A DNA stretch of 60,439 nt from contig JAKJFA010000003.1 of NCBI GenBank assembly GCA_022705135.1, forward strand, positions 29,710-90,148, in the 5' to 3' direction. Both the position numbers and the translations under genes were made by a program. The notes beneath the pieces are model-generated. The model was given only the letters and a program-made list of their open reading frames with translations. It ran no database searches and was not told the DNA's origin. Each line of letters opens with the position of its first letter. Position 1 is the first letter of the stretch. This DNA comes from Pseudomonadota bacterium (GTDB lineage Bacteria; Pseudomonadota; Gammaproteobacteria; Burkholderiales; Rhodocyclaceae). Of this stretch, positions 1 to 60,439 are shown piece by piece.

Positions 1-1038
1 CCGCCATGTCGTCGGCCAGCGAGGTCGAGGCCAGGCGTTCGTCGTATTTGGAAAGCGAGGGGAAAAGTTTGGCGCGGCCGGCAAAAATACGCGCCCTTTC
101 CTTTTCGTCGTAACTGAATTCAAGGCCGAAGCCGTGGTGCTTCTCGCAGATGGCTTGAAACTTCTCGATCTCGGGGTCGATGGTTTCCTTGGCCATGCCG
201 TCGGCTTCGAACAGCAGGATGGCCTCAACTTCCGGCAAGCCGAGTTTTTCGGCCTTGTTGGCGGCGACGATGGCGATTTTGTCGATCAGTTCCAGCATCG
301 AAGGCTGGCAGCCGCTGGCCATGATCTCGGAAATGGCATCACCGGCTTCTCCCAGCGTGTTGAACTTGGCAATACCCAGGCAACGCAGCCGGGGGATCGG
401 CACAAAACGCAGCGTGGCTTCGACGATCACGCCCAGCGTGCCTTCAGAACCCACCATCAGGCGTTCAAGCGGATAGCCCGACGAGGCGACCCGGGTGTTT
501 GAGCCCAACGAAACGCAATCGCCGTTGGCCAGCACCACTTTCAGCGCCAGCACTGCATCGCGCGCCGCGCCGTATTTGACCGCACGCGTGCCGGAGGCGT
601 TGTTGGCGATTTCGCCGCCGATGGTCGCCACCACGCCGGAGGCCGGCGTCGGCGGATAAAACACGCCATAGGGCTTGAGGGCGGTATTCAAATCGTTGTC
701 GACCACGCCCGGCTCCACCCGGCAATAGCCGTCGTGGGCATTGATTTCGAGGATGCGGTTCATACCTTTCATGTCGAGGATGATGCCGCCCTGGACCGGA
801 ACCACCTGCCCGCACATGCCGGAACCGGAGCCGCGCGGAATGACCGGGATCTTTTCGCTATTGGCGTAGCGCAGCAGTTCCTGTACCTGCGCCGTGTTTT
901 GCGGCCTGACGATGGCTTGCGGCATGGCCTCATGCACGGAGGCGTCGGAGCCGTACACATAAAGATCGGCCGGATTGTCGCGGACGTTTTCAGAACCGAC
1001 AATTTCTTTCAGTTTCGCACTATTTACAGGGTTCATCG
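1..1038 (-). CDS. FAD-binding oxidase, glycolate/D-lactate oxidase GlcD-like (partial, 3' end outside window)
   Basis: The first 346 residues are visible and the C-terminus runs off the left edge. The protein has the N-terminal PCMH-type FAD-binding domain: RGSGSGMCGQ at about residues 69-77, the segment VEPGVV near 108-113, and IGGEIANNASGTRAVKYG at about 139-156, all typical of the GlcD/D-2-hydroxyacid dehydrogenase family. It should oxidise a 2-hydroxyacid such as glycolate or D-lactate and pass electrons onward from FAD. The start is the ATG at 1038; the nearby upstream ATG is out of frame. Whether it is glycolate oxidase subunit D or an FAD-linked D-lactate dehydrogenase cannot be decided without the C-terminus and its neighbours. 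Confidence 0.88.
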
Positions 1039-1133
1039 ATCCACCATCGGAAAAGATATCGTCGGAATCACCGGGATTTGGGTTGCGGTTCAAGCCGCCA
1101 TCCCCGCGAGTATTGCCGCCGCTGTACACCAAG

Positions 1134-1769
1134 TCAATCCTGATACCGCCCGGGATATTCGCACAGGTCGCGGATGAGGCAGGCCGGGCATTCCGGCTTT
1201 CTCGCCTTGCAAACATAGCGGCCGTGCAGGATGAGCCAATGATGGGCATGGCGGCGGTAGGGTTCAGGGATGCGTTTCAGGAGTTTCAGTTCGACGTCCA
1301 GCGGCGTCTTTCCGGGAGCGAGGCCGGTGCGGTTGGCGACGCGAAACACATGCGTGTCGACGGCCAGGGTGGGCTGGCCGAAGGCGATATTGAGCACCAC
1401 GTTCGCCGTCTTGCGGCCGACGCCGGGCAGGGTTTCCAGGTCTTGGCGATTTTCCGGGACTTGGCCACCAAAGCGTTCGAGCAGTTGATGGCAGGTGGCG
1501 ATGATGTTTTTGGCCTTGGCGCGGTAGAGGCCGATGGTGCGGATGTGGCCGATCAAGCCTTCTTCGCCCAGGGCGAGCAGGGCTTCCGGTGTGGGCGCGA
1601 CGGCAAACAGGGTTTTGGTCGCCTTGTTGACGCTGAGGTCGGTGGCTTGCGCCGACAGGATGACGGCAATGAGCAACTGGAAGGGCGAGCCGTAGTGCAA
1701 TTCGCCCTGCGGCTCCGGATTGGCGGCGTGCAGCCGGGCAAAGACTTCGGCGCAGGCGGTTTTGTTCAT
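1134..1769 (-). CDS. nth: Endonuclease III
   Basis: DNA glycosylase/AP lyase of base excision repair, removing oxidised pyrimidines. The 211-residue protein has the helix-hairpin-helix LPGVGRKTANVVLN at 114-127, with the catalytic Lys at 120 and the Asp of VDTH at 138, the same numbers as in E. coli. A C-terminal [4Fe-4S] cluster of form C-X6-C-X2-C-X5-C lies at residues 187-203. The frame opens earlier (1829), but the first 20 codons come from an intergenic repeat, so I chose the ATG at 1769. It lies downstream of rsxE on the same strand, the usual rsx-nth order, although a repeat now separates them. Confidence 0.95.
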   Translation of the reverse strand: MNKTACAEVFARLHAANPEPQGELHYGSPFQLLIAVILSAQATDLSVNKATKTLFAVAPTPEALLALGEEGLIGHIRTIGLYRAKAKNIIATCHQLLERFGGQVPENRQDLETLPGVGRKTANVVLNIAFGQPTLAVDTHVFRVANRTGLAPGKTPLDVELKLLKRIPEPYRRHAHHWLILHGRYVCKARKPECPACLIRDLCEYPGRYQD

Positions 1770-1780
1770 CGCTAAAACCT

Positions 1781-1900
1781 CAACGCAGAGGCGCGGAGGG
1801 CGCAAAGAAGCGCAGAGAAGAGCGCTCAATTTGCATCAGGCGTGGCCCGCAGTTGTTTCCTCTGCGGCATTCTGTGTTCTCTGCGCCTCTGCGTTGGAAG
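1781..1900. repeat. Intergenic repeat, two inverted arms, overlapping the 3' end of rsxE
   Basis: The left arm (about 1781-1820) reads as iterations of a CGCAGAGGCGC-type unit. The right arm (about 1857-1900) carries the same unit in reverse complement. The right arm lies inside the last codons of rsxE, so the final roughly 20 residues of RsxE are repeat-encoded. The left arm lies just upstream of the nth start. Such CGCAGAG-type repeats are common between genes in betaproteobacterial chromosomes. Confidence 0.75.
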
Positions 1901-2552
1901 CTTTTGGCGTTTTCTTTCTGGGGGCACGGGCATCCAGCCAGTTTTTTCCGGCGATCAGGCAGCCGAGCAGGATGAAGGCGCCGGGCGGCAGCAGGGCGAG
2001 CAGAAAGCCGGGATAGTTTTCCGGCAGCAGGCGCAGCGGCGACAGGCCGGGAATGACCAGGTCGATGCCGGAAAACAGTGTGCCGTTGCCTATGATTTCG
2101 CGCAGGGCGCCGAGCAACACCAGCGTCCACAACAGGCCGATGCCCATGAACAGACCATCGAAGGTGGAGCGCAGCGGCGGGTTTTTGGCGGCGAAGGCTT
2201 CGACCCGCGCCAGCACGATGCAATTGGTGACGATGAGCGGAATGAAAATGCCGAGCACCAGATAGAGCTCGTGCAAGAAGGCGTTGAACAGCAGGTCGAC
2301 GACGGTGACCAGCGAAGCGACAATCAGGATGAATACCGGGATGCGGATTTCATGGGGGATCAGGTTGCGCAGCGTGGCAACGGCGACATTGGCGACAGTC
2401 ATTACCAGGATGGTGGCGAGCGAGAGCATGAAGCCGTTGACCGCATTGGTGGTGACGGCCAGCAGGGGGCAGAGGCCGAGCAATTGGACCAGGCAGGGAT
2501 TCTGTTTCCACAGGCCGTTGTGGGCGAGCGTCTTGAATTCGGCAGCGTTCAT
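1836..2552 (-). CDS. rsxE: Electron transport complex subunit RsxE/RnfE
   Basis: Integral membrane subunit of the Rnf/Rsx complex, which moves electrons between NADH and ferredoxin (or keeps SoxR reduced) with ion translocation. The 238-residue protein has about six hydrophobic segments, the family start around LWKQNPCLVQLLGLCPLLAV, and the conserved half-channel sequence LGIFIPLIVTNCIVLARVEAFA at about 110-131. Its ATG overlaps the stop of rsxG by four bases (2549-2552). The last residues, from about 212 (KASNAEAQRTQNAAEETTAGHA region), are encoded by an intergenic repeat and are not part of the family consensus. Confidence 0.95.
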   Translation of the reverse strand: MNAAEFKTLAHNGLWKQNPCLVQLLGLCPLLAVTTNAVNGFMLSLATILVMTVANVAVATLRNLIPHEIRIPVFILIVASLVTVVDLLFNAFLHELYLVLGIFIPLIVTNCIVLARVEAFAAKNPPLRSTFDGLFMGIGLLWTLVLLGALREIIGNGTLFSGIDLVIPGLSPLRLLPENYPGFLLALLPPGAFILLGCLIAGKNWLDARAPRKKTPKASNAEAQRTQNAAEETTAGHA

Positions 2553-3214
2553 GGGGTGCCTCCTGAACCGGCAAACAGCTTTTCCTTGTTCTTTGCGGTA
2601 AATTCAGCGGCCTTGCGGATGGCTTTGGCGACGGCGCGCGGGGTGACGGTGGCGCCGCTGTGGTAATCGAGATTGCCGCCGTCTTTCTTCACTTTCCAGG
2701 CGGTTTCCGGCGCATCGGCGGAGAGGTCATTGAATTGCGTGATCCACGGCCGTGTTTTGTTTTTATCCTTTTTCGGTTCGATGTAATCGCCCAGCCCCGG
2801 CGTTTCCTTGTGGCTGATGGCGCGCACGCCCAGAATGCGGCCATCGGCGCGCACGGCGACGAGCAGCCTGATCTTGCCAGCGTAGCCGTCCGGTGCCACG
2901 GCTTCGAATACCAGCGCCACCGGCTGGCCAGCGCGGCGGGCGCGATAGAGGGTGGATGGCTCGTTCAGGCCGAGTTCCGGTGTCGGTGGCAGTGGCAAGC
3001 TGTCCTTGAGCGGGTCGTTGTCGTATTCGCTGTTGGGGAGCACTTCATTGACCAGCTTCATTTTTTCCTGCAGCGCCGAGGTGGCGATGGCGGGCCGGGT
3101 CAGCCGGTAGACGCCCGCCAGGAGCGCGGTGAAGACGACTGTGAACACGAGCAGCAGGAGGGCGGTGCGCACGGCCATTTGCGGCGCGCTGTACTGTGGC
3201 TTGGGCACGGTCAT
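2549..3214 (-). CDS. rsxG: Electron transport complex subunit RsxG/RnfG (covalent FMN)
   Basis: Periplasmic flavoprotein subunit of Rnf. It has 221 residues: one N-terminal membrane anchor (about 14-36) and then an FMN-binding domain. The flavinylation motif SGATVT lies at 186-191, with Thr189 as the expected covalent FMN site. ETPGLGDYIEP at 137-147 is also family-typical. It overlaps rsxD by four bases upstream and rsxE by four bases downstream, indicating translational coupling in one operon. Flavinylation normally needs ApbE, which is not encoded in this window. Confidence 0.95.
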   Translation of the reverse strand: MTVPKPQYSAPQMAVRTALLLLVFTVVFTALLAGVYRLTRPAIATSALQEKMKLVNEVLPNSEYDNDPLKDSLPLPPTPELGLNEPSTLYRARRAGQPVALVFEAVAPDGYAGKIRLLVAVRADGRILGVRAISHKETPGLGDYIEPKKDKNKTRPWITQFNDLSADAPETAWKVKKDGGNLDYHSGATVTPRAVAKAIRKAAEFTAKNKEKLFAGSGGTP

Positions 3215-4230
3215 GGCGACTTGCCCTTCATGCCGAAGACGGGCGGCTGCGTCAGCGCGTCAATCAGTGGTGCCGCGATGTTCATCAGGATGACGGCGAA
3301 GGCGACCCCATCCGGATAACCGCCGAAGACGCGGATGAGGTAATCGAGCAGGCCGACGATGGCGCCAAAGATGAGCTGGCCGCGTGGTGTTGCGCAGCCG
3401 GTGATCGGATCGGTGATGACGAAGAAGGCGCCGATGGTGGCGCCGCCGGCAAAGAGGTGGAAGAGCGGGCTGGCGAAGCGGCTGGGGTCGAACCACCAGA
3501 GCAGGCCGGCGAGCGCGGCGAGCGAGACGATGAAGGCGACTGGCGCATGCCAGGTGATGATGCGGCGCTGCAGCAGGAAAAGGCCGCCGAGCAGATAAGC
3601 GCTCGATACCCATTCCCAGCCGCGTCCGGCCAGAGCGCCGTAGATTTGACGGTTTTGCAGCAGTTCCGGCACGCCGATGGTGCCTTCGCGCTTCAGCGCC
3701 GTTTTCAGCGCATCGAGCGGTGTGGCGCCGGCGATACTGTCGAGCAGGGGCGACAGGCCGAAAATGATGCGGTTTTGGTCGGCGAAGGAGAGCTGCAGGC
3801 CGGGGCTGGGCCACTGCGACATCAGCGCCGGGAAGGCGACGATGCAGACGGCAAACGCCATCATGGCCGGATTGAAGACATTCTGGCCGAGGCCGCCGAA
3901 CAGGTGCTTGGTGATGATGATGGCGAACAGCGTGCCGGTGACAATCAGCCACCACGGGGAGAGCGGCGGGAAGGTCAGGGCAATCAGCCAGGCGGTGAGC
4001 AGGGCGGAACCGTCGGTCAGGAAAAGGCCGAGCGGCTTGCCGCGCATTTTGAGCATGAGCGCTTCGCCCGCCAGGGCGGCGGCGGAGGCGATGAGCAGCT
4101 GCGTCAGGATGGCGGGAACGATCAGCCAGGCGTAAATGGCGATGCCGGGCAGCAAGGCGGCGCAGGTGGTCAGCATGATCTTGCGGACGCTGTCCTCGGG
4201 GCGGAAATGGGGGGCGGAAATGAGGCTCAT
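3211..4230 (-). CDS. rsxD: Electron transport complex subunit RsxD/RnfD
   Basis: Integral membrane flavoprotein subunit of Rnf, 339 residues with about nine hydrophobic segments. Visible family features are GSALLTAWLIALTFPP near 73-88, the covalent FMN motif within SIAGATPLDA at about 164-173 (Thr of GAT), and the C-terminal DGVAFAVILMNIAAPLID. Its start ATG (4228-4230) overlaps the rsxC stop (4227-4229), and its end overlaps rsxG. Together with RsxE and RsxA it forms the membrane core of the complex. Confidence 0.95.
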   Translation of the reverse strand: MSLISAPHFRPEDSVRKIMLTTCAALLPGIAIYAWLIVPAILTQLLIASAAALAGEALMLKMRGKPLGLFLTDGSALLTAWLIALTFPPLSPWWLIVTGTLFAIIITKHLFGGLGQNVFNPAMMAFAVCIVAFPALMSQWPSPGLQLSFADQNRIIFGLSPLLDSIAGATPLDALKTALKREGTIGVPELLQNRQIYGALAGRGWEWVSSAYLLGGLFLLQRRIITWHAPVAFIVSLAALAGLLWWFDPSRFASPLFHLFAGGATIGAFFVITDPITGCATPRGQLIFGAIVGLLDYLIRVFGGYPDGVAFAVILMNIAAPLIDALTQPPVFGMKGKSP

Positions 4231-5897
4231 GACGACGACTCCGGGTGGTCGACGCCCGCCTGGGCACGGCGGGCGTCGATTTCGGCGATTTCCTGCTGCT
4301 GGCCGGCGGTCAGCGCCTCGGTATTCTTCGGCTGGGCAGCAGCGCGCTGGGCCTGGGCGCGTTCCTGTGCCGCGGCGATGGCGGCTTTTTTGGCCGCTTC
4401 CGGGTCAAGCGCGCCGAGGTTGGCCGCTTCCGCCGCTTTTTTGGCGGCCTGCGCGGCGGCGGCTTTGGCCAGTTTTTCGGCCTTCTCGGCCTTTTCGCGT
4501 TCTTCGCGCTTCTGCTTGGCCTGGAAACGGTCGCGCGCCTGGTCGGCGGCTTTTTTCTCGCGTTCGCGCGCCCAGATTTCGCTCTTGGCAAAGAGGAAAT
4601 AGTGCACCAGCGGGATATGCGACGAGCAGACGTAGGCGCAGGAACCGCATTCGATGCAGTCGAACAGGTGGTATTCCTGCGCCTTGCCGAAATTCCGGGC
4701 GCGGGCAAAGCGATAGAGTTCGTAGGGTTGCAGGTCCTGCGGGCAGACGCGGGCGCATTCGCCGCAGCGGATGCAGGGCATTTCCGGCGCACGGGGCGGG
4801 AACAGGTCGGGCGAATGGGCGATCAGGCAGTTGGTGCTCTTGACGATGGGGGCGGCAGTGTCCGGCGCCAGAAAGCCCATCATCGGGCCGCCAACCAGAA
4901 TGCCGTCGGTGTCGGGCTTCGGTTCGGCGAGCGCGATCAGTTCCTCGATCGGCGTGCCGAACAGCGCTTCGACATTGTGGGCGCGGCCGACGTTGCCGGT
5001 CAGCGTGACAACGCGCGAAATCATCGGTTCGCCGAAGCATACGGCCCGCCAGGCACTGTAGGCGGTGGCGACGTTGAAACACTGGGCACCGAGGTCGGTC
5101 GAGCGACGGGATACCGGAACTTCCTTGCCGGTCAGCACGCGGATCAATTGCTTGGCGCAGCCAGCCGGGTACAGGGTCGGCACCGGCACGACCTCGAAAG
5201 GTTCGCCCACCGCCTGGACGGCGGCGCGCATCGCGGCGATGGCTTCCGGCTTGTTATCCTCGATGGCGATCATCACCCGCTTGGGCTGCATCAGATCGCG
5301 GAAAATGGCGGCGCCGCGGACGATGCCCTCGGCGCGCTCGCGCATGATCATGTCGTCGCAAGTCATGTAGGGCTCGCACTCGCCGCCGTTGATGACCAGG
5401 TCTTCCATCGGGAATTTGGCGGATGGGGTTAACTTGCCGTGGGTTGGGAAGACGGCGCCACCGAGGCCGACGATACCGGCTTGCTGGATCAGCCTTCGGA
5501 TGTCGTCGGGGGTGAGCGATGCGTAATCGGGCGGGTTGCGCTCACTCCACTCTTCCTTGCCATCGACGTCGATGAGGACGGAAAGTGCACTGAGGCCGGA
5601 GGGGTGCGGCTGCACATGCAGGGCGATGTCGCGCACGATGCCGGAAGTGGGGGCATGCACGGTGGAGGAAATCCAGCCGTCAGCGGCGCCGATCAGCTGG
5701 CCTTTCAGCACGCGGTCGCCGGGTTTGACCAAGGGGCGCGGCGTGCCGCCGATACTCTGGTGCAGCGGCACGATCAGCCGTTGCGGCAAGGGCGCAATGG
5801 CGATCGGTTCTCTGGTTGATTGTTCCTTGTAGCCGGGCGGATGCACGCCGCCGTTGAAGCGGTAGAGCGGGCGGTCGGACTTGAGTTTGCTCATCAT
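4227..5897 (-). CDS. rsxC: Electron transport complex subunit RsxC/RnfC
   Basis: NADH-facing peripheral subunit that binds FMN and two [4Fe-4S] clusters, 556 residues. The cluster motifs are [17 protein letters not shown] and [16 protein letters not shown] in the C-terminal third. After them comes an Ala/Lys/Glu-rich tail of about 110 residues, probably a coiled coil, as in many proteobacterial RsxC. The open frame continues upstream to 6314, but that stretch is rsxB read in another frame. I chose the ATG at 5897, whose ATGA overlaps the rsxB stop; a second ATG follows directly at 5894. Confidence 0.95.
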
Positions 5898-6448
5898 GCC
5901 GCCTTCCTCGTGGCTTCCTGTAGCTGAACGACGGGGTATTTCCATTTCCAGGTGTCGATGCTTTCCGGAATGGGCTGCATGCTGATGCATTCGACCGGGC
6001 AGGACGGCAGGCAGAGTTCGCAGCCGGTACAGACCGAGGCGACGACGGTATGCATCTGTTTGGCTGCGCCAACGATGGCATCGACCGGACAGGCCTGAAT
6101 GCACAGCGTGCAGCCGATGCAGATGTTTTCGTCGATGCGGGCGACTTGCGGCGGCCGTTCTTCGGCATCGAGCGGCTTGGCTTCGCGGCCGAGCAGGTCG
6201 GCCAGTTTGGCAACGCCTTCTTCGCCGCCGGGCGGGCACAGGTTGATGTCGGCCTCGCCCTTGGCGATGGCCTCGGCGTAGGGGCGGCATCCCGGATAAC
6301 CGCACTGGCCACATTGGGTCTGTGGCAACAGGGCGTCGATCTTGTCGACCAGCGGGTCGCCTTCGACCTTGAAACGGATCGAGGCGTAACCGAGGACGGC
6401 GCCGAGGAAGACGGCGATCAAGGCCATGATGGCAATGGCGGCGAGCAT
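5894..6448 (-). CDS. rsxB: Electron transport complex subunit RsxB/RnfB (ferredoxin)
   Basis: Polyferredoxin subunit that receives or delivers electrons at the ferredoxin end of Rnf. It has 184 residues. An N-terminal membrane anchor (about 3-24) precedes an Fe-S domain with CGQCGYPGC (about 47-55) and a distal Cys in INLCPPGG. Two further [4Fe-4S] motifs follow, [15 protein letters not shown] and [16 protein letters not shown]. Its stop overlaps the rsxC start. It is separated from rsxA by a 147-bp repeat element instead of the usual short junction, and no strong ribosome-binding site is visible ahead of it. Confidence 0.95.
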
Positions 6449-6451
6449 TTC

Positions 6452-6596
6452 AGCGCCTGTGGAAAAATTCGTCGCGAGCGCAGGCGAGACTAGGCGCGAG
6501 CGAACGAAATGCGAGACATATCAAAAGGATAGGCGATGCGTTGAGGCTTGCGAGCAACGCTGTATCGGCAAGCGCAGCAGAATTTTCGCAGGCGCT
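6452..6596. repeat. MITE-like repeat, about 145 bp, between rsxA and rsxB
   Basis: Imperfect terminal inverted repeats bound the element: AGCGCCTGTGGAAAAATTC at 6452-6470 and GAATTTTCGCAGGCGCT at 6580-6596. It fills the whole spacer between rsxA and rsxB. Its core, read on the minus strand, contains TCGCCTAT...CTTTTGATATGTCTCG, closely matching the core of the element at 39676-39816 (TCGCCTAT...CCTTGATATGTCTCG). The two are therefore copies of one family. No protein-coding capacity is evident. Confidence 0.75.
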
Positions 6597-7180
6597 CATT
6601 GGTATTTATCCAGTCCAGCAAAGCCCATGAAGGCGATGGCCATCAGTCCGGCGGTGACCATGGCGATGGCGGCGCCGCGAAAAGGAACGGGAATGTCCGA
6701 GCACTCGATACGCTCGCGCAATCCAGCAAAGAGGACGAGTACGAGTGAAAAACCGACGGCGCTGCCGAAACCGAAGAGCAGCGATTCAACGAAATTATGG
6801 CGATTGCCGATATTGAGCAGCGGCACGCCGAGCACGGCGCAGTTGGTGGTGATGAGCGGCAGGTAGATGCCGAGCACCTGCTGCAGCGCCGGGCTGGTTT
6901 TGGCGATGACCATTTCGGTGAATTGCACCGTGGCGGCAATGGTGACGATGAAGGACAGTGTCCGCAGATATTCCAGCCCGAACGGCACCAGCAAGAGGTG
7001 GTCGATGATGTAGCTGGCGCCGGTGGCGATGGTCAGCACGAAGGTCGTCGCGGCGGCCATGCCGTAGGCGGTTCCCAGTTTTTTGGAAACGCCCATGAAG
7101 GGGCACAGGCCGAGGATTTTGACGAGGACGACGTTGTTGACCAGAACAGCGCCGATAATGAGGAAGAGATAGTGGGTCAT
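6596..7180 (-). CDS. rsxA: Electron transport complex subunit RsxA/RnfA
   Basis: Integral membrane Rnf subunit of 194 residues with six predicted membrane helices, homologous in fold to RsxE. Recognisable family segments are [20 protein letters not shown] at about 15-34 and [20 protein letters not shown] near 102-121, where the paired Cys-containing half-helices bind the membrane [2Fe-2S] cluster. It is the first gene of rsxABCDGE-nth. The promoter should lie in 7181-7298, where I see no clear motif. Confidence 0.95.
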
Positions 7181-7262
7181 GGAACGTTCGTAGCGGAGGG
7201 TGGATTATCCGCGTTTTGCCGGGGGCGTTCAACCCGCGCTGGTCTTGAATCCACGGCGCGTG

Positions 7263-7300
7263 CCGCCGTTCAACCCTGTGGAGCTCTTCAACAACCTGCT
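7263..7300. repeat. Single arm of the GTGGAGTTCTTCAACAGCCTGTTAA repeat family
   Basis: The segment matches the right arm of the element at 14657-14938 with a few substitutions: a shared CAACCC-GTGGAG-TCTTCAACA-CCTG skeleton. It sits immediately after the stop of the CheX-like gene (its TAG is at 7299-7301). Only one arm is visible here, so it may be a solo remnant. Confidence 0.55.
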
Positions 7301-7988
7301 ACATGCCGAGCGCCTGAAGCAGGTCATCCTGGTCGTTTTGTTCTTTTGATTTCGGTTTCTTGGCTGGTTTGGATTCGGCATGGGCCTGGGCGATCAGTTC
7401 GTCCGGATTGGGCGCTTCTTGCGGTTCGAAGTCGTACAGCTTGATGAATTCAGTGCGGTCGACGGCAAGTTCTAGGTAAAAAATGTTGTTCCGGCCGGTA
7501 AAGAAGGTGACGCGGCGGCCTTCCGGCTGGTCAAGATTGGTGTCCACACTCAGGATCACCTGTTTGTTCAGCACCAGCATTTTCGGCTGGTTCTGCGTGA
7601 TGTGGGTCTGTAGATCGCGCCCGACCTTGCTGGTGAAGTCGCCGACGATCTGGTTCATCAATTCCCCCATGACGTTGCTGACGTCGTCCGAGGTATGCGA
7701 ACTTGCCAGATCCTCCTTCGCCATCCCCATGTTGAGCATGTAGCTCTCATACAGTTCCATCGCCGCCTGGGACGAAAGGTTGATGACGACGAGGCCGGAA
7801 AACCCGCCGTCAAAGAGGACAAAGCAGCCGATATCGGGTTTGAGGCAGGTTTTGGTGATGCGTTGAACCATGCCGGAATAGCGGATCTGGCTGTGGGTGG
7901 CAGCGGTCAGAACCTTGGTGACCGAGTTGCACAGGCTGATGAGCAGGTCCTCGGTGTGGAAGATGACGGAATGATCTTGCGGGCTCAT
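7299..7988 (-). CDS. CheC/CheX-like protein, possibly DUF3334 family
   Basis: A 229-residue cytoplasmic protein without signal peptide or membrane segment. The stretch VMGELMNQIVGDFTSKVG (about 106-123) resembles the E-x2-N-x-I-G signature helix of CheC/CheX/FliY-type CheY-P phosphatase folds. The size and overall sequence fit the uncharacterised DUF3334 family, to which I assign it from memory. The last 35 residues are a charged, probably disordered tail (KPAKKPKSKEQNDQ). It lies upstream of rsxA on the same strand, 118 bp away. A role in two-component or chemotaxis signalling is an inference from the fold only. Confidence 0.7.
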   Translation of the reverse strand: MSPQDHSVIFHTEDLLISLCNSVTKVLTAATHSQIRYSGMVQRITKTCLKPDIGCFVLFDGGFSGLVVINLSSQAAMELYESYMLNMGMAKEDLASSHTSDDVSNVMGELMNQIVGDFTSKVGRDLQTHITQNQPKMLVLNKQVILSVDTNLDQPEGRRVTFFTGRNNIFYLELAVDRTEFIKLYDFEPQEAPNPDELIAQAHAESKPAKKPKSKEQNDQDDLLQALGM

Positions 7989-8121
7989 GGCGGGAAGCGA
8001 TCCTGTGAGGTGCGGATAGGTGTATGTATAGCACAGCCTGTGCCTCGGTTATGATTCGCCGTGCGGGAAACCGGCAAAATCCTGGGCGGGTGTTGCTTGC
8101 AATGGTTTTGGAAGGAGCGCG

Positions 8122-9009
8122 ATGAAGATTGTCGTCATGGGGGCGGGTGCGGTCGGTTGCTACTACGGCGGGCTGCTGGCGCGCGCCGGCCACGCTGTAA
8201 CGCTGGTCGGACGTCCGCAGCATGTGGAGGCGATGCGTCGCGATGGGCTGTTCATGGAGACCCAGTCGTTCCAGGCGCATGTGCCGGTGCAGGCCAGCAG
8301 CGAGGCCAGCGCGGTCGAGGGCGCCCATCTTGTGCTTTGTTGCGTCAAATCGACCGATACCGAAGGTGCTGGCACGAGCATGGCGCCGTATCTCGGCGCC
8401 GATACCCTTGTCCTCAGCCTGCAAAATGGCGTGGACAACGCCGAGCGTCTGCAAGCATTGCTGCCCTGCACGGTTGCTCCGGCCGTCGTCTACGTCGCCA
8501 CCGAAATGGCCGGACCAGGGCATGTCCGGCATCATGGGCGGGGCGAACTGGTCCTGGGGCCGTCAGCCGCCAGCCAGAAACTGGTTGATCTGTTTGCCGA
8601 GGCCGGAGTGCCGGTGCAGATTTCCGATAACGTGGTGGGCGCGCTTTGGGCCAAGCTGATCCTCAATTGCGCCTACAACGCCCTGTCCGCCATCACGCAG
8701 TTGCCCTACGGTCAGCTGGTGCAAGGCGAGGGTGTCGAAGCGGTCATGCGCGACGTGGTGCAGGAATGCCTGGCGGTGGCGCAAGCCGAAGGGGTTGTCG
8801 TTCCCGGCGACTTGTGGGAAGCGGTGCAGCGCATCGCGCGCACTATGCCGGCCCAGCTTTCCTCGACCGCCCAGGATCTGGCGCGGCATAAACGCAGCGA
8901 AATCGACTACCTCAATGGCCATATCGTGCGCCGGGGCGCGGCGCGGGGTATTCCCACGCCCGTCAACCGCGTGTTGCACGCGCTCGTCCGTTTGCTTGAA
9001 TCCCGGTGA
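8122..9009 (+). CDS. panE: 2-dehydropantoate 2-reductase family (ketopantoate reductase)
   Basis: NADPH-dependent reductase that makes pantoate for coenzyme A synthesis, 295 residues. The N-terminal Rossmann fold shows GAGAVGCYYGGLLARAGH (about 7-24). The family contact LVLCCVKSTDT (about 72-82) and the catalytic-lysine helix region NVVGALWAKLILNCAYNALSAI (about 171-192, Lys in WAKL) follow. The ATG at 8122 is preceded by GGAAGGAGCG. Paralogues of this family exist that act on other 2-oxoacids, so the symbol is probable and not certain. It stands alone, convergent with pyrD. Confidence 0.85.
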   Translation: MKIVVMGAGAVGCYYGGLLARAGHAVTLVGRPQHVEAMRRDGLFMETQSFQAHVPVQASSEASAVEGAHLVLCCVKSTDTEGAGTSMAPYLGADTLVLSLQNGVDNAERLQALLPCTVAPAVVYVATEMAGPGHVRHHGRGELVLGPSAASQKLVDLFAEAGVPVQISDNVVGALWAKLILNCAYNALSAITQLPYGQLVQGEGVEAVMRDVVQECLAVAQAEGVVVPGDLWEAVQRIARTMPAQLSSTAQDLARHKRSEIDYLNGHIVRRGAARGIPTPVNRVLHALVRLLESR

Positions 9010-9032
9010 TGCCGGACAGCGGTCGCGCTGAT

Positions 9033-10061
9033 CTACGAGGTCGTCAGCGCCTGCGCAATCTCGCTCACCAGTTCCGGGCCGCGGAAAATGAAGCCGCTGT
9101 AGATTTGCACCAGTTGGGCGCCAGCCTTGATCTTGGCGACGGCATCGGCCCCTTTGAGAATGCCGCCAACGCCGATGATCGGCACTTCGCCGGCTAGCCG
9201 TTCAACCAGTTGTTCGAGCACCGTGTTTGATTTCTCGAAGAGCGGGGCGCCGGATAAGCCGCCGGTTTCATTGACGTAGGGCGAACCCTCGATGCCCTGG
9301 CGGCCGAGCGTGGTGTTGGTGGCGATGACGGCGTCCATGCGGTGGCGGCGCAGGGCGTCGGCAATGGCGGTGATCTGGGTTTCGTCGAGATCGGGGGCGA
9401 TTTTCAGCGCGAGCGGCACATAGCGGCCGTGCTGGTCGGCGAGTTCGGTTTGCCGTGTCTTGAGCTGGCCGAGCAGGTCGTCGAGCGCCTCGTCCTTCTG
9501 CAATTCGCGCAGGTTCTTGGTGTTGGGCGAGGAAATGTTGATGGCCACATAGCTGGCGTGGGCATAGACCTTGTCCAGACAGAGCAGGTAATCGTCGGCG
9601 GCCTGTTCGATGGGCGTCGTGGCGTTCTTGCCGATGTTGATGCCGAGGATGCCGCCGTTTTTCTGGAAGCTCGATTTCCGCACTTGTTCCACCAGATAGT
9701 CGACGCCCCGGTTGTTAAAGCCCATGCGGTTGATGATGGCCTGGTATTCCGGCAGGCGGAACAGGCGCGGCTTGGGGTTGCCGGGTTGTGGGCGTGGCGT
9801 GACGGTGCCGACTTCGATGGCGCCGAAGCCAAAGGCAGCGAGCGCGTCGATGTAGTCGCCATCCTTGTCGAGCCCGGCGGCCAAACCGACGGCGTTGCGG
9901 AATTTTAATCCCATGACCTCGACCGGGCTGTCGGGCACCTCGCCGGCCAGCAGTCCGGAAAGATGCGTGGCTTTGGCGGCGGCCATGCCGAGCATGCCGA
10001 GATGGTGGGCGGTTTCTGGATTGAAACAGAAAAGGAGCTTTTGCAGGGTGGAATAGAGCAT
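9033..10061 (-). CDS. pyrD: Dihydroorotate dehydrogenase (quinone), class 2
   Basis: Membrane-associated flavoenzyme of pyrimidine synthesis, oxidising dihydroorotate to orotate with quinone as acceptor. It has 342 residues. The short amphipathic N-terminus ([20 protein letters not shown]) is typical of class 2. FMN and substrate motifs are [59 protein letters not shown] (catalytic Ser of SSPNT) and [12 protein letters not shown]. It follows bpt by nine bases and is the last gene of the aat-bpt-pyrD group. Confidence 0.97.
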
Positions 10062-10070
10062 GGCGCGATT

Positions 10071-10808
10071 TTAACAGGCTGTTGCCGATCTGGACGGGAA
10101 GGCTTGCCATTGTCCGTCCATGAGGAGTTCGAGCGGCTGGAAACGGGCTTTGTACGCCATCTTGGGACATTCGGCGATCCAGTAGCCGAGATAGAGCCAG
10201 GGCAACCCGAGCCTATGGCAGCAGGCTGCCTGCCAGAGGATGTTGTAGGTGCCGAAACTGGCGTCGGCGATGTCCGGGTCGAAAAAGCAATAGACGGATG
10301 AGAGGCCGTCGGCAACGAGGTCGATCAGGCTGACCATGCGCAGTTGGCCGCCCTCGCGGAATTCGACCAGACGGCTGTCCACTTGGCTGCGCAGCAGGAA
10401 ACGTTCGAATTGTTCGCGGTTGTCGTCGTCCATCCCGCCGCCGCGATGACGTGCGCCCTGATAGCGTTGGTAAAGCGCGTAGTGCTCCTCCGAGAAAGTC
10501 GGGGCCATTTCGATGGCCTGTAGACCAGCGTGACGTTTCAGGGCGCGGCGCTGGCTGCGGTCGGTGTGCAAGCGATCGACGCGCAGGCGGGCGGGAACAC
10601 AGTCTTGGCAGTCTGGACAGTCCGGCTGGTAGACCAGATCGCCGCTGCGGCGGAAACCGGCCCGGATCAACAGGTCGTAGAGCGGAGTATCGATCCGCTC
10701 GGCTGGAATGGCGACGAGCGACCGCGCTTGCCGGTCCGGCAGGTAGGCGCAGGGATAGGGCGCGGTGTGGGCGAACCGTAGCGGCAATTCGAACGTCGTG
10801 CCGTCCAT
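10071..10808 (-). CDS. bpt: Aspartate/glutamate leucyltransferase
   Basis: Leucyl-tRNA:protein transferase of the bacterial N-end rule; it adds Leu to N-terminal Asp or Glu so that ClpS/ClpAP degrades the protein. The 245-residue protein shows the ATE-family N-terminal cysteine cluster (YQPDCPDCQDCVPARLRVD), RYQGARHRGGGMDDD and the C-terminal YLGYWIAECPKMAYKARFQP. The open frame starts at 10868, but those codons overlap the 3' end of aat, and the ATG at 10808 gives the normal length. It begins four bases after the aat stop. Its stop lies in a TTAACAGGCTGTTG segment shared with a repeat family in this window. Confidence 0.93.
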   Translation of the reverse strand: MDGTTFELPLRFAHTAPYPCAYLPDRQARSLVAIPAERIDTPLYDLLIRAGFRRSGDLVYQPDCPDCQDCVPARLRVDRLHTDRSQRRALKRHAGLQAIEMAPTFSEEHYALYQRYQGARHRGGGMDDDNREQFERFLLRSQVDSRLVEFREGGQLRMVSLIDLVADGLSSVYCFFDPDIADASFGTYNILWQAACCHRLGLPWLYLGYWIAECPKMAYKARFQPLELLMDGQWQAFPSRSATAC

Positions 10809-10812
10809 GCCC

Positions 10813-11514
10813 TTACCAATCGAAATGGGCGGCGTCGGCCGGCCAGGGGGTGGGCGAGGCCGTCTCACCGGTGAGCTGGCGGAGCCGTTGCAGGAATTCC
10901 ACTGCGTTGAGCTGGCGGGCGCCGAGCGAAGCGAGATGCGGCGTGTACATCTGGCAGTCGATCATATCGAACCGGTGTTTGCAGAGGAAGCGGCAAAGAT
11001 GAGCCAGAGCGATTTTGGAGGCGTCGGTGCGCCGCGAGAACATGGATTCGCCGTAAAACATTTGGCCAATGGCGAGGCCATAAAGGCCGCCGGCCAGTTC
11101 GCCGTCGATCCAGGTTTCGACCGAATGCGCCCAGCCCAAGCGGTGCAGATGGAGGTAAGCGGCTTGCATGTCTGGGGTGATCCAGGTGCCGCTCTGGCCA
11201 GGGCGCGGCGCGGCGGCACAGGCGGCGATCACTGCGGAAAAGGCGGTATTGAGGCGGATGTCGTACTGGCCTTGGCGCAGGGTTTTGCCCAGCGAGCGGC
11301 TGATCTGCAGTTCGTCCGGGAACAGCACCATGCGCGGGTTGGGACAGTGCCAGAGGGGGAATCCGTCCAGCGTTCCCCAAGGGAAGATGCCCTGCCGGTA
11401 TGCATCGAGCAGGCGCTGCGGCGACAGGTCGGCGCCGATGGCGAGCAGCCCGTCCAGGTCCTGACGGGCCAGATTGATTGGGGGGAAGGGGTCGGAAGGG
11501 CCGAGCAGGATCAT
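10813..11514 (-). CDS. aat: Leucyl/phenylalanyl-tRNA--protein transferase
   Basis: N-end rule enzyme that adds Leu or Phe to proteins starting with Lys or Arg. At 233 residues it has the family length. Visible signatures are [20 protein letters not shown] (about 23-42), [20 protein letters not shown], the central [26 protein letters not shown], and [21 protein letters not shown] near 149-169. It is directly upstream of bpt, a common pairing of the two transferases in proteobacteria. Confidence 0.97.
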
Positions 11515-11568
11515 TGGCCGAAGCGCACGGACACGCGCACGCTGGCCGGGCGCGTGACGGCAAGATTG

Positions 11569-12051
11569 CTATTTATCGAGGACGCGGCGAGCGCCGTTGT
11601 AGCGCTTGATCCAGTAGCTGTTCTGCATGTTCTCGACGCGGATCTCCGCGCCTGGACGGGGCGCGTGCAGAAAGTAGTGGTCGCCAAGATAAATGCCGAC
11701 ATGCGAAAAGGCCCGGCGCATGGTGTTGAAGAAGACGAGATCGCCCGGCTTGAGTTCGCGCGCGTCGATCTGCTGGCCGAATTCGCTCATTTCACGCGCC
11801 GTGCGCGGCAACAGCAGGCCAATGGTGTCCTTGAACACGAGGCGGACAAATCCGCTGCAGTCGAGTCCGCTTTCCTCGTCGTTGCCGCCGAGACGGTAAT
11901 GGACGCCGACCAGCTCCAAACCCTTGAGGATCACCTCCTGGGCGGCGTTGGAATAGCGGGCAAGGGCCGAATGCTGTTCCTCGGCCCGGGCGCCGAAGGA
12001 TCCCAGAGAGAGAACGAAAGCAAAGAGAAGACAATAGGTGTATTTCAACAT
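11569..12051 (-). CDS. NlpC/P60 family cell-wall hydrolase, exported
   Basis: Predicted peptidoglycan D,L-endopeptidase of 160 residues. A signal peptide covers about 1-23 (LLFAFVLSLGSFGARA, cleavage near ARA-EE). The NlpC/P60 core follows, with the catalytic Cys in GLDCSGFVRLVF, the His in FSHVGIYLGDHYF and a third polar residue in HAPRPG. The frame is open upstream to 12342, but only the ATG at 12051 gives a signal peptide directly. It has no additional binding domain. Similar small exported NlpC/P60 proteins act in cell separation or wall remodelling. Confidence 0.9.
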   Translation of the reverse strand: MLKYTYCLLFAFVLSLGSFGARAEEQHSALARYSNAAQEVILKGLELVGVHYRLGGNDEESGLDCSGFVRLVFKDTIGLLLPRTAREMSEFGQQIDARELKPGDLVFFNTMRRAFSHVGIYLGDHYFLHAPRPGAEIRVENMQNSYWIKRYNGARRVLDK

Positions 12052-12139
12052 GGGGGCGGACTCTAAAACAAATGTCCAGTGCTGTAAAGACCGGCGCCGC
12101 GCCGCGGAACAGATCAAAATGGCGTGGAAGATGAAGGGC

Positions 12140-13360
12140 TTACGCCTTCCCGGCGTTGCCGCTGAACGAGAAGGCCCAAGCTTTGACGGCTGTCCAGCCG
12201 GACAAGACTGCGCCATCGTCGATCCTGGTGATGCCCAGCTGGCGGGCGACACTTTCCTCCTGGCCGCAGTAGCGTGGGGGGAAGGCGATGCGGGTGACGA
12301 TGCCGCCCTGCACGCAGGCGCGCAGTCTTGGGTAGAGAACACCGCGTTCGATCATGATTTCTCTGTCCTCCAGCCGGATACTGCGTTTGGGCAGGATCAG
12401 CCAGGGCCGGTAGTGGAACACGAGCTGGCCGGCGTCGCGTTGCAGTGTGCCGCAGGTTCGTGCCGGGACGCCCTCAAGCGGGTATCCGGCAAAGGAAAGC
12501 AGGGGGACGGCGGCCGGGCGTTTGCGCCAGAAAAAGAGAAGGTCGGTGGCGATGATCGTGGCAAAGACCGAAAGCCGCAAACACCAGCCCGAAACGACCA
12601 GCGCCAAAATGACCAAAGGCAGGGCCAGCAGCAGACCGAGCCAGGGTGACACGACGGAGAGAAGCAGAAGCGCCGCGACATAAGCGAAGTGCGCGGCGCG
12701 GATCAAGGCATCAAGGAAGGGAAAGGGAGAAAGCAGAACCAGGGCGTTGACGGCCAGGGTGGTGAGCCAGACGACTCCGTAGATCAAGGCAAAGACCAGC
12801 GCCATCGCCACCGGCAGCAGAGCCAGGCTACCGGTGGGTTCGGTTCCGCTGGCCTGGGCAGAGGGGATCATCCAGGCCAGCAGATAGTGCAGTTGCTCAA
12901 TGCCGCCGCCGAAACGGCCGTAAATCAGGGGGAGGAGAACAGGCAAGGTGTACAGGGGTTGCAGATGACCCTCCAGGGTGCGGGCCGCTTCTGTGAACTT
13001 GTTGCTGCCCGGAGCAACAATGCCGATCAGGGTTCCCAGCAGGTAGAGCAGGGCAATGGTCAGGAGCGGCGCCCAGTACCAAGGGCGCTGATGCCAGGGC
13101 AGTTGCGCCCGTTGTTCGGAGGGCGTATCCAGCCAGCACCAGGCGCCGAGACCACCAACCACCAACAGGGGGTTGATGGCAGCGCCGGTGGCGAGGTTGA
13201 CCGACTGCGTGATTTCTTTGCCGAGGGGACCGGCTGCGCTCAGTTTGATGCTTTCCCCGCTTTGGACGGCTTGTGGTTTGGCGCACCAGGATGAGGCAGC
13301 TTGCGCACTGGCGCAGAGGAGGAGTGCGAGGCAGAAAAACGGGACGCGGAAATTTTTCAT
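12140..13360 (-). CDS. Unknown exported/multispanning membrane protein
   Basis: A 406-residue protein that I do not recognise. It has a signal-peptide-like start (FFCLALLLCASAQA, about 8-21) and a short periplasmic part. Then come about seven hydrophobic segments between residues 60 and 275, for example WYWAPLLTIALLYLLGTLIGI and LLLALPLVILALVVSGWCL. A soluble C-terminal domain of about 130 residues begins near FFWRKRP. It lies upstream of the NlpC/P60 gene on the same strand with an 88-bp gap. No enzymatic motif is visible. Confidence 0.7.
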   Translation of the reverse strand: MKNFRVPFFCLALLLCASAQAASSWCAKPQAVQSGESIKLSAAGPLGKEITQSVNLATGAAINPLLVVGGLGAWCWLDTPSEQRAQLPWHQRPWYWAPLLTIALLYLLGTLIGIVAPGSNKFTEAARTLEGHLQPLYTLPVLLPLIYGRFGGGIEQLHYLLAWMIPSAQASGTEPTGSLALLPVAMALVFALIYGVVWLTTLAVNALVLLSPFPFLDALIRAAHFAYVAALLLLSVVSPWLGLLLALPLVILALVVSGWCLRLSVFATIIATDLLFFWRKRPAAVPLLSFAGYPLEGVPARTCGTLQRDAGQLVFHYRPWLILPKRSIRLEDREIMIERGVLYPRLRACVQGGIVTRIAFPPRYCGQEESVARQLGITRIDDGAVLSGWTAVKAWAFSFSGNAGKA

Positions 13361-13482
13361 GTCTTCTGCCGTTTCTTGACCTTTTGATGGCCAACTTGCG
13401 GAAAAGCGGTCATTTTACTCTGTTGAAATCGGGCAGCGGAGCTATGATGCGGGTGTGAAAGCCATTTTCTGGGGAGTTTGCC

Positions 13483-13800
13483 ATGCGCTGTTCCGGTTTT
13501 TTATTGCTTGCCCTGCCGCTGACGGTTCTTGCACAGGCCGGGGCGCAGCCGTCTGATTCCGTCCTTTATCCCTACAAAAAGCCGATGCCGCCGGCGATGG
13601 TGGTGGAGTCGGGTAGCGGGGGAATCCCCACCGACGGCACCGCGATGGGCAAAAATGTCCAGAAAAACCGCCGGCACCAGAAAAGCGGGCCGACCTGGAT
13701 TTACCGCGAGCCGGGGCATGGCAAACCGACGTTTATTACCGGCCCGGATGGCACGACGGTGTGCACCGATGCCAGCGGCAAGGTCACTGTTTGCTGGTAG
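13483..13800 (+). CDS. Small exported protein of unknown function
   Basis: A 105-residue protein with an N-terminal signal peptide (MRCSGFLLLALPLTVLAQAGA) and a mature part rich in Gly, Pro and Lys without recognised domain. The C-terminus TTVCTDASGKVTVCW carries two Cys that could form a disulfide. The start ATG follows GGGAGTTTGCC. Its 3' end overlaps the convergent PIN-domain gene by 17 bp. Confidence 0.6.
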   Translation: MRCSGFLLLALPLTVLAQAGAQPSDSVLYPYKKPMPPAMVVESGSGGIPTDGTAMGKNVQKNRRHQKSGPTWIYREPGHGKPTFITGPDGTTVCTDASGKVTVCW

Positions 13801-14251
13801 CCATTCCGGTGATCTTGGTGGCGGCTTTATTCGGTGGCATGATTTGAAAGGGCAGGCCGGGTTTGCGGGCCAGCCCTAGCAACGCCTTGTCCTTGCTGAT
13901 CAGCAGGCGCGCGCCTGTGCGGGCGGCGAGTTCGAGAAATTTCTGGTCGTCCGGGTCTGGGCAGCGGGGCAGTTTTGCCAGAGGCACGGTGCCTGCATCG
14001 GCCCTTCGGCAAAGCTCCTGATAGCGCTGCATGATCTGCGCGGCTTGTTGGGCCGCCACGTTCAGTTCCGGATAGGTCAGCACGCGCGCCAATTCGGCCA
14101 ATGTGGCTTCGTCGGCCCAACAGGCCAGCTTGCCGTTTTCGAGTGCCTGCAAAATCGGCAGCGCAACCGGGTCGGCAAAGTGGAACAGGTCGAGGACGAC
14201 ATTGGTGTCAAGCACGCAATGGAGAGGTTCGGGCGAAACGGGAGTCGGCAT
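13784..14251 (-). CDS. PIN-domain protein, putative toxin
   Basis: A 155-residue PIN-fold protein, probably an RNase. The first acidic motif is VLDTNVVLDLF (about 14-24, Asp of LDTN). Conserved acidic residues follow in WADEATLAELARVL (about 46-59) and PDPDDQKFLELAARTGARLLISKDKALL (about 97-124), the latter carrying the typical D-x2-F-L and ISKD positions. It matches COG1569-like PIN proteins, often annotated as toxins. No antitoxin-like gene lies upstream, so it may be an orphan. The frame is open to 14377, but the upstream part is a palindromic repeat; the ATG at 14251 gives the family N-terminus. Confidence 0.8.
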   Translation of the reverse strand: MPTPVSPEPLHCVLDTNVVLDLFHFADPVALPILQALENGKLACWADEATLAELARVLTYPELNVAAQQAAQIMQRYQELCRRADAGTVPLAKLPRCPDPDDQKFLELAARTGARLLISKDKALLGLARKPGLPFQIMPPNKAATKITGMATSKQ

Positions 14252-14283
14252 GGTGGCCGGATTATAATGACTGGACGCCGAAA

Positions 14284-14320
14284 CTCCCTCCCCTTCAAGG
14301 GGAGGGTTGGGGTGGGGATG
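14284..14320. repeat. REP-like palindromic repeat, copy 1
   Basis: The core palindrome CCCTCCCCTT-C-AAGGGGAGGG at 14286-14306 is followed by GGTTGGGGTGGGGATG. Two further copies in the opposite orientation lie at 14981-15018 and 15053-15086. This copy supplies the ATG used by the DUF559 gene. Confidence 0.8.
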
Positions 14321-14671
14321 GGAAAAATGAAAGGCCAGACCAACCGTTTTATTGCCGATAATGCTGTGCAAAGACAATTGCGCGGCAATATGACCGATGC
14401 TGAAAGACGGTTATGGCATTTTTTGCGGGCGCGCAAGCTTGCTGGTTGCAAGTTTCGCCGGCAACATCCTTTCATGGATTATGTTCTTGATTTCGTCTGC
14501 CTTGAAAATGGCTTGGTGATCGAAATTGATGGCGGTCAACATCTGGAAAACAAAAGGGATCAGGAACGGGACAAGCATCTGCAACAGGCGGGTTTTCGCG
14601 TCCTGCGTTTTTGGAACCATCAGGTATTGCAGGAAACGGAAGCTGTGCTGACGCAGTTAACAGGCTGTTGA
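14318..14671 (+). CDS. DUF559 domain protein (restriction-endonuclease-like fold)
   Basis: A 117-residue protein with the complete DUF559 pattern: MTDAERRLWHFLRARKLAGC, then KFRRQHPFMDYVLDFVC and LVIEIDGGQH (Asp/Glu active-site positions of a Vsr/PD-(D/E)XK-like fold), ending in FWNHQVLQETEAVL. Its function in cells is not known; nuclease activity is inferred from the fold. The start ATG (14318, or 14327) is provided by a REP-like repeat, and the last codons (LTGC and stop) lie in the left arm of another repeat, so the gene is framed by repeats on both sides. Confidence 0.8.
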   Translation: MGKMKGQTNRFIADNAVQRQLRGNMTDAERRLWHFLRARKLAGCKFRRQHPFMDYVLDFVCLENGLVIEIDGGQHLENKRDQERDKHLQQAGFRVLRFWNHQVLQETEAVLTQLTGC

Positions 14672-14938
14672 AAAACTCGCTGGGAGATTGCGTTTGACAC
14701 GAAAAATGCACAGATGCGCGACGCGCGACGAAGGTCGTAGCCGGGCTTACGATGCCGAGGAGCGCAACAATGCAGATGGGCATTTTTCGCGCAAACCCGA
14801 AGGGGCGCGTATTTCCGGGCGGTCTGCTTTGTCAGGAAGCTCGCCAAGGGGATCGACCATTGGCTTCGCTTCCTTTCGCGCATCCCATCCCGGAAAGCCT
14901 GCGCCGCAACCCCGTGGAGTTCTTCAACAGCCTGTTAA
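14657..14938. repeat. 282-bp element bounded by 22-bp inverted repeats
   Basis: The left arm 14657-14678 (TTAACAGGCTGTTGAA...) and right arm 14917-14938 (reverse complement) match at 21 of 22 positions. The interior has no convincing gene in any frame, so this covers the gap between the DUF559 gene and dusC. A degenerate right arm occurs at 7263-7300. The short core AACAGGCTGTT or its complement recurs at about 10074 and 43790. Confidence 0.75.
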
Positions 14939-14959
14939 TGCCTTGCAGAAGGCATTGTG

Positions 14960-16042
14960 ATGGGCCGTTTGGAGCAACCCCATCCCCACCCCAGCCCTCC
15001 CCTTGAAAGGGAGGGGGGAAAATCGGGTGATGCGCGCAAGCTGCAGCCGCGCCTCCACCCCAGCCCTCCCCTTGAAGAGGAGGGGGAAAAGCCGCGTATT
15101 CTGCTTGCTCCGATGGAAGGTTTTGCCGACGACGTTTTGCGCGACGTGCTGACGCGCATCGGCGGCTATGACTGGTGCGTCTGCGCCTTTATCCGGATCT
15201 CGGGCAATGTGCTGCCGAGACGGGCTTTTTTCAATGCCTGTCCGGAATTGCAACATGGTAGCCGGACGGCAGCGGGGACGCCTGTGCGGGTGCAGTTGAT
15301 GGGTTGCGATCCCGCCCTGCTGGCGGCCAATGCCGCACGTCTGGCCGGCATGGCGCCCGCCGGGATCGATCTGAATTTCGGCTGTCCCGCGCCTCTGGTC
15401 AATGAGCATGGCGGCGGCGCCGCGCTGCTCGACGATCCCGAGCGCATGCATTGCATTGCAGCAGCGGTGCGGCAGGTGGTGCCGCAGGGCATGCCCTATT
15501 CGGCCAAAATGCGGCTGGGCGTGAGCGATCCTGGGCGGGCGGTGGAATGCGCCCAAGCATTGGCGGCGGGCGGGGTTGATGAACTGGTGGTGCATGGCCG
15601 CACCCGGGACGACTTCTACCGGCCTCCGGCGCGCTACGCCTGGATCGCCCGCGTGCGCGAGGCGGTGGATGTTCCGGTGATCGCCAATGGCGAAATCTGG
15701 AATCCGGCCGATGCCGCGCGTTGCCGGGCCGAGACCGGCTGCGCTGATCTCATGCTGGGCCGGGGCGCGGCGGCCGACCCGTTTTTGGCGCGCCGCTTGC
15801 GGGGCGAGGCGGTGCCCGGCTGGGAAGAAGGCATGGCGCCGGCGCTGGCGCAGTTCTGGAACGTCGTGCGCCGGAAGGTGTTGCCTTGCCACGCGCCGGG
15901 ACGTCTCAAACAGTGGCTGGGGACGTTGCGCCATGCCTGGCCGCAGGCCGAGATGCTGCATCGGCAGATTCGCCCCTTGCGGCGGCCGCAGGACATTGAT
16001 GCGGTCTTGCGGGCGATGGGCGTCCGCTTGGAGTGGGCGTGA
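14960..16042 (+). CDS. dusC: tRNA-dihydrouridine synthase C, with repeat-encoded N-terminus
   Basis: FMN enzyme reducing uridine 16 of tRNA to dihydrouridine. The TIM-barrel start RILLAPMEGF, the substrate/FMN segments VRVQLMGCDPALLAANAARL and GIDLNFGCPAPLVN (catalytic Cys in FGCPAP), the H of VHGRTRDD, and VIANGEIWN are all present. The family normally begins at or just before LLAPMEG, but here about 45 extra residues precede it, encoded largely by two REP-like repeats in frame. No ATG lies between them and the core. GAAGG seven bases before the ATG at 14960 makes that start plausible; a GTG precedes it at 14957. Confidence 0.88.
   Translation: MGRLEQPHPHPSPPLEREGGKSGDARKLQPRLHPSPPLEEEGEKPRILLAPMEGFADDVLRDVLTRIGGYDWCVCAFIRISGNVLPRRAFFNACPELQHGSRTAAGTPVRVQLMGCDPALLAANAARLAGMAPAGIDLNFGCPAPLVNEHGGGAALLDDPERMHCIAAAVRQVVPQGMPYSAKMRLGVSDPGRAVECAQALAAGGVDELVVHGRTRDDFYRPPARYAWIARVREAVDVPVIANGEIWNPADAARCRAETGCADLMLGRGAAADPFLARRLRGEAVPGWEEGMAPALAQFWNVVRRKVLPCHAPGRLKQWLGTLRHAWPQAEMLHRQIRPLRRPQDIDAVLRAMGVRLEWA
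14981..15018. repeat. REP-like palindromic repeat, copy 2 (inside dusC 5' end)
   Basis: CATCCCCACCCCAGCCCTCC followed by CCTTGAAAGGGAGGGG, the reverse-complement orientation of copy 1. It is translated within dusC as HPHPSPPLEREGG. Confidence 0.8.
15053..15086. repeat. REP-like palindromic repeat, copy 3 (inside dusC 5' end)
   Basis: CTCCACCCCAGCCCTCCCC followed by TTGAAGAGGAGGGGG. It has the same orientation and the same reading frame as copy 2 and is translated as LHPSPPLEEEGE. The spacing of about 72 bp keeps the frame open. Confidence 0.8.
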
Positions 16043-16707
16043 ACGCGGCCTCCCGTCCGGTTCATAGCGGCCAGGAAGGCCCGCACCGCGACCTTGACCT
16101 CCTGTTGCGTCGGCATGCGGCGCATCCCTACCTGAAACCGCTGCTGGAGCATAACCAACAGGCGTTTGATACCGCCATAGCTGCCTGGCAGGCGTGGAAC
16201 AAAGAGGCGCCGCTGGTGCTTGATGCCGGCTGCGGCGTTGGCTGGAGCACGCTCAAGCTGGCGGAGCGGTTTCCGGAACACTTTGTTCTCGGCGTCGATC
16301 AGTCGCTTGACCGCCTGAGCCGTGGCAAGCCGATGCCCCTGCCGGACAATGCCGCCTTTGTCCGTGCCGATCTGGTTGATTTCTGGCGGCTTCTGCATGC
16401 GGCGGGGGTAACGCTGGCCCGTCACTACCTGCTCTATCCCAATCCCTGGCCGAAAATCGGGCACTTGGGACGGCGCTGGCACGGGCACCCGGTTTTCCCG
16501 GTGCTGCTGGCGCTGGGCGGACAACTGGAGTGCCGCAGCAACTGGCGGATTTACGTTGAAGAACTGGCGCAAGCAATCACACTGCTGACCGGGGTGTCCG
16601 CAGGTGTCGAGGACTTTGATCCCGGTGACGAGCCGCTGACGCCCTTTGAGGCCAAGTATGCGGCCTCAGGGCATCGCCTTTATCGGCTGGTGGCAGAGCT
16701 TTCCTGA
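16039..16707 (+). CDS. TrmB-like SAM-dependent tRNA methyltransferase
   Basis: A 222-residue Rossmann methyltransferase. Motif I is LVLDAGCGVGWSTLKLAERF, followed by FVLGVDQSLDRLSRG. The TrmB-type element YPNPWPKIGHLGRRWHGHPVF corresponds to the FPDPWPK-x-RHxKRR signature of tRNA (guanine-N7-)-methyltransferases, with Asn in place of Asp. The GTG at 16039 overlaps the dusC stop in a GTGA junction, so the two tRNA-modification genes are translationally coupled. It may be a divergent TrmB paralogue, so I leave the symbol empty. Confidence 0.82.
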   Translation: MNAASRPVHSGQEGPHRDLDLLLRRHAAHPYLKPLLEHNQQAFDTAIAAWQAWNKEAPLVLDAGCGVGWSTLKLAERFPEHFVLGVDQSLDRLSRGKPMPLPDNAAFVRADLVDFWRLLHAAGVTLARHYLLYPNPWPKIGHLGRRWHGHPVFPVLLALGGQLECRSNWRIYVEELAQAITLLTGVSAGVEDFDPGDEPLTPFEAKYAASGHRLYRLVAELS

Positions 16708-17771
16708 GGTGCGCCCTCCCAGGTGCAATCCAGAATTTTGGGCTCGAAGATGGAGCCGATGAGTAGGCGTTTGCCGATGCTGGCGCCGACGCTGGCACCT
16801 GAAATCTCTTCGCCAAGATTGTAGTAGACAGTTTGCGGCGTGAAACCGCCCTTGCCGTTGGCTTTCAACAGCATGATGTGGCTGGGTGAGCGCGCCGAGG
16901 CGTCGGCGAAGTGCGCCAGCAAATCAAACAATTTCGAATGCACACCGAGCAGCAGGTCGCCGTTGGTCAGCACTTCGATATTGTCGGCAAAGCCCGGCAC
17001 GGCGATCGCTGCCCGTTTTGCCAACACATTCGTCTGCGGATCACGATCATAGACATAAACCGTCAATTCGGATGCGGCCGAGACATAGAGGGTGCGTCCG
17101 TCGCCACTGACATTGATGCCGTTCGATCCGCCCAGGCCGGTGAGCGCTGTCGAGAATTGCTTGCCATCGTAGAATTCGACCGTCGTCAGGGGAAGGCGCA
17201 AAAAATCTTCGGCAATGCGCATCAAGCCGCTTCTGTACTTATGATCGTTTGTGACGTAGAAGGCATCAGGGCCGACGCCGACGATGTCGTTCGGGCTGAT
17301 GAGTTGCGGGCCGGTGACGGTGCGCCGGTGCTTCAGCGTCGTCCCGGCGATGTCGAAAATTTCAATGGTGTGCTTCTGGTTGGCGTGATTGATGACGAAC
17401 AGCGTCTTCTGCCCATCCGGCGCCCGATACAGGCTGATGCCATGCGGGTGGAACCCTTCCGGCAGCGCAGCGGCGGTCAAGTCAAGCGCGCCGGCCCGGT
17501 TTTTGAGGTCGTAGCCCCAGATGGCACCGCGCACGGTTTTTCCGGCCAGGGCGGCGCGCCGGTCATAACCGGCAAGATAGGCAATGTGCGTATCGGGATC
17601 AATGGTCAGGTCTTCGATGCCGGCGATTCCGCCGTCCGTCACCGTTGTGCATACCCCGGCCGCTTTGGGCTCAAGCGTCAGAAAAATTCCGGAAACCTTC
17701 AGAAAAAAAACGCCCCAGACAACCACCGCAAAGAGCAGAATCAGGGCGATCCAGCGTAGGGTTCGTTTCAC
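16680..17771 (-). CDS. Paraoxonase/SMP-30-like beta-propeller, membrane anchored
   Basis: A 363-residue protein with one N-terminal membrane anchor (about 5-25) and a six-bladed propeller fold. Calcium and active-site elements of arylesterase/paraoxonase type are visible: GIEDLTIDPDTHIAYLAG, LPEGFHPHGISLYRAPDG (His-His region), ISPNDIVGVGPDAFYVTND, GLGGSNGINVSGDG and VPGFADNIEVLTNGDLLLG. It could hydrolyse lactones or aryl esters in the periplasm. It begins 19 bp after the alpha/beta hydrolase at 17791-18615, suggesting co-transcription. Its 3' end overlaps the convergent methyltransferase gene by 28 bp. Confidence 0.82.
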   Translation of the reverse strand: MKRTLRWIALILLFAVVVWGVFFLKVSGIFLTLEPKAAGVCTTVTDGGIAGIEDLTIDPDTHIAYLAGYDRRAALAGKTVRGAIWGYDLKNRAGALDLTAAALPEGFHPHGISLYRAPDGQKTLFVINHANQKHTIEIFDIAGTTLKHRRTVTGPQLISPNDIVGVGPDAFYVTNDHKYRSGLMRIAEDFLRLPLTTVEFYDGKQFSTALTGLGGSNGINVSGDGRTLYVSAASELTVYVYDRDPQTNVLAKRAAIAVPGFADNIEVLTNGDLLLGVHSKLFDLLAHFADASARSPSHIMLLKANGKGGFTPQTVYYNLGEEISGASVGASIGKRLLIGSIFEPKILDCTWEGAPQESSATSR

Positions 17772-17790
17772 GGCACGCTCCTTGATTCGC

Positions 17791-18615
17791 TTAACAGCGG
17801 CGGATGAAGGCCTCGATTTGCTCCGATACTTCCTTCGGTTTGCTGAACACCAGTTCGTGTCCCATATTTTTCATCAATACGATCTGGGCGTGCGGCATGT
17901 TGGTTTTCATCGTCCGCTCGATCTTGTGGTCGATGATGGCCGATTTTTCGGCGCGCAGGATCAGGACGGGCGACTTGATGTGTTTGGACGACTCCCAAAG
18001 ATCCTTGGTGCGCAGGGCAGATTTGGCCAGAGTGTTGGGGGCGAGGTTTTTCTTGTCGTAGCGCAGCAGGTAGCGGCCATTCTGCCCTTCAACGACGCAG
18101 TGTTTGAACATGTAGTCGCCCAGCCCGGCCAGCCTGTTGTCGTAGTGCCGGTAGACGTGCTCCTTGTTTCTGAAAAACTTTGGCGTGGTGAAGAGCGCGT
18201 AGAGAAGGAGGAAGACGCCCTTGGTGCTCAAGGCTGGGGCGCTGTCGATCAGGGTGACGCTCTTGACCAGTTCGGGATGAGTGCCGGCGAATTTGAGGCT
18301 GTACTGGCCGCCCAGCGAATAGCCGACCAGATGGAACGGCTCTTGGATGACCGCCTGCTGGAAGGTGAGCAGGTCGGCGGCAATGGCGTCGTTGGTGTAA
18401 TCGGCGTCGTAGCTCTTGCCGTTGTCGCTCTTGCCGTGTCCTTTGAGATCGAGGAGGACAAGGTGATAGTTTGCCTTGAGGTCCTCCGTCATTGCTTCGA
18501 AGCAGTGGCTTTCCACCAGCATGCCGTGCAGCAGGAGCATTTTCGCCTTGCCCGGATTGGGGAGTTCGTAATAGGCGTAGCGGGTGTTTCCGATCTGGAT
18601 GTTTTTGCTGTCCAT
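17791..18615 (-). CDS. Alpha/beta hydrolase
   Basis: A 274-residue cytoplasmic hydrolase of the Abhydrolase_6 type. The oxyanion region is LLLHGMLVESHCF, the nucleophile elbow GYSLGGQ, the acid lies in LILRAEKSAIIDHK and the His in KNMGHELVFS. Substrate unknown. The upstream sequence GGAAAAAAACGCC carries a weak ribosome-binding site. It lies first in a two-gene unit with the paraoxonase-like gene, so the pair may act on one ester or lactone. Confidence 0.85.
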   Translation of the reverse strand: MDSKNIQIGNTRYAYYELPNPGKAKMLLLHGMLVESHCFEAMTEDLKANYHLVLLDLKGHGKSDNGKSYDADYTNDAIAADLLTFQQAVIQEPFHLVGYSLGGQYSLKFAGTHPELVKSVTLIDSAPALSTKGVFLLLYALFTTPKFFRNKEHVYRHYDNRLAGLGDYMFKHCVVEGQNGRYLLRYDKKNLAPNTLAKSALRTKDLWESSKHIKSPVLILRAEKSAIIDHKIERTMKTNMPHAQIVLMKNMGHELVFSKPKEVSEQIEAFIRRC

Positions 18616-18737
18616 GGCGTTTTTTTCCTCTTAGAATGGGCATCTGATGGCGCATTCTCGCACGAGATGTCCTCCTCGGTGCACCGTTGGGGCGAAGCAA
18701 GGGTGGTGCGTGTTTTCGGTATTTTTGGAGAGGTGGT

Positions 18738-19835
18738 ATGGCGGTATCTCGTCGCAGTCGCTGGCTGATGGGGCTGGCGCTTTCCCTTCTTTTTCTTACT
18801 CTGGTGGCGGTCGTCGGCGCCCAGTTCGCTACCCGCGCCCTGAAATCCAAGGTGGAAACGGTCCTGGGCGCCAACGGCGAAATCGGTGAAATTCGCCTCG
18901 GGTTGACCTCAGTCGAAATCGTCAATCTTCGCATCAAGGCGGCGAGCGGCTGGCCGGTGCCGGACGAATTGCGTGCTAAGCGGATCGTCATTCGTCCCGA
19001 TCTCAGGGCGCTCCTTTCGAGCCATTTCCGCCTGTCGAGCATTTCGGTCGAAGACGCCTATATTTCTTTACTGCGCCGCAAGGACGGCAAGTTGCTGATT
19101 CTGCCTTCGCTACTGGATAAGGCATCGGATCAGCCCGATGCCAAATCCTATTCCGTGCAGGTGGGGGCGGTGACCCTGTCCGGCGGCGCAGTGGACTTTT
19201 TCGACGCCACGGTGCGCAAGCCGGCGCACCAGACCCGTCTGGAGCAGGTGGCCGCCCGCCTCGGCAAGATCAGTATTCCCGATTTGACCGGACGCACGGA
19301 CATCGATGTGGAAGCGGTGGTCAAGGGGGTGCGCCACGATGGAAAACTGACGATCAAGGGCGATGCCGAGTTTGCCAGCCGCGATTCCGAAATCAGCGCG
19401 CGGCTGCGGGGCGTCGATCTTGTGGCTTTCCAGCCTTACCTGATCAAGGCGGCGGAAAGCGGCGTGCGGCGCGGAACGCTTGATCTCGAAATCAAATCGA
19501 CCGTGCGTGCCCATCGGCTCAGGGCGCCTGGAACCCTGACCCTTTCCGGTCTGGAGCTCTCTTCAAGCGGGGGGTTCATGGGCCTGCCGCGTACTACTGT
19601 GCTTTCGATGATGAAGGACAAAAACGGCGTGATTTCGACCCAATTCGTGCTCGAAGGCGACATCAACGATCCTTCTTTTTCGCTCAATGAGAATTTCTCC
19701 GGCCGGGTTGCCTCCTCCCTGGCCGGGGTGATGGGCGTCAGTCTGGGCGGGCTGGCGAAGGATGTCGGCACGGCGGGTGGCAGTGTCATCAAGGGCGTGG
19801 GGGATACGGTTGGTAAAATCTTTGGCAGGAAATGA
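18738..19835 (+). CDS. AsmA/DUF748-like envelope protein
   Basis: A 365-residue protein with one N-terminal membrane helix (about 9-30). The rest is a beta-rich region of AsmA/DUF748 type: the repeated pattern AKRIVIRPDLRALLSSHFRLSSISVEDAYISL, then LSGGAVDFFD and blocks LRGVDL and SGLELSS. Members of this superfamily span the periplasm and are linked to lipid or outer-membrane homeostasis; the specific role here is unknown. The frame opens at 18687, but GGAGAGGTGGT precedes the ATG at 18738. Confidence 0.78.
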   Translation: MAVSRRSRWLMGLALSLLFLTLVAVVGAQFATRALKSKVETVLGANGEIGEIRLGLTSVEIVNLRIKAASGWPVPDELRAKRIVIRPDLRALLSSHFRLSSISVEDAYISLLRRKDGKLLILPSLLDKASDQPDAKSYSVQVGAVTLSGGAVDFFDATVRKPAHQTRLEQVAARLGKISIPDLTGRTDIDVEAVVKGVRHDGKLTIKGDAEFASRDSEISARLRGVDLVAFQPYLIKAAESGVRRGTLDLEIKSTVRAHRLRAPGTLTLSGLELSSSGGFMGLPRTTVLSMMKDKNGVISTQFVLEGDINDPSFSLNENFSGRVASSLAGVMGVSLGGLAKDVGTAGGSVIKGVGDTVGKIFGRK

Positions 19836-19844
19836 GGGACAAGC

Positions 19845-20168
19845 ATGGAAAGAGAATATCGCGATAATGGACCGGCTCGAGCTGAGATCGATGCCTTGCC
19901 GGGGGCAACGCTGCTTGAATTCGGCACGTCCTGGTGTGGCCATTGCCGCGCCGCGCAGCCCTTGCTTGAAATTGCTTTGTCCGGGTGCGCCGGCCTGCGC
20001 CATCTGAAGGTCGAAGATGGGCCCGGGCGCTCTTTGGGCCGTTCCTTCCGGGTCAAGCTGTGGCCGACACTGATCTTTCTCAAGGACGGCGTTGAGCAGG
20101 CACGCTTGGTGCGTCCGCAGAGCGCGGAAGACATCAGCGATGGTTTGCGGCGTATTCTTTCGCCTTGA
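19845..20168 (+). CDS. Thioredoxin-fold protein
   Basis: A 107-residue thioredoxin-like protein without signal peptide. The redox motif is WCGHC in LEFGTSWCGHCRAAQPLL (about 24-41). The cis-Pro lies in KLWPTLIFLKDG. It begins nine bases after the DUF748-like gene, and its stop overlaps the TTG start of the next gene. Confidence 0.88.
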   Translation: MEREYRDNGPARAEIDALPGATLLEFGTSWCGHCRAAQPLLEIALSGCAGLRHLKVEDGPGRSLGRSFRVKLWPTLIFLKDGVEQARLVRPQSAEDISDGLRRILSP

Positions 20169-20497
20169 ATCCCTGCCAAGCCTGCGGCGCTTGTTGCGCC
20201 GCTTTTCGCGTCGATTTTCATCCGGCTGAACTGGTGGGCGGCGCGTTTGCCTGGGGTGTCGGCGTTCCGGCTGATCTTGCCTTGCCCGTCACGGCGCGCC
20301 TGATGCGTATGCGTGGCACTGACGATAACCCGCCGCGCTGCGCGGCCTTGCTCGGCGAATTGGGACAATGGGTGGCGTGCGGCATCTACGAGAGCCGTCC
20401 GTCACCGTGCCGTGAATTTGAGGCCGGACATGAGGCCTGCGCCCGGGCGAGGCGGCGGCTTGGGCTACCACCCCAGACCGGGTGGTGCGTGGCATAA
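20165..20497 (+). CDS. YkgJ-family cysteine cluster protein
   Basis: A 110-residue protein with the Fe/Zn-binding CxxCGxCC pattern CQACGACCAAF (4-14) and later Cys in RCAAL, VACGIYESRPSPCREF and the end. The YESRPxxCRxF motif is diagnostic of UPF0153/YkgJ. The start is a TTG at 20165 overlapping the stop of the thioredoxin-like gene (TTGA). Function unknown; some members are thought to bind zinc. Confidence 0.85.
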   Translation: MNPCQACGACCAAFRVDFHPAELVGGAFAWGVGVPADLALPVTARLMRMRGTDDNPPRCAALLGELGQWVACGIYESRPSPCREFEAGHEACARARRRLGLPPQTGWCVA

Positions 20498-20529
20498 TTT
20501 CAGGCAATCCGTATGAGGGGCCCCTTAGC

Positions 20530-20877
20530 ATGCAATTGAGCGCCAGACCGCACCAGAACGCCACTGTCCTCGCCGCTTCGGGGCGCATCGACCAGAATTC
20601 CTCGGATGATTTTCTTGCGGCCCTGCAAGGCCATCTGGAGGGCAGCGACGTTGCGGCGGTGCCGCTGGTTCTCGACTTTTCCGGCGTGGACTACATCTCC
20701 AGTGTCGGGCTGCGGGCGTTGATGATGATTTCCCGCCAAGTCAAGGCCAAACAGGGAAAAATCGGCATCGCCGCGCTCCAGCCGTTGGTGCGCGAAGTGT
20801 TTGGCATTGCCCGCTTCGAGCTGGTGATTCCCTGTTTTGACAGCGTTGATGGCGCCATTGCGGAGCTGTCGGCATGA
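20530..20877 (+). CDS. STAS-domain anti-sigma factor antagonist
   Basis: A 115-residue STAS protein of the SpoIIAA/RsbV type. The phosphorylatable-serine region is LDFSGVDYISSVGLRALMMI (about 56-75), with the conserved Ser in DYISSVGLR. Such proteins bind an anti-sigma kinase (RsbW/SpoIIAB) when dephosphorylated. It overlaps the following metallo-hydrolase gene in an ATGA junction. A candidate kinase partner is the HATPase protein at 22656-23066. Confidence 0.9.
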   Translation: MQLSARPHQNATVLAASGRIDQNSSDDFLAALQGHLEGSDVAAVPLVLDFSGVDYISSVGLRALMMISRQVKAKQGKIGIAALQPLVREVFGIARFELVIPCFDSVDGAIAELSA

Positions 20878-21830
20878 AAGTCAAGTTCTGGGGAACGCGT
20901 GGCTCACTGCCGGTTGCGGCGACGGCTGCCGATATCCGCAAGAAAATCATCGCCGCGCTGACTGCCGCCAATGGCCGCAGCTTTGCCTCGGCAGATGAGA
21001 TCGAAGCGTTTGCTGACCAGTTGCCTTTTGCTGTTGCGGGCGGCTACGGCGGACATTCTTCCTGTGTCGAACTCCTCTGCGGCGGGCCGGAGCATGTGAT
21101 CTGTGACCTCGGCAGTGGTGCCCGGCCACTGGGGCAGGCCAAGATCGCCGCGTTCGGGCCGGCTTGTCCGCAGGACTACCACGTCTTTCTGTCGCATCTG
21201 CACTGGGATCATCTGATGGGGCTGCCGTTTTTTGTGCCCCTGTACCTTCCCGGCAACCGTATTTTTATGTACGGGTGCCATGCCGAAATGGAGGGTGCTG
21301 TCCGTCTGCAAATGTCCGAGCCCTGTTTCCCGGTTCTTTTTGACCAAGCCGCCGCCAAGATTGAGTTTCACCAACTCGAACCCGGCAAGCCTTATGACAT
21401 TGCCGGGCTGCGGGTGACCGCCAAGAAGCAGATGCATCACGGCGATTCTTACGGCTACCGCTTCGAGAAAGCGGGCAAAGTGGTGGTCTACTCGACGGAT
21501 TCCGAACACAAGAACAATCCCCAGGCGCGTGCCGGCTTTGTCGAATTTTTCCGCGCTGCCGACCTGGTCGTGTTCGATGCCATGTACAGCTTGGCCGAGG
21601 CTGTTTCGGTCAAGGCGGACTGGGGACATTCGAGCAACATAGATGGCATCGAGCTCTGCCAGGAGGCCTGTGCCCGCCGATTGGCGCTGTTTCACCATGA
21701 ACCGGTGCATGACGACGCACGGCTTGACGCCTTGCTTGCCGACACGCGGCGCTTCGAGGAAATCTCGCGGGGCAATGGCCCGCCGCTCGAAGTCATTTCG
21801 GCCTACGATGGATTGACCGTCGCGTTGTGA
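20874..21830 (+). CDS. Metallo-beta-lactamase-fold hydrolase
   Basis: A 318-residue MBL-fold protein. It starts with the KFWGTRGSLPV motif. The metal site is SHLHWDHLMGLPFFVP (HxHxDH, about 102-117), with further ligands in KKQMHHGDSYGYRFE, YSTDSEH and the C-terminal LFHHEP. The insertion of about 40 residues after the first strand is seen in cyclic-nucleotide-phosphodiesterase-like MBL proteins. It is translationally coupled to the STAS gene, so it may process or sense a signal for that partner switch. Confidence 0.88.
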   Translation: MKVKFWGTRGSLPVAATAADIRKKIIAALTAANGRSFASADEIEAFADQLPFAVAGGYGGHSSCVELLCGGPEHVICDLGSGARPLGQAKIAAFGPACPQDYHVFLSHLHWDHLMGLPFFVPLYLPGNRIFMYGCHAEMEGAVRLQMSEPCFPVLFDQAAAKIEFHQLEPGKPYDIAGLRVTAKKQMHHGDSYGYRFEKAGKVVVYSTDSEHKNNPQARAGFVEFFRAADLVVFDAMYSLAEAVSVKADWGHSSNIDGIELCQEACARRLALFHHEPVHDDARLDALLADTRRFEEISRGNGPPLEVISAYDGLTVAL

Positions 21831-21895
21831 TCCGGCCGTTTTCCTTTCTGATCCAGTGTGGCCGCAGGATGACCTGACCTTGCTCCTGTTTCGCT

Positions 21896-22441
21896 TTATC
21901 GGACGCTGATTTCTACCCGGCGGTTCTTGGGTTCGGAGACCTCATCAGCGGTTGGCACTACCAGTTCGCGCTCGCCGCGTCCGGCGACCTCGATCAGTTT
22001 CGCGTCGAGTCCGGCCGCAATCAAGCTCTCGCGGACCATCGCCGCGCGCTGCCGGGACAGGGCATCGTTCGAGGCCAAGCTGCCGACCCGGTCGGTATGG
22101 CCGATCACCGTCACTTCAGCGGCGCCTCGTTTGAGAATCTCCGCCTTGACCTGAGGAAAGGCGGCCAGTGATTCAGGCGTCAGGATGTCGCTGCCTTCCT
22201 GGAAATAGACGACGAAACTGTGCGGCCGCACCGGTTGCGCCGCGAGGGCTGCGCCGAAGCGTTCCTGAACGGCGGCGGCCGATTCCTGGTAGGCGGATGA
22301 GTAACTTCCCAAACGGCGAGCGCTTGCCGCATAGGGTTTGTCGAGACGCTGCTCATTCGGGCCGGGATTGATGATGAGGGCGCTTGCGCTGCCGTCGGTC
22401 GAGGGCAGCAAGACAACCCGTTCATTGGCGCACGCCGTCAG
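21896..22441 (-). pseudogene. OmpA-family lipoprotein, 5' end lost by deletion
   Basis: The C-terminal OmpA domain is intact: HSFVVYFQEGSDILTPESLAAF, VIGHTDRVGS and EPKNRRVEISVR, which bind peptidoglycan. It is preceded by ALTACANERVVLLPS, the end of a lipoprotein signal peptide (lipobox LTAC). The start codon and the first half of the signal peptide are missing. Upstream, the DNA is the fecR-like gene in a different frame. The frame stays open to 22597, but those residues are nonsense relative to any signal peptide. I read this as a deletion that joined fecR to the ompA gene. Confidence 0.7.
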
Positions 22442-22631
22442 CGCCGGTGCGCACCTTGTCGGCGACCTGTAGCGATGCGCCAACAGTCGCGGGCATTTTT
22501 TCACTGCCGCGTTCAATATGCACCGCGCCGCGGACATGTTTGACCATGCCTGCTGTTTCAGCGGCCTCTGCCCAGACGTTGCCGCCGAGACTGGCAAATA
22601 GCAATGCGGCCATCCAATATGCTTTAATCAC
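22422..22631 (-). pseudogene. FecR-domain protein, truncated
   Basis: Only 69 residues remain: a signal peptide (MIKAYWMAALLFASLGGNVWA, GTG start after GGAGAATGAAAC) and the beginning of a FecR domain (VKHVRGAVHIERG...VADKVRTGADG). FecR domains normally continue after TGADG with a serine-rich strand and a further 50-150 residues. Here the frame stops after GVRQ, exactly where the OmpA-lipoprotein lipobox appears in another frame. Confidence 0.7.
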
Positions 22632-22655
22632 GTTTCATTCTCCTTCCTCATCATC

Positions 22656-23066
22656 GTGTCCGATCCTGCCGACGAAATCACCGTTCCGGCGCGCTTTGCC
22701 GCGTTGCCCGATCTGCTCGATCACCTCTGTCGACAGGCGGAGGCCGCTGGTATTGGCCCGGACTGCCAGTTGCGCATGCAGTTGGTTGTCGAGGAGCTGT
22801 TTGCCAATACCATCCATCACGGCCACGGTGGCGAATGCGACGCCGCCGTGCGGCTGATGGTGTCCTGTAGCGAGGGCTGCTGCCGGTTGCACTATGATGA
22901 TACTGCGCCTCCGTTTGATCCGCTGCAAGCCCCGGTTTCGCCTCCTTCGCCGGAACGGCCGGGGGGTGCCGGGTTGCACCTGTTGCGCCGTCTGATTCAT
23001 TCGGGGCGTTATGCACGAACTGACACCGGAAACCACATTGAATTGGTTTTTCGGGAGACGGGTTGA
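22656..23066 (+). CDS. RsbW-like anti-sigma regulatory ATPase
   Basis: A 136-residue HATPase_c_2 protein. The N box is QLVVEELFANTIHHGHGG (about 47-64) and the G2-like motif RPGGAGLHLLRRL lies near 102-114. Such serine kinases bind a sigma factor and phosphorylate a STAS antagonist. The start is a GTG at 22656, divergent from the fecR remnant with 24 bp between. With the STAS gene at 20530 it could form a partner-switching pair, although the two are not adjacent and no sigma factor gene is visible. Confidence 0.85.
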   Translation: MSDPADEITVPARFAALPDLLDHLCRQAEAAGIGPDCQLRMQLVVEELFANTIHHGHGGECDAAVRLMVSCSEGCCRLHYDDTAPPFDPLQAPVSPPSPERPGGAGLHLLRRLIHSGRYARTDTGNHIELVFRETG

Positions 23067-23164
23067 AGGACCGCTGAACTGGTCGAAGCGGACAGACTCG
23101 CTCATAATCGCGCCTTGCCGGAATGCAGCCGTTCACGGTTGCCGTGTTTTCGAAAGGATTTGCC

Positions 23165-25767
23165 ATGCTTCAAGCCTACCGTGCCCATGCCGCTGAACGT
23201 GCTGCCCTGGGGATCCCGCCGCTGCCGCTTTCCATGCAACAGGCCAGGGAACTGGTCGAACTGCTGAAGAACCCGCCGCAGGGCGAAGAGGCGTTTCTGC
23301 TTGAGTTGCTGACGCAGCGCATTCCGGCGGGGGTCGATGAGGCGGCCCAGGTCAAGGCGGATTTTCTGGCGGCGGTGGCGAAGGGTCAGCAGGCCTGCGC
23401 GCTTGTCTCGCGCGCCCGCGCCACCGAACTGCTGGGCACCATGGTCGGCGGTTACAACGTCAAACTGCTGATCGATGTGTTGGCCGATGCCGAAGTCGGC
23501 GCGGTGGCGGCGAATGCGCTCAAATTCACATTGCTGATGTTCGACACCTTCAATGACGTCAAGGAGTTGGCGGACAAAGGTGTCGCCAACGCCCAGGCCG
23601 TGCTGCGCTCCTGGGCTGAGGCCGAGTGGTTCACGAGCCGCCCGCCCGTGCCGGCTTCGATGAAAGTCACCGTGTTCAAAGTGACGGGCGAAACCAATAC
23701 CGATGACCTTTCGCCGGCGCCGGATGCCTGGTCGCGCCCGGATATTCCGCTGCACGCGCTGGCCATGCTGAAAAACCCGCGCCCCGGTATCGAGGCCGAT
23801 GAAGCGGGCAAGCGCGGCCCGATCCAGCAACTGGAGGCGCTGAAGGCCAGGGGCAATCCGGTCGCTTATGTCGGCGATGTGGTCGGCACCGGCTCGTCGC
23901 GCAAGTCGGCAACCAATTCCGTGCTGTGGTGGACGGGCGAGGACATTCCCTTCGTGCCCAACAAGCGTTTTGGCGGCGTCTGCCTGGGCGGCAAGATCGC
24001 GCCCATTTTCTTCAATACGCAGGAAGACGCTGGCGCGCTGCCGGTGGAAATCGACGTGTCGCACATGCACATGGGCGACGAGATCGAGCTCAAGATTGAC
24101 CAAGCCACGGCCAAGGTCATCGCGCTGAAAAACGGCGCGGTCATTGCCGAGGCCGAACTGAAAACGGCGGTGCTGCTCGACGAAGTGCGCGCCGGCGGTC
24201 GCATTAACCTGATTATCGGCCGGGCGCTGACGGGTCGAGCGCGTGAAGCGCTGGGCTTGCCGGCTTCCACGCTGTTCCGCCTGCCGCAAGCGCCGGTGGA
24301 TACGGGCAAGGGCTACACGCTGGGGCAGAAAATGGTCGGCCGCGCCTGCGGTCTGCCGGAAGGCCAAGGCATCCGCCCCGGCACCTATTGCGAGCCGAAA
24401 ATGACCACGGTCGGTTCGCAGGACACCACCGGCCCGATGACGCGCGACGAGCTGAAAGACCTCGCCTGTTTGGGCTTCTCCGCCGATCTGGTGATGCAGT
24501 CCTTCTGCCACACGGCGGCGTATCCGAAACTGATCGACGTCAAAATGCACCGCTCGCTGCCTGGCTTCATCACGGCGCGCGGCGGCGTTTCGCTGCGGCC
24601 GGGTGATGGTGTCATCCATAGCTGGATCAACCGCCTGCTGCTGCCGGATACCGTCGGCACCGGCGCCGATTCGCATACCCGCTTTCCCATCGGCCTTTCC
24701 TTCCCGGCCGGTTCCGGGCTGGTCGCCTTTGCCGCCGCCACCGGCGTCATGCCGCTCGACATGCCGGAATCGGTGCTGGTGCGCTTCAAGGGTAGTCTGG
24801 CTGAGGCTTCTCAGCGCGGTATCACGCTGCGTGATCTGGTCAATGCCATTCCGCTTTACGCCATCAAGCAAGGCTTGCTGACGGTGGCCAAGGCCGGCAA
24901 GCAAAACATTTTTTCCGGCCGCATTCTCGAAATCGAAGGGCTGCCCGATCTGAAGGTGGAGCAAGCCTTCGAGCTGACCGACGCTTCCGCCGAGCGTTCT
25001 GCCGCTGCGTCCACCGTGCGGCTCAACCGCGAGCCCGTGGTTGAATATCTGCGCTCCAACATTACGCTGATGCAGTGGATGATCGCCAACGGCTACGAGG
25101 ACAAGCGCACCCTGACGCGCCGTATTCAGGCGACTGGATCGCCCACGGCACGCTGCTGGCGCCGGACGCCGATGCCGAATACGCCGCCGTGATCGAAATC
25201 GACCTGGCCGACATCCAGGAACCCATCGTCGCCTGCCCGAACGACCCGGACGACGTGAAGCCGCTCTCCGAAGTGGCGGGCACACCGATTGACGAAGTGT
25301 TCATCGGTTCGTGCATGACCAACATCGGCCATTTCCGCGCTGCCAGCAAGATCCTTGAGGGCAAGACCGATCTGCCGGCGCGTCTGTGGATGGCGCCGCC
25401 GACCAAAATGGATGCCATGGTGTTGAATGCCGAGGGTCATTACGGCGTACTCGGCGTTGCCGGCGCGCGCCTGGAGCTGCCCGGCTGCTCCCTATGTATG
25501 GGCAACCAGGCGCAGATCCGCAAAGGCAGCACGGCGATGTCGACGTCCACCCGCAATTTTCCCAACCGGCTCGGCATCGACACCCATGTCTATCTTGGTT
25601 CGGCCGAACTGGCGGCGATCTGCGCCCTGCTCGGCAAGATACCGAGCGTGGCCGAATATCAGGCGCAAATGGCCGTGGTCAATGCCCAGGCGGCGGACAT
25701 CTATCGCTATATGAACTTCGACCAGATTGCCGATTTTGTTGAGGTGGCGGCGACGGTGAAGGGGTGA
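23165..25767 (+). pseudogene. acnB: Aconitate hydratase B, frameshifted near 25130
   Basis: AcnB is the TCA-cycle aconitase. Everything expected is present, but in two frames. Frame one (23165 to about 25133) starts [16 protein letters not shown] and includes the HEAT-like domain, the swivel domain ([15 protein letters not shown]) and [11 protein letters not shown]. It then runs [10 protein letters not shown]... to a stop at 25190. Frame two (about 25130 to 25767) resumes [20 protein letters not shown] and carries the Fe-S ligand segments (FIGSCMTNIGHFR, ELPGCSLCMGN). Relatives have about four residues between RRIQ and W where here about two are left, so seven bases seem lost. This is either a real mutation or a sequence error; as written no full-length protein is made. 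Confidence 0.9.
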
Positions 25768-25799
25768 TTCATTGGAGTGGCGCTGGAAATTCGAGCCTA

Positions 25800-25833
25800 G
25801 CCCCTTTTTCCCTTTTGCCCCTTTTTCCCTTTT
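25800..25833. repeat. Tandem 17-bp direct repeat
   Basis: GCCCCTTTTTCCCTTTT occurs twice, back to back (25800-25816 and 25817-25833), just after acnB. The preceding GAGCCTAGCCCC resembles the right arm of the palindromic element at 27458-27520, so this may be a remnant of it. Confidence 0.75.
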
Positions 25834-25848
25834 CGCTCAACATTAGCC

Positions 25849-26538
25849 ATGAGACACGCTGAAAGACACAGGACACAACGCATTGGATGGCTGCGCGCGG
25901 CTGTTCTTGGGGCAAATGACGGCATTGTTTCCACGGCCAGCCTTGTCCTTGGCGTAGCTGCGGCAGGTGCGAGTCCAGAAAATATCCTGATTGCAGGGGT
26001 TGCCGGTCTTGTCGCCGGAGCAGCCTCGATGGCTGCGGGCGAGTATGTTTCGGTGAGTTCCCAAGCGGATACCGAGAACGCCGACCTGGATCGGGAGCGA
26101 CAGGAGTTGGTTGACGATCCCATGGGCGAACATGCCGAGATGACCGCCATATATGTTAAGCGCGGACTTGAACCGGAACTTGCTGCACAAGTGGCTACCC
26201 AGTTGATGGCTCACGACGCCCTCGGTGCCCATGCGCGCGATGAGATGGGAATCACCGAAATGACGACCGCGCAGCCGGTTCGGGCCGCATTGGCATCGGC
26301 TGCAACTTTTGCCGTTGGCGCTGCCCTACCGCTTCTGGTTGTGCTGCTGATACCACCATCTTTGCTTCTTTGGGTTGTTTCGGGCAGCTCGCTGTTGTTT
26401 CTTGCGCTACTGGGTTCTCTGGCTGCGAGTGTTGGTGGCGCTTCCGTGGTTACGGCTGCTGCACGGGTAAGCTTTTGGGGTGCCATAGCAATGGCTTTGA
26501 CCACGGGCGTTGGCGCTTTATTTGGCATAACTGCTTGA
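25849..26538 (+). CDS. VIT1/CCC1-family iron/manganese transporter
   Basis: A 229-residue membrane protein of the vacuolar iron transporter type. The N-terminus AVLGANDGIVSTASLVLGVAAAG (about 18-40) and AGLVAGAASMAAGEYVSVSSQADTE (about 52-76) are the hallmark substrate-binding helices. An acidic cytoplasmic region with EHAEMTAIYVKRGLEPELA follows, then three hydrophobic segments. It should export Fe2+ or Mn2+ from the cytoplasm. It stands alone after acnB. Confidence 0.9.
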   Translation: MRHAERHRTQRIGWLRAAVLGANDGIVSTASLVLGVAAAGASPENILIAGVAGLVAGAASMAAGEYVSVSSQADTENADLDRERQELVDDPMGEHAEMTAIYVKRGLEPELAAQVATQLMAHDALGAHARDEMGITEMTTAQPVRAALASAATFAVGAALPLLVVLLIPPSLLLWVVSGSSLLFLALLGSLAASVGGASVVTAAARVSFWGAIAMALTTGVGALFGITA

Positions 26539-26552
26539 GAAGAGAGGACGCC

Positions 26553-26945
26553 ATGGGTGCAAATGAAGGTACAGCGCCTCCCGCCCGTTTCGAATCAATC
26601 AGCGCTGTGACGCTGGCAACCCACGATATGGCGCGCGCCGTTCAATTCTATCTCAAGCTGGGATTTCACCTCCGCCATGGTGGTGAGACTGCGCCATTCA
26701 CCAGCCTCGATGTCGGCACAGGATGCCTGAATCTGATGGCAAAAAAGGGGGATCAAAGCTGGTCATGGTGGGGAAGAGTGATTTTTTATGTTTCCGACGT
26801 CGATGCGTTGTATCAGGCCGCGATTGCACACGGACTTCAGCCTCATTCCGTGCCACGCGATGCGGAATGGGGCGAACGCTACTTCCACATCACCGATCCG
26901 GACGGGCATGAACTGAGCTTCGCTCGACCTTCTCAGCCGCAATAA
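26553..26945 (+). CDS. VOC (glyoxalase/bleomycin-resistance fold) protein
   Basis: A 130-residue VOC protein: SAVTLATHDMARAVQFYLKLGFHL (about 17-40), a second strand set IFYVSDVDALYQAAIAHGL, and YFHITDPDGHELSFARP at the end, where the Glu of HELSF is the usual metal ligand. The substrate cannot be told. The ATG at 26553 follows AGAGAGGACGCC; the frame opens earlier inside the transporter gene. Confidence 0.85.
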   Translation: MGANEGTAPPARFESISAVTLATHDMARAVQFYLKLGFHLRHGGETAPFTSLDVGTGCLNLMAKKGDQSWSWWGRVIFYVSDVDALYQAAIAHGLQPHSVPRDAEWGERYFHITDPDGHELSFARPSQPQ

Positions 26946-26975
26946 CGGCGGCAGGTTCAACGACTCACCCCGGTA

Positions 26976-27320
26976 TCAAGCGCTTGGACTGGCGTACAAC
27001 CCGTCGATTTTTGCGGCGCAAATGAAATCATTTTCGGACAGGCCTCCGATGGCATGTGTCGAATAATGAACACGGCACTGTCTGAAGCTAATCTCAAGTT
27101 CGGGATGATGGTTTTCGCGATGTGCAACCCAGGCGGTTGCATTAACGAAGGCCATGGTTTCGTAGAAGTTTTTGAAAAGGAAAGTCTTGACCAGCTCCTT
27201 ATCAAGCTGCTCCCAGCCACTCAAATTCTGCAATAAGTGGTCGATTGCTGGCTGGTCCAATGGCGGAACCCCGCCTTCGCAAGGCTTGCAACGCCTTGCC
27301 GTCAAGTCAAGAGCATTCAT
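26976..27320 (-). CDS. phhB: 4a-hydroxytetrahydrobiopterin dehydratase (PCD/DCoH)
   Basis: A 114-residue pterin-4a-carbinolamine dehydratase that recycles the tetrahydrobiopterin cofactor of phenylalanine hydroxylase, or takes part in molybdopterin metabolism. The hallmark FVNATAWVAHRENHHPELEISFRQCRVHYSTH is present, with the catalytic HHP. Of the ATGs at 27326 and 27320, the second has GGAGG six bases upstream and is preferred. No hydroxylase gene is near. Confidence 0.92.
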   Translation of the reverse strand: MNALDLTARRCKPCEGGVPPLDQPAIDHLLQNLSGWEQLDKELVKTFLFKNFYETMAFVNATAWVAHRENHHPELEISFRQCRVHYSTHAIGGLSENDFICAAKIDGLYASPSA

Positions 27321-27457
27321 AGCCATCCTCCAATCTGTTGTTTTGAATTTCTTGCGGACTTGATCTAAATGGTCGGAAGCCGAATCCTTTAGCCATATCC
27401 GTTCGATCCAAACAAGGCACAGTAGTTCGAAATTTGGGGGCAACGGGTGGATAAATT

Positions 27458-27520
27458 AAAGGGGCCAGGGTCGAATTAATTCTACTCTTGCAAGCATAAA
27501 AAATTGAGCCTGGCCCCTTT
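27458..27520. repeat. Small palindromic element (GGGGCCAGG type), 63 bp
   Basis: The arms AAAGGGGCCAGGGTCGAATT (27458-27477) and AATTGAGCCTGGCCCCTTT (27502-27520) are near-perfect inverted repeats around a 24-bp AT-rich centre. This type resembles REP/MITE sequences mobilised by IS200-like tyrosine transposases, but no transposase is in the window. The gap 27321-27586 otherwise shows no gene. Confidence 0.75.
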
Positions 27521-27586
27521 TTTCCTTTTGTTCAAAAGCGCGAAAAAATGGCGGCGCCCTCCCGTGTATTGGCCTGACGCCCGTTC

Positions 27587-28855
27587 GTGGAGGGGGGATT
27601 TCGGTTAGCATTTTGCCTTGTGCCATTCACCCAGTCCCCGAAATTGATCCGCTTCCTCAACACCTTTGTTACTGTGCAGCAACGCCGGAGATATCTCCTC
27701 ATTCTGGCGCTCGGACTCGGCTATAGCATCAATATCGGATTGTTCTACTATTTTGCCCAGTATGTTCTGGCGATCGGCGGCACGGCGCAAAAGGCGGGCA
27801 TCCTGTTGACGGCCTCGATGTTGCCGACCCTGCTGCTGGCGATCGCGGGCGGACGCTTTCTCGCCAGAACCCATCCTTTCGTGCTGATCGCCCTCGGGGT
27901 TGCCGCTGGCGCCTGCGGACGTTTCGGCATGGCCTGGACTGACCGGTGGACATGGGGACTGCTCGGCTGGTGCGTCATTAACGGCTTGTCTTATGCGCTG
28001 GCGTTCTCGACCCTGTTGCGGATCGCTACCGAAGTCGCTCCGCCTGCCCATAAGGCGGAGGCGGTCAGTTATTACACGCTGGTCATTCAACTGGGCCATG
28101 TGCTGGGCAGTTTCTTCGGCACCTATTTGCTGGTCTGGGGCGGTTTTGAACTGCTGTTTGGATTGTCCGGTTTCTTTCTGCTCGCCCTGTTGCCCCTGCT
28201 CGGCTGGATCGGGCTGCGTCAGGAACTGACGGTGCTGCCCATGCCGGAGCAGCGGCAAGGCGGGGCAGGGACTGCGGCCCTGTCCAGGGAAATCTGGCTG
28301 GCGCTATTGATGATCGTCGCCATCGGTGCCGCCAACGGTGTGCCGATGCAGTTCATGCCGGTTCATTTGCGGGTTTCCCCGGCAACGGCCAACATCCCCG
28401 TTCCCTATTTTCTGACTGCCGCCACGCTGGCGATTGTGGCTACCCGCTTCGGATTTGCGCGGCTGATGGATGGCGCGCAACAGGGCCTCTGGTTCAGACG
28501 CTTTCTCATCACCCTCGGGTTGTCCCTGCTGGCACTGCCTTTCATGCGCGAGCGCTGGTCCTTGATGGTCGCTGCCATCGCTTACGGCGCTTCGTACAGC
28601 CTGCTCTATCCGAGCATCATGGCGGCTGCGATGCACGCCACGCCGCTGGAATTGCGGGGTAAATTTTCCGCCTGGGCGGCGCTGGCGCTGGAAATGGGCT
28701 TGCGCGGACTGGCCATCCCGCTCACTCTGCTGGTCGTCGATAACCGCTACTTGCCGATGTTTGTCGCCCTCGCCCTGCTTTTGCTGCTGGTGGGGAGCGC
28801 CTATCAGCGCCAGCAATACCGGAAAGGAAACGCTCTTGCCCAACCCGACGATTGA
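27587..28855 (+). CDS. MFS transporter
   Basis: A protein of up to 422 residues with about twelve hydrophobic segments, of the major facilitator superfamily: YLLILALGLGYSINIGLFYYF, AGGRFLARTHPFVLIALGVAAG (an A-like loop), YYTLVIQLGHVLGSFFGTYL and the second-half segments to residue 410. The start is uncertain: GTG at 27587 opens the frame and precedes GGAGGGGGG, but translation may begin a little downstream. It overlaps the next gene by 20 bp, suggesting co-transcription. The substrate is unknown; the neighbouring hydrolase could act on it. Confidence 0.8.
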   Translation: MEGGFRLAFCLVPFTQSPKLIRFLNTFVTVQQRRRYLLILALGLGYSINIGLFYYFAQYVLAIGGTAQKAGILLTASMLPTLLLAIAGGRFLARTHPFVLIALGVAAGACGRFGMAWTDRWTWGLLGWCVINGLSYALAFSTLLRIATEVAPPAHKAEAVSYYTLVIQLGHVLGSFFGTYLLVWGGFELLFGLSGFFLLALLPLLGWIGLRQELTVLPMPEQRQGGAGTAALSREIWLALLMIVAIGAANGVPMQFMPVHLRVSPATANIPVPYFLTAATLAIVATRFGFARLMDGAQQGLWFRRFLITLGLSLLALPFMRERWSLMVAAIAYGASYSLLYPSIMAAAMHATPLELRGKFSAWAALALEMGLRGLAIPLTLLVVDNRYLPMFVALALLLLLVGSAYQRQQYRKGNALAQPDD

Positions 28856-29711
28856 ACAGTTCGCCTACAGGCTCGGCCCGGAGCAGGGAACAATGGCGTA
28901 TCGCGCCTGGTCGGCAGGAGGGATCGGTGCGACGCGCCCAAGCCTGCTCTGCGCCCATGGCATCAGCCAGAACAGCCGCAATTTTGACGCCCTGGCGCAA
29001 CGCCTGGTGGGCGATTTCGACATCATCGTGCCGGATTATCCGGGGCGTGGTTTGAGCGATGCCTTCGCCGACAAGCTCAATTACACCCATCCCAACTATG
29101 TGGCCCTGTTCCAATCCTTTCTTGCCGCCAAGCACCTCCATGAGCTGTATTGGCTCGGCACCTCGATGGGCGGCCTGACCGGCCTTTGTCTTGCCTCCTT
29201 GCCCGAGACGCCGATCAAAAAACTGGTGCTGAATGATGTCGGTCCGGTCATTCCGAAGGAAACGCGCCAACTATTTGTTAAGGCCGCCAAGGCTGGGCCG
29301 CTGCGCTATGCCTCGCTTGCCGAGGCGCAGAAGAATATGGCGGGTGTTTTTGCCAATTTTGGCATCATCGAAGCGGAACTTCAGGAGGCCTTCGTTCAGG
29401 CTTTGCTGCGTCAGGATGCCGAGGGTAACTGGCGGCCCGACTACGATTTCGGCATTTTCGAGTACGCGCTCAGGCTGCCCGATATTGGCCTGGAAGACGC
29501 GCTCTTCTGGAATTTCTGGGCCACCGTGCGCTGCCCGGTGCTGGTGTTGCATGGCGTCAATTCGACCACACTGACTCCGGCCATCATTGCCGAAATGCGT
29601 CGTGGCCGTCCGGACATTGAGGTCGTTGATGTCCCGAATACCGGCCACGCTCCGCACCTGATGAACGACGAGCAGGCCGAACTGGTGCGGCGCTGGCTGC
29701 TGCGCGATTGA
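28836..29711 (+). CDS. Alpha/beta hydrolase
   Basis: A 291-residue hydrolase: LLCAHGISQNSRNFDAL (oxyanion loop), IIVPDYPGRGLSD, nucleophile elbow GTSMGGLTG, acid within VLVLHGVNSTTLTP and His in VPNTGHAPHLMNDE. The start is a TTG at 28836 with AAGGA seven bases upstream, inside the end of the MFS gene. It is likely translated from the same transcript as the transporter. Confidence 0.85.
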   Translation: MPNPTIEQFAYRLGPEQGTMAYRAWSAGGIGATRPSLLCAHGISQNSRNFDALAQRLVGDFDIIVPDYPGRGLSDAFADKLNYTHPNYVALFQSFLAAKHLHELYWLGTSMGGLTGLCLASLPETPIKKLVLNDVGPVIPKETRQLFVKAAKAGPLRYASLAEAQKNMAGVFANFGIIEAELQEAFVQALLRQDAEGNWRPDYDFGIFEYALRLPDIGLEDALFWNFWATVRCPVLVLHGVNSTTLTPAIIAEMRRGRPDIEVVDVPNTGHAPHLMNDEQAELVRRWLLRD

Positions 29712-29893
29712 TCTGGCTGGTGTCTGTTTCATGCTGCAGGCGGAAGCTGCAAGGAAATGTCAAATAGATCGATTCCGTTGAATTTCCCATTTCCGGTCGT
29801 GATAGAATTTTGCATGCGCTGTTCCTGGCGGATCGCTTGGGCAGGGCGACAGATTTTTCCAAAGACCGTTGAGATGAATGAGAAGGAGGCAGT

Positions 29894-30994
29894 ATGAGCG
29901 TACCGGTAATGCCGGGAGTCACGGCAAAGACAATCACGACGAAAAGACTGACCACGCGCGTCTTGTTTGCAGGACCGGAAGACGGAATTCCTGTTTTACT
30001 TTTGCACGGCAACATGTCGTCTGCAACCTGGTGGGAGGATAACCTGCTGCTGCTGCCGGAAGGGTACCGGGCCATTGCCCCGGATCAGCGCGGCTTTGGC
30101 GATGCCGACCCCGACAAGCACATCGACGCCACCCGCGGCTTGGCTGATCTCGCCGATGACGCCGCCGCGCTCCTGGATGAACTGGGTTATGCGCAGGCGC
30201 ATGTGGTCGGCAATTCCCTGGGCGGGAATGTTGTTTACTGGCTGATGGCCGACCATCCCGAGCGGCTGAAGTCCGTGTTTTTCGCCGGTTGCGGTTCTCC
30301 CTACGGATTCCGCGGAACCAAGGATGAAATCGGCACGCCCTGCTATGACGATTATGCTGGCGCCAGCGGCGCGCTGGTCAATCCTGGCACGGTCAAGTCG
30401 ATTAAGGAAAGGGATACCAGCCCGGACAACCCCTTGGGATTGAGGGCAGCCTTGAATGCCCTGGTATTCAACTCCAAACTGGTGCGGCCTGAACGGGAAA
30501 TGTCGCTGCTGCTGGCCAGCATGGCCATTCATGTCGGCGAAAAGGATTTCCCCGGCGATGGCATCAAATCGCCCAACTGGCCGTATTGGACGGCGGGCAA
30601 CTGGGGTTCGGTCAATGCCCTTTCTCCCAAGTACCATGTCGACGTGAACAAGATTTACCAGGCCAAAAACAAAGTGCCTGTTCTCTGGGCCAGGGCGGAA
30701 AAGGACATTGCCGTGTCCGATCAATCGGGCTCTGATCTGGCGATTCTGGGCCAAAAAGGCCTGATTCCCGGTTATCCCGGCGCGGAGATTTTCCCGCCGC
30801 AGCCGATGGAAAAACAGATCCGCCGCTTTTTGAATGATTACGCCAAGGCCGGCGGCACCTATCAGGAAGTCTTGTTCAAGGGGCTCGGTCATGCCTTCTT
30901 CGCTGAACAGCCGCTGCGTTTCAACGCCGTGCTCAACAACTTCATCCTCTCGGTCGATAAAACGGTCGAGTTGATGGGCGGCGCCGGGAAGTGA
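29894..30994 (+). CDS. Alpha/beta hydrolase
   Basis: A 366-residue hydrolase, longer than its neighbours owing to a lid of about 80 residues. LLLHGNMSSATWWEDNLLLL, IAPDQRGFGDAD, nucleophile elbow GNSLGGNVV (about 110-118), acid in LWARAEKDIAVSD and His in FKGLGHAFFAEQP. No signal peptide. AGAAGGAGGCAGT precedes the ATG. It is followed by a hairpin terminator (31043-31105), so it is a separate unit upstream of the sigma-54 activator. The substrate is unknown. Confidence 0.85.
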   Translation: MSVPVMPGVTAKTITTKRLTTRVLFAGPEDGIPVLLLHGNMSSATWWEDNLLLLPEGYRAIAPDQRGFGDADPDKHIDATRGLADLADDAAALLDELGYAQAHVVGNSLGGNVVYWLMADHPERLKSVFFAGCGSPYGFRGTKDEIGTPCYDDYAGASGALVNPGTVKSIKERDTSPDNPLGLRAALNALVFNSKLVRPEREMSLLLASMAIHVGEKDFPGDGIKSPNWPYWTAGNWGSVNALSPKYHVDVNKIYQAKNKVPVLWARAEKDIAVSDQSGSDLAILGQKGLIPGYPGAEIFPPQPMEKQIRRFLNDYAKAGGTYQEVLFKGLGHAFFAEQPLRFNAVLNNFILSVDKTVELMGGAGK

Positions 30995-31042
30995 CCGCCG
31001 GCTGCAGGCGTACTGCGGCAAAGGCAACACTTTGAACGACCG

Positions 31043-31105
31043 GGCGGCGGACAGTTCGGAGCGTCGGATCACGACCCTCTGGACTGTCCGCCGCCTCTTT
31101 CATTT
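31043..31105 (+). terminator. Probable terminator after the 29894 hydrolase gene
   Basis: Perfect 13-bp arms GGCGGCGGACAGT (31043-31055) and ACTGTCCGCCGCC (31083-31095) flank a 27-base loop, followed by TCTTTCATTTTT. The loop is long for an intrinsic terminator, so an operator or other hairpin function is possible. Confidence 0.6.
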
Positions 31106-31249
31106 TTGGGCCGGGATTGCTGGAAACTCATTTTTCTGTGGTTGGGAAATCGGCAGTCAGATATGATTGACCTACGGCATCATCGCTTCTGAGTTCAGCA
31201 GCGCATGGGCCGCAACCCCCGTATTTGCGGAAGTGATGAGGTTAAGGCC

Positions 31250-32740
31250 ATGAAGAAATCGACTTCTCCTACCCTGAGCCAAGGCTTTACCGACGTGCAG
31301 TGCGGCGATACCGGGAGCTTCCTCATCAGCCACACCGATGAAGTCAGCCACATCGCCATGCAGTCCCTGTTCGCGCATTTGAACGAGATTTGCGAGGGTG
31401 CGCTCATCGTGGACCGGCGGGCGCGCATCGTCTGGTTGAGTCCGAAATACGCCGATCTGCTGGGGATTGCCGAGCCGGATACGGTGGTGGGCCTGCCGGC
31501 AGAGTCGATCATCCCCAACAGCCTGATGCGGCAGGTCGTGCGGACGGGCGAGCCGATCATTCTCGACATCATGGCCTTCGGCAAAGAGTCGTTCGTGGTG
31601 ACGCGCATGCCGGTCAAAACGCCGGACGGTAAAGTCGTCGGCGCCATTGGCTTTGTGCTCTACGAACGTCTGCACTATCTGAAACCGCTGGTGGCCAAGT
31701 TTGCCCAGTACCAGCACGAGATGTTGCTTGCCAAACAGAAGCAGGTGCAAGGGCGGAGCGCCAAATACTCATTCGACCAGATTGTCGGCTCCAGTTCGGC
31801 CGCCCTGGAGGCCGTCCATCTGGCCAAGCGTGCGGCCAGTCTCGACAGCACCGTCCTCATCCAGGGTGAAACGGGCACCGGCAAGGAACTGATCGCGCAC
31901 GCCATTCACAGCAGTTCGCCGCGCGCCAACAAGCCTTTTGTCTCGGTCAACGCGGCGGCCATTCCGGAAAACCTGCTCGAAGCCGAATTTTTCGGGACCG
32001 CTCCGGGCGCCTATACCGGCGCCGATAAAAATGGCCGCGAGGGAAAGTTCAAACTCGCCGACGGCGGGACCCTTTTTCTCGATGAAATCGGCGACATGCC
32101 GCTGCCTTTGCAGGCGAAGTTGTTGCGCGTCCTCCAGGAGCGCGAAATCGAGCCCCTGGGTTCCAACCGGGTTGAGCGGGTGGACGTTCGGGTGATTGCG
32201 GCGACGAGCGTTAACCTTGAGTCGCTGGTGGAGCGGGGGCGTTTCCGGCCCGATCTGTATTATCGGCTGAACGTTTTGTCGCTGACACTGCCTCCCCTGC
32301 GTGAACGGTGTTCCGATATTCCCATGCTGTGCGACAACCTGCTGGCGCAGATTTCGGAACAGACCGGCAGCAAGAAACGCGGCCTCACGGCGCGGGCCCT
32401 GGCGGTCCTGTGCGCTTATTCCTGGCCGGGAAATATCCGCGAACTGCGCAATGTCCTCGAACGCGCCGTGCTGATGTCGGACAAAAAGCGGCTGGATGCG
32501 GCCGAGATTGGCCGTGTGCTGCCGGTTGCGGAGGCGCGGGTGGAAGCGCAACACGGCAGTGGGCAGGAAAGCGCGCAGCCCGTCCAGCCCCTGGAGCGCG
32601 TCATCGAGAACGCCGAACGTTCTGCCATTCAGCGTGCCTTGATGACGACCCGGGGCAACAAGGTTGCGGCAGCGCAATTGTTGGGGATTTCGCGTGCGAC
32701 GCTGTATCACAAGCTGTCCCAGCTGGATATTGATGTCTAA
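31250..32740 (+). CDS. Sigma-54-dependent transcriptional activator (PAS-AAA+-Fis)
   Basis: A 496-residue enhancer-binding protein. The N-terminal sensory part has a PAS-like domain (about 35-140, EGALIVDRRARIVWLSPKYADLLGI). The AAA+ domain has Walker A GETGTGKE (206-213), the sigma-54 contact loop in the variant form GAYTGA (253-258) and Walker B GGTLFLDEIG. A Fis-type helix-turn-helix ends the protein (NKVAAAQLLGISRATLYHKL). The ATG at 31250 (GAGG ten bases upstream) is preferred to the one at 31205. It lies directly before a sigma-54 promoter and its operon, which is its likely target. Confidence 0.93.
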   Translation: MKKSTSPTLSQGFTDVQCGDTGSFLISHTDEVSHIAMQSLFAHLNEICEGALIVDRRARIVWLSPKYADLLGIAEPDTVVGLPAESIIPNSLMRQVVRTGEPIILDIMAFGKESFVVTRMPVKTPDGKVVGAIGFVLYERLHYLKPLVAKFAQYQHEMLLAKQKQVQGRSAKYSFDQIVGSSSAALEAVHLAKRAASLDSTVLIQGETGTGKELIAHAIHSSSPRANKPFVSVNAAAIPENLLEAEFFGTAPGAYTGADKNGREGKFKLADGGTLFLDEIGDMPLPLQAKLLRVLQEREIEPLGSNRVERVDVRVIAATSVNLESLVERGRFRPDLYYRLNVLSLTLPPLRERCSDIPMLCDNLLAQISEQTGSKKRGLTARALAVLCAYSWPGNIRELRNVLERAVLMSDKKRLDAAEIGRVLPVAEARVEAQHGSGQESAQPVQPLERVIENAERSAIQRALMTTRGNKVAAAQLLGISRATLYHKLSQLDIDV

Positions 32741-32883
32741 AGCTCTGGAATCAGTGTTCAGTATTCCGGATTTTTTTCTGATTTTCTCCGCGCCGCTCAA
32801 AACCCTGTCTTGATTCCCGGACGTCTGTGTCGATTTCTGGAATGTCGCCGCAGAATGTCCGTAAAAGCTGCGTCATTGCTGCA

Positions 32884-32899
32884 TGGCACACGGATTGCT
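32884..32899 (+). promoter_or_regulatory. Sigma-54 (-24/-12) promoter
   Basis: TGGCACACGGATTGCT matches TGGCAC-N5-TTGC, with GG at 32885-32886 and GC at 32897-32898 separated by the required ten bases. Transcription should begin near 32910, 30 bases before the first start codon (32940). The 143-bp gap between the activator gene and this site has room for upstream activator sites; GGAAT and ATTCC half-sites 11 bases apart lie near 32747-32767. Confidence 0.85.
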
Positions 32900-32939
32900 A
32901 AACCTCTTGGGGAAGATATGGTTCCAGGAGGGGCTTTTG

Positions 32940-33539
32940 ATGTTCGTCGATTGCAATGATGCGCCAGTGGTCCCGGATGCCATTGTGGCTCATATCGATT
33001 GTCTGGAGGGCGATGTCGACGAGGGTATGGTGGCGGCGTTGGCGCGTTGGCAGGCGTTTTGCCATGTGCTCGCCGAACGCTACGGATTCTGCCAGGTTTG
33101 GCTGAACCGGGTCGAAGCGGGTCATCGACTGCAGCCGATGATCGGCACCGGCGTGTTTCCCGTGCCCGGTTGCCCAGGTTCCTGTTCCGGCAATGCGCCG
33201 GTTGGATATTCGATCGTCCGCGATTTTTGTGAGGACGCCCTGTACCGGCTCTGGTACGGTCCTCATTTCAAGTGTGTGGCCTCCCGGAACCAAGCTGGCG
33301 GGGCCGCCTTCGCCTGCCGGTGGATGTCGCCGCAGGGAAGGCACTTCGCGCTGACCCTGCATGGCCCCTCGAAATACCGTCGTCCCGAACCCTCGCTGGT
33401 GGAGGAGCTGACCGCCACTTCGCGCTATCTCAAAGACCTGTTCGAAACCGGTTCGGTGACGCATTCGTCACCTCGTAGAAGGCCGTTGATTTGTGGTCTG
33501 CGCCCCATTTATCCGGAAGATCGCTATCCGCAGTATTAA
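32940..33539 (+). CDS. Unknown protein, first gene of the sigma-54 operon
   Basis: A 199-residue soluble protein that I do not recognise. It is Cys-rich in the middle (VPGCPGSCSGN near 76-86, DFCEDALY, HFKCVASRN) and has conserved-looking aromatic segments (YGFCQVWLNRVE, LYRLWYGPHFK). There is no signal peptide. The frame opens at 32883 inside the promoter, so I chose the ATG at 32940, preceded by AGGAGGGG. A sensory (GAF-like) role is possible, because it precedes an HD-GYP gene by 25 bases, but this is not demonstrated. Confidence 0.7.
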   Translation: MFVDCNDAPVVPDAIVAHIDCLEGDVDEGMVAALARWQAFCHVLAERYGFCQVWLNRVEAGHRLQPMIGTGVFPVPGCPGSCSGNAPVGYSIVRDFCEDALYRLWYGPHFKCVASRNQAGGAAFACRWMSPQGRHFALTLHGPSKYRRPEPSLVEELTATSRYLKDLFETGSVTHSSPRRRPLICGLRPIYPEDRYPQY

Positions 33540-33564
33540 GTTAAGGCCAGGAGTGATTGTTGTC

Positions 33565-34227
33565 ATGGATCTTCAGAACTACCACGACATTGCGTCGGAC
33601 GACCCTTCCGAACTCTACGACGACGATTTTTTGGCCACCAGCTTCGACTGCGGTGTGGGCGAGGGAGGGAATAACAGCAGGGGCCGCAGGAAGGAATCGG
33701 GCAAGCATCTGTACCGCGTTTCCGAATACGCGCGCATCCTCGCCCTCAAATGTGGCCTGAACTTGACCGAAGCGAATCTGGTCAAGGAAGCATCCCGCTT
33801 CCACGACATTGGCGAGAGCGGGGTTTCCGGCGCCATCCTTAACAAGCCGGGAAAGCTCAATGCGGAAGAGTGGGAGCTGATGAAATCCCACACCAAGCTG
33901 GGGTATCAAATGCTGCGCGGTTCAAAAAACCCGGTGACCGAAGCCGGTTCGATCATTGCCCTGACCCACCACGAACGCTGGGACGGCAGCGGCTATCCGC
34001 ACGGGTTGTCGGGGAGCGCCATTCCGCTTTACGGCAGGATCGCCGCCCTGGCCGATGTGTTTGATTCCCTGACCTCGGATCGGCCTTATAAAAAGGCGGT
34101 ATCGCTGGAAGAAAGCTGCAGCTACATCTATAGCGAGCGCGGCAAGCATTTTGATCCGCATTTGGTGACGCAATTTCTTGAAAGCATGGAGCCCTTTTTT
34201 TGCATTCAAAGGGATTTTGCGGGTTGA
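33565..34227 (+). CDS. HD-GYP domain phosphodiesterase
   Basis: A 220-residue protein consisting almost only of an HD-GYP domain, which hydrolyses cyclic di-GMP. Metal-binding HD in SRFHDIGESG, then ILNKPGKLNAEEWELMKSHT, HHERWDGSGYPHGL (HHE plus the GYP motif) and ALADVFDSLTSDRPYKKA. The roughly 50-residue N-terminus is acidic and short, with no receiver domain. The start is the ATG at 33565 (AGGAG at 33549); a GTG at 33553 is possible. It is second in the sigma-54 operon, linking its expression to c-di-GMP turnover. Confidence 0.92.
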   Translation: MDLQNYHDIASDDPSELYDDDFLATSFDCGVGEGGNNSRGRRKESGKHLYRVSEYARILALKCGLNLTEANLVKEASRFHDIGESGVSGAILNKPGKLNAEEWELMKSHTKLGYQMLRGSKNPVTEAGSIIALTHHERWDGSGYPHGLSGSAIPLYGRIAALADVFDSLTSDRPYKKAVSLEESCSYIYSERGKHFDPHLVTQFLESMEPFFCIQRDFAG

Positions 34228-34289
34228 ATCGTGCGCTGACCGCCGGATAAGCCGGATCGGGCGTCGGAAGTTTTTGGGGAGGAGTGAAG

Positions 34290-35165
34290 GTGCCATTTGT
34301 CGATGCCAAAGGGATCCAATTGCATTATGTCGAGCATGGTCAGGGCGATCACGTTGTCTTGTATGTGCACGGCAATCTGGGGTGCGTGGATTGGATGAAT
34401 CTGGTTTGGCCGCATCTGCCCAAAGATCTGCGGGTTATCGCCATTGACTGGCGGGGGTGCGGGCTCTCCGACAAGCCTGCGCTGGAAGCAGCCTATGCCA
34501 ACTACAGTATGCCTCAGCACGCCGAGGACATGATCCATGCGCTGGATGCGCTTGGAATCGGGTCATGCGGACTGTGCGGCCATTCCACTGGCGGCATCAT
34601 CGCGCTCTACATGCTGGACAAGCAGCCAGCGCGTTTTACGCGTTTTTTGGGGCTTGATCCGATCGGCCCGATGGGGATCGCCTTGGCGGAAGACAAAGTG
34701 GCCCTCTTTTCGCAAATGAAGGCGGACCGCGAATTTACCTTCCGCGTTCTGGCCACCGCTGCCGCCTCGCTCTTCGATGTGGCCACCCTTGGCACGGAGC
34801 GGCCTGCTTTTGCGCCGGGGACGAGCGACGAGCAAAAGGCCTTATACGAACATCTGGTCGATATGACGCGCCTGCTTTCGGACGGCATCTGGTTCGGAAC
34901 CCCACACAATCTGGCGCACGAACACGAGGACGGGATGTTGCGGGCGCGCCAGAAACAGATCGCCCACCCCACCAAGATTCTTTGGGGCGAGCTCGATTTC
35001 TGGATTCCACGCGAGCACATGGAGGAAATGGCGGAGCAGATGCCGAATTGCAGCCTCGAGATCATCCCAGGCGTCGGCCACTCGATGAATGTCGAGCAAC
35101 CCGCTGAATTCGCCCGCAGATTCACGGCCTTCTTCCAGCCTGCAAATGGGGGCTCCAGCGTTTAG
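34290..35165 (+). CDS. Alpha/beta hydrolase (sigma-54 operon)
   Basis: A 291-residue hydrolase: VLYVHGNLGCVDWMNLVWPHL, VIAIDWRGCGLSDKP, nucleophile elbow GHSTGGIIALYML (about 93-105), acid in ILWGELDFWIPREH and His in IPGVGHSMNVEQP. Of two in-frame GTG codons, 34290 lies six bases after GGAGGA and is preferred to 34284. No signal peptide, so it acts in the cytoplasm, in contrast to the two exported hydrolases that follow. Confidence 0.87.
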   Translation: MPFVDAKGIQLHYVEHGQGDHVVLYVHGNLGCVDWMNLVWPHLPKDLRVIAIDWRGCGLSDKPALEAAYANYSMPQHAEDMIHALDALGIGSCGLCGHSTGGIIALYMLDKQPARFTRFLGLDPIGPMGIALAEDKVALFSQMKADREFTFRVLATAAASLFDVATLGTERPAFAPGTSDEQKALYEHLVDMTRLLSDGIWFGTPHNLAHEHEDGMLRARQKQIAHPTKILWGELDFWIPREHMEEMAEQMPNCSLEIIPGVGHSMNVEQPAEFARRFTAFFQPANGGSSV

Positions 35166-35232
35166 CCAAGACTTGAGAGCCACAGTCTCTGCCGATTTTT
35201 CGATTCATCATTTGACCACTTTAGGAGAGAAC

Positions 35233-37725
35233 ATGTACAAGCTTTGCCTCTCTCGTGCCTTCGTATCCGCCCTCGTGGCGGGTACGTTTTTTCTTGGCAC
35301 GACCTTTGCGCAGGCGCAGCCAGCCGGCAAGGAACTGACCCCGCGCGCGGCGACCGCATCTTTGGCGTCGCTGAAGAAATACCATGAGATCAAGAACTTC
35401 CGTATCGGCGGCAAGTACGATTTAGACCGGCCGGATTCCTGGGCGAACGGCGGCGAGGGCGGCGTCACGCTCGAATCCCTGGGCGCCGGGCCGCTGCGTC
35501 TTTCCTATATCGCCGTCGGCACGCCGAAGAGGAATGCCAAGGGCGAAATCACCAACGCCATCATCATCAGCAGCTACTATTCCGGCGACGCTTCGGCCAT
35601 GTACAGCTTTTGGCAGGAAGGACAACCCTTCACCAAGCTGCCTTTTTCCGCCGCCCATGTGGGCAAGGGTAAGCTGTTCGACACCGACCGCTACTACGTC
35701 ATTTACCTCGATGCCCTTGGCCTTTGGGGCGCCAGCAAGCCGAGCGACGGGCTGGGAATGAAATTTCCGCAATACAACATGTTTGATCTGGTGCAAGCCA
35801 ATTACCGCCTGCTGCGCGATCATCTGAAAGTGGCTCAGGTCCAATTGGCCACGGGCGTTTCCATGGGGGGTACCCAGACCTATGTGTGGGGCCTGCTGCA
35901 TTCGCGCGATGGCTTCGTCAAAGCGATCATGCCGATTGGTGGCAAGACCCAGTCGGCTTACGGCGAAGACCCGGTGGGTGACTGGATTTTTCAACTGATG
36001 ACGGCGGCCATCGAATCCGACCCGGCCTGGCGTGAAACCAAGGGCAATTATTACCACCTGCCGAAGGAAAAACACCCGAATCAGGGCGTGGCGTTCGGCT
36101 GGTCCATGCTCAGCCATACCGGCTTCGGCCTCGACTTCCGGGCCAATTCGCCTTGGGCAGCGGTCGAGAAAGAAGTCTTCTACTGGGACGCCAAAGGCAA
36201 TGAGGGCGCCAGCCAGAAGGCCAAGGCCGCCATTTTTGATGCGGTGGACCTGATCTATCGCAACCGGGCCGGCGGCCCGCCCGTCAGCGTCCAGGACAGG
36301 CTCGGCCAGATCAAGGCCCGCACGCTGGTCCTGCATGTCGAAAACGACCAGTGGCTGGTATCGGATTTTGCCCGCTCCTCGGCGCAAAAAATCCCGGGCG
36401 CCCAGTTTGCCTCGTTTGGCGACAACTACGCGCACTACGCTGTATTCAAGGCGGCCGAGACACTTAAAAACAACCCGCTGGTCAATACCTTCCTGCGCGA
36501 TATCGGCCTTATCGCCGACCCCGACCTGAAATACGTCGCCAGGAACTACCGCAGCCCCCGCGTGGACATGAAGGCCGAAGCCGGCAAGTCCTTCTGGAAG
36601 GACAAGATGGTCTACCCCTTCCCGGTCAAGTACGCCAAGGCCAAGGACAGCAAGGGCATCACCTGGAACGTTGCCTACATGGATGAGTACAACGGTGTTG
36701 AAAAGAACCCGCCGGTGCTGGTCATCGTCCATGGCAAGGGCGCTTTCGGCGCGCACTATGGCTATCTGATGAAGTACGCGCTGGAACGTGGTTTGCGCGT
36801 TGTCGTTCCCGATATTCCGCACTATGGCTTGTCCGGATCGAGCAATCTCGACCAGTCGAATGCCCGGACCCTGAGCCAGGTGCGTGACGTGTTGCACGAT
36901 GTGGTGGTGCGGCAACTGGGGATCAAGAGCGCCCATTACCACGGCCATTCGCTTGGCGGTCAGGTCATCCTCGGCTATGCCCTGAGATATCCCGCTGCCG
37001 TCAGAAGCCTCATCCTCGAAGCGCCGGCCGGGACTGAACAGGCGACCCGGGTAACGCCGGGATTGAGCCTTTCCCTGCATGAGAAATCAGTGGGCGCCGA
37101 TATGGCGACCTGGAAATCGGCGTGGGGCGCCATGCTGGATCAGGAAATGGGCAAAAATCCGCAACAAATCCGCGACTTTTTCGAGTGGAAGGGCGCCTCC
37201 GGCTACTTCAAGGTCAACAGCGAGTACGCCAGACTGCACACCGACCAGCGCATCGCCATCCTGGATTATCCGAAGGAACGCGATCAGTACATCACCTCCT
37301 TCATCTACGACGTCTGGGCCATGACCAACGAAAACGTCAAGGAAGACCCGAACAGCCTGTACAAGCAACTGCCCAAGCTCAGGATGCCGATCTTCCTGCA
37401 GTTCGGAGCGCAGGAACCCTTCATTCCGATCACGATGGTCAGCGGTTTGAAGAGCCTCGCCCGCGATGTGATCGTGCCCTTCAAGGACATGATGACCAAA
37501 GCAGGCAATCCGCCCTTTATCAAGATTTATCCGGGCGCTGGCCATTTCATCCATACCGATCTTCCGTATGAATACGCCAAGGATACCGTCGACTTCGTCC
37601 GCAAGGGCAAGGCCGAAAATGTCAGCAATGCTGCGATCATCAGCATGATCGAAGGCGCCGCCGTGGCCAAGCCCGCTGCCGCGCCGACCCAAACCGCCGC
37701 CAAACCGGGCGGCCTGTCCAAGTGA
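35233..37725 (+). CDS. Exported double-domain alpha/beta hydrolase
   Basis: An 830-residue protein with a signal peptide (about 1-28, cleavage near AQA). The N-terminal domain (about 45-430) is MetX-like: FDTDRYYVIYLDALGLWG, the elbow TGVSMGGTQ with Ser210, Asp372 in VENDQWLV and His401 in NYAHYAVF. The C-terminal domain (about 450-795) is a second hydrolase: VIVHGKGAFGAHYG, elbow HGHSLGGQ with Ser573, Glu728 in FGAQEPFIP and His771 in PGAGHFIHTD. The tail ends AAKPGGLSK, as in the next gene. Both triads look intact. The ATG at 35233 follows AGGAGAGAAC; the frame opens earlier inside the upstream gene. Confidence 0.9.
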   Translation: MYKLCLSRAFVSALVAGTFFLGTTFAQAQPAGKELTPRAATASLASLKKYHEIKNFRIGGKYDLDRPDSWANGGEGGVTLESLGAGPLRLSYIAVGTPKRNAKGEITNAIIISSYYSGDASAMYSFWQEGQPFTKLPFSAAHVGKGKLFDTDRYYVIYLDALGLWGASKPSDGLGMKFPQYNMFDLVQANYRLLRDHLKVAQVQLATGVSMGGTQTYVWGLLHSRDGFVKAIMPIGGKTQSAYGEDPVGDWIFQLMTAAIESDPAWRETKGNYYHLPKEKHPNQGVAFGWSMLSHTGFGLDFRANSPWAAVEKEVFYWDAKGNEGASQKAKAAIFDAVDLIYRNRAGGPPVSVQDRLGQIKARTLVLHVENDQWLVSDFARSSAQKIPGAQFASFGDNYAHYAVFKAAETLKNNPLVNTFLRDIGLIADPDLKYVARNYRSPRVDMKAEAGKSFWKDKMVYPFPVKYAKAKDSKGITWNVAYMDEYNGVEKNPPVLVIVHGKGAFGAHYGYLMKYALERGLRVVVPDIPHYGLSGSSNLDQSNARTLSQVRDVLHDVVVRQLGIKSAHYHGHSLGGQVILGYALRYPAAVRSLILEAPAGTEQATRVTPGLSLSLHEKSVGADMATWKSAWGAMLDQEMGKNPQQIRDFFEWKGASGYFKVNSEYARLHTDQRIAILDYPKERDQYITSFIYDVWAMTNENVKEDPNSLYKQLPKLRMPIFLQFGAQEPFIPITMVSGLKSLARDVIVPFKDMMTKAGNPPFIKIYPGAGHFIHTDLPYEYAKDTVDFVRKGKAENVSNAAIISMIEGAAVAKPAAAPTQTAAKPGGLSK

Positions 37726-37753
37726 TCGCGGCCCACGAACCAAGGAGCATATT

Positions 37754-39079
37754 GTGAAAAGAGAATTGATGCGTCATCTGCTGGTTGCCGTTGCGGCGCT
37801 GGCATTCACTGCGGCCGCGCAGGGCGGTGAAATGAACATTACCGGCACCTGCGCGCTGCCGGTCAAGGATATCTGCGACCTCAAGCAATCCTACGACATC
37901 AGCGGCTTCAGGCTGGGCGGCAAGTACGATCTCGATAAGCCGGAGAGTTGGCAATTCGGCGGTGAGGGCGGCACTACCCTGGAATCATTGGGGATGCCGC
38001 CGCTGCGCGTGTCGTACATCGCCGTCGGGACACCTCGATACAACGACCGGGGTGAAATCAACAACGCCATCGTCATCAACAGCTATTACTCCGGTGACGC
38101 GGCCAACATGTACAACTTCTGGGTCAAGGGGCATGCTCTGAGCGGTGAACCGCTCATCGGCAAGGGCAGGCTCTTCGATACCGACAAGTACTATATCGTC
38201 ATGGTCGACGCCATCGGCCTGTGGGGCGCCAGCAAACCCAGCAACGGGCTGGGGCTGAAATTCCCGCAGTACAGCAATTTTGACCTGGTGCAAGCCAACT
38301 ACCGCTTGCTGCGCGACAAGCTCAATGTCGGGCAGGTCGAACTGGTGACCGGTGTATCGATGGGCGGAACGCAGTCTTGGGTATGGGGCGTCATGCACTC
38401 GGCGTCCGGCTTTGTCAAGGCGATCATGCCCATCGGCGGGACCACCGGCTCCGACAGCGCTGGCGATCCGCTGACCAAATGGGTGTTCGGCCTGATGACC
38501 TCGGCGATCAAGAGCGATCCAGTCTGGCAGAAGACCAATGGCGATTATTACCATTTGCCGAAGGAGCAACATCCGCTGATGGGTGTCGCTTTTGGCTGGT
38601 CAGTGCTCAATCATACCGGCTTCGATTTTGCCTTCCGTGCCTCGCAGCCGATGGGCACCGTCGAACCTCTGATCTTCGACTGGGAACCGAAGGGTAAGCA
38701 GGCCTCCGGCGTCATTGCCCAGGCCAAGAATTTCGATGCAGTTGACCTGGTGTATCGGAACAATGCCGGCGACCTCCACAATGTCAACAAGGAGTTGGGA
38801 CGCATCAAGGCCCGCACCTTGGTCATCCACGTCGAAAACGACCAGTGGCTGGTGATGTCGAAGGCGAAAGCCGCTGCTGCCAAGGTTCCGGGCGCCGGAT
38901 TTGCGTCCTTCCGCGACAAGTTCGCCCACTATGCGGTCTTTAAGGCGCCGAATGAACTGAAGGCGACGATTGCCCCCTTTATCGCCGACAAATGGACGGC
39001 GGGCGCCACTGTGGCCAGCGTCGCGCCGATGGCGGCCGCATCCGCACCCGCCGCCAAGCCGGCCGGACTTTCCAAGTAA
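37754..39079 (+). CDS. Exported MetX-like alpha/beta hydrolase
   Basis: A 441-residue paralogue of the N-terminal half of the preceding protein. Signal peptide at about 1-24 (LLVAVAALAFTAAAQG); Cys at 33 and 41 follow in the mature part. Shared blocks are FRLGGKYDLDKPESW, VSYIAVGTPRYN, FDTDKYYIVMVDAIGLWGAS, TGVSMGGTQSWVWGV (Ser202), VENDQWLV (Asp) and FAHYAVF (His). The C-terminal tail is Ala/Pro-rich and ends AAKPAGLSK. The GTG start at 37754 follows CAAGGAGCATATT. It is last in the sigma-54 operon, before a strong terminator. Confidence 0.9.
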   Translation: MKRELMRHLLVAVAALAFTAAAQGGEMNITGTCALPVKDICDLKQSYDISGFRLGGKYDLDKPESWQFGGEGGTTLESLGMPPLRVSYIAVGTPRYNDRGEINNAIVINSYYSGDAANMYNFWVKGHALSGEPLIGKGRLFDTDKYYIVMVDAIGLWGASKPSNGLGLKFPQYSNFDLVQANYRLLRDKLNVGQVELVTGVSMGGTQSWVWGVMHSASGFVKAIMPIGGTTGSDSAGDPLTKWVFGLMTSAIKSDPVWQKTNGDYYHLPKEQHPLMGVAFGWSVLNHTGFDFAFRASQPMGTVEPLIFDWEPKGKQASGVIAQAKNFDAVDLVYRNNAGDLHNVNKELGRIKARTLVIHVENDQWLVMSKAKAAAAKVPGAGFASFRDKFAHYAVFKAPNELKATIAPFIADKWTAGATVASVAPMAAASAPAAKPAGLSK

Positions 39080-39109
39080 CAGGCCGGACTGTTGCAGTTA
39101 CGGAGAGAA

Positions 39110-39142
39110 AGCGGCCCCGCAGCCGGCGGGGCCGCTTTTTTT
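39110..39142 (+). terminator. Rho-independent terminator of the sigma-54 operon
   Basis: AGCGGCCCCGC (39110-39120), loop AGCCG, GCGGGGCCGCT (39126-39136), then a run of T to 39142. The 11-bp perfect stem and U-tract make a strong intrinsic terminator 30 bp after the last gene. Confidence 0.93.
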
Positions 39143-39153
39143 CGATCGGTGGC

Positions 39154-39993
39154 TTATTTGTTGGAGCGTAGCCAGCGCACCATGGCGCGCAGGGCATAAC
39201 CATGCAGGGTGATCCACAGGCAGGGATCGAGCAGGGCATCCCAGAGGTTGCCGCTGGGCAGGCGCAACGCCACAAAAACGAGCAGCACCGAGGGCAAGGC
39301 CCAGCGTTCCATCGGGGTGCCGCTCTGGAGCCAGCCGGGCAGGGTCAGTAGCGTGCAGACGAGAAAAGTGACGGCGACGGCCGCCGGACTCCAGCCCAGA
39401 ACGTAGAACTGTACCGGCAGCAGGGCGAGCGTGTCGAGCAGCAGAATCCAGCCCAGCAGGAGTCCCAGACCGGTCGCGCAAACGATGTGCGGCCGGATGC
39501 GCCGGGCGGGCGTGGTCTCACGTCCCGCCGTTCCGGTCAGGTGGCCGATCAGGGAGAGCAGGCAAAGCGCAACGGTCAGCGCGCTGGGCGATTGAAAGGC
39601 CAGGCCCAGCCAGTAGGCCGGGGAGAGCGTGCCGGGCAGGGCGCACCACAGCACGGCCAGGGCCGCGACCAGCCAGGCACCTCGAAAAACCTGCTGCGCG
39701 GCCCGATTGCTGCGTTGGGCGGTACTCGCTTCCTCGCCTATCTCCTTGATATGTCTCGGTCGCTGCGCTCCGTCCGCCTTGCACTCGAACCGCTCGCGAC
39801 GGTTTTTCGAGGTGCCCAGCCAGGAGCGGAAGGCGGGGCGTCCGGGGTTTTCACGCCTGCCTGACAAAGCGTTCGATACGGCGAGCAGCAGGGCGGCAAG
39901 GACGACGCTCCACCCGAGCCACATCCAGAGTCGTGCCAGTTCGGGAACCGGCAAGGCGGAGGCGTGAGTCGAAGTCCAGAAAGCCCAGTTCAT
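39154..39993 (-). CDS. Unknown membrane protein carrying an in-frame repeat insertion
   Basis: A 279-residue protein with about seven hydrophobic segments: one near 25-43, then WLVAALAVLWCALPGTL and others to the C-terminus. Residues about 56-104, hydrophilic and basic (SKNRRERFECKADGAQRPRH...), interrupt the protein between two membrane helices. They coincide with the MITE-like element at 39676-39816, whose net insertion of 147 bp (49 codons) keeps the frame. I recognise no family. Its start ATG overlaps the stop of the upstream sialidase-like gene by four bases. Confidence 0.7.
   Translation of the reverse strand: MNWAFWTSTHASALPVPELARLWMWLGWSVVLAALLLAVSNALSGRRENPGRPAFRSWLGTSKNRRERFECKADGAQRPRHIKEIGEEASTAQRSNRAAQQVFRGAWLVAALAVLWCALPGTLSPAYWLGLAFQSPSALTVALCLLSLIGHLTGTAGRETTPARRIRPHIVCATGLGLLLGWILLLDTLALLPVQFYVLGWSPAAVAVTFLVCTLLTLPGWLQSGTPMERWALPSVLLVFVALRLPSGNLWDALLDPCLWITLHGYALRAMVRWLRSNK
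39676..39816. repeat. MITE-like element with 16-bp perfect inverted repeats and 9-bp target duplication
   Basis: The termini GGCACCTCGAAAAACC (39676-39691) and GGTTTTTCGAGGTGCC (39801-39816) are perfect inverted repeats. CCAGCCAGG occurs directly on both sides (39669-39677 and 39816-39824), as expected for a 9-bp target-site duplication. The core shares TCGCCTAT...CTTGATATGTCTCG with the element at 6452-6596. It has no transposase gene, so it would depend on an enzyme in trans. Confidence 0.82.
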
Positions 39994-41159
39994 CGAGACT
40001 TGCTCCCGTCTTCCGGGCCGAAGCGCAGCCAGGCGATGCGCTGGCGCTGATCGGTGTAACTGATCCAGACGCTGCCGTTCGCCCAGGCGATGGCCGGGTA
40101 AGAGAATTCCTGTCCCGGAGTGCCGTGCCGCAGGGGATGGGCCAGTTGCCAGTCAAGGCCGTTTGCAGACTGGTACAAGTCCAGGAGGTGACGGCCGTCG
40201 GGCGTGTTGTTGAGCACCAAAAGGCTTTGGCCCGCGTTCAGGTTGAGGGCGGCGATCGAGGAATCCGGGTTGTGCAGCGCCAGATTGGGCAGATCGTTCC
40301 AGGATTCGCCGCTATCCTCGGTCTGGGCAACAGCGACTCGAAATTCGCTCGCCTTGTTGCGCATCAGCGCCAACCAGTGTGTCGGGCTGATCGGGAGCAG
40401 CGCGGGTTGCAGCAGGTGGCCGCGGCGCGAGATCCGCTGCATGGTGACATAGCGGCCCTCCCGGTCAAAGCGCAGCGCCACCGGGTATTTGATGCCGAGT
40501 TCGAAATACGCCGGCAGCAGCATGCCTCCATCTTCGAGCGGCAGCGGCGCGGTGCGAACCAGGAAACTGGTGTTCCACAACCAGGAAAGCGGCAAGACGC
40601 CAAGCGATTCAAATTCCAGCGCGTCGAGCGCCTGGCTGCCGCCTTTTTGGCGCAGATGCAGGATGCGCCCGGCCGACCAGCCGCCCAGGCCGGTGGCCAC
40701 GACGAACAGGTGAATGCGCTTGTGCGCGTCGATCCACGCCACCGGGTTGCCCAGGCGCCGCAAGCCGAAGCCCAGTTCCTTGCCTACGGCATGCCGGTTG
40801 ACCAGGTAGCGTGGGGCAGACCAGCGCTGGCTGGCGCGGTTGAACTGTGCCGCCGCGATTTGCACATTGGGGGCGCTTTCGCGGTCGCCGGCGAACCAGA
40901 AGGCGGTCAGGACAGCGGGCGAATCCTCCGGCATGGGAAGCAGGGCGCTGGCGTGCGCCGCCGCAGCATCGGGCGGCATCGGAATATGGCCTTGCGCGCG
41001 CAGTTGGAGCGGGAGTGCCGGGGGATGTTCTTTGCCCAAAACTGCGCGTGGCTGCGGTGGCAAGGGTGTTGCGCCACGCTGGCAAAGGTCGAGCGCGAGC
41101 AGACCCAGCGCGGCCAGGAGCAGCAGGCCGAAACGATAAGGATGATCCCGGAGCCGCAT
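39990..41159 (-). CDS. BNR-repeat sialidase-like protein
   Basis: A 389-residue protein with an N-terminal membrane anchor or signal (LLLLAALGLLALDL, about 11-24) and a six-bladed sialidase fold. The Asp-box-like motif is TEDSGESWNDLPNL; NPDSSIAALNLNAG, NTSFLVRTAPLPLEDGGMLLP and EFSYPAIAWANGSVWISYTD are typical of the BNR/neuraminidase superfamily. Sialidase activity is not certain; many family members have other glycan substrates. It overlaps the downstream membrane-protein gene. Confidence 0.78.
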   Translation of the reverse strand: MRLRDHPYRFGLLLLAALGLLALDLCQRGATPLPPQPRAVLGKEHPPALPLQLRAQGHIPMPPDAAAAHASALLPMPEDSPAVLTAFWFAGDRESAPNVQIAAAQFNRASQRWSAPRYLVNRHAVGKELGFGLRRLGNPVAWIDAHKRIHLFVVATGLGGWSAGRILHLRQKGGSQALDALEFESLGVLPLSWLWNTSFLVRTAPLPLEDGGMLLPAYFELGIKYPVALRFDREGRYVTMQRISRRGHLLQPALLPISPTHWLALMRNKASEFRVAVAQTEDSGESWNDLPNLALHNPDSSIAALNLNAGQSLLVLNNTPDGRHLLDLYQSANGLDWQLAHPLRHGTPGQEFSYPAIAWANGSVWISYTDQRQRIAWLRFGPEDGSKSR

Positions 41160-41203
41160 GGTTTTCCTACGGTGAATGGAGAGAGCCGGTCACCGTAGGC
41201 ATT

Positions 41204-41893
41204 CTATGGCGTCTGGCGGAAGACATCCGCGTTATGTGGAAACGTGACATTCAGCATGACGATGAAATAGCCGGCAAACTCCGTGAGTTCCCCTCGGCGC
41301 GGGGTGTCAGCGAAGGATTTGATCAGGACTTCAACCAAAACGGCAAGCAGGAGATAGGCCCAGACCTGGTAGTTCCGCGCAATTGGAATCCCCCAGTTGT
41401 CGCACCATGCGCGAACCTTTTCGTTCCGGTGGTAGAGGGGAATGATGAGAAAAAGATAGATGAGCAGGGCCGCCGGGATCAGACGGTTGGTGATGATCCG
41501 GTTGATCTTTTTTTCTCCAACCACCAGGTTGTGCAGATTGACTTCCTGCTGGGCGTTCTTTTCCAGAAAGTACTGGGGCGTTTCGATATTCAGCAGACGT
41601 TGCCCCCAGGAGATTTCCTCACCGGCCACCAGGAAAAAGGCGAGCGCCGCAAGCAAGGTAGTGACGAGAAACATCCATCGTTTGCTTTTCCTGAAATGAA
41701 TCAGGCGCTTGACGAGGACGAAGCAGGTCGTTGCCAGGCCGACAAATTGCAGCCATTCGATGATCCCATCTTCCATCGTATAGACATTGTGGAAATAGAC
41801 CGGGTTGAAAATGGCCAAATAAGTGCCCAGGGCGCAGAACAAAACGACGTAGGCGAGAACGACCTTCTCTAGGGTGCTGATCCGAGGGGACAT
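41204..41893 (-). CDS. Unknown integral membrane protein
   Basis: A 229-residue protein with six hydrophobic segments. A conserved polar block VAGEEISWGQRLLNIETPQYF (about 89-109) and NAQQEVNLHNLVVG follow the third helix; the GEEISWGQR motif recurs in a family of uncharacterised bacterial membrane proteins. It is likely in the same unit as the sialidase-like gene, 44 bp downstream. Function unknown. The 200 bp upstream of it, shared with the divergent GAF-HD-GYP gene, should hold both promoters. Confidence 0.7.
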   Translation of the reverse strand: MSPRISTLEKVVLAYVVLFCALGTYLAIFNPVYFHNVYTMEDGIIEWLQFVGLATTCFVLVKRLIHFRKSKRWMFLVTTLLAALAFFLVAGEEISWGQRLLNIETPQYFLEKNAQQEVNLHNLVVGEKKINRIITNRLIPAALLIYLFLIIPLYHRNEKVRAWCDNWGIPIARNYQVWAYLLLAVLVEVLIKSFADTPRRGELTEFAGYFIVMLNVTFPHNADVFRQTP

Positions 41894-42094
41894 GTGTTTG
41901 ATCCTGAAATACGGAAGGGTTCAAGGGGCTAAGGCGCGTATGAAAAGGCAGGTTGCCGGCAGCCCGGGGATTATACGACGGATTGTTCTGCCGGATTGCG
42001 GCGGGCAGCGGCGCGCCTGCCGGACTTTCCCCGCCAGCGCCTTGATTGTGCTATCTTGCTATGGATCTCTTTATGACATCGATAGGTGGTCTTC

Positions 42095-43777
42095 ATGTCA
42101 AACGATAGTGTCTGCAAGGTGCCGGAGGAACAGGCGCCGGGATGTGCGAAGGAACTTGCGGCCCAAACGCTGCGTGCCGAGGCACTTGAGCGGCAAAACC
42201 ATCATTTGGCCGGAATCCACGAGACCACCCTGATCCTGACCCGTTGTCACACCCTGCCGGAATTGATGGAAGCCATGCTTTCGCGTCTCTCGGTTATTGC
42301 CCCGACGCCGCATGCCTATGTCGCCCTGCGCAACAACGAGACGGACGCGCTGGAGATCAAGCTCGGTGTCGGCCGCTTTCGCTCCCTTGCCGGCAGGCCG
42401 GCAGGCGCGCTGGGGGCGCAGGCCTATGAAACAGGGCAACCGGTGGTGATTGGCGTTGACCAGCCGGCAGGTGGTTTGGCGGAAGGGTGTGCGATGGCGG
42501 CTGCGCCCATCAGAAGCCGCGGCGAGATCGTTGGTGTGGTCGGCTTGGCGTTTGATACGCCGGACCGGATCTTTGACGAAGAAGAAGTCGATCTGTTGCG
42601 CAAATTCGCCGATTCCGCGTCGCTTGCCTATGAGAATGCGGCCATCCATGAAAGCAGCCGTAAGCTCAATGACGAGTTGAAGACCCTGTACGAAGTCACG
42701 CTCGATTTGACCAGCCTGCTTGACACCGAACACGTCCTGAATGTGATCATCAGCCGCGCCGCCAGCCTGGCGGGCGCCACCTCGGGATATGTCTACCTCC
42801 GCAAACCAGATACCGAAGTCATTGAGGTTCGGGTGGGTCTGGGACTCTACGCCGATTCCATTGGCTACATCGTGCGCTCAGGCGAGGGACTGGCAGGCAA
42901 GGTCTGGCAGACAGCGGAGAGTATGGTGGTCAATGACTACCAGATCTGGGAGGGGCGCCATCCCGACCCCAAGTGGGATTCCGTCCAGGCGATTGCCGGT
43001 ATTCCCCTGAAGGTCAAAGGGGAGGCTGTCGGACTCATCGGCTTGGTGCATACGGAAATCGGCCGCAAATTCAGGCCCTCCGATCTGGACATTCTGCACA
43101 AGCTGGCGGATCTGGCGGTTTTGTCGCTGAACAACGCCATCCTGTTCGAGCAGATCAAGAATCTGAAGAGCGCCCTGGTCGCCACTCTGGAAGAAACCAT
43201 CCAGGCCGTTGCCTATACGGTGGAAATCCGCGATCCCTACACCGCTGGTCACCAGCGCCGGGTGGCCTGTCTGGCCTGCGCCATCGCCAAGAAAATGAAT
43301 TTGCCGCAAGAGCAGATCAAGGGCATCGAAATGGCCGCCACCATCCACGACATCGGCAAGTTGTACGTGCCGTCCGAATTGCTGTCAAAGCCCACCCGGC
43401 TGATGGATATCGAGTTCAATGTGATCCGGCACCACGCGCAGGCGGGCTACGATATCCTGAAGGGCATCAATTTTCCCTGGCCGATCGCCACCGTGGTCTA
43501 CCAGCACCATGAAAAGATGAATGGCACGGGCTATCCGCGCGGACTGCACGGCGACGAAATCATTCTGGAATCGCGCATCGTGGCGGTTGCCGATGTGGTG
43601 GAAGCCATCTCGTCCCATCGTCCCTATCGTCCGTCGCTTGGGTTCGACACGGCGATCGAGGAGATCAGCGCCAAGCGCGGCACGGAATACGATCCAGTTG
43701 TTGTTGATGCCTGCATCGAAGTGCTGAAGGAAGGCATCCTGCTGGAAGGCGTGCAAATGAAAGTGGTAGACGGATAA
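42095..43777 (+). CDS. GAF-GAF-HD-GYP cyclic-di-GMP phosphodiesterase
   Basis: A 560-residue signalling protein. A short N-terminal helix precedes two GAF domains: about 45-190 (HAYVALRNNETDALEIKLG) and about 215-360 (YVYLRKPDTEVIEVRVGLG). The HD-GYP domain (about 370-555) shows AYTVEIRDPYTAGHQRRVA, HDIGKLYVPSELL and HHEKMNGTGYPRGL, with the metal-binding HD, HH and GYP motifs intact. It should degrade c-di-GMP in response to a ligand or redox signal bound by the GAF domains. The ATG at 42095 lies nine bases after the open-frame start. Confidence 0.92.
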   Translation: MSNDSVCKVPEEQAPGCAKELAAQTLRAEALERQNHHLAGIHETTLILTRCHTLPELMEAMLSRLSVIAPTPHAYVALRNNETDALEIKLGVGRFRSLAGRPAGALGAQAYETGQPVVIGVDQPAGGLAEGCAMAAAPIRSRGEIVGVVGLAFDTPDRIFDEEEVDLLRKFADSASLAYENAAIHESSRKLNDELKTLYEVTLDLTSLLDTEHVLNVIISRAASLAGATSGYVYLRKPDTEVIEVRVGLGLYADSIGYIVRSGEGLAGKVWQTAESMVVNDYQIWEGRHPDPKWDSVQAIAGIPLKVKGEAVGLIGLVHTEIGRKFRPSDLDILHKLADLAVLSLNNAILFEQIKNLKSALVATLEETIQAVAYTVEIRDPYTAGHQRRVACLACAIAKKMNLPQEQIKGIEMAATIHDIGKLYVPSELLSKPTRLMDIEFNVIRHHAQAGYDILKGINFPWPIATVVYQHHEKMNGTGYPRGLHGDEIILESRIVAVADVVEAISSHRPYRPSLGFDTAIEEISAKRGTEYDPVVVDACIEVLKEGILLEGVQMKVVDG

Positions 43778-43830
43778 CAATCTGTAACAGCCTGTTAAAG
43801 CGCTGGATGGCCCTGCGCGGGTGGATTTCC

Positions 43831-44316
43831 TCACCCGGAGGTGGCGACCTCATTGCGGCTGGTGCGGGCCACTTTGCCCTCGCCGTTGAAGTGGACGTTG
43901 AAGAAGGACTGCCTTTGGCCGTCGTCACTGACTTTCCAGCTCCAGACTGTCTCTCTTTTGAGTTCAAAGAACACATCCTCGGCCGGCTTGCCGAGCAGGC
44001 GGCGCACCTCGGCCTTGTCCAGGCCTGGAAGAATCCGGGCGAAGTTTTCTTCAGTCAGCACCTGGCGGATTTCGCGCAGGATTTTGTCCGGGCCGATCAC
44101 TACCATGTAATTGACGACGCCGTTCGGCATGCGAGGATATTCCCAGACAATGCTGCCGTCGGTTTCCTGCCACTCCATGGTCGGCGTACCCATGCGGTCG
44201 CGCACTTCGAGGGCGGTCGAGATCCCCGGTTTCAATTCTTCGAAAACAATGGCGTCACAGGCCGGCAGCAGGGCAAGGAAAGCAGAAGAAAGCGCAGCCA
44301 GCAATTTTCGAGTCAT
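43831..44316 (-). CDS. SmpA/OmlA (BamE)-like outer-membrane lipoprotein
   Basis: A 161-residue lipoprotein: signal peptide with lipobox LPAC (LLAALSSAFLALLPACDA, Cys about 20). The BamE-type repeats are LKPGISTALEVRDRMGTPTMEW and LPGLDKAEVRRLLGKPAEDVFFELKRETVWSWK. The presence of two copies of the motif and the greater length set it apart from canonical BamE (about 110-120 residues), so it is probably a paralogue. It stands alone, convergent with the HD-GYP gene. Confidence 0.83.
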   Translation of the reverse strand: MTRKLLAALSSAFLALLPACDAIVFEELKPGISTALEVRDRMGTPTMEWQETDGSIVWEYPRMPNGVVNYMVVIGPDKILREIRQVLTEENFARILPGLDKAEVRRLLGKPAEDVFFELKRETVWSWKVSDDGQRQSFFNVHFNGEGKVARTSRNEVATSG

Positions 44317-44512
44317 TGGGGTTTCCCGGAGTATGGCGCCTGGCGGGTGAAGATACACCTTTTGCACCGGCGAGGGAAACGGTGCGACCGGATCCGCTCC
44401 AAAACGCCTTCTTTGGAGTATTATCCTGCCGTTTCCCATATTGAGAAATCATGCGTACGGCCAGTGTTCCTCTTTGCCTGCCGAGCCGGAAGATGTCTTT
44501 TGGAGAGTACAC

Positions 44513-46990
44513 TTGAAGAGCCAGACCGGTGACGCCCTCGCTTCGGCCTTTTCGGCGCATGGGTTTGCCCCGGCCACTTCGCCGGCGGTGGTTGGCGGCT
44601 GGGTGGGCGATCCGCGTGGCGGCGGTTTAGAGTGGTCTGACGAGTGCTACCGCCTGTTAGGTTTTGAGCCCGGCCGAGGACAGCCCTCCATTCGTGCCTT
44701 TTTGCAGCAGGTGCATCCGCAGGACCGCAAGCGGGTGCTGGCCGCGATTGCCCGCAGCCTGACCGAAGCCGGTGGCCACGAGATCGAGTACCGCATGCGC
44801 TTGTCCGACGGCAATACCGGCTATTTCGTCAATCAGGGCTTCACTTTTTGTGACGAGTCCGGCCGGCCCGTGAGCATAGTCGGCACGACGCGGCGGCGCG
44901 GCGCGCAACTGCGGGCTGATGCCGAATCGCGGCGACAGACCGATTGTATACGCGTGTTGATGTCGCATTTGCCCGGCGGGGTTGCCATTTTTGACGCCGA
45001 AGCGCGTTTGCGGCGCTGGAATTCCTTATTCGTCGATCTTCTGGGCTTGCCCCGGGAATTTGCCTATGCGGGTGCCCGCTTCGACATGTTGTTCCTGCCG
45101 TTGGTGATGCGCGGCGCTTTCGGCGCCGAGTCTTCTTCCGAAGCCCTGCCCGATCTGTTGCGCAGTCTGGTCGATGCGCAGCGTCTTGAGATGCGGCGCG
45201 GCGCTTCCGGTGTTGCGGTCGAATTACGGGGGCGCCGTTTGGATGAGGGCGGTTTTGCGCTTTTTTGCGCCGAAGTGGCGGCCGACCCCGAAGAACGGGA
45301 AAAAAGTCTGGCCCATACCGTCATCAGCAACAGTCCGGACGGCATTGTCATCGTTGATGCCGGCCATGTCATCCGTTCGATCAATCCCGCTTTTGCTGCC
45401 ATGACGGGGTATGCGCCGGTGGAGGCGGTTGGCCGTCCGATCGCCGCCCTGGCCGATGACGACTTTGCCGGCGATATGAGGCGGGTGATCGCGGGCCTGG
45501 AGCACCGGGCGGACTGGAGCGGCGAAGTCGTTCTCAAGAAGCGCGATGGCGATAGCGTCCATATGCCGGCGCAGGTGGTGCAGGTGACCGGCAGCGACGG
45601 CGTGAGGGTGGCGCAGTACGTCTGGATTTTTCACGATGTCAGCGAGAGCAGGCGGGTGGCCGAACAAGTTGATCACCTGGCGCATCACGATCCTTTGACC
45701 GGCCTAGCGAACCGCCTGATGTTGCGGGTACGGCTGGAACAGGCGCTGCCTGAGGGGCGGCGGCGCGGCTGGGCTGTCGCCCTGATGATGCTTGACCTCG
45801 ACCGGTTCAAGGTCATCAACGATACCCTGGGGCATTCAGTGGGCGATGAACTGCTGCGCGAAGTGGCCTCCCGTTTGCAGCATGCCGTGCGCGAAACCGA
45901 CATGGTGGCACGCCTCGGCGGCGACGAGTTCATTGTTTTGCTGCCGGATATTCGCAATGCGGCCGATGTGGTGACGGTGGCGCGCAAGGTGATTGGCGCA
46001 TTTTCCAGACCGGTGCTGGTGGGTTCGACCGAGCTCTACACCAGTCCCTCGATTGGGGTCAGCATGTTTCCGGCCGATGGCGCCGACGCCGATACGCTGC
46101 TCAGGAATGCCGATACCGCGATGTACCACGCCAAGGCAGCCGGACGGAACAATTACCAGTTCTATGCGGCGGAGATGAACCTGGCCGCGACCCAGCGTCT
46201 TGATCTGGAGCGTAAGCTGCGTCAGGCCCTGGCGCATGGCGAACTGGCCCTGGTGTTCCAGCCGCAATTGAGGGCGGAGGCCGGATCGGATCAATGGTTG
46301 CCGATCGGGGTCGAGGCGCTGGCGCGCTGGCACCATCCGGGCGACGGGACGATTTCACCCGCCCGCTTTATTCCGGTGGCCGAAGAGACCGGCCTGATTG
46401 TTCCGCTCGGCGAATGGGTGTTGCGCACCGCCTGCCGGCAGGTGAAAGCCTGGCTTGATGACGGCCTGCCGCCGATCAAGGTGGCGGTGAATGTTTCGGC
46501 GCGGCAACTGCACCGCCGCGATTTCCTCGAAACGGTGGCCGGGATTCTGGCCGAAACTGACCTGCCGGCGGAAATGCTCGAACTGGAAGTGACCGAAAGC
46601 GTCGCCATGGACAATCCGGAAGAGTCGATCAAGCTGCTTCAAGCCATCCGTCGCATGGGGGTTTCCATCGCCATTGACGATTTCGGTACGGGTTATTCCT
46701 CGCTGGCCTATCTGAAGCGGCTACCCATTGATTATCTCAAGATTGACCGTTCGTTTGTCGCCGATATCGAGCAGGATCTCAATGACCGCGCCATCGCCTT
46801 CGGCACCATTGCGCTGGCGCACTCACTCGGGCTGAAAGTGATCGCCGAGGGCGTGGAAACGGCCGATCAGCTCGACCTGCTGCGTGGCAACCGATGCGAC
46901 GAAATCCAGGGCTACTTCTTCAGCCCGCCGCTTCCCCCGGAGGCCGCCTATGATTACCTGCACCAGCGTATTGGTTTCCGTCTCACCTGA
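44513..46990 (+). CDS. PAS-GGDEF-EAL diguanylate cyclase/phosphodiesterase
   Basis: An 825-residue c-di-GMP protein. An N-terminal PAS-like domain (WSDECYRLLGFEPGRGQPS) is followed by two more PAS segments (GGVAIFDAEARLRRWN; DGIVIVDAGHVIRSINPAF). The GGDEF domain has ARLGGDEFIVLLPDI intact. The EAL domain has GVEALARWHHP, ELEVTESVAMDN, IDDFGTGYSSLAYLKRLPID and QGYFFSPPLP, also apparently intact. The frame opens at a TTG at 44441, but the TTG at 44513 has GGAGAG seven bases upstream and I prefer it. It could make or degrade c-di-GMP depending on its PAS inputs. Confidence 0.92.
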   Translation: MKSQTGDALASAFSAHGFAPATSPAVVGGWVGDPRGGGLEWSDECYRLLGFEPGRGQPSIRAFLQQVHPQDRKRVLAAIARSLTEAGGHEIEYRMRLSDGNTGYFVNQGFTFCDESGRPVSIVGTTRRRGAQLRADAESRRQTDCIRVLMSHLPGGVAIFDAEARLRRWNSLFVDLLGLPREFAYAGARFDMLFLPLVMRGAFGAESSSEALPDLLRSLVDAQRLEMRRGASGVAVELRGRRLDEGGFALFCAEVAADPEEREKSLAHTVISNSPDGIVIVDAGHVIRSINPAFAAMTGYAPVEAVGRPIAALADDDFAGDMRRVIAGLEHRADWSGEVVLKKRDGDSVHMPAQVVQVTGSDGVRVAQYVWIFHDVSESRRVAEQVDHLAHHDPLTGLANRLMLRVRLEQALPEGRRRGWAVALMMLDLDRFKVINDTLGHSVGDELLREVASRLQHAVRETDMVARLGGDEFIVLLPDIRNAADVVTVARKVIGAFSRPVLVGSTELYTSPSIGVSMFPADGADADTLLRNADTAMYHAKAAGRNNYQFYAAEMNLAATQRLDLERKLRQALAHGELALVFQPQLRAEAGSDQWLPIGVEALARWHHPGDGTISPARFIPVAEETGLIVPLGEWVLRTACRQVKAWLDDGLPPIKVAVNVSARQLHRRDFLETVAGILAETDLPAEMLELEVTESVAMDNPEESIKLLQAIRRMGVSIAIDDFGTGYSSLAYLKRLPIDYLKIDRSFVADIEQDLNDRAIAFGTIALAHSLGLKVIAEGVETADQLDLLRGNRCDEIQGYFFSPPLPPEAAYDYLHQRIGFRLT

Positions 46991-47028
46991 CGTATCGCCA
47001 ACTGTAGCGGACTTCTCCGGTCTTCCGA

Positions 47029-48135
47029 TTGGCGCGTCCGGCCGTGAATCCTGAAGCGCAGCCGATGACGGGGCCTCCCGGCAGAATGGCTTTGATCGAC
47101 GCCCTCAAGGCCATCGCCGCGCAGCTCATCGTGTTACACCATCTGGCGTTTTACGGCCCGATGTCGGATGCCGCGCTTGAATGGATTCCCGGCTTGATTT
47201 CCTGGTTTTATGACTATGGCCGCATGGCCGTGCAGGCCTTTCTGGTCATGGCGGGGTTCCTGGCGGCGCGCAGCCTGGCGCCGGAGGGCGCGCTGCGCGT
47301 TGCCCGCCCGCTTGTTACGCTTTTCCGGCGCTACCTGAGCCTCGTCCTACCCTTTCTGGCCGCTTTGCTCTGCGCCATCGCCGCCGCCGCGCTTGCCCGG
47401 CAACTGATGCGCCACGACGCGATTCCCGCCGCGCCGACCTTGCTGCAATTCCTTAAACACGCTCTGCTGATTCACGGCATCACGGGTACAGAATCCCTCT
47501 CCGCTGGCGTCTGGTATATCGCCATCGACTTCCAGCTCTTCTTGTTGTTGCTCGCTTGCCTTTGGCTGTCGCGCTTTCTTCCGTTCGCTCGCTGGAGCGG
47601 TTTGTTCCTGGTTGCTGGCTTGACGTTGGTTTCACTGTTTTATTTCAACCGCGATCCCACCTTGGACGACTGGGGCTTCTATTTCTTCGGCGCCTACGGC
47701 CTCGGCGTCTTGGCCTTCTGGATTTCGGGGCAGAAGCGTTTCGGCGGCCTCATCGCTCTGTTCATTTTCGCCGCCGTTTTGGCGCTGCTGGTGGAGTATC
47801 GCCTGCGTCTGGTCATTGCGCTGGCCACAGCGGTGCTTCTCGCCTTCGCCCATCGTTTCGCTTGGATGCACCAACCCCGCAGCCGGGTCCTGGGCTGGCT
47901 GGGCCGGACCTCCTACGCGCTCTTTCTCATCCACTTCCCGGTACTGCTGCTGGTGGGCGCCGTCGTGCACCGGCTGGCACCTCTTTCGCCGACACTCAAT
48001 CTGCTTGGCATGATCTTCGCCTGGCTGGCAAGCCTGATCTGTGCCTGGGCGTTTTCCCGCTGGGTGGAATGCCCTTGCCGTGCCATCGTGGGCAAACTGC
48101 ACTACGCGTCTTCGCCGGGAAGCCCCGCGCAATAA
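47029..48135 (+). CDS. Acyltransferase 3 family membrane protein
   Basis: A protein of up to 368 residues with about ten membrane segments. The N-terminal RMALIDALKAIAAQLIVLHHLAFYG carries the catalytic His of the acyltransferase-3 (OafA/NodX) family, and later segments (GRTSYALFLIHFPVLLLV) also fit. It should transfer acyl groups onto a surface polysaccharide or other envelope molecule. The start is uncertain: TTG at 47029, GTG at 47044, ATG at 47065 or 47086, none with a good ribosome-binding site. The gene ends 12 bp from the convergent LuxR-type regulator gene. Confidence 0.85.
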   Translation: MARPAVNPEAQPMTGPPGRMALIDALKAIAAQLIVLHHLAFYGPMSDAALEWIPGLISWFYDYGRMAVQAFLVMAGFLAARSLAPEGALRVARPLVTLFRRYLSLVLPFLAALLCAIAAAALARQLMRHDAIPAAPTLLQFLKHALLIHGITGTESLSAGVWYIAIDFQLFLLLLACLWLSRFLPFARWSGLFLVAGLTLVSLFYFNRDPTLDDWGFYFFGAYGLGVLAFWISGQKRFGGLIALFIFAAVLALLVEYRLRLVIALATAVLLAFAHRFAWMHQPRSRVLGWLGRTSYALFLIHFPVLLLVGAVVHRLAPLSPTLNLLGMIFAWLASLICAWAFSRWVECPCRAIVGKLHYASSPGSPAQ

Positions 48136-48147
48136 ACGATCTTCCCG

Positions 48148-50730
48148 TCAGATGCCCGGCGCGCAAAGCTGTCTGGCCTTGGCGACGGCGGCGGTGCGGC
48201 TGTTGACGTCGAGAATTTGGTACAGGTGCTTGAGATACCACTTCACCGTCGTTTCCGAAATGAACAGACGCTGGCCGTTTTCGCGGTTGCTCATGCCTTG
48301 GGCGACCAGTTGCAGGATCTGCAGTTCGCGCTGTCGGAAGGGTTGTGGCGACGCATTGGCGGCTGCAGTTGCCGGGGCGCCGAGCAGGGGCGCGATTTCC
48401 GGCATGGGGAAGAGCAGGATACGGCGGAATCCGCCCGGTTCGGCGATGGCGCGCGCCGCCTCCACTGCGGTTTTCGACGCCTGGGCGAGGCCTTGGCGCG
48501 CAAGCAGTGCGGCGCGTTGCAGTTCCAGTTCGGCGGCCGTTTTCAGACGGCCGGAGGCGCGAGCCCCGGCTAGACAGGTCTCAAGGCGCTGCAACAAGGC
48601 GTTGTCGCTTCTTCCTTCGGCCAGTTGCAGGTAGGCCCACTCGATCAAGAGCAATTCCTGGCGTTCGTTGAGCGCGCCCTCTTCCGGCAGGGGCGGGATC
48701 AGGCCCGAGGCCTGACGTGCCGTAGCGGCTGCCAGGTTGCCGGCGCGCAGTTCGGCGCGCTGCTCGACCACTTCGGCCCGCAGTTCTGCCCGCTGGATGC
48801 GGTGCTCGCGCGCCACCCGGCGGGCAAAGCGCAGATCGTAACGCGCCCGTTCCGCCTCGCCCTGCGCGAACAGGATGCGCGCCCGCTCGCACAGCGCGAT
48901 GCCGAGATAGCTGTAGGTCTGGTTGGAGCGCAGGATTTCGATGGCCGAGTCCACGGCGTCCAAGGCTTCCGGCAGGCGGAACTGCTCGTACAGCACGATG
49001 GCCAGAATGCCCTGGATGAAGCCGGCTCCGGCGACATGCTGCCAGCGGTTGGTTTCGGTGATTTCGAGGACATCGCGGGCGTAAGCTTCGGCTGCCAGCA
49101 GCTTGCCGCCGACGATCTTGAGCATGATCGTGTTGTAGGCGGCGAGCAGATAGGCGCTGTGGCTGGCGCGCCGGAGCGACAGTTCTTCTGCCCGCCGGAA
49201 ATGCTCTGCGGCGGCCGCGAGCTGTCCGGCCGCCCGGAGGACATAACCCTCGGCGACATGGCCAAACGCCAGTAATTCGGCGTCGTCCCCTTCCAGTTCA
49301 TTGATGATGGAGTGGCGCCAGTTCGACAGTTCCGGGTCGTCGGCCCGCACGACGCCGAGAATGACGCGCAGGACAAGCGATTCGGCCGTGGTGGCGGCAT
49401 CCAGGCCGGGGAGGTCGTCGAGCGCGTCGAGGCGTGCCCCTGCCGCTGCCGTATCGCCCAGGTAGAGCAGGGCCCAGGCTTGCAGGCTGTACAGCTTGGG
49501 GTGGCGTTCGATTTCCGCCTGCGGCAGGCGGTCGATGGCATCGCTGAGGTCGCGCGTATCGCTTTGCAATAGCCAGGCGCGCCCCATTTTTTGCAGCAGA
49601 TCGGCGGCAAAGTCCCAATCCTCGCCGCGCAGCGCGTATTCGAGTGCTTCGCGCGGATAGCCGCGGGCGGCACACCAATGTGCCGCTGTCAGCAAAATCC
49701 GGTTTTTTTCGGCTTCGCCGGGCGGACGGCGCGACAGCAGGAATTCACGGAAGAGCTGGTGGTAGCGGTACCAGCCGAGATCACGGTCGCCGTGCAACTG
49801 GAAAATGAACAGATTCTGCTGCAGCAGACGGCCGATGGGCTCGCTGCCACTCAGCGCATCGCACAGCGGCAGACAGAAGCGGTCGAGCAATGCCGTGTCG
49901 ATGAGGAATTGGCGGATTTCCGGGGGTTGCGCTTCCCAGACGCTTTCGAGAAGAAAGTCGCGCAAGCGGGTCTCCGCCCCCGATTTGTCGCGCAGTACAG
50001 CGGCAGGCGGCACGCCGCGCTCCAATGCTGCCGCTACCAGTTGCAAGCCGGCCGGCCAGCCTTCGGTTTGTGCCGCCAGTTGCTCGGCCTGTTCCTGGGT
50101 CAGCGCCAAGCGGCGGATTTCGAGCAGGAAGGTGACTGCCTCCTCCTGGCTGAAGTGCAATTCATTCCAGGCGATTTCGGTGACTTCGCCGCGTGCCCGC
50201 AATTGCCCCAGGGCGAGCGGCGGCTCGTGCCGGGTGGCGAGGGCAAGGCTGATGCCGGGTGGCAGAAAGCGCAGCAGTTGGCCGAGGAAGTGGTGCACCG
50301 GCGCTGAGGAGATTTCGTGGTAGTCGTCCAGGCAGAGGAGCAAGGGTTCGGTTTCTTCCGCCAGGGCGTTGATGAGGACGGAAAGCAGCCGGTCGACCTG
50401 GACCTGCTGCGTCGCCTGCAGGAGGTTCTGCGCTTCCCGCATGGCGTCGGGGCGCACCACCGCGATGGCTGCCAGTAGATGGGAGAGAAAGCGGCGCAGG
50501 TCATTGTCGGTTTCATCCAGCGAGAGCCAGGCCGCCGCTGGGCGCGTTTGCCAAAGCTGACGCAGGAGCGAGGTTTTGCCCGCTCCGACCGGCGCCAGCA
50601 AGAGGTAGAGACGCGGCGACACCGAGCGCAGACGCGGCGGCAGGTCGCGGCAGAGCAGCGCGGCGTGGCCGGCGGTGGGCGGGTACAACTTGGTGACGAA
50701 GACGCGCTCGTCAAGTAATTGGTGCTGCAT
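48148..50730 (-). CDS. MalT/LAL-type LuxR-family transcriptional activator
   Basis: An 860-residue regulator. The N-terminal STAND ATPase has Walker A LLLAPVGAGKTSLLRQL (about 43-59) and the Walker B-like LLLCLDDYHEI. Then come a long helical, TPR-like region (about 340-760) and a C-terminal LuxR helix-turn-helix (RQRELQILQLVAQGMSNRENGQRLFISETTVKWYLKHLYQIL). MalT-like proteins bind ATP and an inducer, oligomerise and activate catabolic genes. It diverges from the flavodoxin/CoA-transferase cluster across a palindrome, its likely target. Confidence 0.92.
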   Translation of the reverse strand: MQHQLLDERVFVTKLYPPTAGHAALLCRDLPPRLRSVSPRLYLLLAPVGAGKTSLLRQLWQTRPAAAWLSLDETDNDLRRFLSHLLAAIAVVRPDAMREAQNLLQATQQVQVDRLLSVLINALAEETEPLLLCLDDYHEISSAPVHHFLGQLLRFLPPGISLALATRHEPPLALGQLRARGEVTEIAWNELHFSQEEAVTFLLEIRRLALTQEQAEQLAAQTEGWPAGLQLVAAALERGVPPAAVLRDKSGAETRLRDFLLESVWEAQPPEIRQFLIDTALLDRFCLPLCDALSGSEPIGRLLQQNLFIFQLHGDRDLGWYRYHQLFREFLLSRRPPGEAEKNRILLTAAHWCAARGYPREALEYALRGEDWDFAADLLQKMGRAWLLQSDTRDLSDAIDRLPQAEIERHPKLYSLQAWALLYLGDTAAAGARLDALDDLPGLDAATTAESLVLRVILGVVRADDPELSNWRHSIINELEGDDAELLAFGHVAEGYVLRAAGQLAAAAEHFRRAEELSLRRASHSAYLLAAYNTIMLKIVGGKLLAAEAYARDVLEITETNRWQHVAGAGFIQGILAIVLYEQFRLPEALDAVDSAIEILRSNQTYSYLGIALCERARILFAQGEAERARYDLRFARRVAREHRIQRAELRAEVVEQRAELRAGNLAAATARQASGLIPPLPEEGALNERQELLLIEWAYLQLAEGRSDNALLQRLETCLAGARASGRLKTAAELELQRAALLARQGLAQASKTAVEAARAIAEPGGFRRILLFPMPEIAPLLGAPATAAANASPQPFRQRELQILQLVAQGMSNRENGQRLFISETTVKWYLKHLYQILDVNSRTAAVAKARQLCAPGI

Positions 50731-50754
50731 TTTCTATACCGAATTCCCTACTTT

Positions 50755-50774
50755 CGGAGGGTGCGTACCCTCCG
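50755..50774. promoter_or_regulatory. Perfect palindrome, candidate operator
   Basis: CGGAGGGT-GCGT-ACCCTCCG: 8-bp perfect arms with a 4-base centre, midway in the 104-bp gap between the divergent MalT-like regulator gene and the flavodoxin-like gene. No T-run follows, so it is not a typical terminator. Confidence 0.7.
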
Positions 50775-50834
50775 GACGGATTCCAATAATACCTACAACA
50801 CGATACAGGCGACATAGCACCAAGGAGAAAAGCG

Positions 50835-51449
50835 ATGAAAGTGATCGGAGTCTGTGGCAGCCCCCGCATCGGCGGCAATACCGAATACGCCGTTCAGTAC
50901 ACCCTGGACCGGCTGGCCGAACAGGGTATTGAAACGGAGTTGATCCGGCTGCGCGAAAAGAATGTCACGTACTGCACGGCCTGTTACCAGTGTGTGCAAA
51001 TGAAGAAGTGCACCATCAACGATGACCTGGAAGGCATTTTCCAGAAAATCGAAGCCGCCGACGGCCTCATTATGGCCAGCCCGGTCTACCACGCTTCGGT
51101 GACGCCGCTGATCAAATGCCTGATGGATCGGCTCGGCTTTTCCGGGCGCTGGCGCGAAAACGCGATGCAGGCCGTTGATACGGCCTACACCTTCAAGGGA
51201 ACGCCCTTTTCCGGCAAGGTTGGTGCCGCCATCACGGTGGCCCGCCGCGCTGGAACGACTTCCGCCTTTTCCGACCTGCTGCTGTGGTTCACCGTCAATG
51301 ACTTCATCGTTGTCGGTTCCGGCTATTGGACCATGCTGCTGGCCGGCAAGGGTGGCGCCGTCAATGCCAGCGAAGACACCGAAGGGCTGGCCAACCTGGA
51401 TCACCTGGCCGACAACATGGCCGGACTCATCAAAAAACTGAAGCAATAA
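50835..51449 (+). CDS. Flavodoxin-fold NAD(P)H-dependent FMN reductase
   Basis: A 204-residue flavoprotein of the NADPH-dependent FMN reductase/iron-sulfur flavoprotein type. The FMN phosphate loop is CGSPRIGGNTEYAV (7-20). A Cys-rich segment YCTACYQCVQMKKC (about 46-59) resembles the compact Cys motif of iron-sulfur flavoproteins. SPVYHASVTPLIKCLMDR (about 82-99) is the usual SPxY dimer/FMN contact. CAAGGAGAAAAGCG precedes the ATG. It leads the cluster and could reduce a substrate or supply electrons. Confidence 0.9.
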   Translation: MKVIGVCGSPRIGGNTEYAVQYTLDRLAEQGIETELIRLREKNVTYCTACYQCVQMKKCTINDDLEGIFQKIEAADGLIMASPVYHASVTPLIKCLMDRLGFSGRWRENAMQAVDTAYTFKGTPFSGKVGAAITVARRAGTTSAFSDLLLWFTVNDFIVVGSGYWTMLLAGKGGAVNASEDTEGLANLDHLADNMAGLIKKLKQ

Positions 51450-51495
51450 GCCATTCATTTCCAAACACGACATCAACATCCGCCGGGAGAAAAAC

Positions 51496-52824
51496 ATGAC
51501 CTGCACGTATGACTACAGTCACAAATTGATCAGCATCGAAGAAGCGCTGTCGAAAATCCATTCGGACGACTTTGTGATTTCGGCGCTGGCCGGCGCTGAA
51601 CCGAAAGGCATCCTGGAGCAGTTGCACACCATTGCGCCGCGTGTCAGGAACGTCAGCGTGGCGACCTGTCTGCCCCTGCACAAAGGCCAGTGGTACACCG
51701 ACCCGGCGATGAAGGGGCATTTCATGCACCGCGCCTGGTTCTATACCGTCGGTACCCGCGCCGCCGCCGGGCTGGGCACCTGTTCCTGCGTTCCGTGCCA
51801 CCTGAGTACCGCTGGCCACGATGCGTTGAAGCGCAAGAAGCCCAATGTCTTTCTCGGCACCTGCACGCCGCCGGATCGCTTCGGCTTCATTTCCTTGTCG
51901 CTTTCCGCCACTTATGAGCGCGAGATGATGGAAGCGGCTGACCTCGTCATTCTGGAAATGAATGGAGAGACGCCTTGGACTTACGGCGACACGGTGATCC
52001 ACCTCGACGACGTCGATTTCCTGGTCAAAAACGACTATGCCCTGCCGCAACTGCCCATCGTCGACTCGGATGATCGTGACCGCAAGATCGGCGCCTATAT
52101 CGGTGACCTGATCGAGGACGGCTCCAGTATCCAGCTTGGCATCGGCGGCATTCCCAACGCCGTTGCCGGCGAACTGCTGCACAAGAAGGGTTTGTCGATC
52201 CATACCGAGATGTTCACCGACGGCATGCTGGACCTCTACGAGGCTGGCGCCATCGCCAAATCGGCGCCGGGAACCGATCCGCGCATGCTGGCCGGCAAGA
52301 TGGTCGCCACCTTCGCGCTCGGCACGCAGCGTCTCTACGACTTCATCCACAACAACCCGGCCGTCGCCATCATGCGCGGTTCCTGGGTGAACAACCCCTA
52401 CGTGATCCGGCACAACAAGAAACAGGTGTCGATCAACACCACCCTCGAAGTCGATCTGACCGGCCAGGTGTGTTCCGAATCGATCGGCCACAAGCAGTTT
52501 TCCGGTACCGGCGGTCAGGCCGACACGGCGATTGGCGCGCAGATGTCGGAAGGCGGCAAACCCTTCATCGCCCTCTATTCGACCGCCCAGGTCAAGCAGC
52601 CGGACGGCACGCGCAAGACCGTCTCGAAAATCACCCCGACCCTGACCCCGGGCGCGGTGGTGACGCTGCACCGTTCCAATGTCGATTACGTCGTCACCGA
52701 ATATGGCGCCGTCCGCTTGAAAGGCGCTTCGGTCGAGGAACGCGCCAGTCTGCTCATCTCGATCGCGCACCCGGATTTCCGCGCCCAGTTGCAGGAAGAA
52801 GCCGAAAAACTCAATTTCCTGTGA
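51496..52824 (+). CDS. Acetyl-CoA hydrolase/CoA-transferase (4-hydroxybutyrate CoA-transferase-like)
   Basis: A 442-residue enzyme of the acetyl-CoA hydrolase/transferase family, which moves CoA between acetyl-CoA and another carboxylic acid. Signs are IQLGIGGIPNAVAGELLHKK, TEMFTDGMLDLYEAGAI, VSINTTLEVDLTGQVCSESIG (region of the catalytic Glu), GTGGQADTAIGAQ and VVTEYGAVRLKGASVEERA. It follows the flavodoxin-like gene by 46 bp. Its acceptor is unknown, but the MaoC-type gene next door suggests an enoyl- or hydroxyacyl-CoA further down the route. Confidence 0.9.
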   Translation: MTCTYDYSHKLISIEEALSKIHSDDFVISALAGAEPKGILEQLHTIAPRVRNVSVATCLPLHKGQWYTDPAMKGHFMHRAWFYTVGTRAAAGLGTCSCVPCHLSTAGHDALKRKKPNVFLGTCTPPDRFGFISLSLSATYEREMMEAADLVILEMNGETPWTYGDTVIHLDDVDFLVKNDYALPQLPIVDSDDRDRKIGAYIGDLIEDGSSIQLGIGGIPNAVAGELLHKKGLSIHTEMFTDGMLDLYEAGAIAKSAPGTDPRMLAGKMVATFALGTQRLYDFIHNNPAVAIMRGSWVNNPYVIRHNKKQVSINTTLEVDLTGQVCSESIGHKQFSGTGGQADTAIGAQMSEGGKPFIALYSTAQVKQPDGTRKTVSKITPTLTPGAVVTLHRSNVDYVVTEYGAVRLKGASVEERASLLISIAHPDFRAQLQEEAEKLNFL

Positions 52825-52872
52825 CCCGAACCCCTTCGTCCATGACCCATGAACTCTTCAGGAGACTTGAAA

Positions 52873-53781
52873 ATGAACTTTAATGTCGGTGACACCGCCA
52901 GCTTCCGCCGCATTCTGACGCAAGAAGACTTTAACCGCTTTGCCGCTCTGAGCTGGGACGACAACCCCATCCACTGCGACCCGGTTTTTGCCGCCAAGAG
53001 CCATTTTGGCGGCACGGTGTCGCACGGCATGCTGCTCTATAGTGTTTTGTCCAAGGGGCTTTCAGAACTGATCCCGGGGCCGGGCGCCATCCAACTGGAA
53101 CAGGAAATGATGCACCCCAATGGCACCTATACCGGTGAAGAATGTGTCTGGACCATAACGGTCAAGGCCGTCAATCCGGACGGTACCCTGGAACTGACGA
53201 CCGTCATCAGCAAGGCTTCCGATCCCGCCAACATCAAGCACCAGGGTCGCGCCCGCGTGGCACCGTATGGCGTAAAGCCCGAGTTTACGAATACTCCGGC
53301 TACCCCTGCCATCCAGCAAGAAGGGGATGACTATCTGTATGGCCTTCGTCCCGGTATGTTCAAAGAAAAGAAACGTATCTTCTCAGCCGCCGATCTGGCC
53401 GAATACGGCAATCTTTCCGGCGACCGCAACCCCATTTTCCGCGAGAAGGAATTCGCACAGGACGCTGGTTTCAAGGAGGTCATTGTTCCGTGGCCGCTGC
53501 TGGCCGGCATGTTCTCCGACATGCTGGGCACCGACCTGCCTGGCCGCGGCACGGGCTGGATGAAACAAAAACTGATCTACAAGAGCGCTGCCTATCCCGG
53601 CGAAGAACTTACGGCACGAGTGGAAATCATCCGTCTGCGCGCCGACAAGGAACTGGTTAATTTGCGCAGCACCATCGTCGGCGCCGATGGCCGCTTGATC
53701 TGCGACGGCGAGTCGCTGGTTCTGGTGCGCAATCTGGAAAACAAGGACGACAAGAGCGCGCAATTTCCCCTGGCTGCCTGA
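52873..53781 (+). CDS. Double-hotdog MaoC-like dehydratase/hydratase
   Basis: A 302-residue protein with two MaoC hotdog domains. The N-terminal one carries the complete hydratase-2 motif WDDNPIHCDPVFAAKSHFGGTVSHGML (about 29-55; Asp and His catalytic). The C-terminal one (from about 170) has only GDRNPIFREKEFAQDAG, with no His at the catalytic place, so it is probably structural. Expected reaction: (R)-specific hydration or dehydration of an acyl-CoA. AGGAGACTTGAAA precedes the ATG at 52873. It begins 48 bp after the CoA-transferase. Confidence 0.88.
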   Translation: MNFNVGDTASFRRILTQEDFNRFAALSWDDNPIHCDPVFAAKSHFGGTVSHGMLLYSVLSKGLSELIPGPGAIQLEQEMMHPNGTYTGEECVWTITVKAVNPDGTLELTTVISKASDPANIKHQGRARVAPYGVKPEFTNTPATPAIQQEGDDYLYGLRPGMFKEKKRIFSAADLAEYGNLSGDRNPIFREKEFAQDAGFKEVIVPWPLLAGMFSDMLGTDLPGRGTGWMKQKLIYKSAAYPGEELTARVEIIRLRADKELVNLRSTIVGADGRLICDGESLVLVRNLENKDDKSAQFPLAA

Positions 53782-53932
53782 TTGCGCTGGCCGGATGCGG
53801 TGCGTCATGGCGCCGCATCACGGTCCGAAGAGTTTGAACCCCTTGGAACTTGCAGAAAGGCCCATGGGGCAAACCCCGGCACTTTGCGTGCCTGTAGAAG
53901 TTGATGGATCCACTCACCAAAGGAGTCAAATA

Positions 53933-55150
53933 ATGCATTTGAGACATCTCACCCTCGCGGCAGCCTTGGCCGCCGCATTGTCCAGCACCGCGCTGGCCCA
54001 GAGCAAAGAAATCAAGATCGCCCACATCATCGGCAGGTCAGGCCCGCTGGAGCCTTTTGCCACCCAGGCCAGCCGCGGCTTGAAGATGGGTTTTGAGTAT
54101 GCGACCGGCGGCACCATGGAAGTAGCCGGCAAGAAAATCGTCATCCTTGACAAGGATACCCAGTTGAAGGCTGATCTGGGCAAGACCCTGTTGCAGGCGG
54201 CCTACAAGGACGAGGGGGTAGATATTGCGGTTGGCCCGACCAGTTCCGCCGTGGCGCTGGCCATGATCCAGGTGGCGCGCGAAAACAAGAAGCTGCTCCT
54301 CATCGACCAGGCGGCGGCTGAAAATCTGACCGGCAGCAAGGGCAGCCGCTATGTCTTCCGGGTCGGACGCAGCACCGAACAGGACGCCTACGCCAATGCC
54401 TTCGTCTTCGGCAAGCCGGGCTACTTTATCGCCACGCTGGCGCCGGACTACTCTTTCGGCCGCGAAGGCGTCGCCGGCTTCAAGGAAGCGCTGAAGGGAA
54501 CAAAGGCCAAGATCGTGGACGAGGTCTACGCGCCGGCCGGAACGGCGGATTTCACGCCCTACACCACACGTTTGATCAATGCGCTGAAGGATCAGCCCGG
54601 CCGCAAGATTATTTGGTACATGTGGGCAGGTGCCGGCCAGCCGCTCAAGGTTCTGGATCTGAATCCGCAGCGATATGGTATTGAAATGGTGACGGGCGGT
54701 GGAACGGTGTACGCCTTTATGGCCGGGTCGCGGCCGATGGCGGGCAACGATTCGGCAACTTCGTACTACTGGAGATGTCCGAAGAACACTGCCAATGACT
54801 GGATGGTTCAGGAGCATCTGAAGCGCTTCAATTCACACCCCGACTTCTTTACCGCCAATGGTTTTATGACGGCGCAAACGATTGTCGAGCTGCTGAAGAA
54901 GACCAACGGCAAGACGGACGACACTGAGTTGCTCATCAAGACCCTGAAGACGGTCTCGATCGACTCCGTCAAGGGCAAGGCCTACTTTACCAAGGACAGC
55001 CAGCAGTTGATGCAGAACATGTATCAGATCAAGTTCACCCTCAATCCGGAAATGGATAAGACGATCACCAAGGGCGTGGACTTGGAGTGTCTGCGTGAAA
55101 TCAAGGCCGAAGAATTGAATCTTCCCCCCCAAAAAATGCCGGCCAACTGA
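53933..55150 (+). CDS. ABC-transporter substrate-binding protein, branched-chain amino acid type (orphan)
   Basis: A 405-residue periplasmic binding protein of the LivJ/Peripla_BP_6 family. Signal peptide at about 1-22 (LTLAAALAAALSSTALA). EIKIAHIIGRSGPLEPFATQ, VDIAVGPTSSAVALAMIQVA and the FGREGVAGFKEAL segment are family-typical. Such family members often bind aromatic or aliphatic acids, not amino acids. No permease or ATPase genes of an ABC system are adjacent. AAAGGAGTCAAATA precedes the ATG; a terminator follows. Confidence 0.9.
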   Translation: MHLRHLTLAAALAAALSSTALAQSKEIKIAHIIGRSGPLEPFATQASRGLKMGFEYATGGTMEVAGKKIVILDKDTQLKADLGKTLLQAAYKDEGVDIAVGPTSSAVALAMIQVARENKKLLLIDQAAAENLTGSKGSRYVFRVGRSTEQDAYANAFVFGKPGYFIATLAPDYSFGREGVAGFKEALKGTKAKIVDEVYAPAGTADFTPYTTRLINALKDQPGRKIIWYMWAGAGQPLKVLDLNPQRYGIEMVTGGGTVYAFMAGSRPMAGNDSATSYYWRCPKNTANDWMVQEHLKRFNSHPDFFTANGFMTAQTIVELLKKTNGKTDDTELLIKTLKTVSIDSVKGKAYFTKDSQQLMQNMYQIKFTLNPEMDKTITKGVDLECLREIKAEELNLPPQKMPAN

Positions 55151-55171
55151 ACTCCTCTAGCGCCATCTTGG

Positions 55172-55200
55172 GCCCGCCTTTTGTTCCGGCGGGCTTTTTT
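55172..55200 (+). terminator. Rho-independent terminator after the binding-protein gene
   Basis: GCCCGCC (55172-55178), nine-base loop, GGCGGGC (55188-55194), followed by six T. It should end or attenuate transcription before the twin hydrolase genes. Confidence 0.88.
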
Positions 55201-55276
55201 CCCTTGCCGTGGCAGGGGATGAGAGGTCAATACCAAATGACTGTTCAATCCACAGAAGGACAAAAGAGGAGAGAAG

Positions 55277-56362
55277 ATGAAACCACAACGCGAAGTGTTT
55301 CACCTGCCCAGTTATACGACCACTTCCGGCCGCGCCCTCAAGGACGTCCGGGTGGGCTATGAAACCTACGGCACGCTCAATGCGGCGCGCGACAATGCCA
55401 TCCTGATCTGCCATTACTTCACCGGCAACGCCCATGCCGCCGGGCGCTACGAGGACAGCGATCCGCTGCCCGGCTGGTGGGACGGCATCATCGGCCCCGG
55501 CAAGGCCCTCGATACCGACCGCTATTTTGTCATTTGCACCGATGTCCTGTGTTGCATCCGGATGTTTGACGGCCACGCGGTCACTACCGGGCCGTCCACG
55601 ATCAACCCGGAAACCGGCAAACCCTACGGTCTCGATTTTCCCATTCCCAGCATCAGCGATTTTGTCCATGTGCAAAAGGCGCTGCTCGACCATCTCGGCA
55701 TCGAGCGCCTGGTCGCCGTGGCCGGGCCTTCCTCCGGCTCGATGCAGGCTATCCAGTGGGCGGTTGAGTATCCGCACATGGTGCCGCGCGTGCTGGCGGG
55801 ACTGAAGGCCCATCCCTATTCGCGTTGCATCGTCGAGTGCTGGGCCGCCCCCATCCAGGTCGATGCCGCCTGGAAAAACGGCGCCTACGACCCGAAGGAA
55901 CAGCCGATGACGGGTCTCATCGAAACCATCCGCCTGACCTTCGTCACTGCCGTCAGCCATGCTTTTGTCGCCAAGGCGTATGGCGATGCCTGGGCCGATC
56001 CGCAGCGCGACCCGCTCGCGTCGCTCGACAACGAATACCGGGCGCACGCCAGTATCGGCACGATCGCTTCCGTGGGCGCCGTCCAGTGCGACGCCAACCA
56101 CTTCCTCTACATGGTGCGCGCCTGCAACGCCTACGATGTCACGGCGCGAATCGGCGAGGCGAAGGCCAAGTTCCTGTTCCTGCCGGCCGAGTCGGACATT
56201 CTGTTCCTGCCCTTTATGTCGGAGGAAGCCGTCGCGCAGATCCGCGCCGCCGGGGGAAGGGCCGAACTGGTGACGCTCAAGGGAAGCGGCGGCCATCTCG
56301 ACGGACTCAACGTTATCGCCCAGGCGCGCCAACCCATCGTCGATTTCCTGAACAGTAATTAA
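55277..56362 (+). CDS. MetX-like alpha/beta hydrolase, copy 1
   Basis: A 361-residue cytoplasmic protein related to homoserine O-acetyltransferase: VRVGYETYGTLNAARDNAILICH, GWWDGIIGPGKALDTDRYFVI, TTGPSTINPETGKPYGLDFP and DHLGIERLVAVAGPSSGSMQAIQWAVEYP. The nucleophile elbow is GPSSGS (Ser152) instead of the GGSMGG of true MetX; Asp in LPAESDILF and His in GSGGHLDGLN complete a triad. With a changed elbow and no methionine genes nearby, I expect another esterase, acyltransferase or C-C hydrolase. GAGGAGAGAAG precedes the ATG. A tandem paralogue follows. Confidence 0.87.
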   Translation: MKPQREVFHLPSYTTTSGRALKDVRVGYETYGTLNAARDNAILICHYFTGNAHAAGRYEDSDPLPGWWDGIIGPGKALDTDRYFVICTDVLCCIRMFDGHAVTTGPSTINPETGKPYGLDFPIPSISDFVHVQKALLDHLGIERLVAVAGPSSGSMQAIQWAVEYPHMVPRVLAGLKAHPYSRCIVECWAAPIQVDAAWKNGAYDPKEQPMTGLIETIRLTFVTAVSHAFVAKAYGDAWADPQRDPLASLDNEYRAHASIGTIASVGAVQCDANHFLYMVRACNAYDVTARIGEAKAKFLFLPAESDILFLPFMSEEAVAQIRAAGGRAELVTLKGSGGHLDGLNVIAQARQPIVDFLNSN

Positions 56363-56399
56363 TGCCCTTCGCCGGGCAGATAAAGCAAAGGAGCACACC

Positions 56400-57497
56400 A
56401 TGACGCCGCAACGACAGGTTTTTACCTTGCCCAGCTACACCATGACCAACGGCCGCACCATCAAGGAGGTCCGTGTCGGCTTTGAAACCTACGGCACCCT
56501 CAATGCCGCGCGCGACAATGCCATCATGATTTGCCATTACTTCTCCGGCACGGCGCACGCCGCCGGCCGCTATCAGGAAAGCGATCCGCTGCCTGGCTGG
56601 TGGGATGCCGCCATCGGTCCGGGCAAGGCCATCGATACCGACCGCTATTTCGTGATCTGCAGCGACAGCCTGTGCTGCGTCAGGGCTTTTGACGGGCAGG
56701 TCGTCACCACCGGCCCGGCCAGCATCAATCCGGACACCGGCAAACCCTATGGACTCGATTTTCCGGTGACTTCCGTCGCCGATATGGTGCATGTGCAAAA
56801 GGCGCTGGTCGATCATCTCGGGATCACGCAACTGGCCGCCGTTGCCGGTCCTTCCGCAGGTTCGGTCATGGCTGTGCAATGGGCCGTCGAGTACCCTGAA
56901 ATGGTCAGGCGCGTCATCGCCGTCATCTGTCCCGGTCTGGTCTTTACGGCCTACCAGCGCAGCGTGATGGAATCCTGGTGCGCGCCGATCCTGCTCGACC
57001 CGGCCTGGAAGGAGGGCGCCTACGATCTCAAGCAACAGCCGGCGGCCGGCATGACCGAAAGTTTTCGCCAGGTCTTCCTCTGGGCCATCAGCCCACCCTG
57101 GCTGGAACGGGCGATCGGCGATGGCTGGGCCGACCCCGAGCGCGATCCGGCCGTTTCGATCCGTCACCAGTTCAAGTCGTATGCCGGGGTTGGCGCGCTG
57201 GCCGCGATGGGGACGCCGTTCTGCGACGCCAACCATATCCTCTATATGGCACGCGCGGCGGGTATCTATGACGCCAAATCGAAAATCGCCCAGGCCAAGG
57301 CCAAGTTCCTGTTCATCCCGGCCGAATCCGACCTGTTGTCGCTGCCGTCGCGCTCACAAGAGGCGGTTGAGGACATCCGCGCCGCTGGCGGCCGTGCCGA
57401 GCTGTTCATGTTGAAAGGAAACGGCGGCCATTTCGACGGACTCAACCTGATCGGCCAGGCGCGCGACGTGATCCAGGATTTTCTGGCGAAAGACTGA
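56400..57497 (+). CDS. MetX-like alpha/beta hydrolase, copy 2
   Basis: A 365-residue paralogue of the preceding gene, very similar along its length: VRVGFETYGTLNAARDNAIMI, DAAIGPGKAIDTDRYFVI, TTGPASINPDTGKPYGLDF and VAGPSAGSVMAVQWAVEYP (Ser152), Asp in IPAESDLLS and His in GNGGHFDGLN. The region after the elbow (about 165-215, VIAVICPGLVFTAYQRSVMES) is the most divergent part, so the two copies may differ in substrate. It begins 37 bp after copy 1 with GCAAAGGAGCACACC upstream. Confidence 0.87.
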   Translation: MTPQRQVFTLPSYTMTNGRTIKEVRVGFETYGTLNAARDNAIMICHYFSGTAHAAGRYQESDPLPGWWDAAIGPGKAIDTDRYFVICSDSLCCVRAFDGQVVTTGPASINPDTGKPYGLDFPVTSVADMVHVQKALVDHLGITQLAAVAGPSAGSVMAVQWAVEYPEMVRRVIAVICPGLVFTAYQRSVMESWCAPILLDPAWKEGAYDLKQQPAAGMTESFRQVFLWAISPPWLERAIGDGWADPERDPAVSIRHQFKSYAGVGALAAMGTPFCDANHILYMARAAGIYDAKSKIAQAKAKFLFIPAESDLLSLPSRSQEAVEDIRAAGGRAELFMLKGNGGHFDGLNLIGQARDVIQDFLAKD

Positions 57498-57795
57498 AAA
57501 ACCCTGTTTCGGCCACACGGCCGGACAGAGGTGGCGTAAAGGAAGGGGCTGGGCGCATAAGGCGATCACGGGAAGTGACCGGCCTTTTGCTTCCAGCCTT
57601 TTTCGTGTTGATATTCCTGTGGTGGTTGAAAATCCAGCCGGGTTTGTTGTATCGGCGATTGCTGATGCTTGCCTGCGGCGGCGTGAACGTCCAGAATGGC
57701 GGCGGAGACCTCCCCGGCCCGATCATCCGTTGTTTCGGGTACGGGTCGGTGGTGCCTGATCCGACTGTTGCAACGTTCCGCTGTGGAAGACCCGG
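57498..57795. other. Intergenic region without a supported gene
   Basis: A 298-bp gap between the second MetX-like gene and the histidine kinase gene. A short frame from 57575 encodes a hydrophobic start followed by low-complexity sequence without recognisable features, and it overlaps the kinase gene, so I do not call it. No terminator with a T-run and no clear promoter element were seen. Confidence 0.6.
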
Positions 57796-59499
57796 ATGCG
57801 CCAGAACTCGAAAAACCGGCTAGACCAGGAAGAGCAGAGCTACCGCAGCATTTTCGAAAATGCGCCGGAAGGCATTTTCCGGGCGACGCTGGAAGGCAAG
57901 CTCCTCACCGCCAATCCCGCCATGGCGGAGCTCTTGGGCTATGCTTCGGCGGACGAGCTGATCGATCAGGTCAATCATCACGGTGCCGAAATATTCCTCA
58001 GCGCCACCAAGAAACAGGAATTGCTGCAGCGCATCAACGCGGGCGACCACATTGCCAATTTCGAGTTCGAGGCGCGCCGCCAGGAGGGCAAAATCCTTTA
58101 CGTCGCGCTCAATGCCCGCAGGGTTGAGGATGGGGACGGGCGCATCGCCTGTTTCGAGGGCATGCTGCATGACCTGACCGAACGCAAGCAGGTGCGGGCC
58201 AAGCTGAGCCGGGTGTCGGACTACCTGCATCTGGCGCTGCAATACATGCCGGGCGGCCTGGTGCTGTTTGACGAAAATCTATGCTATGTCGCGCTGACGA
58301 AAAGGGTTGCGGAATGGTACGGTCTGCCGCCCGAGCTGGTCGAGATCGGCAAGCCCTATGCAGGCGTGGTCCGCTATTTTGCCGAACGCGGCGATTATGG
58401 CCCCGGCGATATCGAGACGATTGTCGACAACGCCCTTCAGCCATTCCGCGAGAAGAAAGCAGTCTTCCAGGAGCGCACTCTGCCCAACGGCATGATCCTC
58501 GAGGTGCACCGCAGTCCCCTGCCCAACGGCGGCTACGTCAGCGTATTTTTGGACGTGACCGAGCGCAAGCGCACCGAGGCCGAGCTCGAACGTTATCGGG
58601 AGCATCTGGAAACGATGGTGCGCGAGCGCACCGAAGAGCTGGGCCATAAAAACGATGCGCTCAACGCGGCGGTCGAGAATCTGCAACATGCGCTTGGAGC
58701 CTTGTCGCAGGCGCAGGATAAACTGATCCAGTCCGAGAAGCTGGCGGCCCTGGGGTCACTGGTGGCCGGGGTGTCGCACGAGTTGAATACCCCGATCGGC
58801 AATGCCTTGCTCGTTGCCAGCACGCTGGAGGACCGTACCAAAGAAATCGAAAATACGGTGCATACCGGTCTCAAGCGCAGCGATCTGGAGAGCTATCTTA
58901 AGGATACCCATGACGCGTCGGCCATTCTGTTGCGCAATCTTGACCGCGCCGCAACATTGATTTCCAATTTCAAGCAGGTGGCGATTGACCGCACCAGTTC
59001 ACGGCGGCGCTCGTTTCATCTCGCCGCGCATATCGACGAGGTGTTGTCGACCCTGCATCCCAAACTTGCAATGTCGCCCTACGTGGTCAAGATCGATATT
59101 CCTGAGAGTATTGGCCTCGACAGTTATCCGGGGCCGCTCGGGCAGGTCATTTCCAACCTGGTGGAAAATACCCTGCTGCACGCCTTCGAGGGGCGGACGC
59201 AGGGCACGATACGCATCAACGCCCGCCAGCTCAAGCCGGGCTGGGTTGAGTTATGTGTCAGTGATGACGGCAGCGGAATTCCGCCGGCAACCATCAAACA
59301 CATTTTTGAACCCTTCTTCACCACCAAATTGGGGCAGGGGGGCAGCGGCCTCGGGTTGAGCATCGCCAACAATATCGTCACCGGACTTTTGGGCGGCACG
59401 CTCGACGTCCACAGCCAGCCCGGTGCCGGTGCTTCGTTTTGCATGACCCTGCCGAACGTCGCTCCGGCCGAAGGCCTGACGGAAGAGAACGCGCCCTAG
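57796..59499 (+). CDS. PAS-domain sensor histidine kinase
   Basis: A 567-residue kinase without membrane segments. The first PAS domain (about 15-130, YRSIFENAPEGIFRATLEGKLLTANPAMAELLGY) is followed by a second, PAS-7-like domain (about 145-260, ALQYMPGGLVLFDENL). A coiled coil (about 265-310), H box SLVAGVSHELNTPIGNALL, N box VISNLVENTLLHAFEG, G1 SDDGSGIPP, F box EPFFTTKLGQGGSGLGLSIA and a final G-rich strand complete it. No response regulator gene is adjacent. The substrate-binding and hydrolase genes upstream could be under its control, but that is inference. Confidence 0.92.
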   Translation: MRQNSKNRLDQEEQSYRSIFENAPEGIFRATLEGKLLTANPAMAELLGYASADELIDQVNHHGAEIFLSATKKQELLQRINAGDHIANFEFEARRQEGKILYVALNARRVEDGDGRIACFEGMLHDLTERKQVRAKLSRVSDYLHLALQYMPGGLVLFDENLCYVALTKRVAEWYGLPPELVEIGKPYAGVVRYFAERGDYGPGDIETIVDNALQPFREKKAVFQERTLPNGMILEVHRSPLPNGGYVSVFLDVTERKRTEAELERYREHLETMVRERTEELGHKNDALNAAVENLQHALGALSQAQDKLIQSEKLAALGSLVAGVSHELNTPIGNALLVASTLEDRTKEIENTVHTGLKRSDLESYLKDTHDASAILLRNLDRAATLISNFKQVAIDRTSSRRRSFHLAAHIDEVLSTLHPKLAMSPYVVKIDIPESIGLDSYPGPLGQVISNLVENTLLHAFEGRTQGTIRINARQLKPGWVELCVSDDGSGIPPATIKHIFEPFFTTKLGQGGSGLGLSIANNIVTGLLGGTLDVHSQPGAGASFCMTLPNVAPAEGLTEENAP

Positions 59500-59500
59500 G

Positions 59501-60298
59501 TCAAAGGCTCCGCAAAAAATCTTCCAGCAGACGGTTGAGACTGTCCGGATCTTCGACCACGACGGCATGTCCGGAGCCAGGGACGACGTGGTAGCGCGAA
59601 TGCTTGATTTCGCGGTGGAGGAGTTCGCTGTAGCGCGGCGGCTTGATGAGATCCTTCTCGGCGGCGATGATGAGCGCCGGGCAGGTGATGTCCTTGAGCC
59701 GGTGCGTGTAGTTGATCTGTACGAAGGCGCCGACCAGACGGGCAAAGGCCTTGAAGAATTCCTTCGGAACCTGTGCGAACTCGCGGCAGCGCGCCTCAAG
59801 AAAATCACGATGGCTTTCCAGAAATTCGGCCGAATAACTCCAGGGCAGCAGCGATTTGTAAAAGGCGGTGGAGTCGCCGCTCAAGGCGACCGTGGCCCAG
59901 GATTCGACGGCGGTTCTGAGCACGGCGTCCATTTCGCTGACACCGGTGATCATCGTGAGCGAGCGTGTTCTTTGAGGATGGGTGTAGGCGAAGATGGCCG
60001 CGACTTCGGAGCCGTAGGAGGTGCCGATCAGGTGGGCCTGGTCGATCCCGAGCGCGTCGAGCAGGGCAAGCGTGTCGGCGACATGCATTTCCATCGAGTA
60101 GGGTCCCTCGGGCTTGTCGCTCATCAACTGGCCGCGGAAGTCATGGCACAGGCAGCGGTACTGCGGCAGGAAGTGGTCGACCATCGGCTTCCACAAGGGA
60201 GCCGTCATTCCGACTCCATTGAGGAAAACGAGGGTTTCCGGGCCCTTGCCCTGAATCTCATAGTACAACGCGACATCACGAACATTGATTTTGGGCAT
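59501..60298 (-). CDS. Alpha/beta hydrolase
   Basis: A 265-residue hydrolase: ETLVFLNGVGMTAPLWKPMV, CLCHDFRGQLMSDKPEGPYS, nucleophile elbow GTSYGSEVAAIF (Ser about 98), Asp in LIIAAEKDLIKPPRY and His in VVPGSGHAVVVEDP. The oxyanion loop has NGVG in place of HGxG. The ATG at 60298 has GGAGGAGAGGCC directly upstream; the longer frame to 60364 is unsupported. It converges on the histidine kinase gene with almost no gap. Confidence 0.86.
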   Translation of the reverse strand: MPKINVRDVALYYEIQGKGPETLVFLNGVGMTAPLWKPMVDHFLPQYRCLCHDFRGQLMSDKPEGPYSMEMHVADTLALLDALGIDQAHLIGTSYGSEVAAIFAYTHPQRTRSLTMITGVSEMDAVLRTAVESWATVALSGDSTAFYKSLLPWSYSAEFLESHRDFLEARCREFAQVPKEFFKAFARLVGAFVQINYTHRLKDITCPALIIAAEKDLIKPPRYSELLHREIKHSRYHVVPGSGHAVVVEDPDSLNRLLEDFLRSL

Positions 60299-60410
60299 GG
60301 CCTCTCCTCCAAGCGTTTTACGGTGCAGGGCCGATTTTAGCGTGAAAGTCGTACCGCGGCGCACGAATCCCCCTTCGCCTGGAGTGTAATCGCATGAACG
60401 CGAAAGAAAC

Positions 60411-60439
60411 TCCCCTCGCCCCGCTTGCGGGGAGAGGGG
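60411..60439. repeat. REP-like palindrome at the right edge (partial)
   Basis: CCCCTCGCCCCGC followed by TTGC and GGGGAGAGGGG form an imperfect inverted repeat that runs to the end of the window. It is similar in type to, but not the same as, the CCCTCCCC repeats near 14.3-15.1 kb. Confidence 0.6.

Follow-up and report, generated by a model that had tools for sequence, protein, structure and literature searches.

A sigma-54-type operon encoding predicted exported alpha/beta hydrolases beside an HbcR-like activator in a member of the Rhodocyclaceae

A 60,439-nt stretch of DNA from a member of the Rhodocyclaceae (hereafter the window) contains five closely spaced genes, preceded by a promoter-like site and the gene for a sigma-54 enhancer-binding protein (EBP) and followed by an intrinsic terminator. 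Three of the five encode alpha/beta hydrolases, termed A, B and C, which form a conserved module whose 30 named loci span the Alpha-, Beta- and Gammaproteobacteria; A and B end in the same conserved tail. Both the module and the relatives of the EBP are linked by their gene neighbourhoods to the metabolism of 3-hydroxybutyrate (3HB), and from these two lines we propose, with a probability of roughly 0.6, that an HbcR-like activator turns on a set of exported hydrolases acting on oligomers or esters of 3HB. In the literature searched we recognised no paper describing this operon, and the hydrolase module is not mentioned in the available portions of PMC10482368, PMC13390443 and PMC7204398.

Operon layout and sigma-54 control

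The features of the locus are collected in Table 1. Pfam assigns to the EBP a PAS_4 domain (marginally above cut-off), a Sigma54_activat domain and a Fis helix-turn-helix. Sigma-54 enhancer-binding proteins carry the AAA+ loop motif GA(F/Y)TGA, which reads GAYTGA in this sequence and places it within that class. The site TGGCACACGGATTGCT, in which 10 bases separate GG and GC, begins 144 nt past the EBP stop codon and ends 40 nt before the ATG of the orphan gene, which is itself preceded by an AGGAGG-type ribosome binding site. Nowhere else in the window is TGGCAC-N5-TTGCW matched perfectly; sites with up to two mismatches occur at chance frequency (40 matches, 38 expected), so that only the perfect match is informative. 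Its weighted score is 15.2 of 15.8, for which 60 Markov-1 simulations give an expectation of 0.067 per window on both strands.

Table 1. Features of the operon and its surroundings (window coordinates)
Feature	Position	Strand	Basis
Upstream alpha/beta hydrolase, possibly of the same set	28839 (or 28893)..29711	+	35-38% relatives near A
Upstream alpha/beta hydrolase, nearest curated model nPHAscl depolymerase	29894..30994	+	far below cut-off
EBP, sigma-54 enhancer-binding protein, PAS-AAA+-Fis, HbcR-like	31205 (or 31250)..32740	+	Pfam; relatives' neighbourhoods
-24/-12 promoter site TGGCACACGGATTGCT	32884..32899	+	consensus match and weighted score
199-aa Cys-rich orphan protein	32940..33539	+	ORF; no match in Pfam or NCBIfam
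Stand-alone HD-GYP protein (HDIGE for HDIGK)	33565..34227	+	HD_5; 4mcw 1e-53; column counts
C, cytoplasmic alpha/beta hydrolase, conserved partner of A/B	34284..35165	+	Abhydrolase_1; relatives' loci
A, predicted exported double hydrolase, MetX-like domain and BphD-like domain	35233..37725	+	
KPGGLSK, C-terminal heptapeptide of A	37702..37722	+	
B, predicted exported single MetX-like hydrolase, paralogue of first domain of A	37754..39079	+	
KPAGLSK, C-terminal heptapeptide of B	39056..39076	+	
Intrinsic terminator	39103..39143	+	18-pair stem; folding energy against shuffles

From the orphan to B the intergenic gaps are 25, 56, 67 and 28 nt. The terminator hairpin folds at -35.6 kcal/mol (z -6.7) and was equalled by none of 200 shuffled sequences; a simple terminator scan of the + strand missed it. 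The source genome carries an rpoN gene, and no convincing inverted repeats were found upstream of the promoter as EBP binding sites. The original prediction had described an activator gene, a -24/-12 site with exact 10-base spacing, five close genes with a strong terminator, and a set comprising a Cys-rich orphan, an HD-GYP protein, one cytoplasmic and two exported hydrolases. This description is borne out, the export being a prediction made by eye from hydrophobic N-termini, and the order EBP-site-operon supports the sigma-54 operon beside a likely activator that it proposed. Around and upstream of the start of A at 24 other loci no site like that of the window is present, the best at each locus scoring 8-13.8 and all 24 falling under the 15.2 of the window; sigma-54 control is therefore not a general property of the module.

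Two further alpha/beta hydrolase genes lie upstream of the EBP gene. Relatives of the first occur near A in 6 of the 30 loci, all betaproteobacterial, and the second scores 76.1 bits against the depolymerase model NF050089 (cut-off 300).

The hydrolase module and its shared tail

The MetX/E22 superfamily accommodates the first domain of A as well as B over its full length, with a PRK06489-like match to NF005071 (141.7 and 154.1 bits respectively, below the cut-off of 305). They differ from the MetX/E22 type in their tandem arrangement, predicted export and C-terminal tag, and in the fusion of A to a second hydrolase domain. Both have hydrophobic N-termini, judged by eye, and are probably exported. 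Candidate Ser/acid/His residues, assigned by motif, are kept at 95% or more in both domains of A and in B; the VIA-align alignment of A covers residues 445-792 alone, and its AlphaFold model is weak across residues 236-363. Given this superfamily, the hydrolases might instead act as MetX-type acyltransferases whose target is an envelope polymer, without a role in nutrient breakdown. This is highly improbable, as A and B fall below all MetX cut-offs (74.9 and 65.4 bits against 500 for TIGR01392) and catabolic genes are neighbours at some loci.

All three proteins resemble many alpha/beta hydrolases, and none exceeds the cut-off of the curated depolymerase and oligomer-hydrolase models; C, for example, reaches 87.3 bits against 300 for NF050089 (intracellular scl-PHA depolymerase). 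In this they differ from 3HB-oligomer hydrolases and PHB depolymerases, whose curated models lie far out of reach and no Pfam family of which was matched.

The exported hydrolases are found in Dechloromonas, Accumulibacter, Ramlibacter, Bradyrhizobium, Amaricoccus, Thiohalocapsa, Halochromatium and others, with relatives of C at 25 of the 30 loci (49-53%) and an OprD-type porin at 11. Among 369 genomes of the class, A was recovered at E 1e-100 from its own genome only, which indicates that the module is sparse, and the 128 plasmid records matching A all show less than 60% identity, none covering 80%. A search of genome contigs with the single A sequence gave no match; an alignment-based search recovered the relatives. 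With the window proteins as queries, no relative of the EBP or of the 199-aa protein was detected in the 30 other module loci, several of which are short contigs. The conserved neighbourhood that had been anticipated is therefore real for A-B-C and does not extend to the EBP, orphan and HD-GYP protein as regular partners; in the suggested co-occurrence search the hydrolases recurred, the orphan was seen at 0 of 30 other loci and an HD-GYP gene at just two.

Several loci connect the module with 3HB. In one (L040) the genes bdh-scoA-scoB-C-A lie on a single strand, the dehydrogenase and both transferase subunits scoring above their subfamily cut-offs, and in five Bradyrhizobium loci scoB-scoA-E-D is divergent from A-C. 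Elsewhere a 3HB dehydrogenase gene is found 3.6 kb from C (L024) and a phasin gene 252 bp after B (L035). At most of the 30 loci 3HB genes were not seen within flanks of limited length. It is conceivable, though rather unlikely, that the same regulated operon of exported hydrolases serves another ester or lactone, as in the broader original prediction, and that the 3HB links reflect the general storage-polymer biology of the hosts. The broad matches of alpha/beta hydrolases, the esterase that is the best PDB match of C and the many flanks with neither 3HB dehydrogenase nor scoAB fit such a substrate; the bdh-scoA-scoB-C-A run, the Bradyrhizobium scoAB genes, the phasin and the 3HB genes adjoining kin of the EBP speak against it.

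The common tail of A and B was an unexpected finding. A C-terminal G(L/F)xK, mostly in the longer form KPxG(L/F)xK, is present in 25 of 25 double and 23 of 23 single hydrolases, and the 472 other proteins called at module loci all lack it. We consider it a long shot that this KPxG(L/F)xK-like peptide, carried on a low-complexity linker, serves as a docking or sorting tag specific to these hydrolases. A single partner, possibly the OprD-type porin or some other protein of the envelope, would then join A and B into a surface or periplasmic 3HB-oligomer machine, with the 3HB-driven sigma-54 promoter in this lineage also driving the altered HD-GYP protein and so linking c-di-GMP to the finding of polymer.

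The HD-GYP protein and the orphan

The HD-GYP protein aligns over 178 residues with 4mcw (PmGH; 1e-53), and like PmGH-type phosphodiesterases it retains the HD/GYP motif and the metal ligands at the PmGH positions. It differs in lacking an N-terminal domain within the same gene and in reading HDIGE for HDIGK (E84), where 29 of 29 relatives have lysine. The lysine of HDxGK contacts phosphate, and in view of this change we call the protein a putative phosphodiesterase.

Coding statistics for the 199-aa orphan are weak, with a per-codon score of 0.06 (0.16-0.32 for EBP, HD-GYP, C, A and B), yet its frame is the best of six. It has no match in Pfam or NCBIfam, a best PDB E-value of 0.26 and no tblastn match in plasmids; searches of 248 genomes of the family and 368 of the class, its own excluded, gave only out-of-frame or stop-broken matches. 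These were rejected, the one in the family (G012) being out of frame with a stop and the one in the class (G258) containing three stops. The AlphaFold model is poor (pLDDT 58); the order of helices and strands appears GAF-like by eye, and Foldseek and Pfam yield nothing, the Foldseek list from this model being a meaningless set of beta-lactamases with TM at most 0.2.

At 220 aa the HD-GYP protein is much shorter than its 29 nearest family relatives, whose open frames are at least 350 residues, and it could plausibly be half of a split sensor. The two proteins, whose genes are the first in the operon, would then form a split sensor-phosphodiesterase in a c-di-GMP-coupled system tied to attachment to, or dispersal from, polymer. 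We regard this as doubtful, although it is compatible with 3HB scavenging. The orphan shows no significant match to the N-terminal halves of HD-GYP kin, nor to any fold (from its poor model), the HDIGE change is unfavourable, and the pair was not found in the module elsewhere. Among the 30 other loci, several of them short contigs, HD-GYP genes occur near the module only at L022 and L023, 8-9 kb away. Directly beside it, the only c-di-GMP genes at other loci are a GAF-GGDEF gene adjoining C in Dechloromonas denitrificans, which favours such coupling, and a weak GGDEF match adjoining E (L046). The originally suggested coupling to c-di-GMP found no support as a trait conserved with the module.

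The activator and a possible route for 3HB scavenging

HbcR is activated by (R)-3HB (PMC10482368). The EBP of the window resembles this (PA2005-type) activator of (R)-3-hydroxybutyrate catabolism in its PAS-AAA+-Fis architecture and in the company its relatives keep, a likeness drawn from the neighbourhoods of those relatives. PA2005 is reportedly the subject of Harris/Lundgren 2015. Among the best 20 relatives in the family, a CoA-transferase is a neighbour in 19, a GntP permease in 13 and a phasin in 5, these probes having been picked after the loci had been read. Of 15 plasmid loci, 8 have a 3HB dehydrogenase at a distance of no more than 7 kb, three of these 8 representing one Azospirillum locus type; four annotated plasmid loci (L087, L091, L094 and L097) are without a 3HB gene. 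For 13 of the 20 family relatives, the 450 nt that follow the EBP match contain a site scoring at least 13.8, as do 3.05% of 2000 random chunks of that length. The sensor shares 37-47% identity with the plasmid relatives, which is kinship and no proof of a common ligand.

Unlike HbcR, the EBP of the window adjoins an operon for exported hydrolases and an HD-GYP protein. Its own neighbours include neither a 3HB dehydrogenase nor a 3HB permease, and no 3HB dehydrogenase, GntP or FadX-like CoA-transferase is encoded in the window. A, B and C were not found near the 20 best EBP relatives, so that the two lines of evidence converge at the present locus only. The substrate-responsive hydrolase module first envisaged is supported as a sigma-54 operon next to a likely activator, and we infer from both sets of neighbourhoods a narrower class of compound, 3HB oligomers or esters.

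In the scavenging route that we favour, the PAS domain of the EBP would detect 3HB or a closely related product, and the EBP would open the promoter at 32884. Short 3HB oligomers or esters would be cleaved in the periplasm or outside the cell by A and B, exported with their common tag, and C may complete cleavage in the cytoplasm. The 3HB released would enter a 3HB dehydrogenase/CoA-transferase route, necessarily encoded outside the window; phaC is present in the source genome. The orphan and HD-GYP genes would be a local addition through which the same inducer might change c-di-GMP.

These results give an unnamed group of exported alpha/beta hydrolases a testable substrate, bring to light a short conserved C-terminal tag among them, and suggest that an HbcR-like switch has been recruited to a new target. 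If the proposal is correct, members of storage-polymer-rich communities could recycle one another's polymer fragments.

Operon architecture and the conserved hydrolase module

The original prediction of a sigma-54 dependent operon was borne out in each of its structural elements. The enhancer-binding protein (EBP) encoded upstream contains PAS_4, Sigma54_activat and Fis domains in Pfam, the -24/-12 site is a perfect TGGCAC-N5-TTGCW and the only match without mismatches in the window (score 15.2 of 15.8; 0.067 expected per window), the five genes are separated by gaps of 25-67 nt, and the strong terminator that follows them has an 18-pair stem (z -6.7). The source genome, a 2.2 Mb draft that is 90% complete, contains an rpoN gene. 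The weakest of the five genes encodes a Cys-rich protein of 199 residues, with a per-codon score of 0.06 compared with 0.16-0.32 for the EBP, the HD-GYP protein, the cytoplasmic hydrolase C, the putatively exported double hydrolase A and the putatively exported single hydrolase B; its frame scores above its five other frames and it has a good ribosome-binding site. No credible relative of this protein was found in 248 other genomes of the family or 368 other genomes of the class. Within the start of A lie a 10-pair hairpin with TTTTTT behind it and the sequence TGGCACGACCTTTGCG, which ranks second in the window among -24/-12-like sites.

Coordinates of features in the window (contig C80:29710-90148) and at other loci
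Feature	Sequence	Coordinates
EBP gene	window	31205 (or 31250)-32740
-24/-12 site	window	32884
199-residue protein	window	32940-33539
HD-GYP protein	window	33565-34227
Hydrolase C	window	34284-35165
Hydrolase A	window	35233-37725
Hairpin and T-tract	window	35262-35310
Second-best -24/-12-like site	window	35295
Hydrolase B	window	37754-39079
Second ester-type cluster	window	51496-57497
MetX-like hydrolases of that cluster	window	55277, 56400
D-E gene pair, source genome	L052	7567-9341
D-E gene pair, source genome	L053	8700-10296
Homologue of second domain of A	L016	6950-8143
Homologue of second domain of A	L018	7492-8985
Broken A, intact B (Azonexus draft)	L045	1883-4538
GAF-GGDEF gene (Dechloromonas denitrificans)	L023	4523-5530
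987-residue protein, weak GGDEF match	L046	3568-6531

Protein A comprises a MetX/PRK06489-like domain (residues ~88-410) and a BphD-like domain (~440-795), and B is a paralogue of the first (62% identity). Stand-alone, exported-looking homologues of the second domain (~34%) are found in the source genome and in genomes of the same genus. Near-full-length A is present in three of 249 family genomes, namely the source genome, G035 and Dechloromonas denitrificans ATCC BAA-841 (NZ_LODL01000007.1; G062), which carries the module, and in one of four genomes of the genus. Querying named genomes with an alignment of six sequences yielded 30 A loci (L023 is that of G062 and L035 that of G035), whose genes were called and clustered with a simple in-house caller. 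B follows A in 22 of these and starts at a contig end in L036; it does not follow A in six (L025 and five Bradyrhizobium loci), and L040 is uninformative because the contig ends within A. C is represented at 25 loci, adjoining A or some kilobases away, with a fragment in L042, and overlaps B by 4 nt in L038, L048 and L049. A second hydrolase, D, mostly divergent from A, is encoded at 24 loci, E, a 204-residue protein of unassigned function, at 23 (the member in L030 fell below every Pfam cut-off), and an OprD-type porin family at 11 (Pfam run on one member). D-E pairs in the source genome are located away from the operon, one of them adjoining a gene that appears FabH-like by eye. Literature searches found no description of this conserved hydrolase module.

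The window sequence, in a tree built from 25 A proteins, has a long branch (0.76) and groups with Bradyrhizobium and Acetobacteraceae representatives (99/99) and not with those of the Azonexaceae, a placement that the tool flags as unsure for so long a row. The A gene of an Azonexus draft is broken over three frames, by assembly error or decay, and its B is intact.

Of the operon's components, A, B and C are grouped at other loci, but no relative of the HD-GYP protein was found within the module elsewhere. The HD-GYP protein (closest PDB match 4mcw, 1e-53) shows the prevailing residue at each metal-ligand position when aligned with its 29 best-scoring family relatives, one of whose rows departs at several. 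Its residue 84 is glutamate, against lysine in 29/29 relatives, and its length is 220 residues compared with open frames of 350-694. A GAF-GGDEF gene adjoins C in Dechloromonas denitrificans, and the 987-residue protein gene of L046 adjoins E.

A shared C-terminal tail

Every one of the A (25) and B (23) sequences compared terminates in G(L/F)xK, and 16 and 20 of them, respectively, in KPxG(L/F)xK; these tails sit on Ala/Gly/Pro-rich linkers. Thiohalocapsa and Halochromatium fall outside the KP pattern because their endings are QPAGLxK or RPAGLxK. Among 477 other proteins called at the 30 loci and in the window, the G(L/F)xK ending is shared by five, and since all five are pieces of A, none of 472 unrelated proteins has it. 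At the DNA level, KPx-G-(L/F)-xK-stop gave 33 matches in 15 genomes (two for a reversed-pattern control), of which 26 are the A and B of 13 genomes, judged by place or spacing. Five of the seven matches elsewhere were inspected: four belong to a single shared protein, which looks SDR-like by eye and terminates in KPRGLLK or KPRGLVK, and the fifth is a 20-letter frame. Genome-wide, therefore, A and B dominate the broad pattern without being its only carriers.

Links to 3-hydroxybutyrate metabolism

Relatives of the EBP (1e-60) occur in 818 plasmid records. Among 15 plasmid loci taken from 30 matches listed, six of them without annotation and three (L099-L101) a single Azospirillum locus type, tblastn located a 3-hydroxybutyrate (3HB) dehydrogenase within 7 kb in eight; none was found in L087, L091, L094 and L097. 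This gene lies just 3' of the EBP in L092, and is annotated with GntP, divergent from the EBP, in L093. Within the family, 53 of 249 genomes, including the source, encode EBP relatives at 1e-135. The neighbourhoods of the best 20 apart from that of the window, four of them cut by contig ends, contain a CoA-transferase in 19 cases, GntP in 13 and a phasin in five (four Pfam-confirmed), with an acetoacetyl-CoA reductase above cut-off in L135; A, B and C were not found near these 20. A -24/-12-like site scoring at least 13.8 is located within 450 nt of the EBP match end at 13 of 20 loci, versus 3.05% of 2000 random chunks. Matches to the 3HB dehydrogenase query at seven of the 20 (28-38%) were treated as SDR kin and left uncounted, that of L132 scoring best as FabG. 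The sensor domain (residues 30-190) is 37-47% identical to those of the plasmid relatives, L088 being omitted (24%; reading frame wrongly extracted). HbcR is the PA2005-type sigma-54 activator of (R)-3HB catabolism. Activation of HbcR by (R)-3HB is described in PMC10482368.

At some loci, genes of the same kind lie near the hydrolase module. In L040, genes for 3HB dehydrogenase (TIGR01963, 347.4 bits; cut-off 307.05) and 3-oxoacid CoA-transferase subunits A (TIGR02429, 211.8; 128.5) and B (TIGR02428, 296.3; 243.55) precede C and A on the same strand, curated models having been applied to a few module neighbours only. In the five Bradyrhizobium loci, scoB-scoA-E-D run divergently from A-C (subunit B model-checked in L029), in L024 a gene for 3HB dehydrogenase (366.4 bits) is found at a distance of 3.6 kb from C, and a Phasin_2 gene lies 252 bp 3' of B in L035. 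An SDR beside C in L038 scored below the 3HB dehydrogenase cut-off, and at most of the 30 loci no 3HB-type gene was found within the flanks examined.

The window also contains a second ester-type cluster, which encodes an acetyl-CoA hydrolase/transferase family protein, a MaoC-like protein (by eye), two further MetX-like hydrolases and a LivK-like binding protein with 48% identity to one encoded beside an EBP and 3HB dehydrogenase in Mariluticola.

We consider it probable, at roughly 60%, that the operon serves HbcR-like, sigma-54 controlled scavenging of 3HB oligomers or esters; the signal sensing, the substrate and the effect on c-di-GMP are inferences. In its composition the operon looks like a novel variant, in which a known kind of switch is combined with a conserved hydrolase module, a c-di-GMP gene of local occurrence and a tail as yet unexplained.
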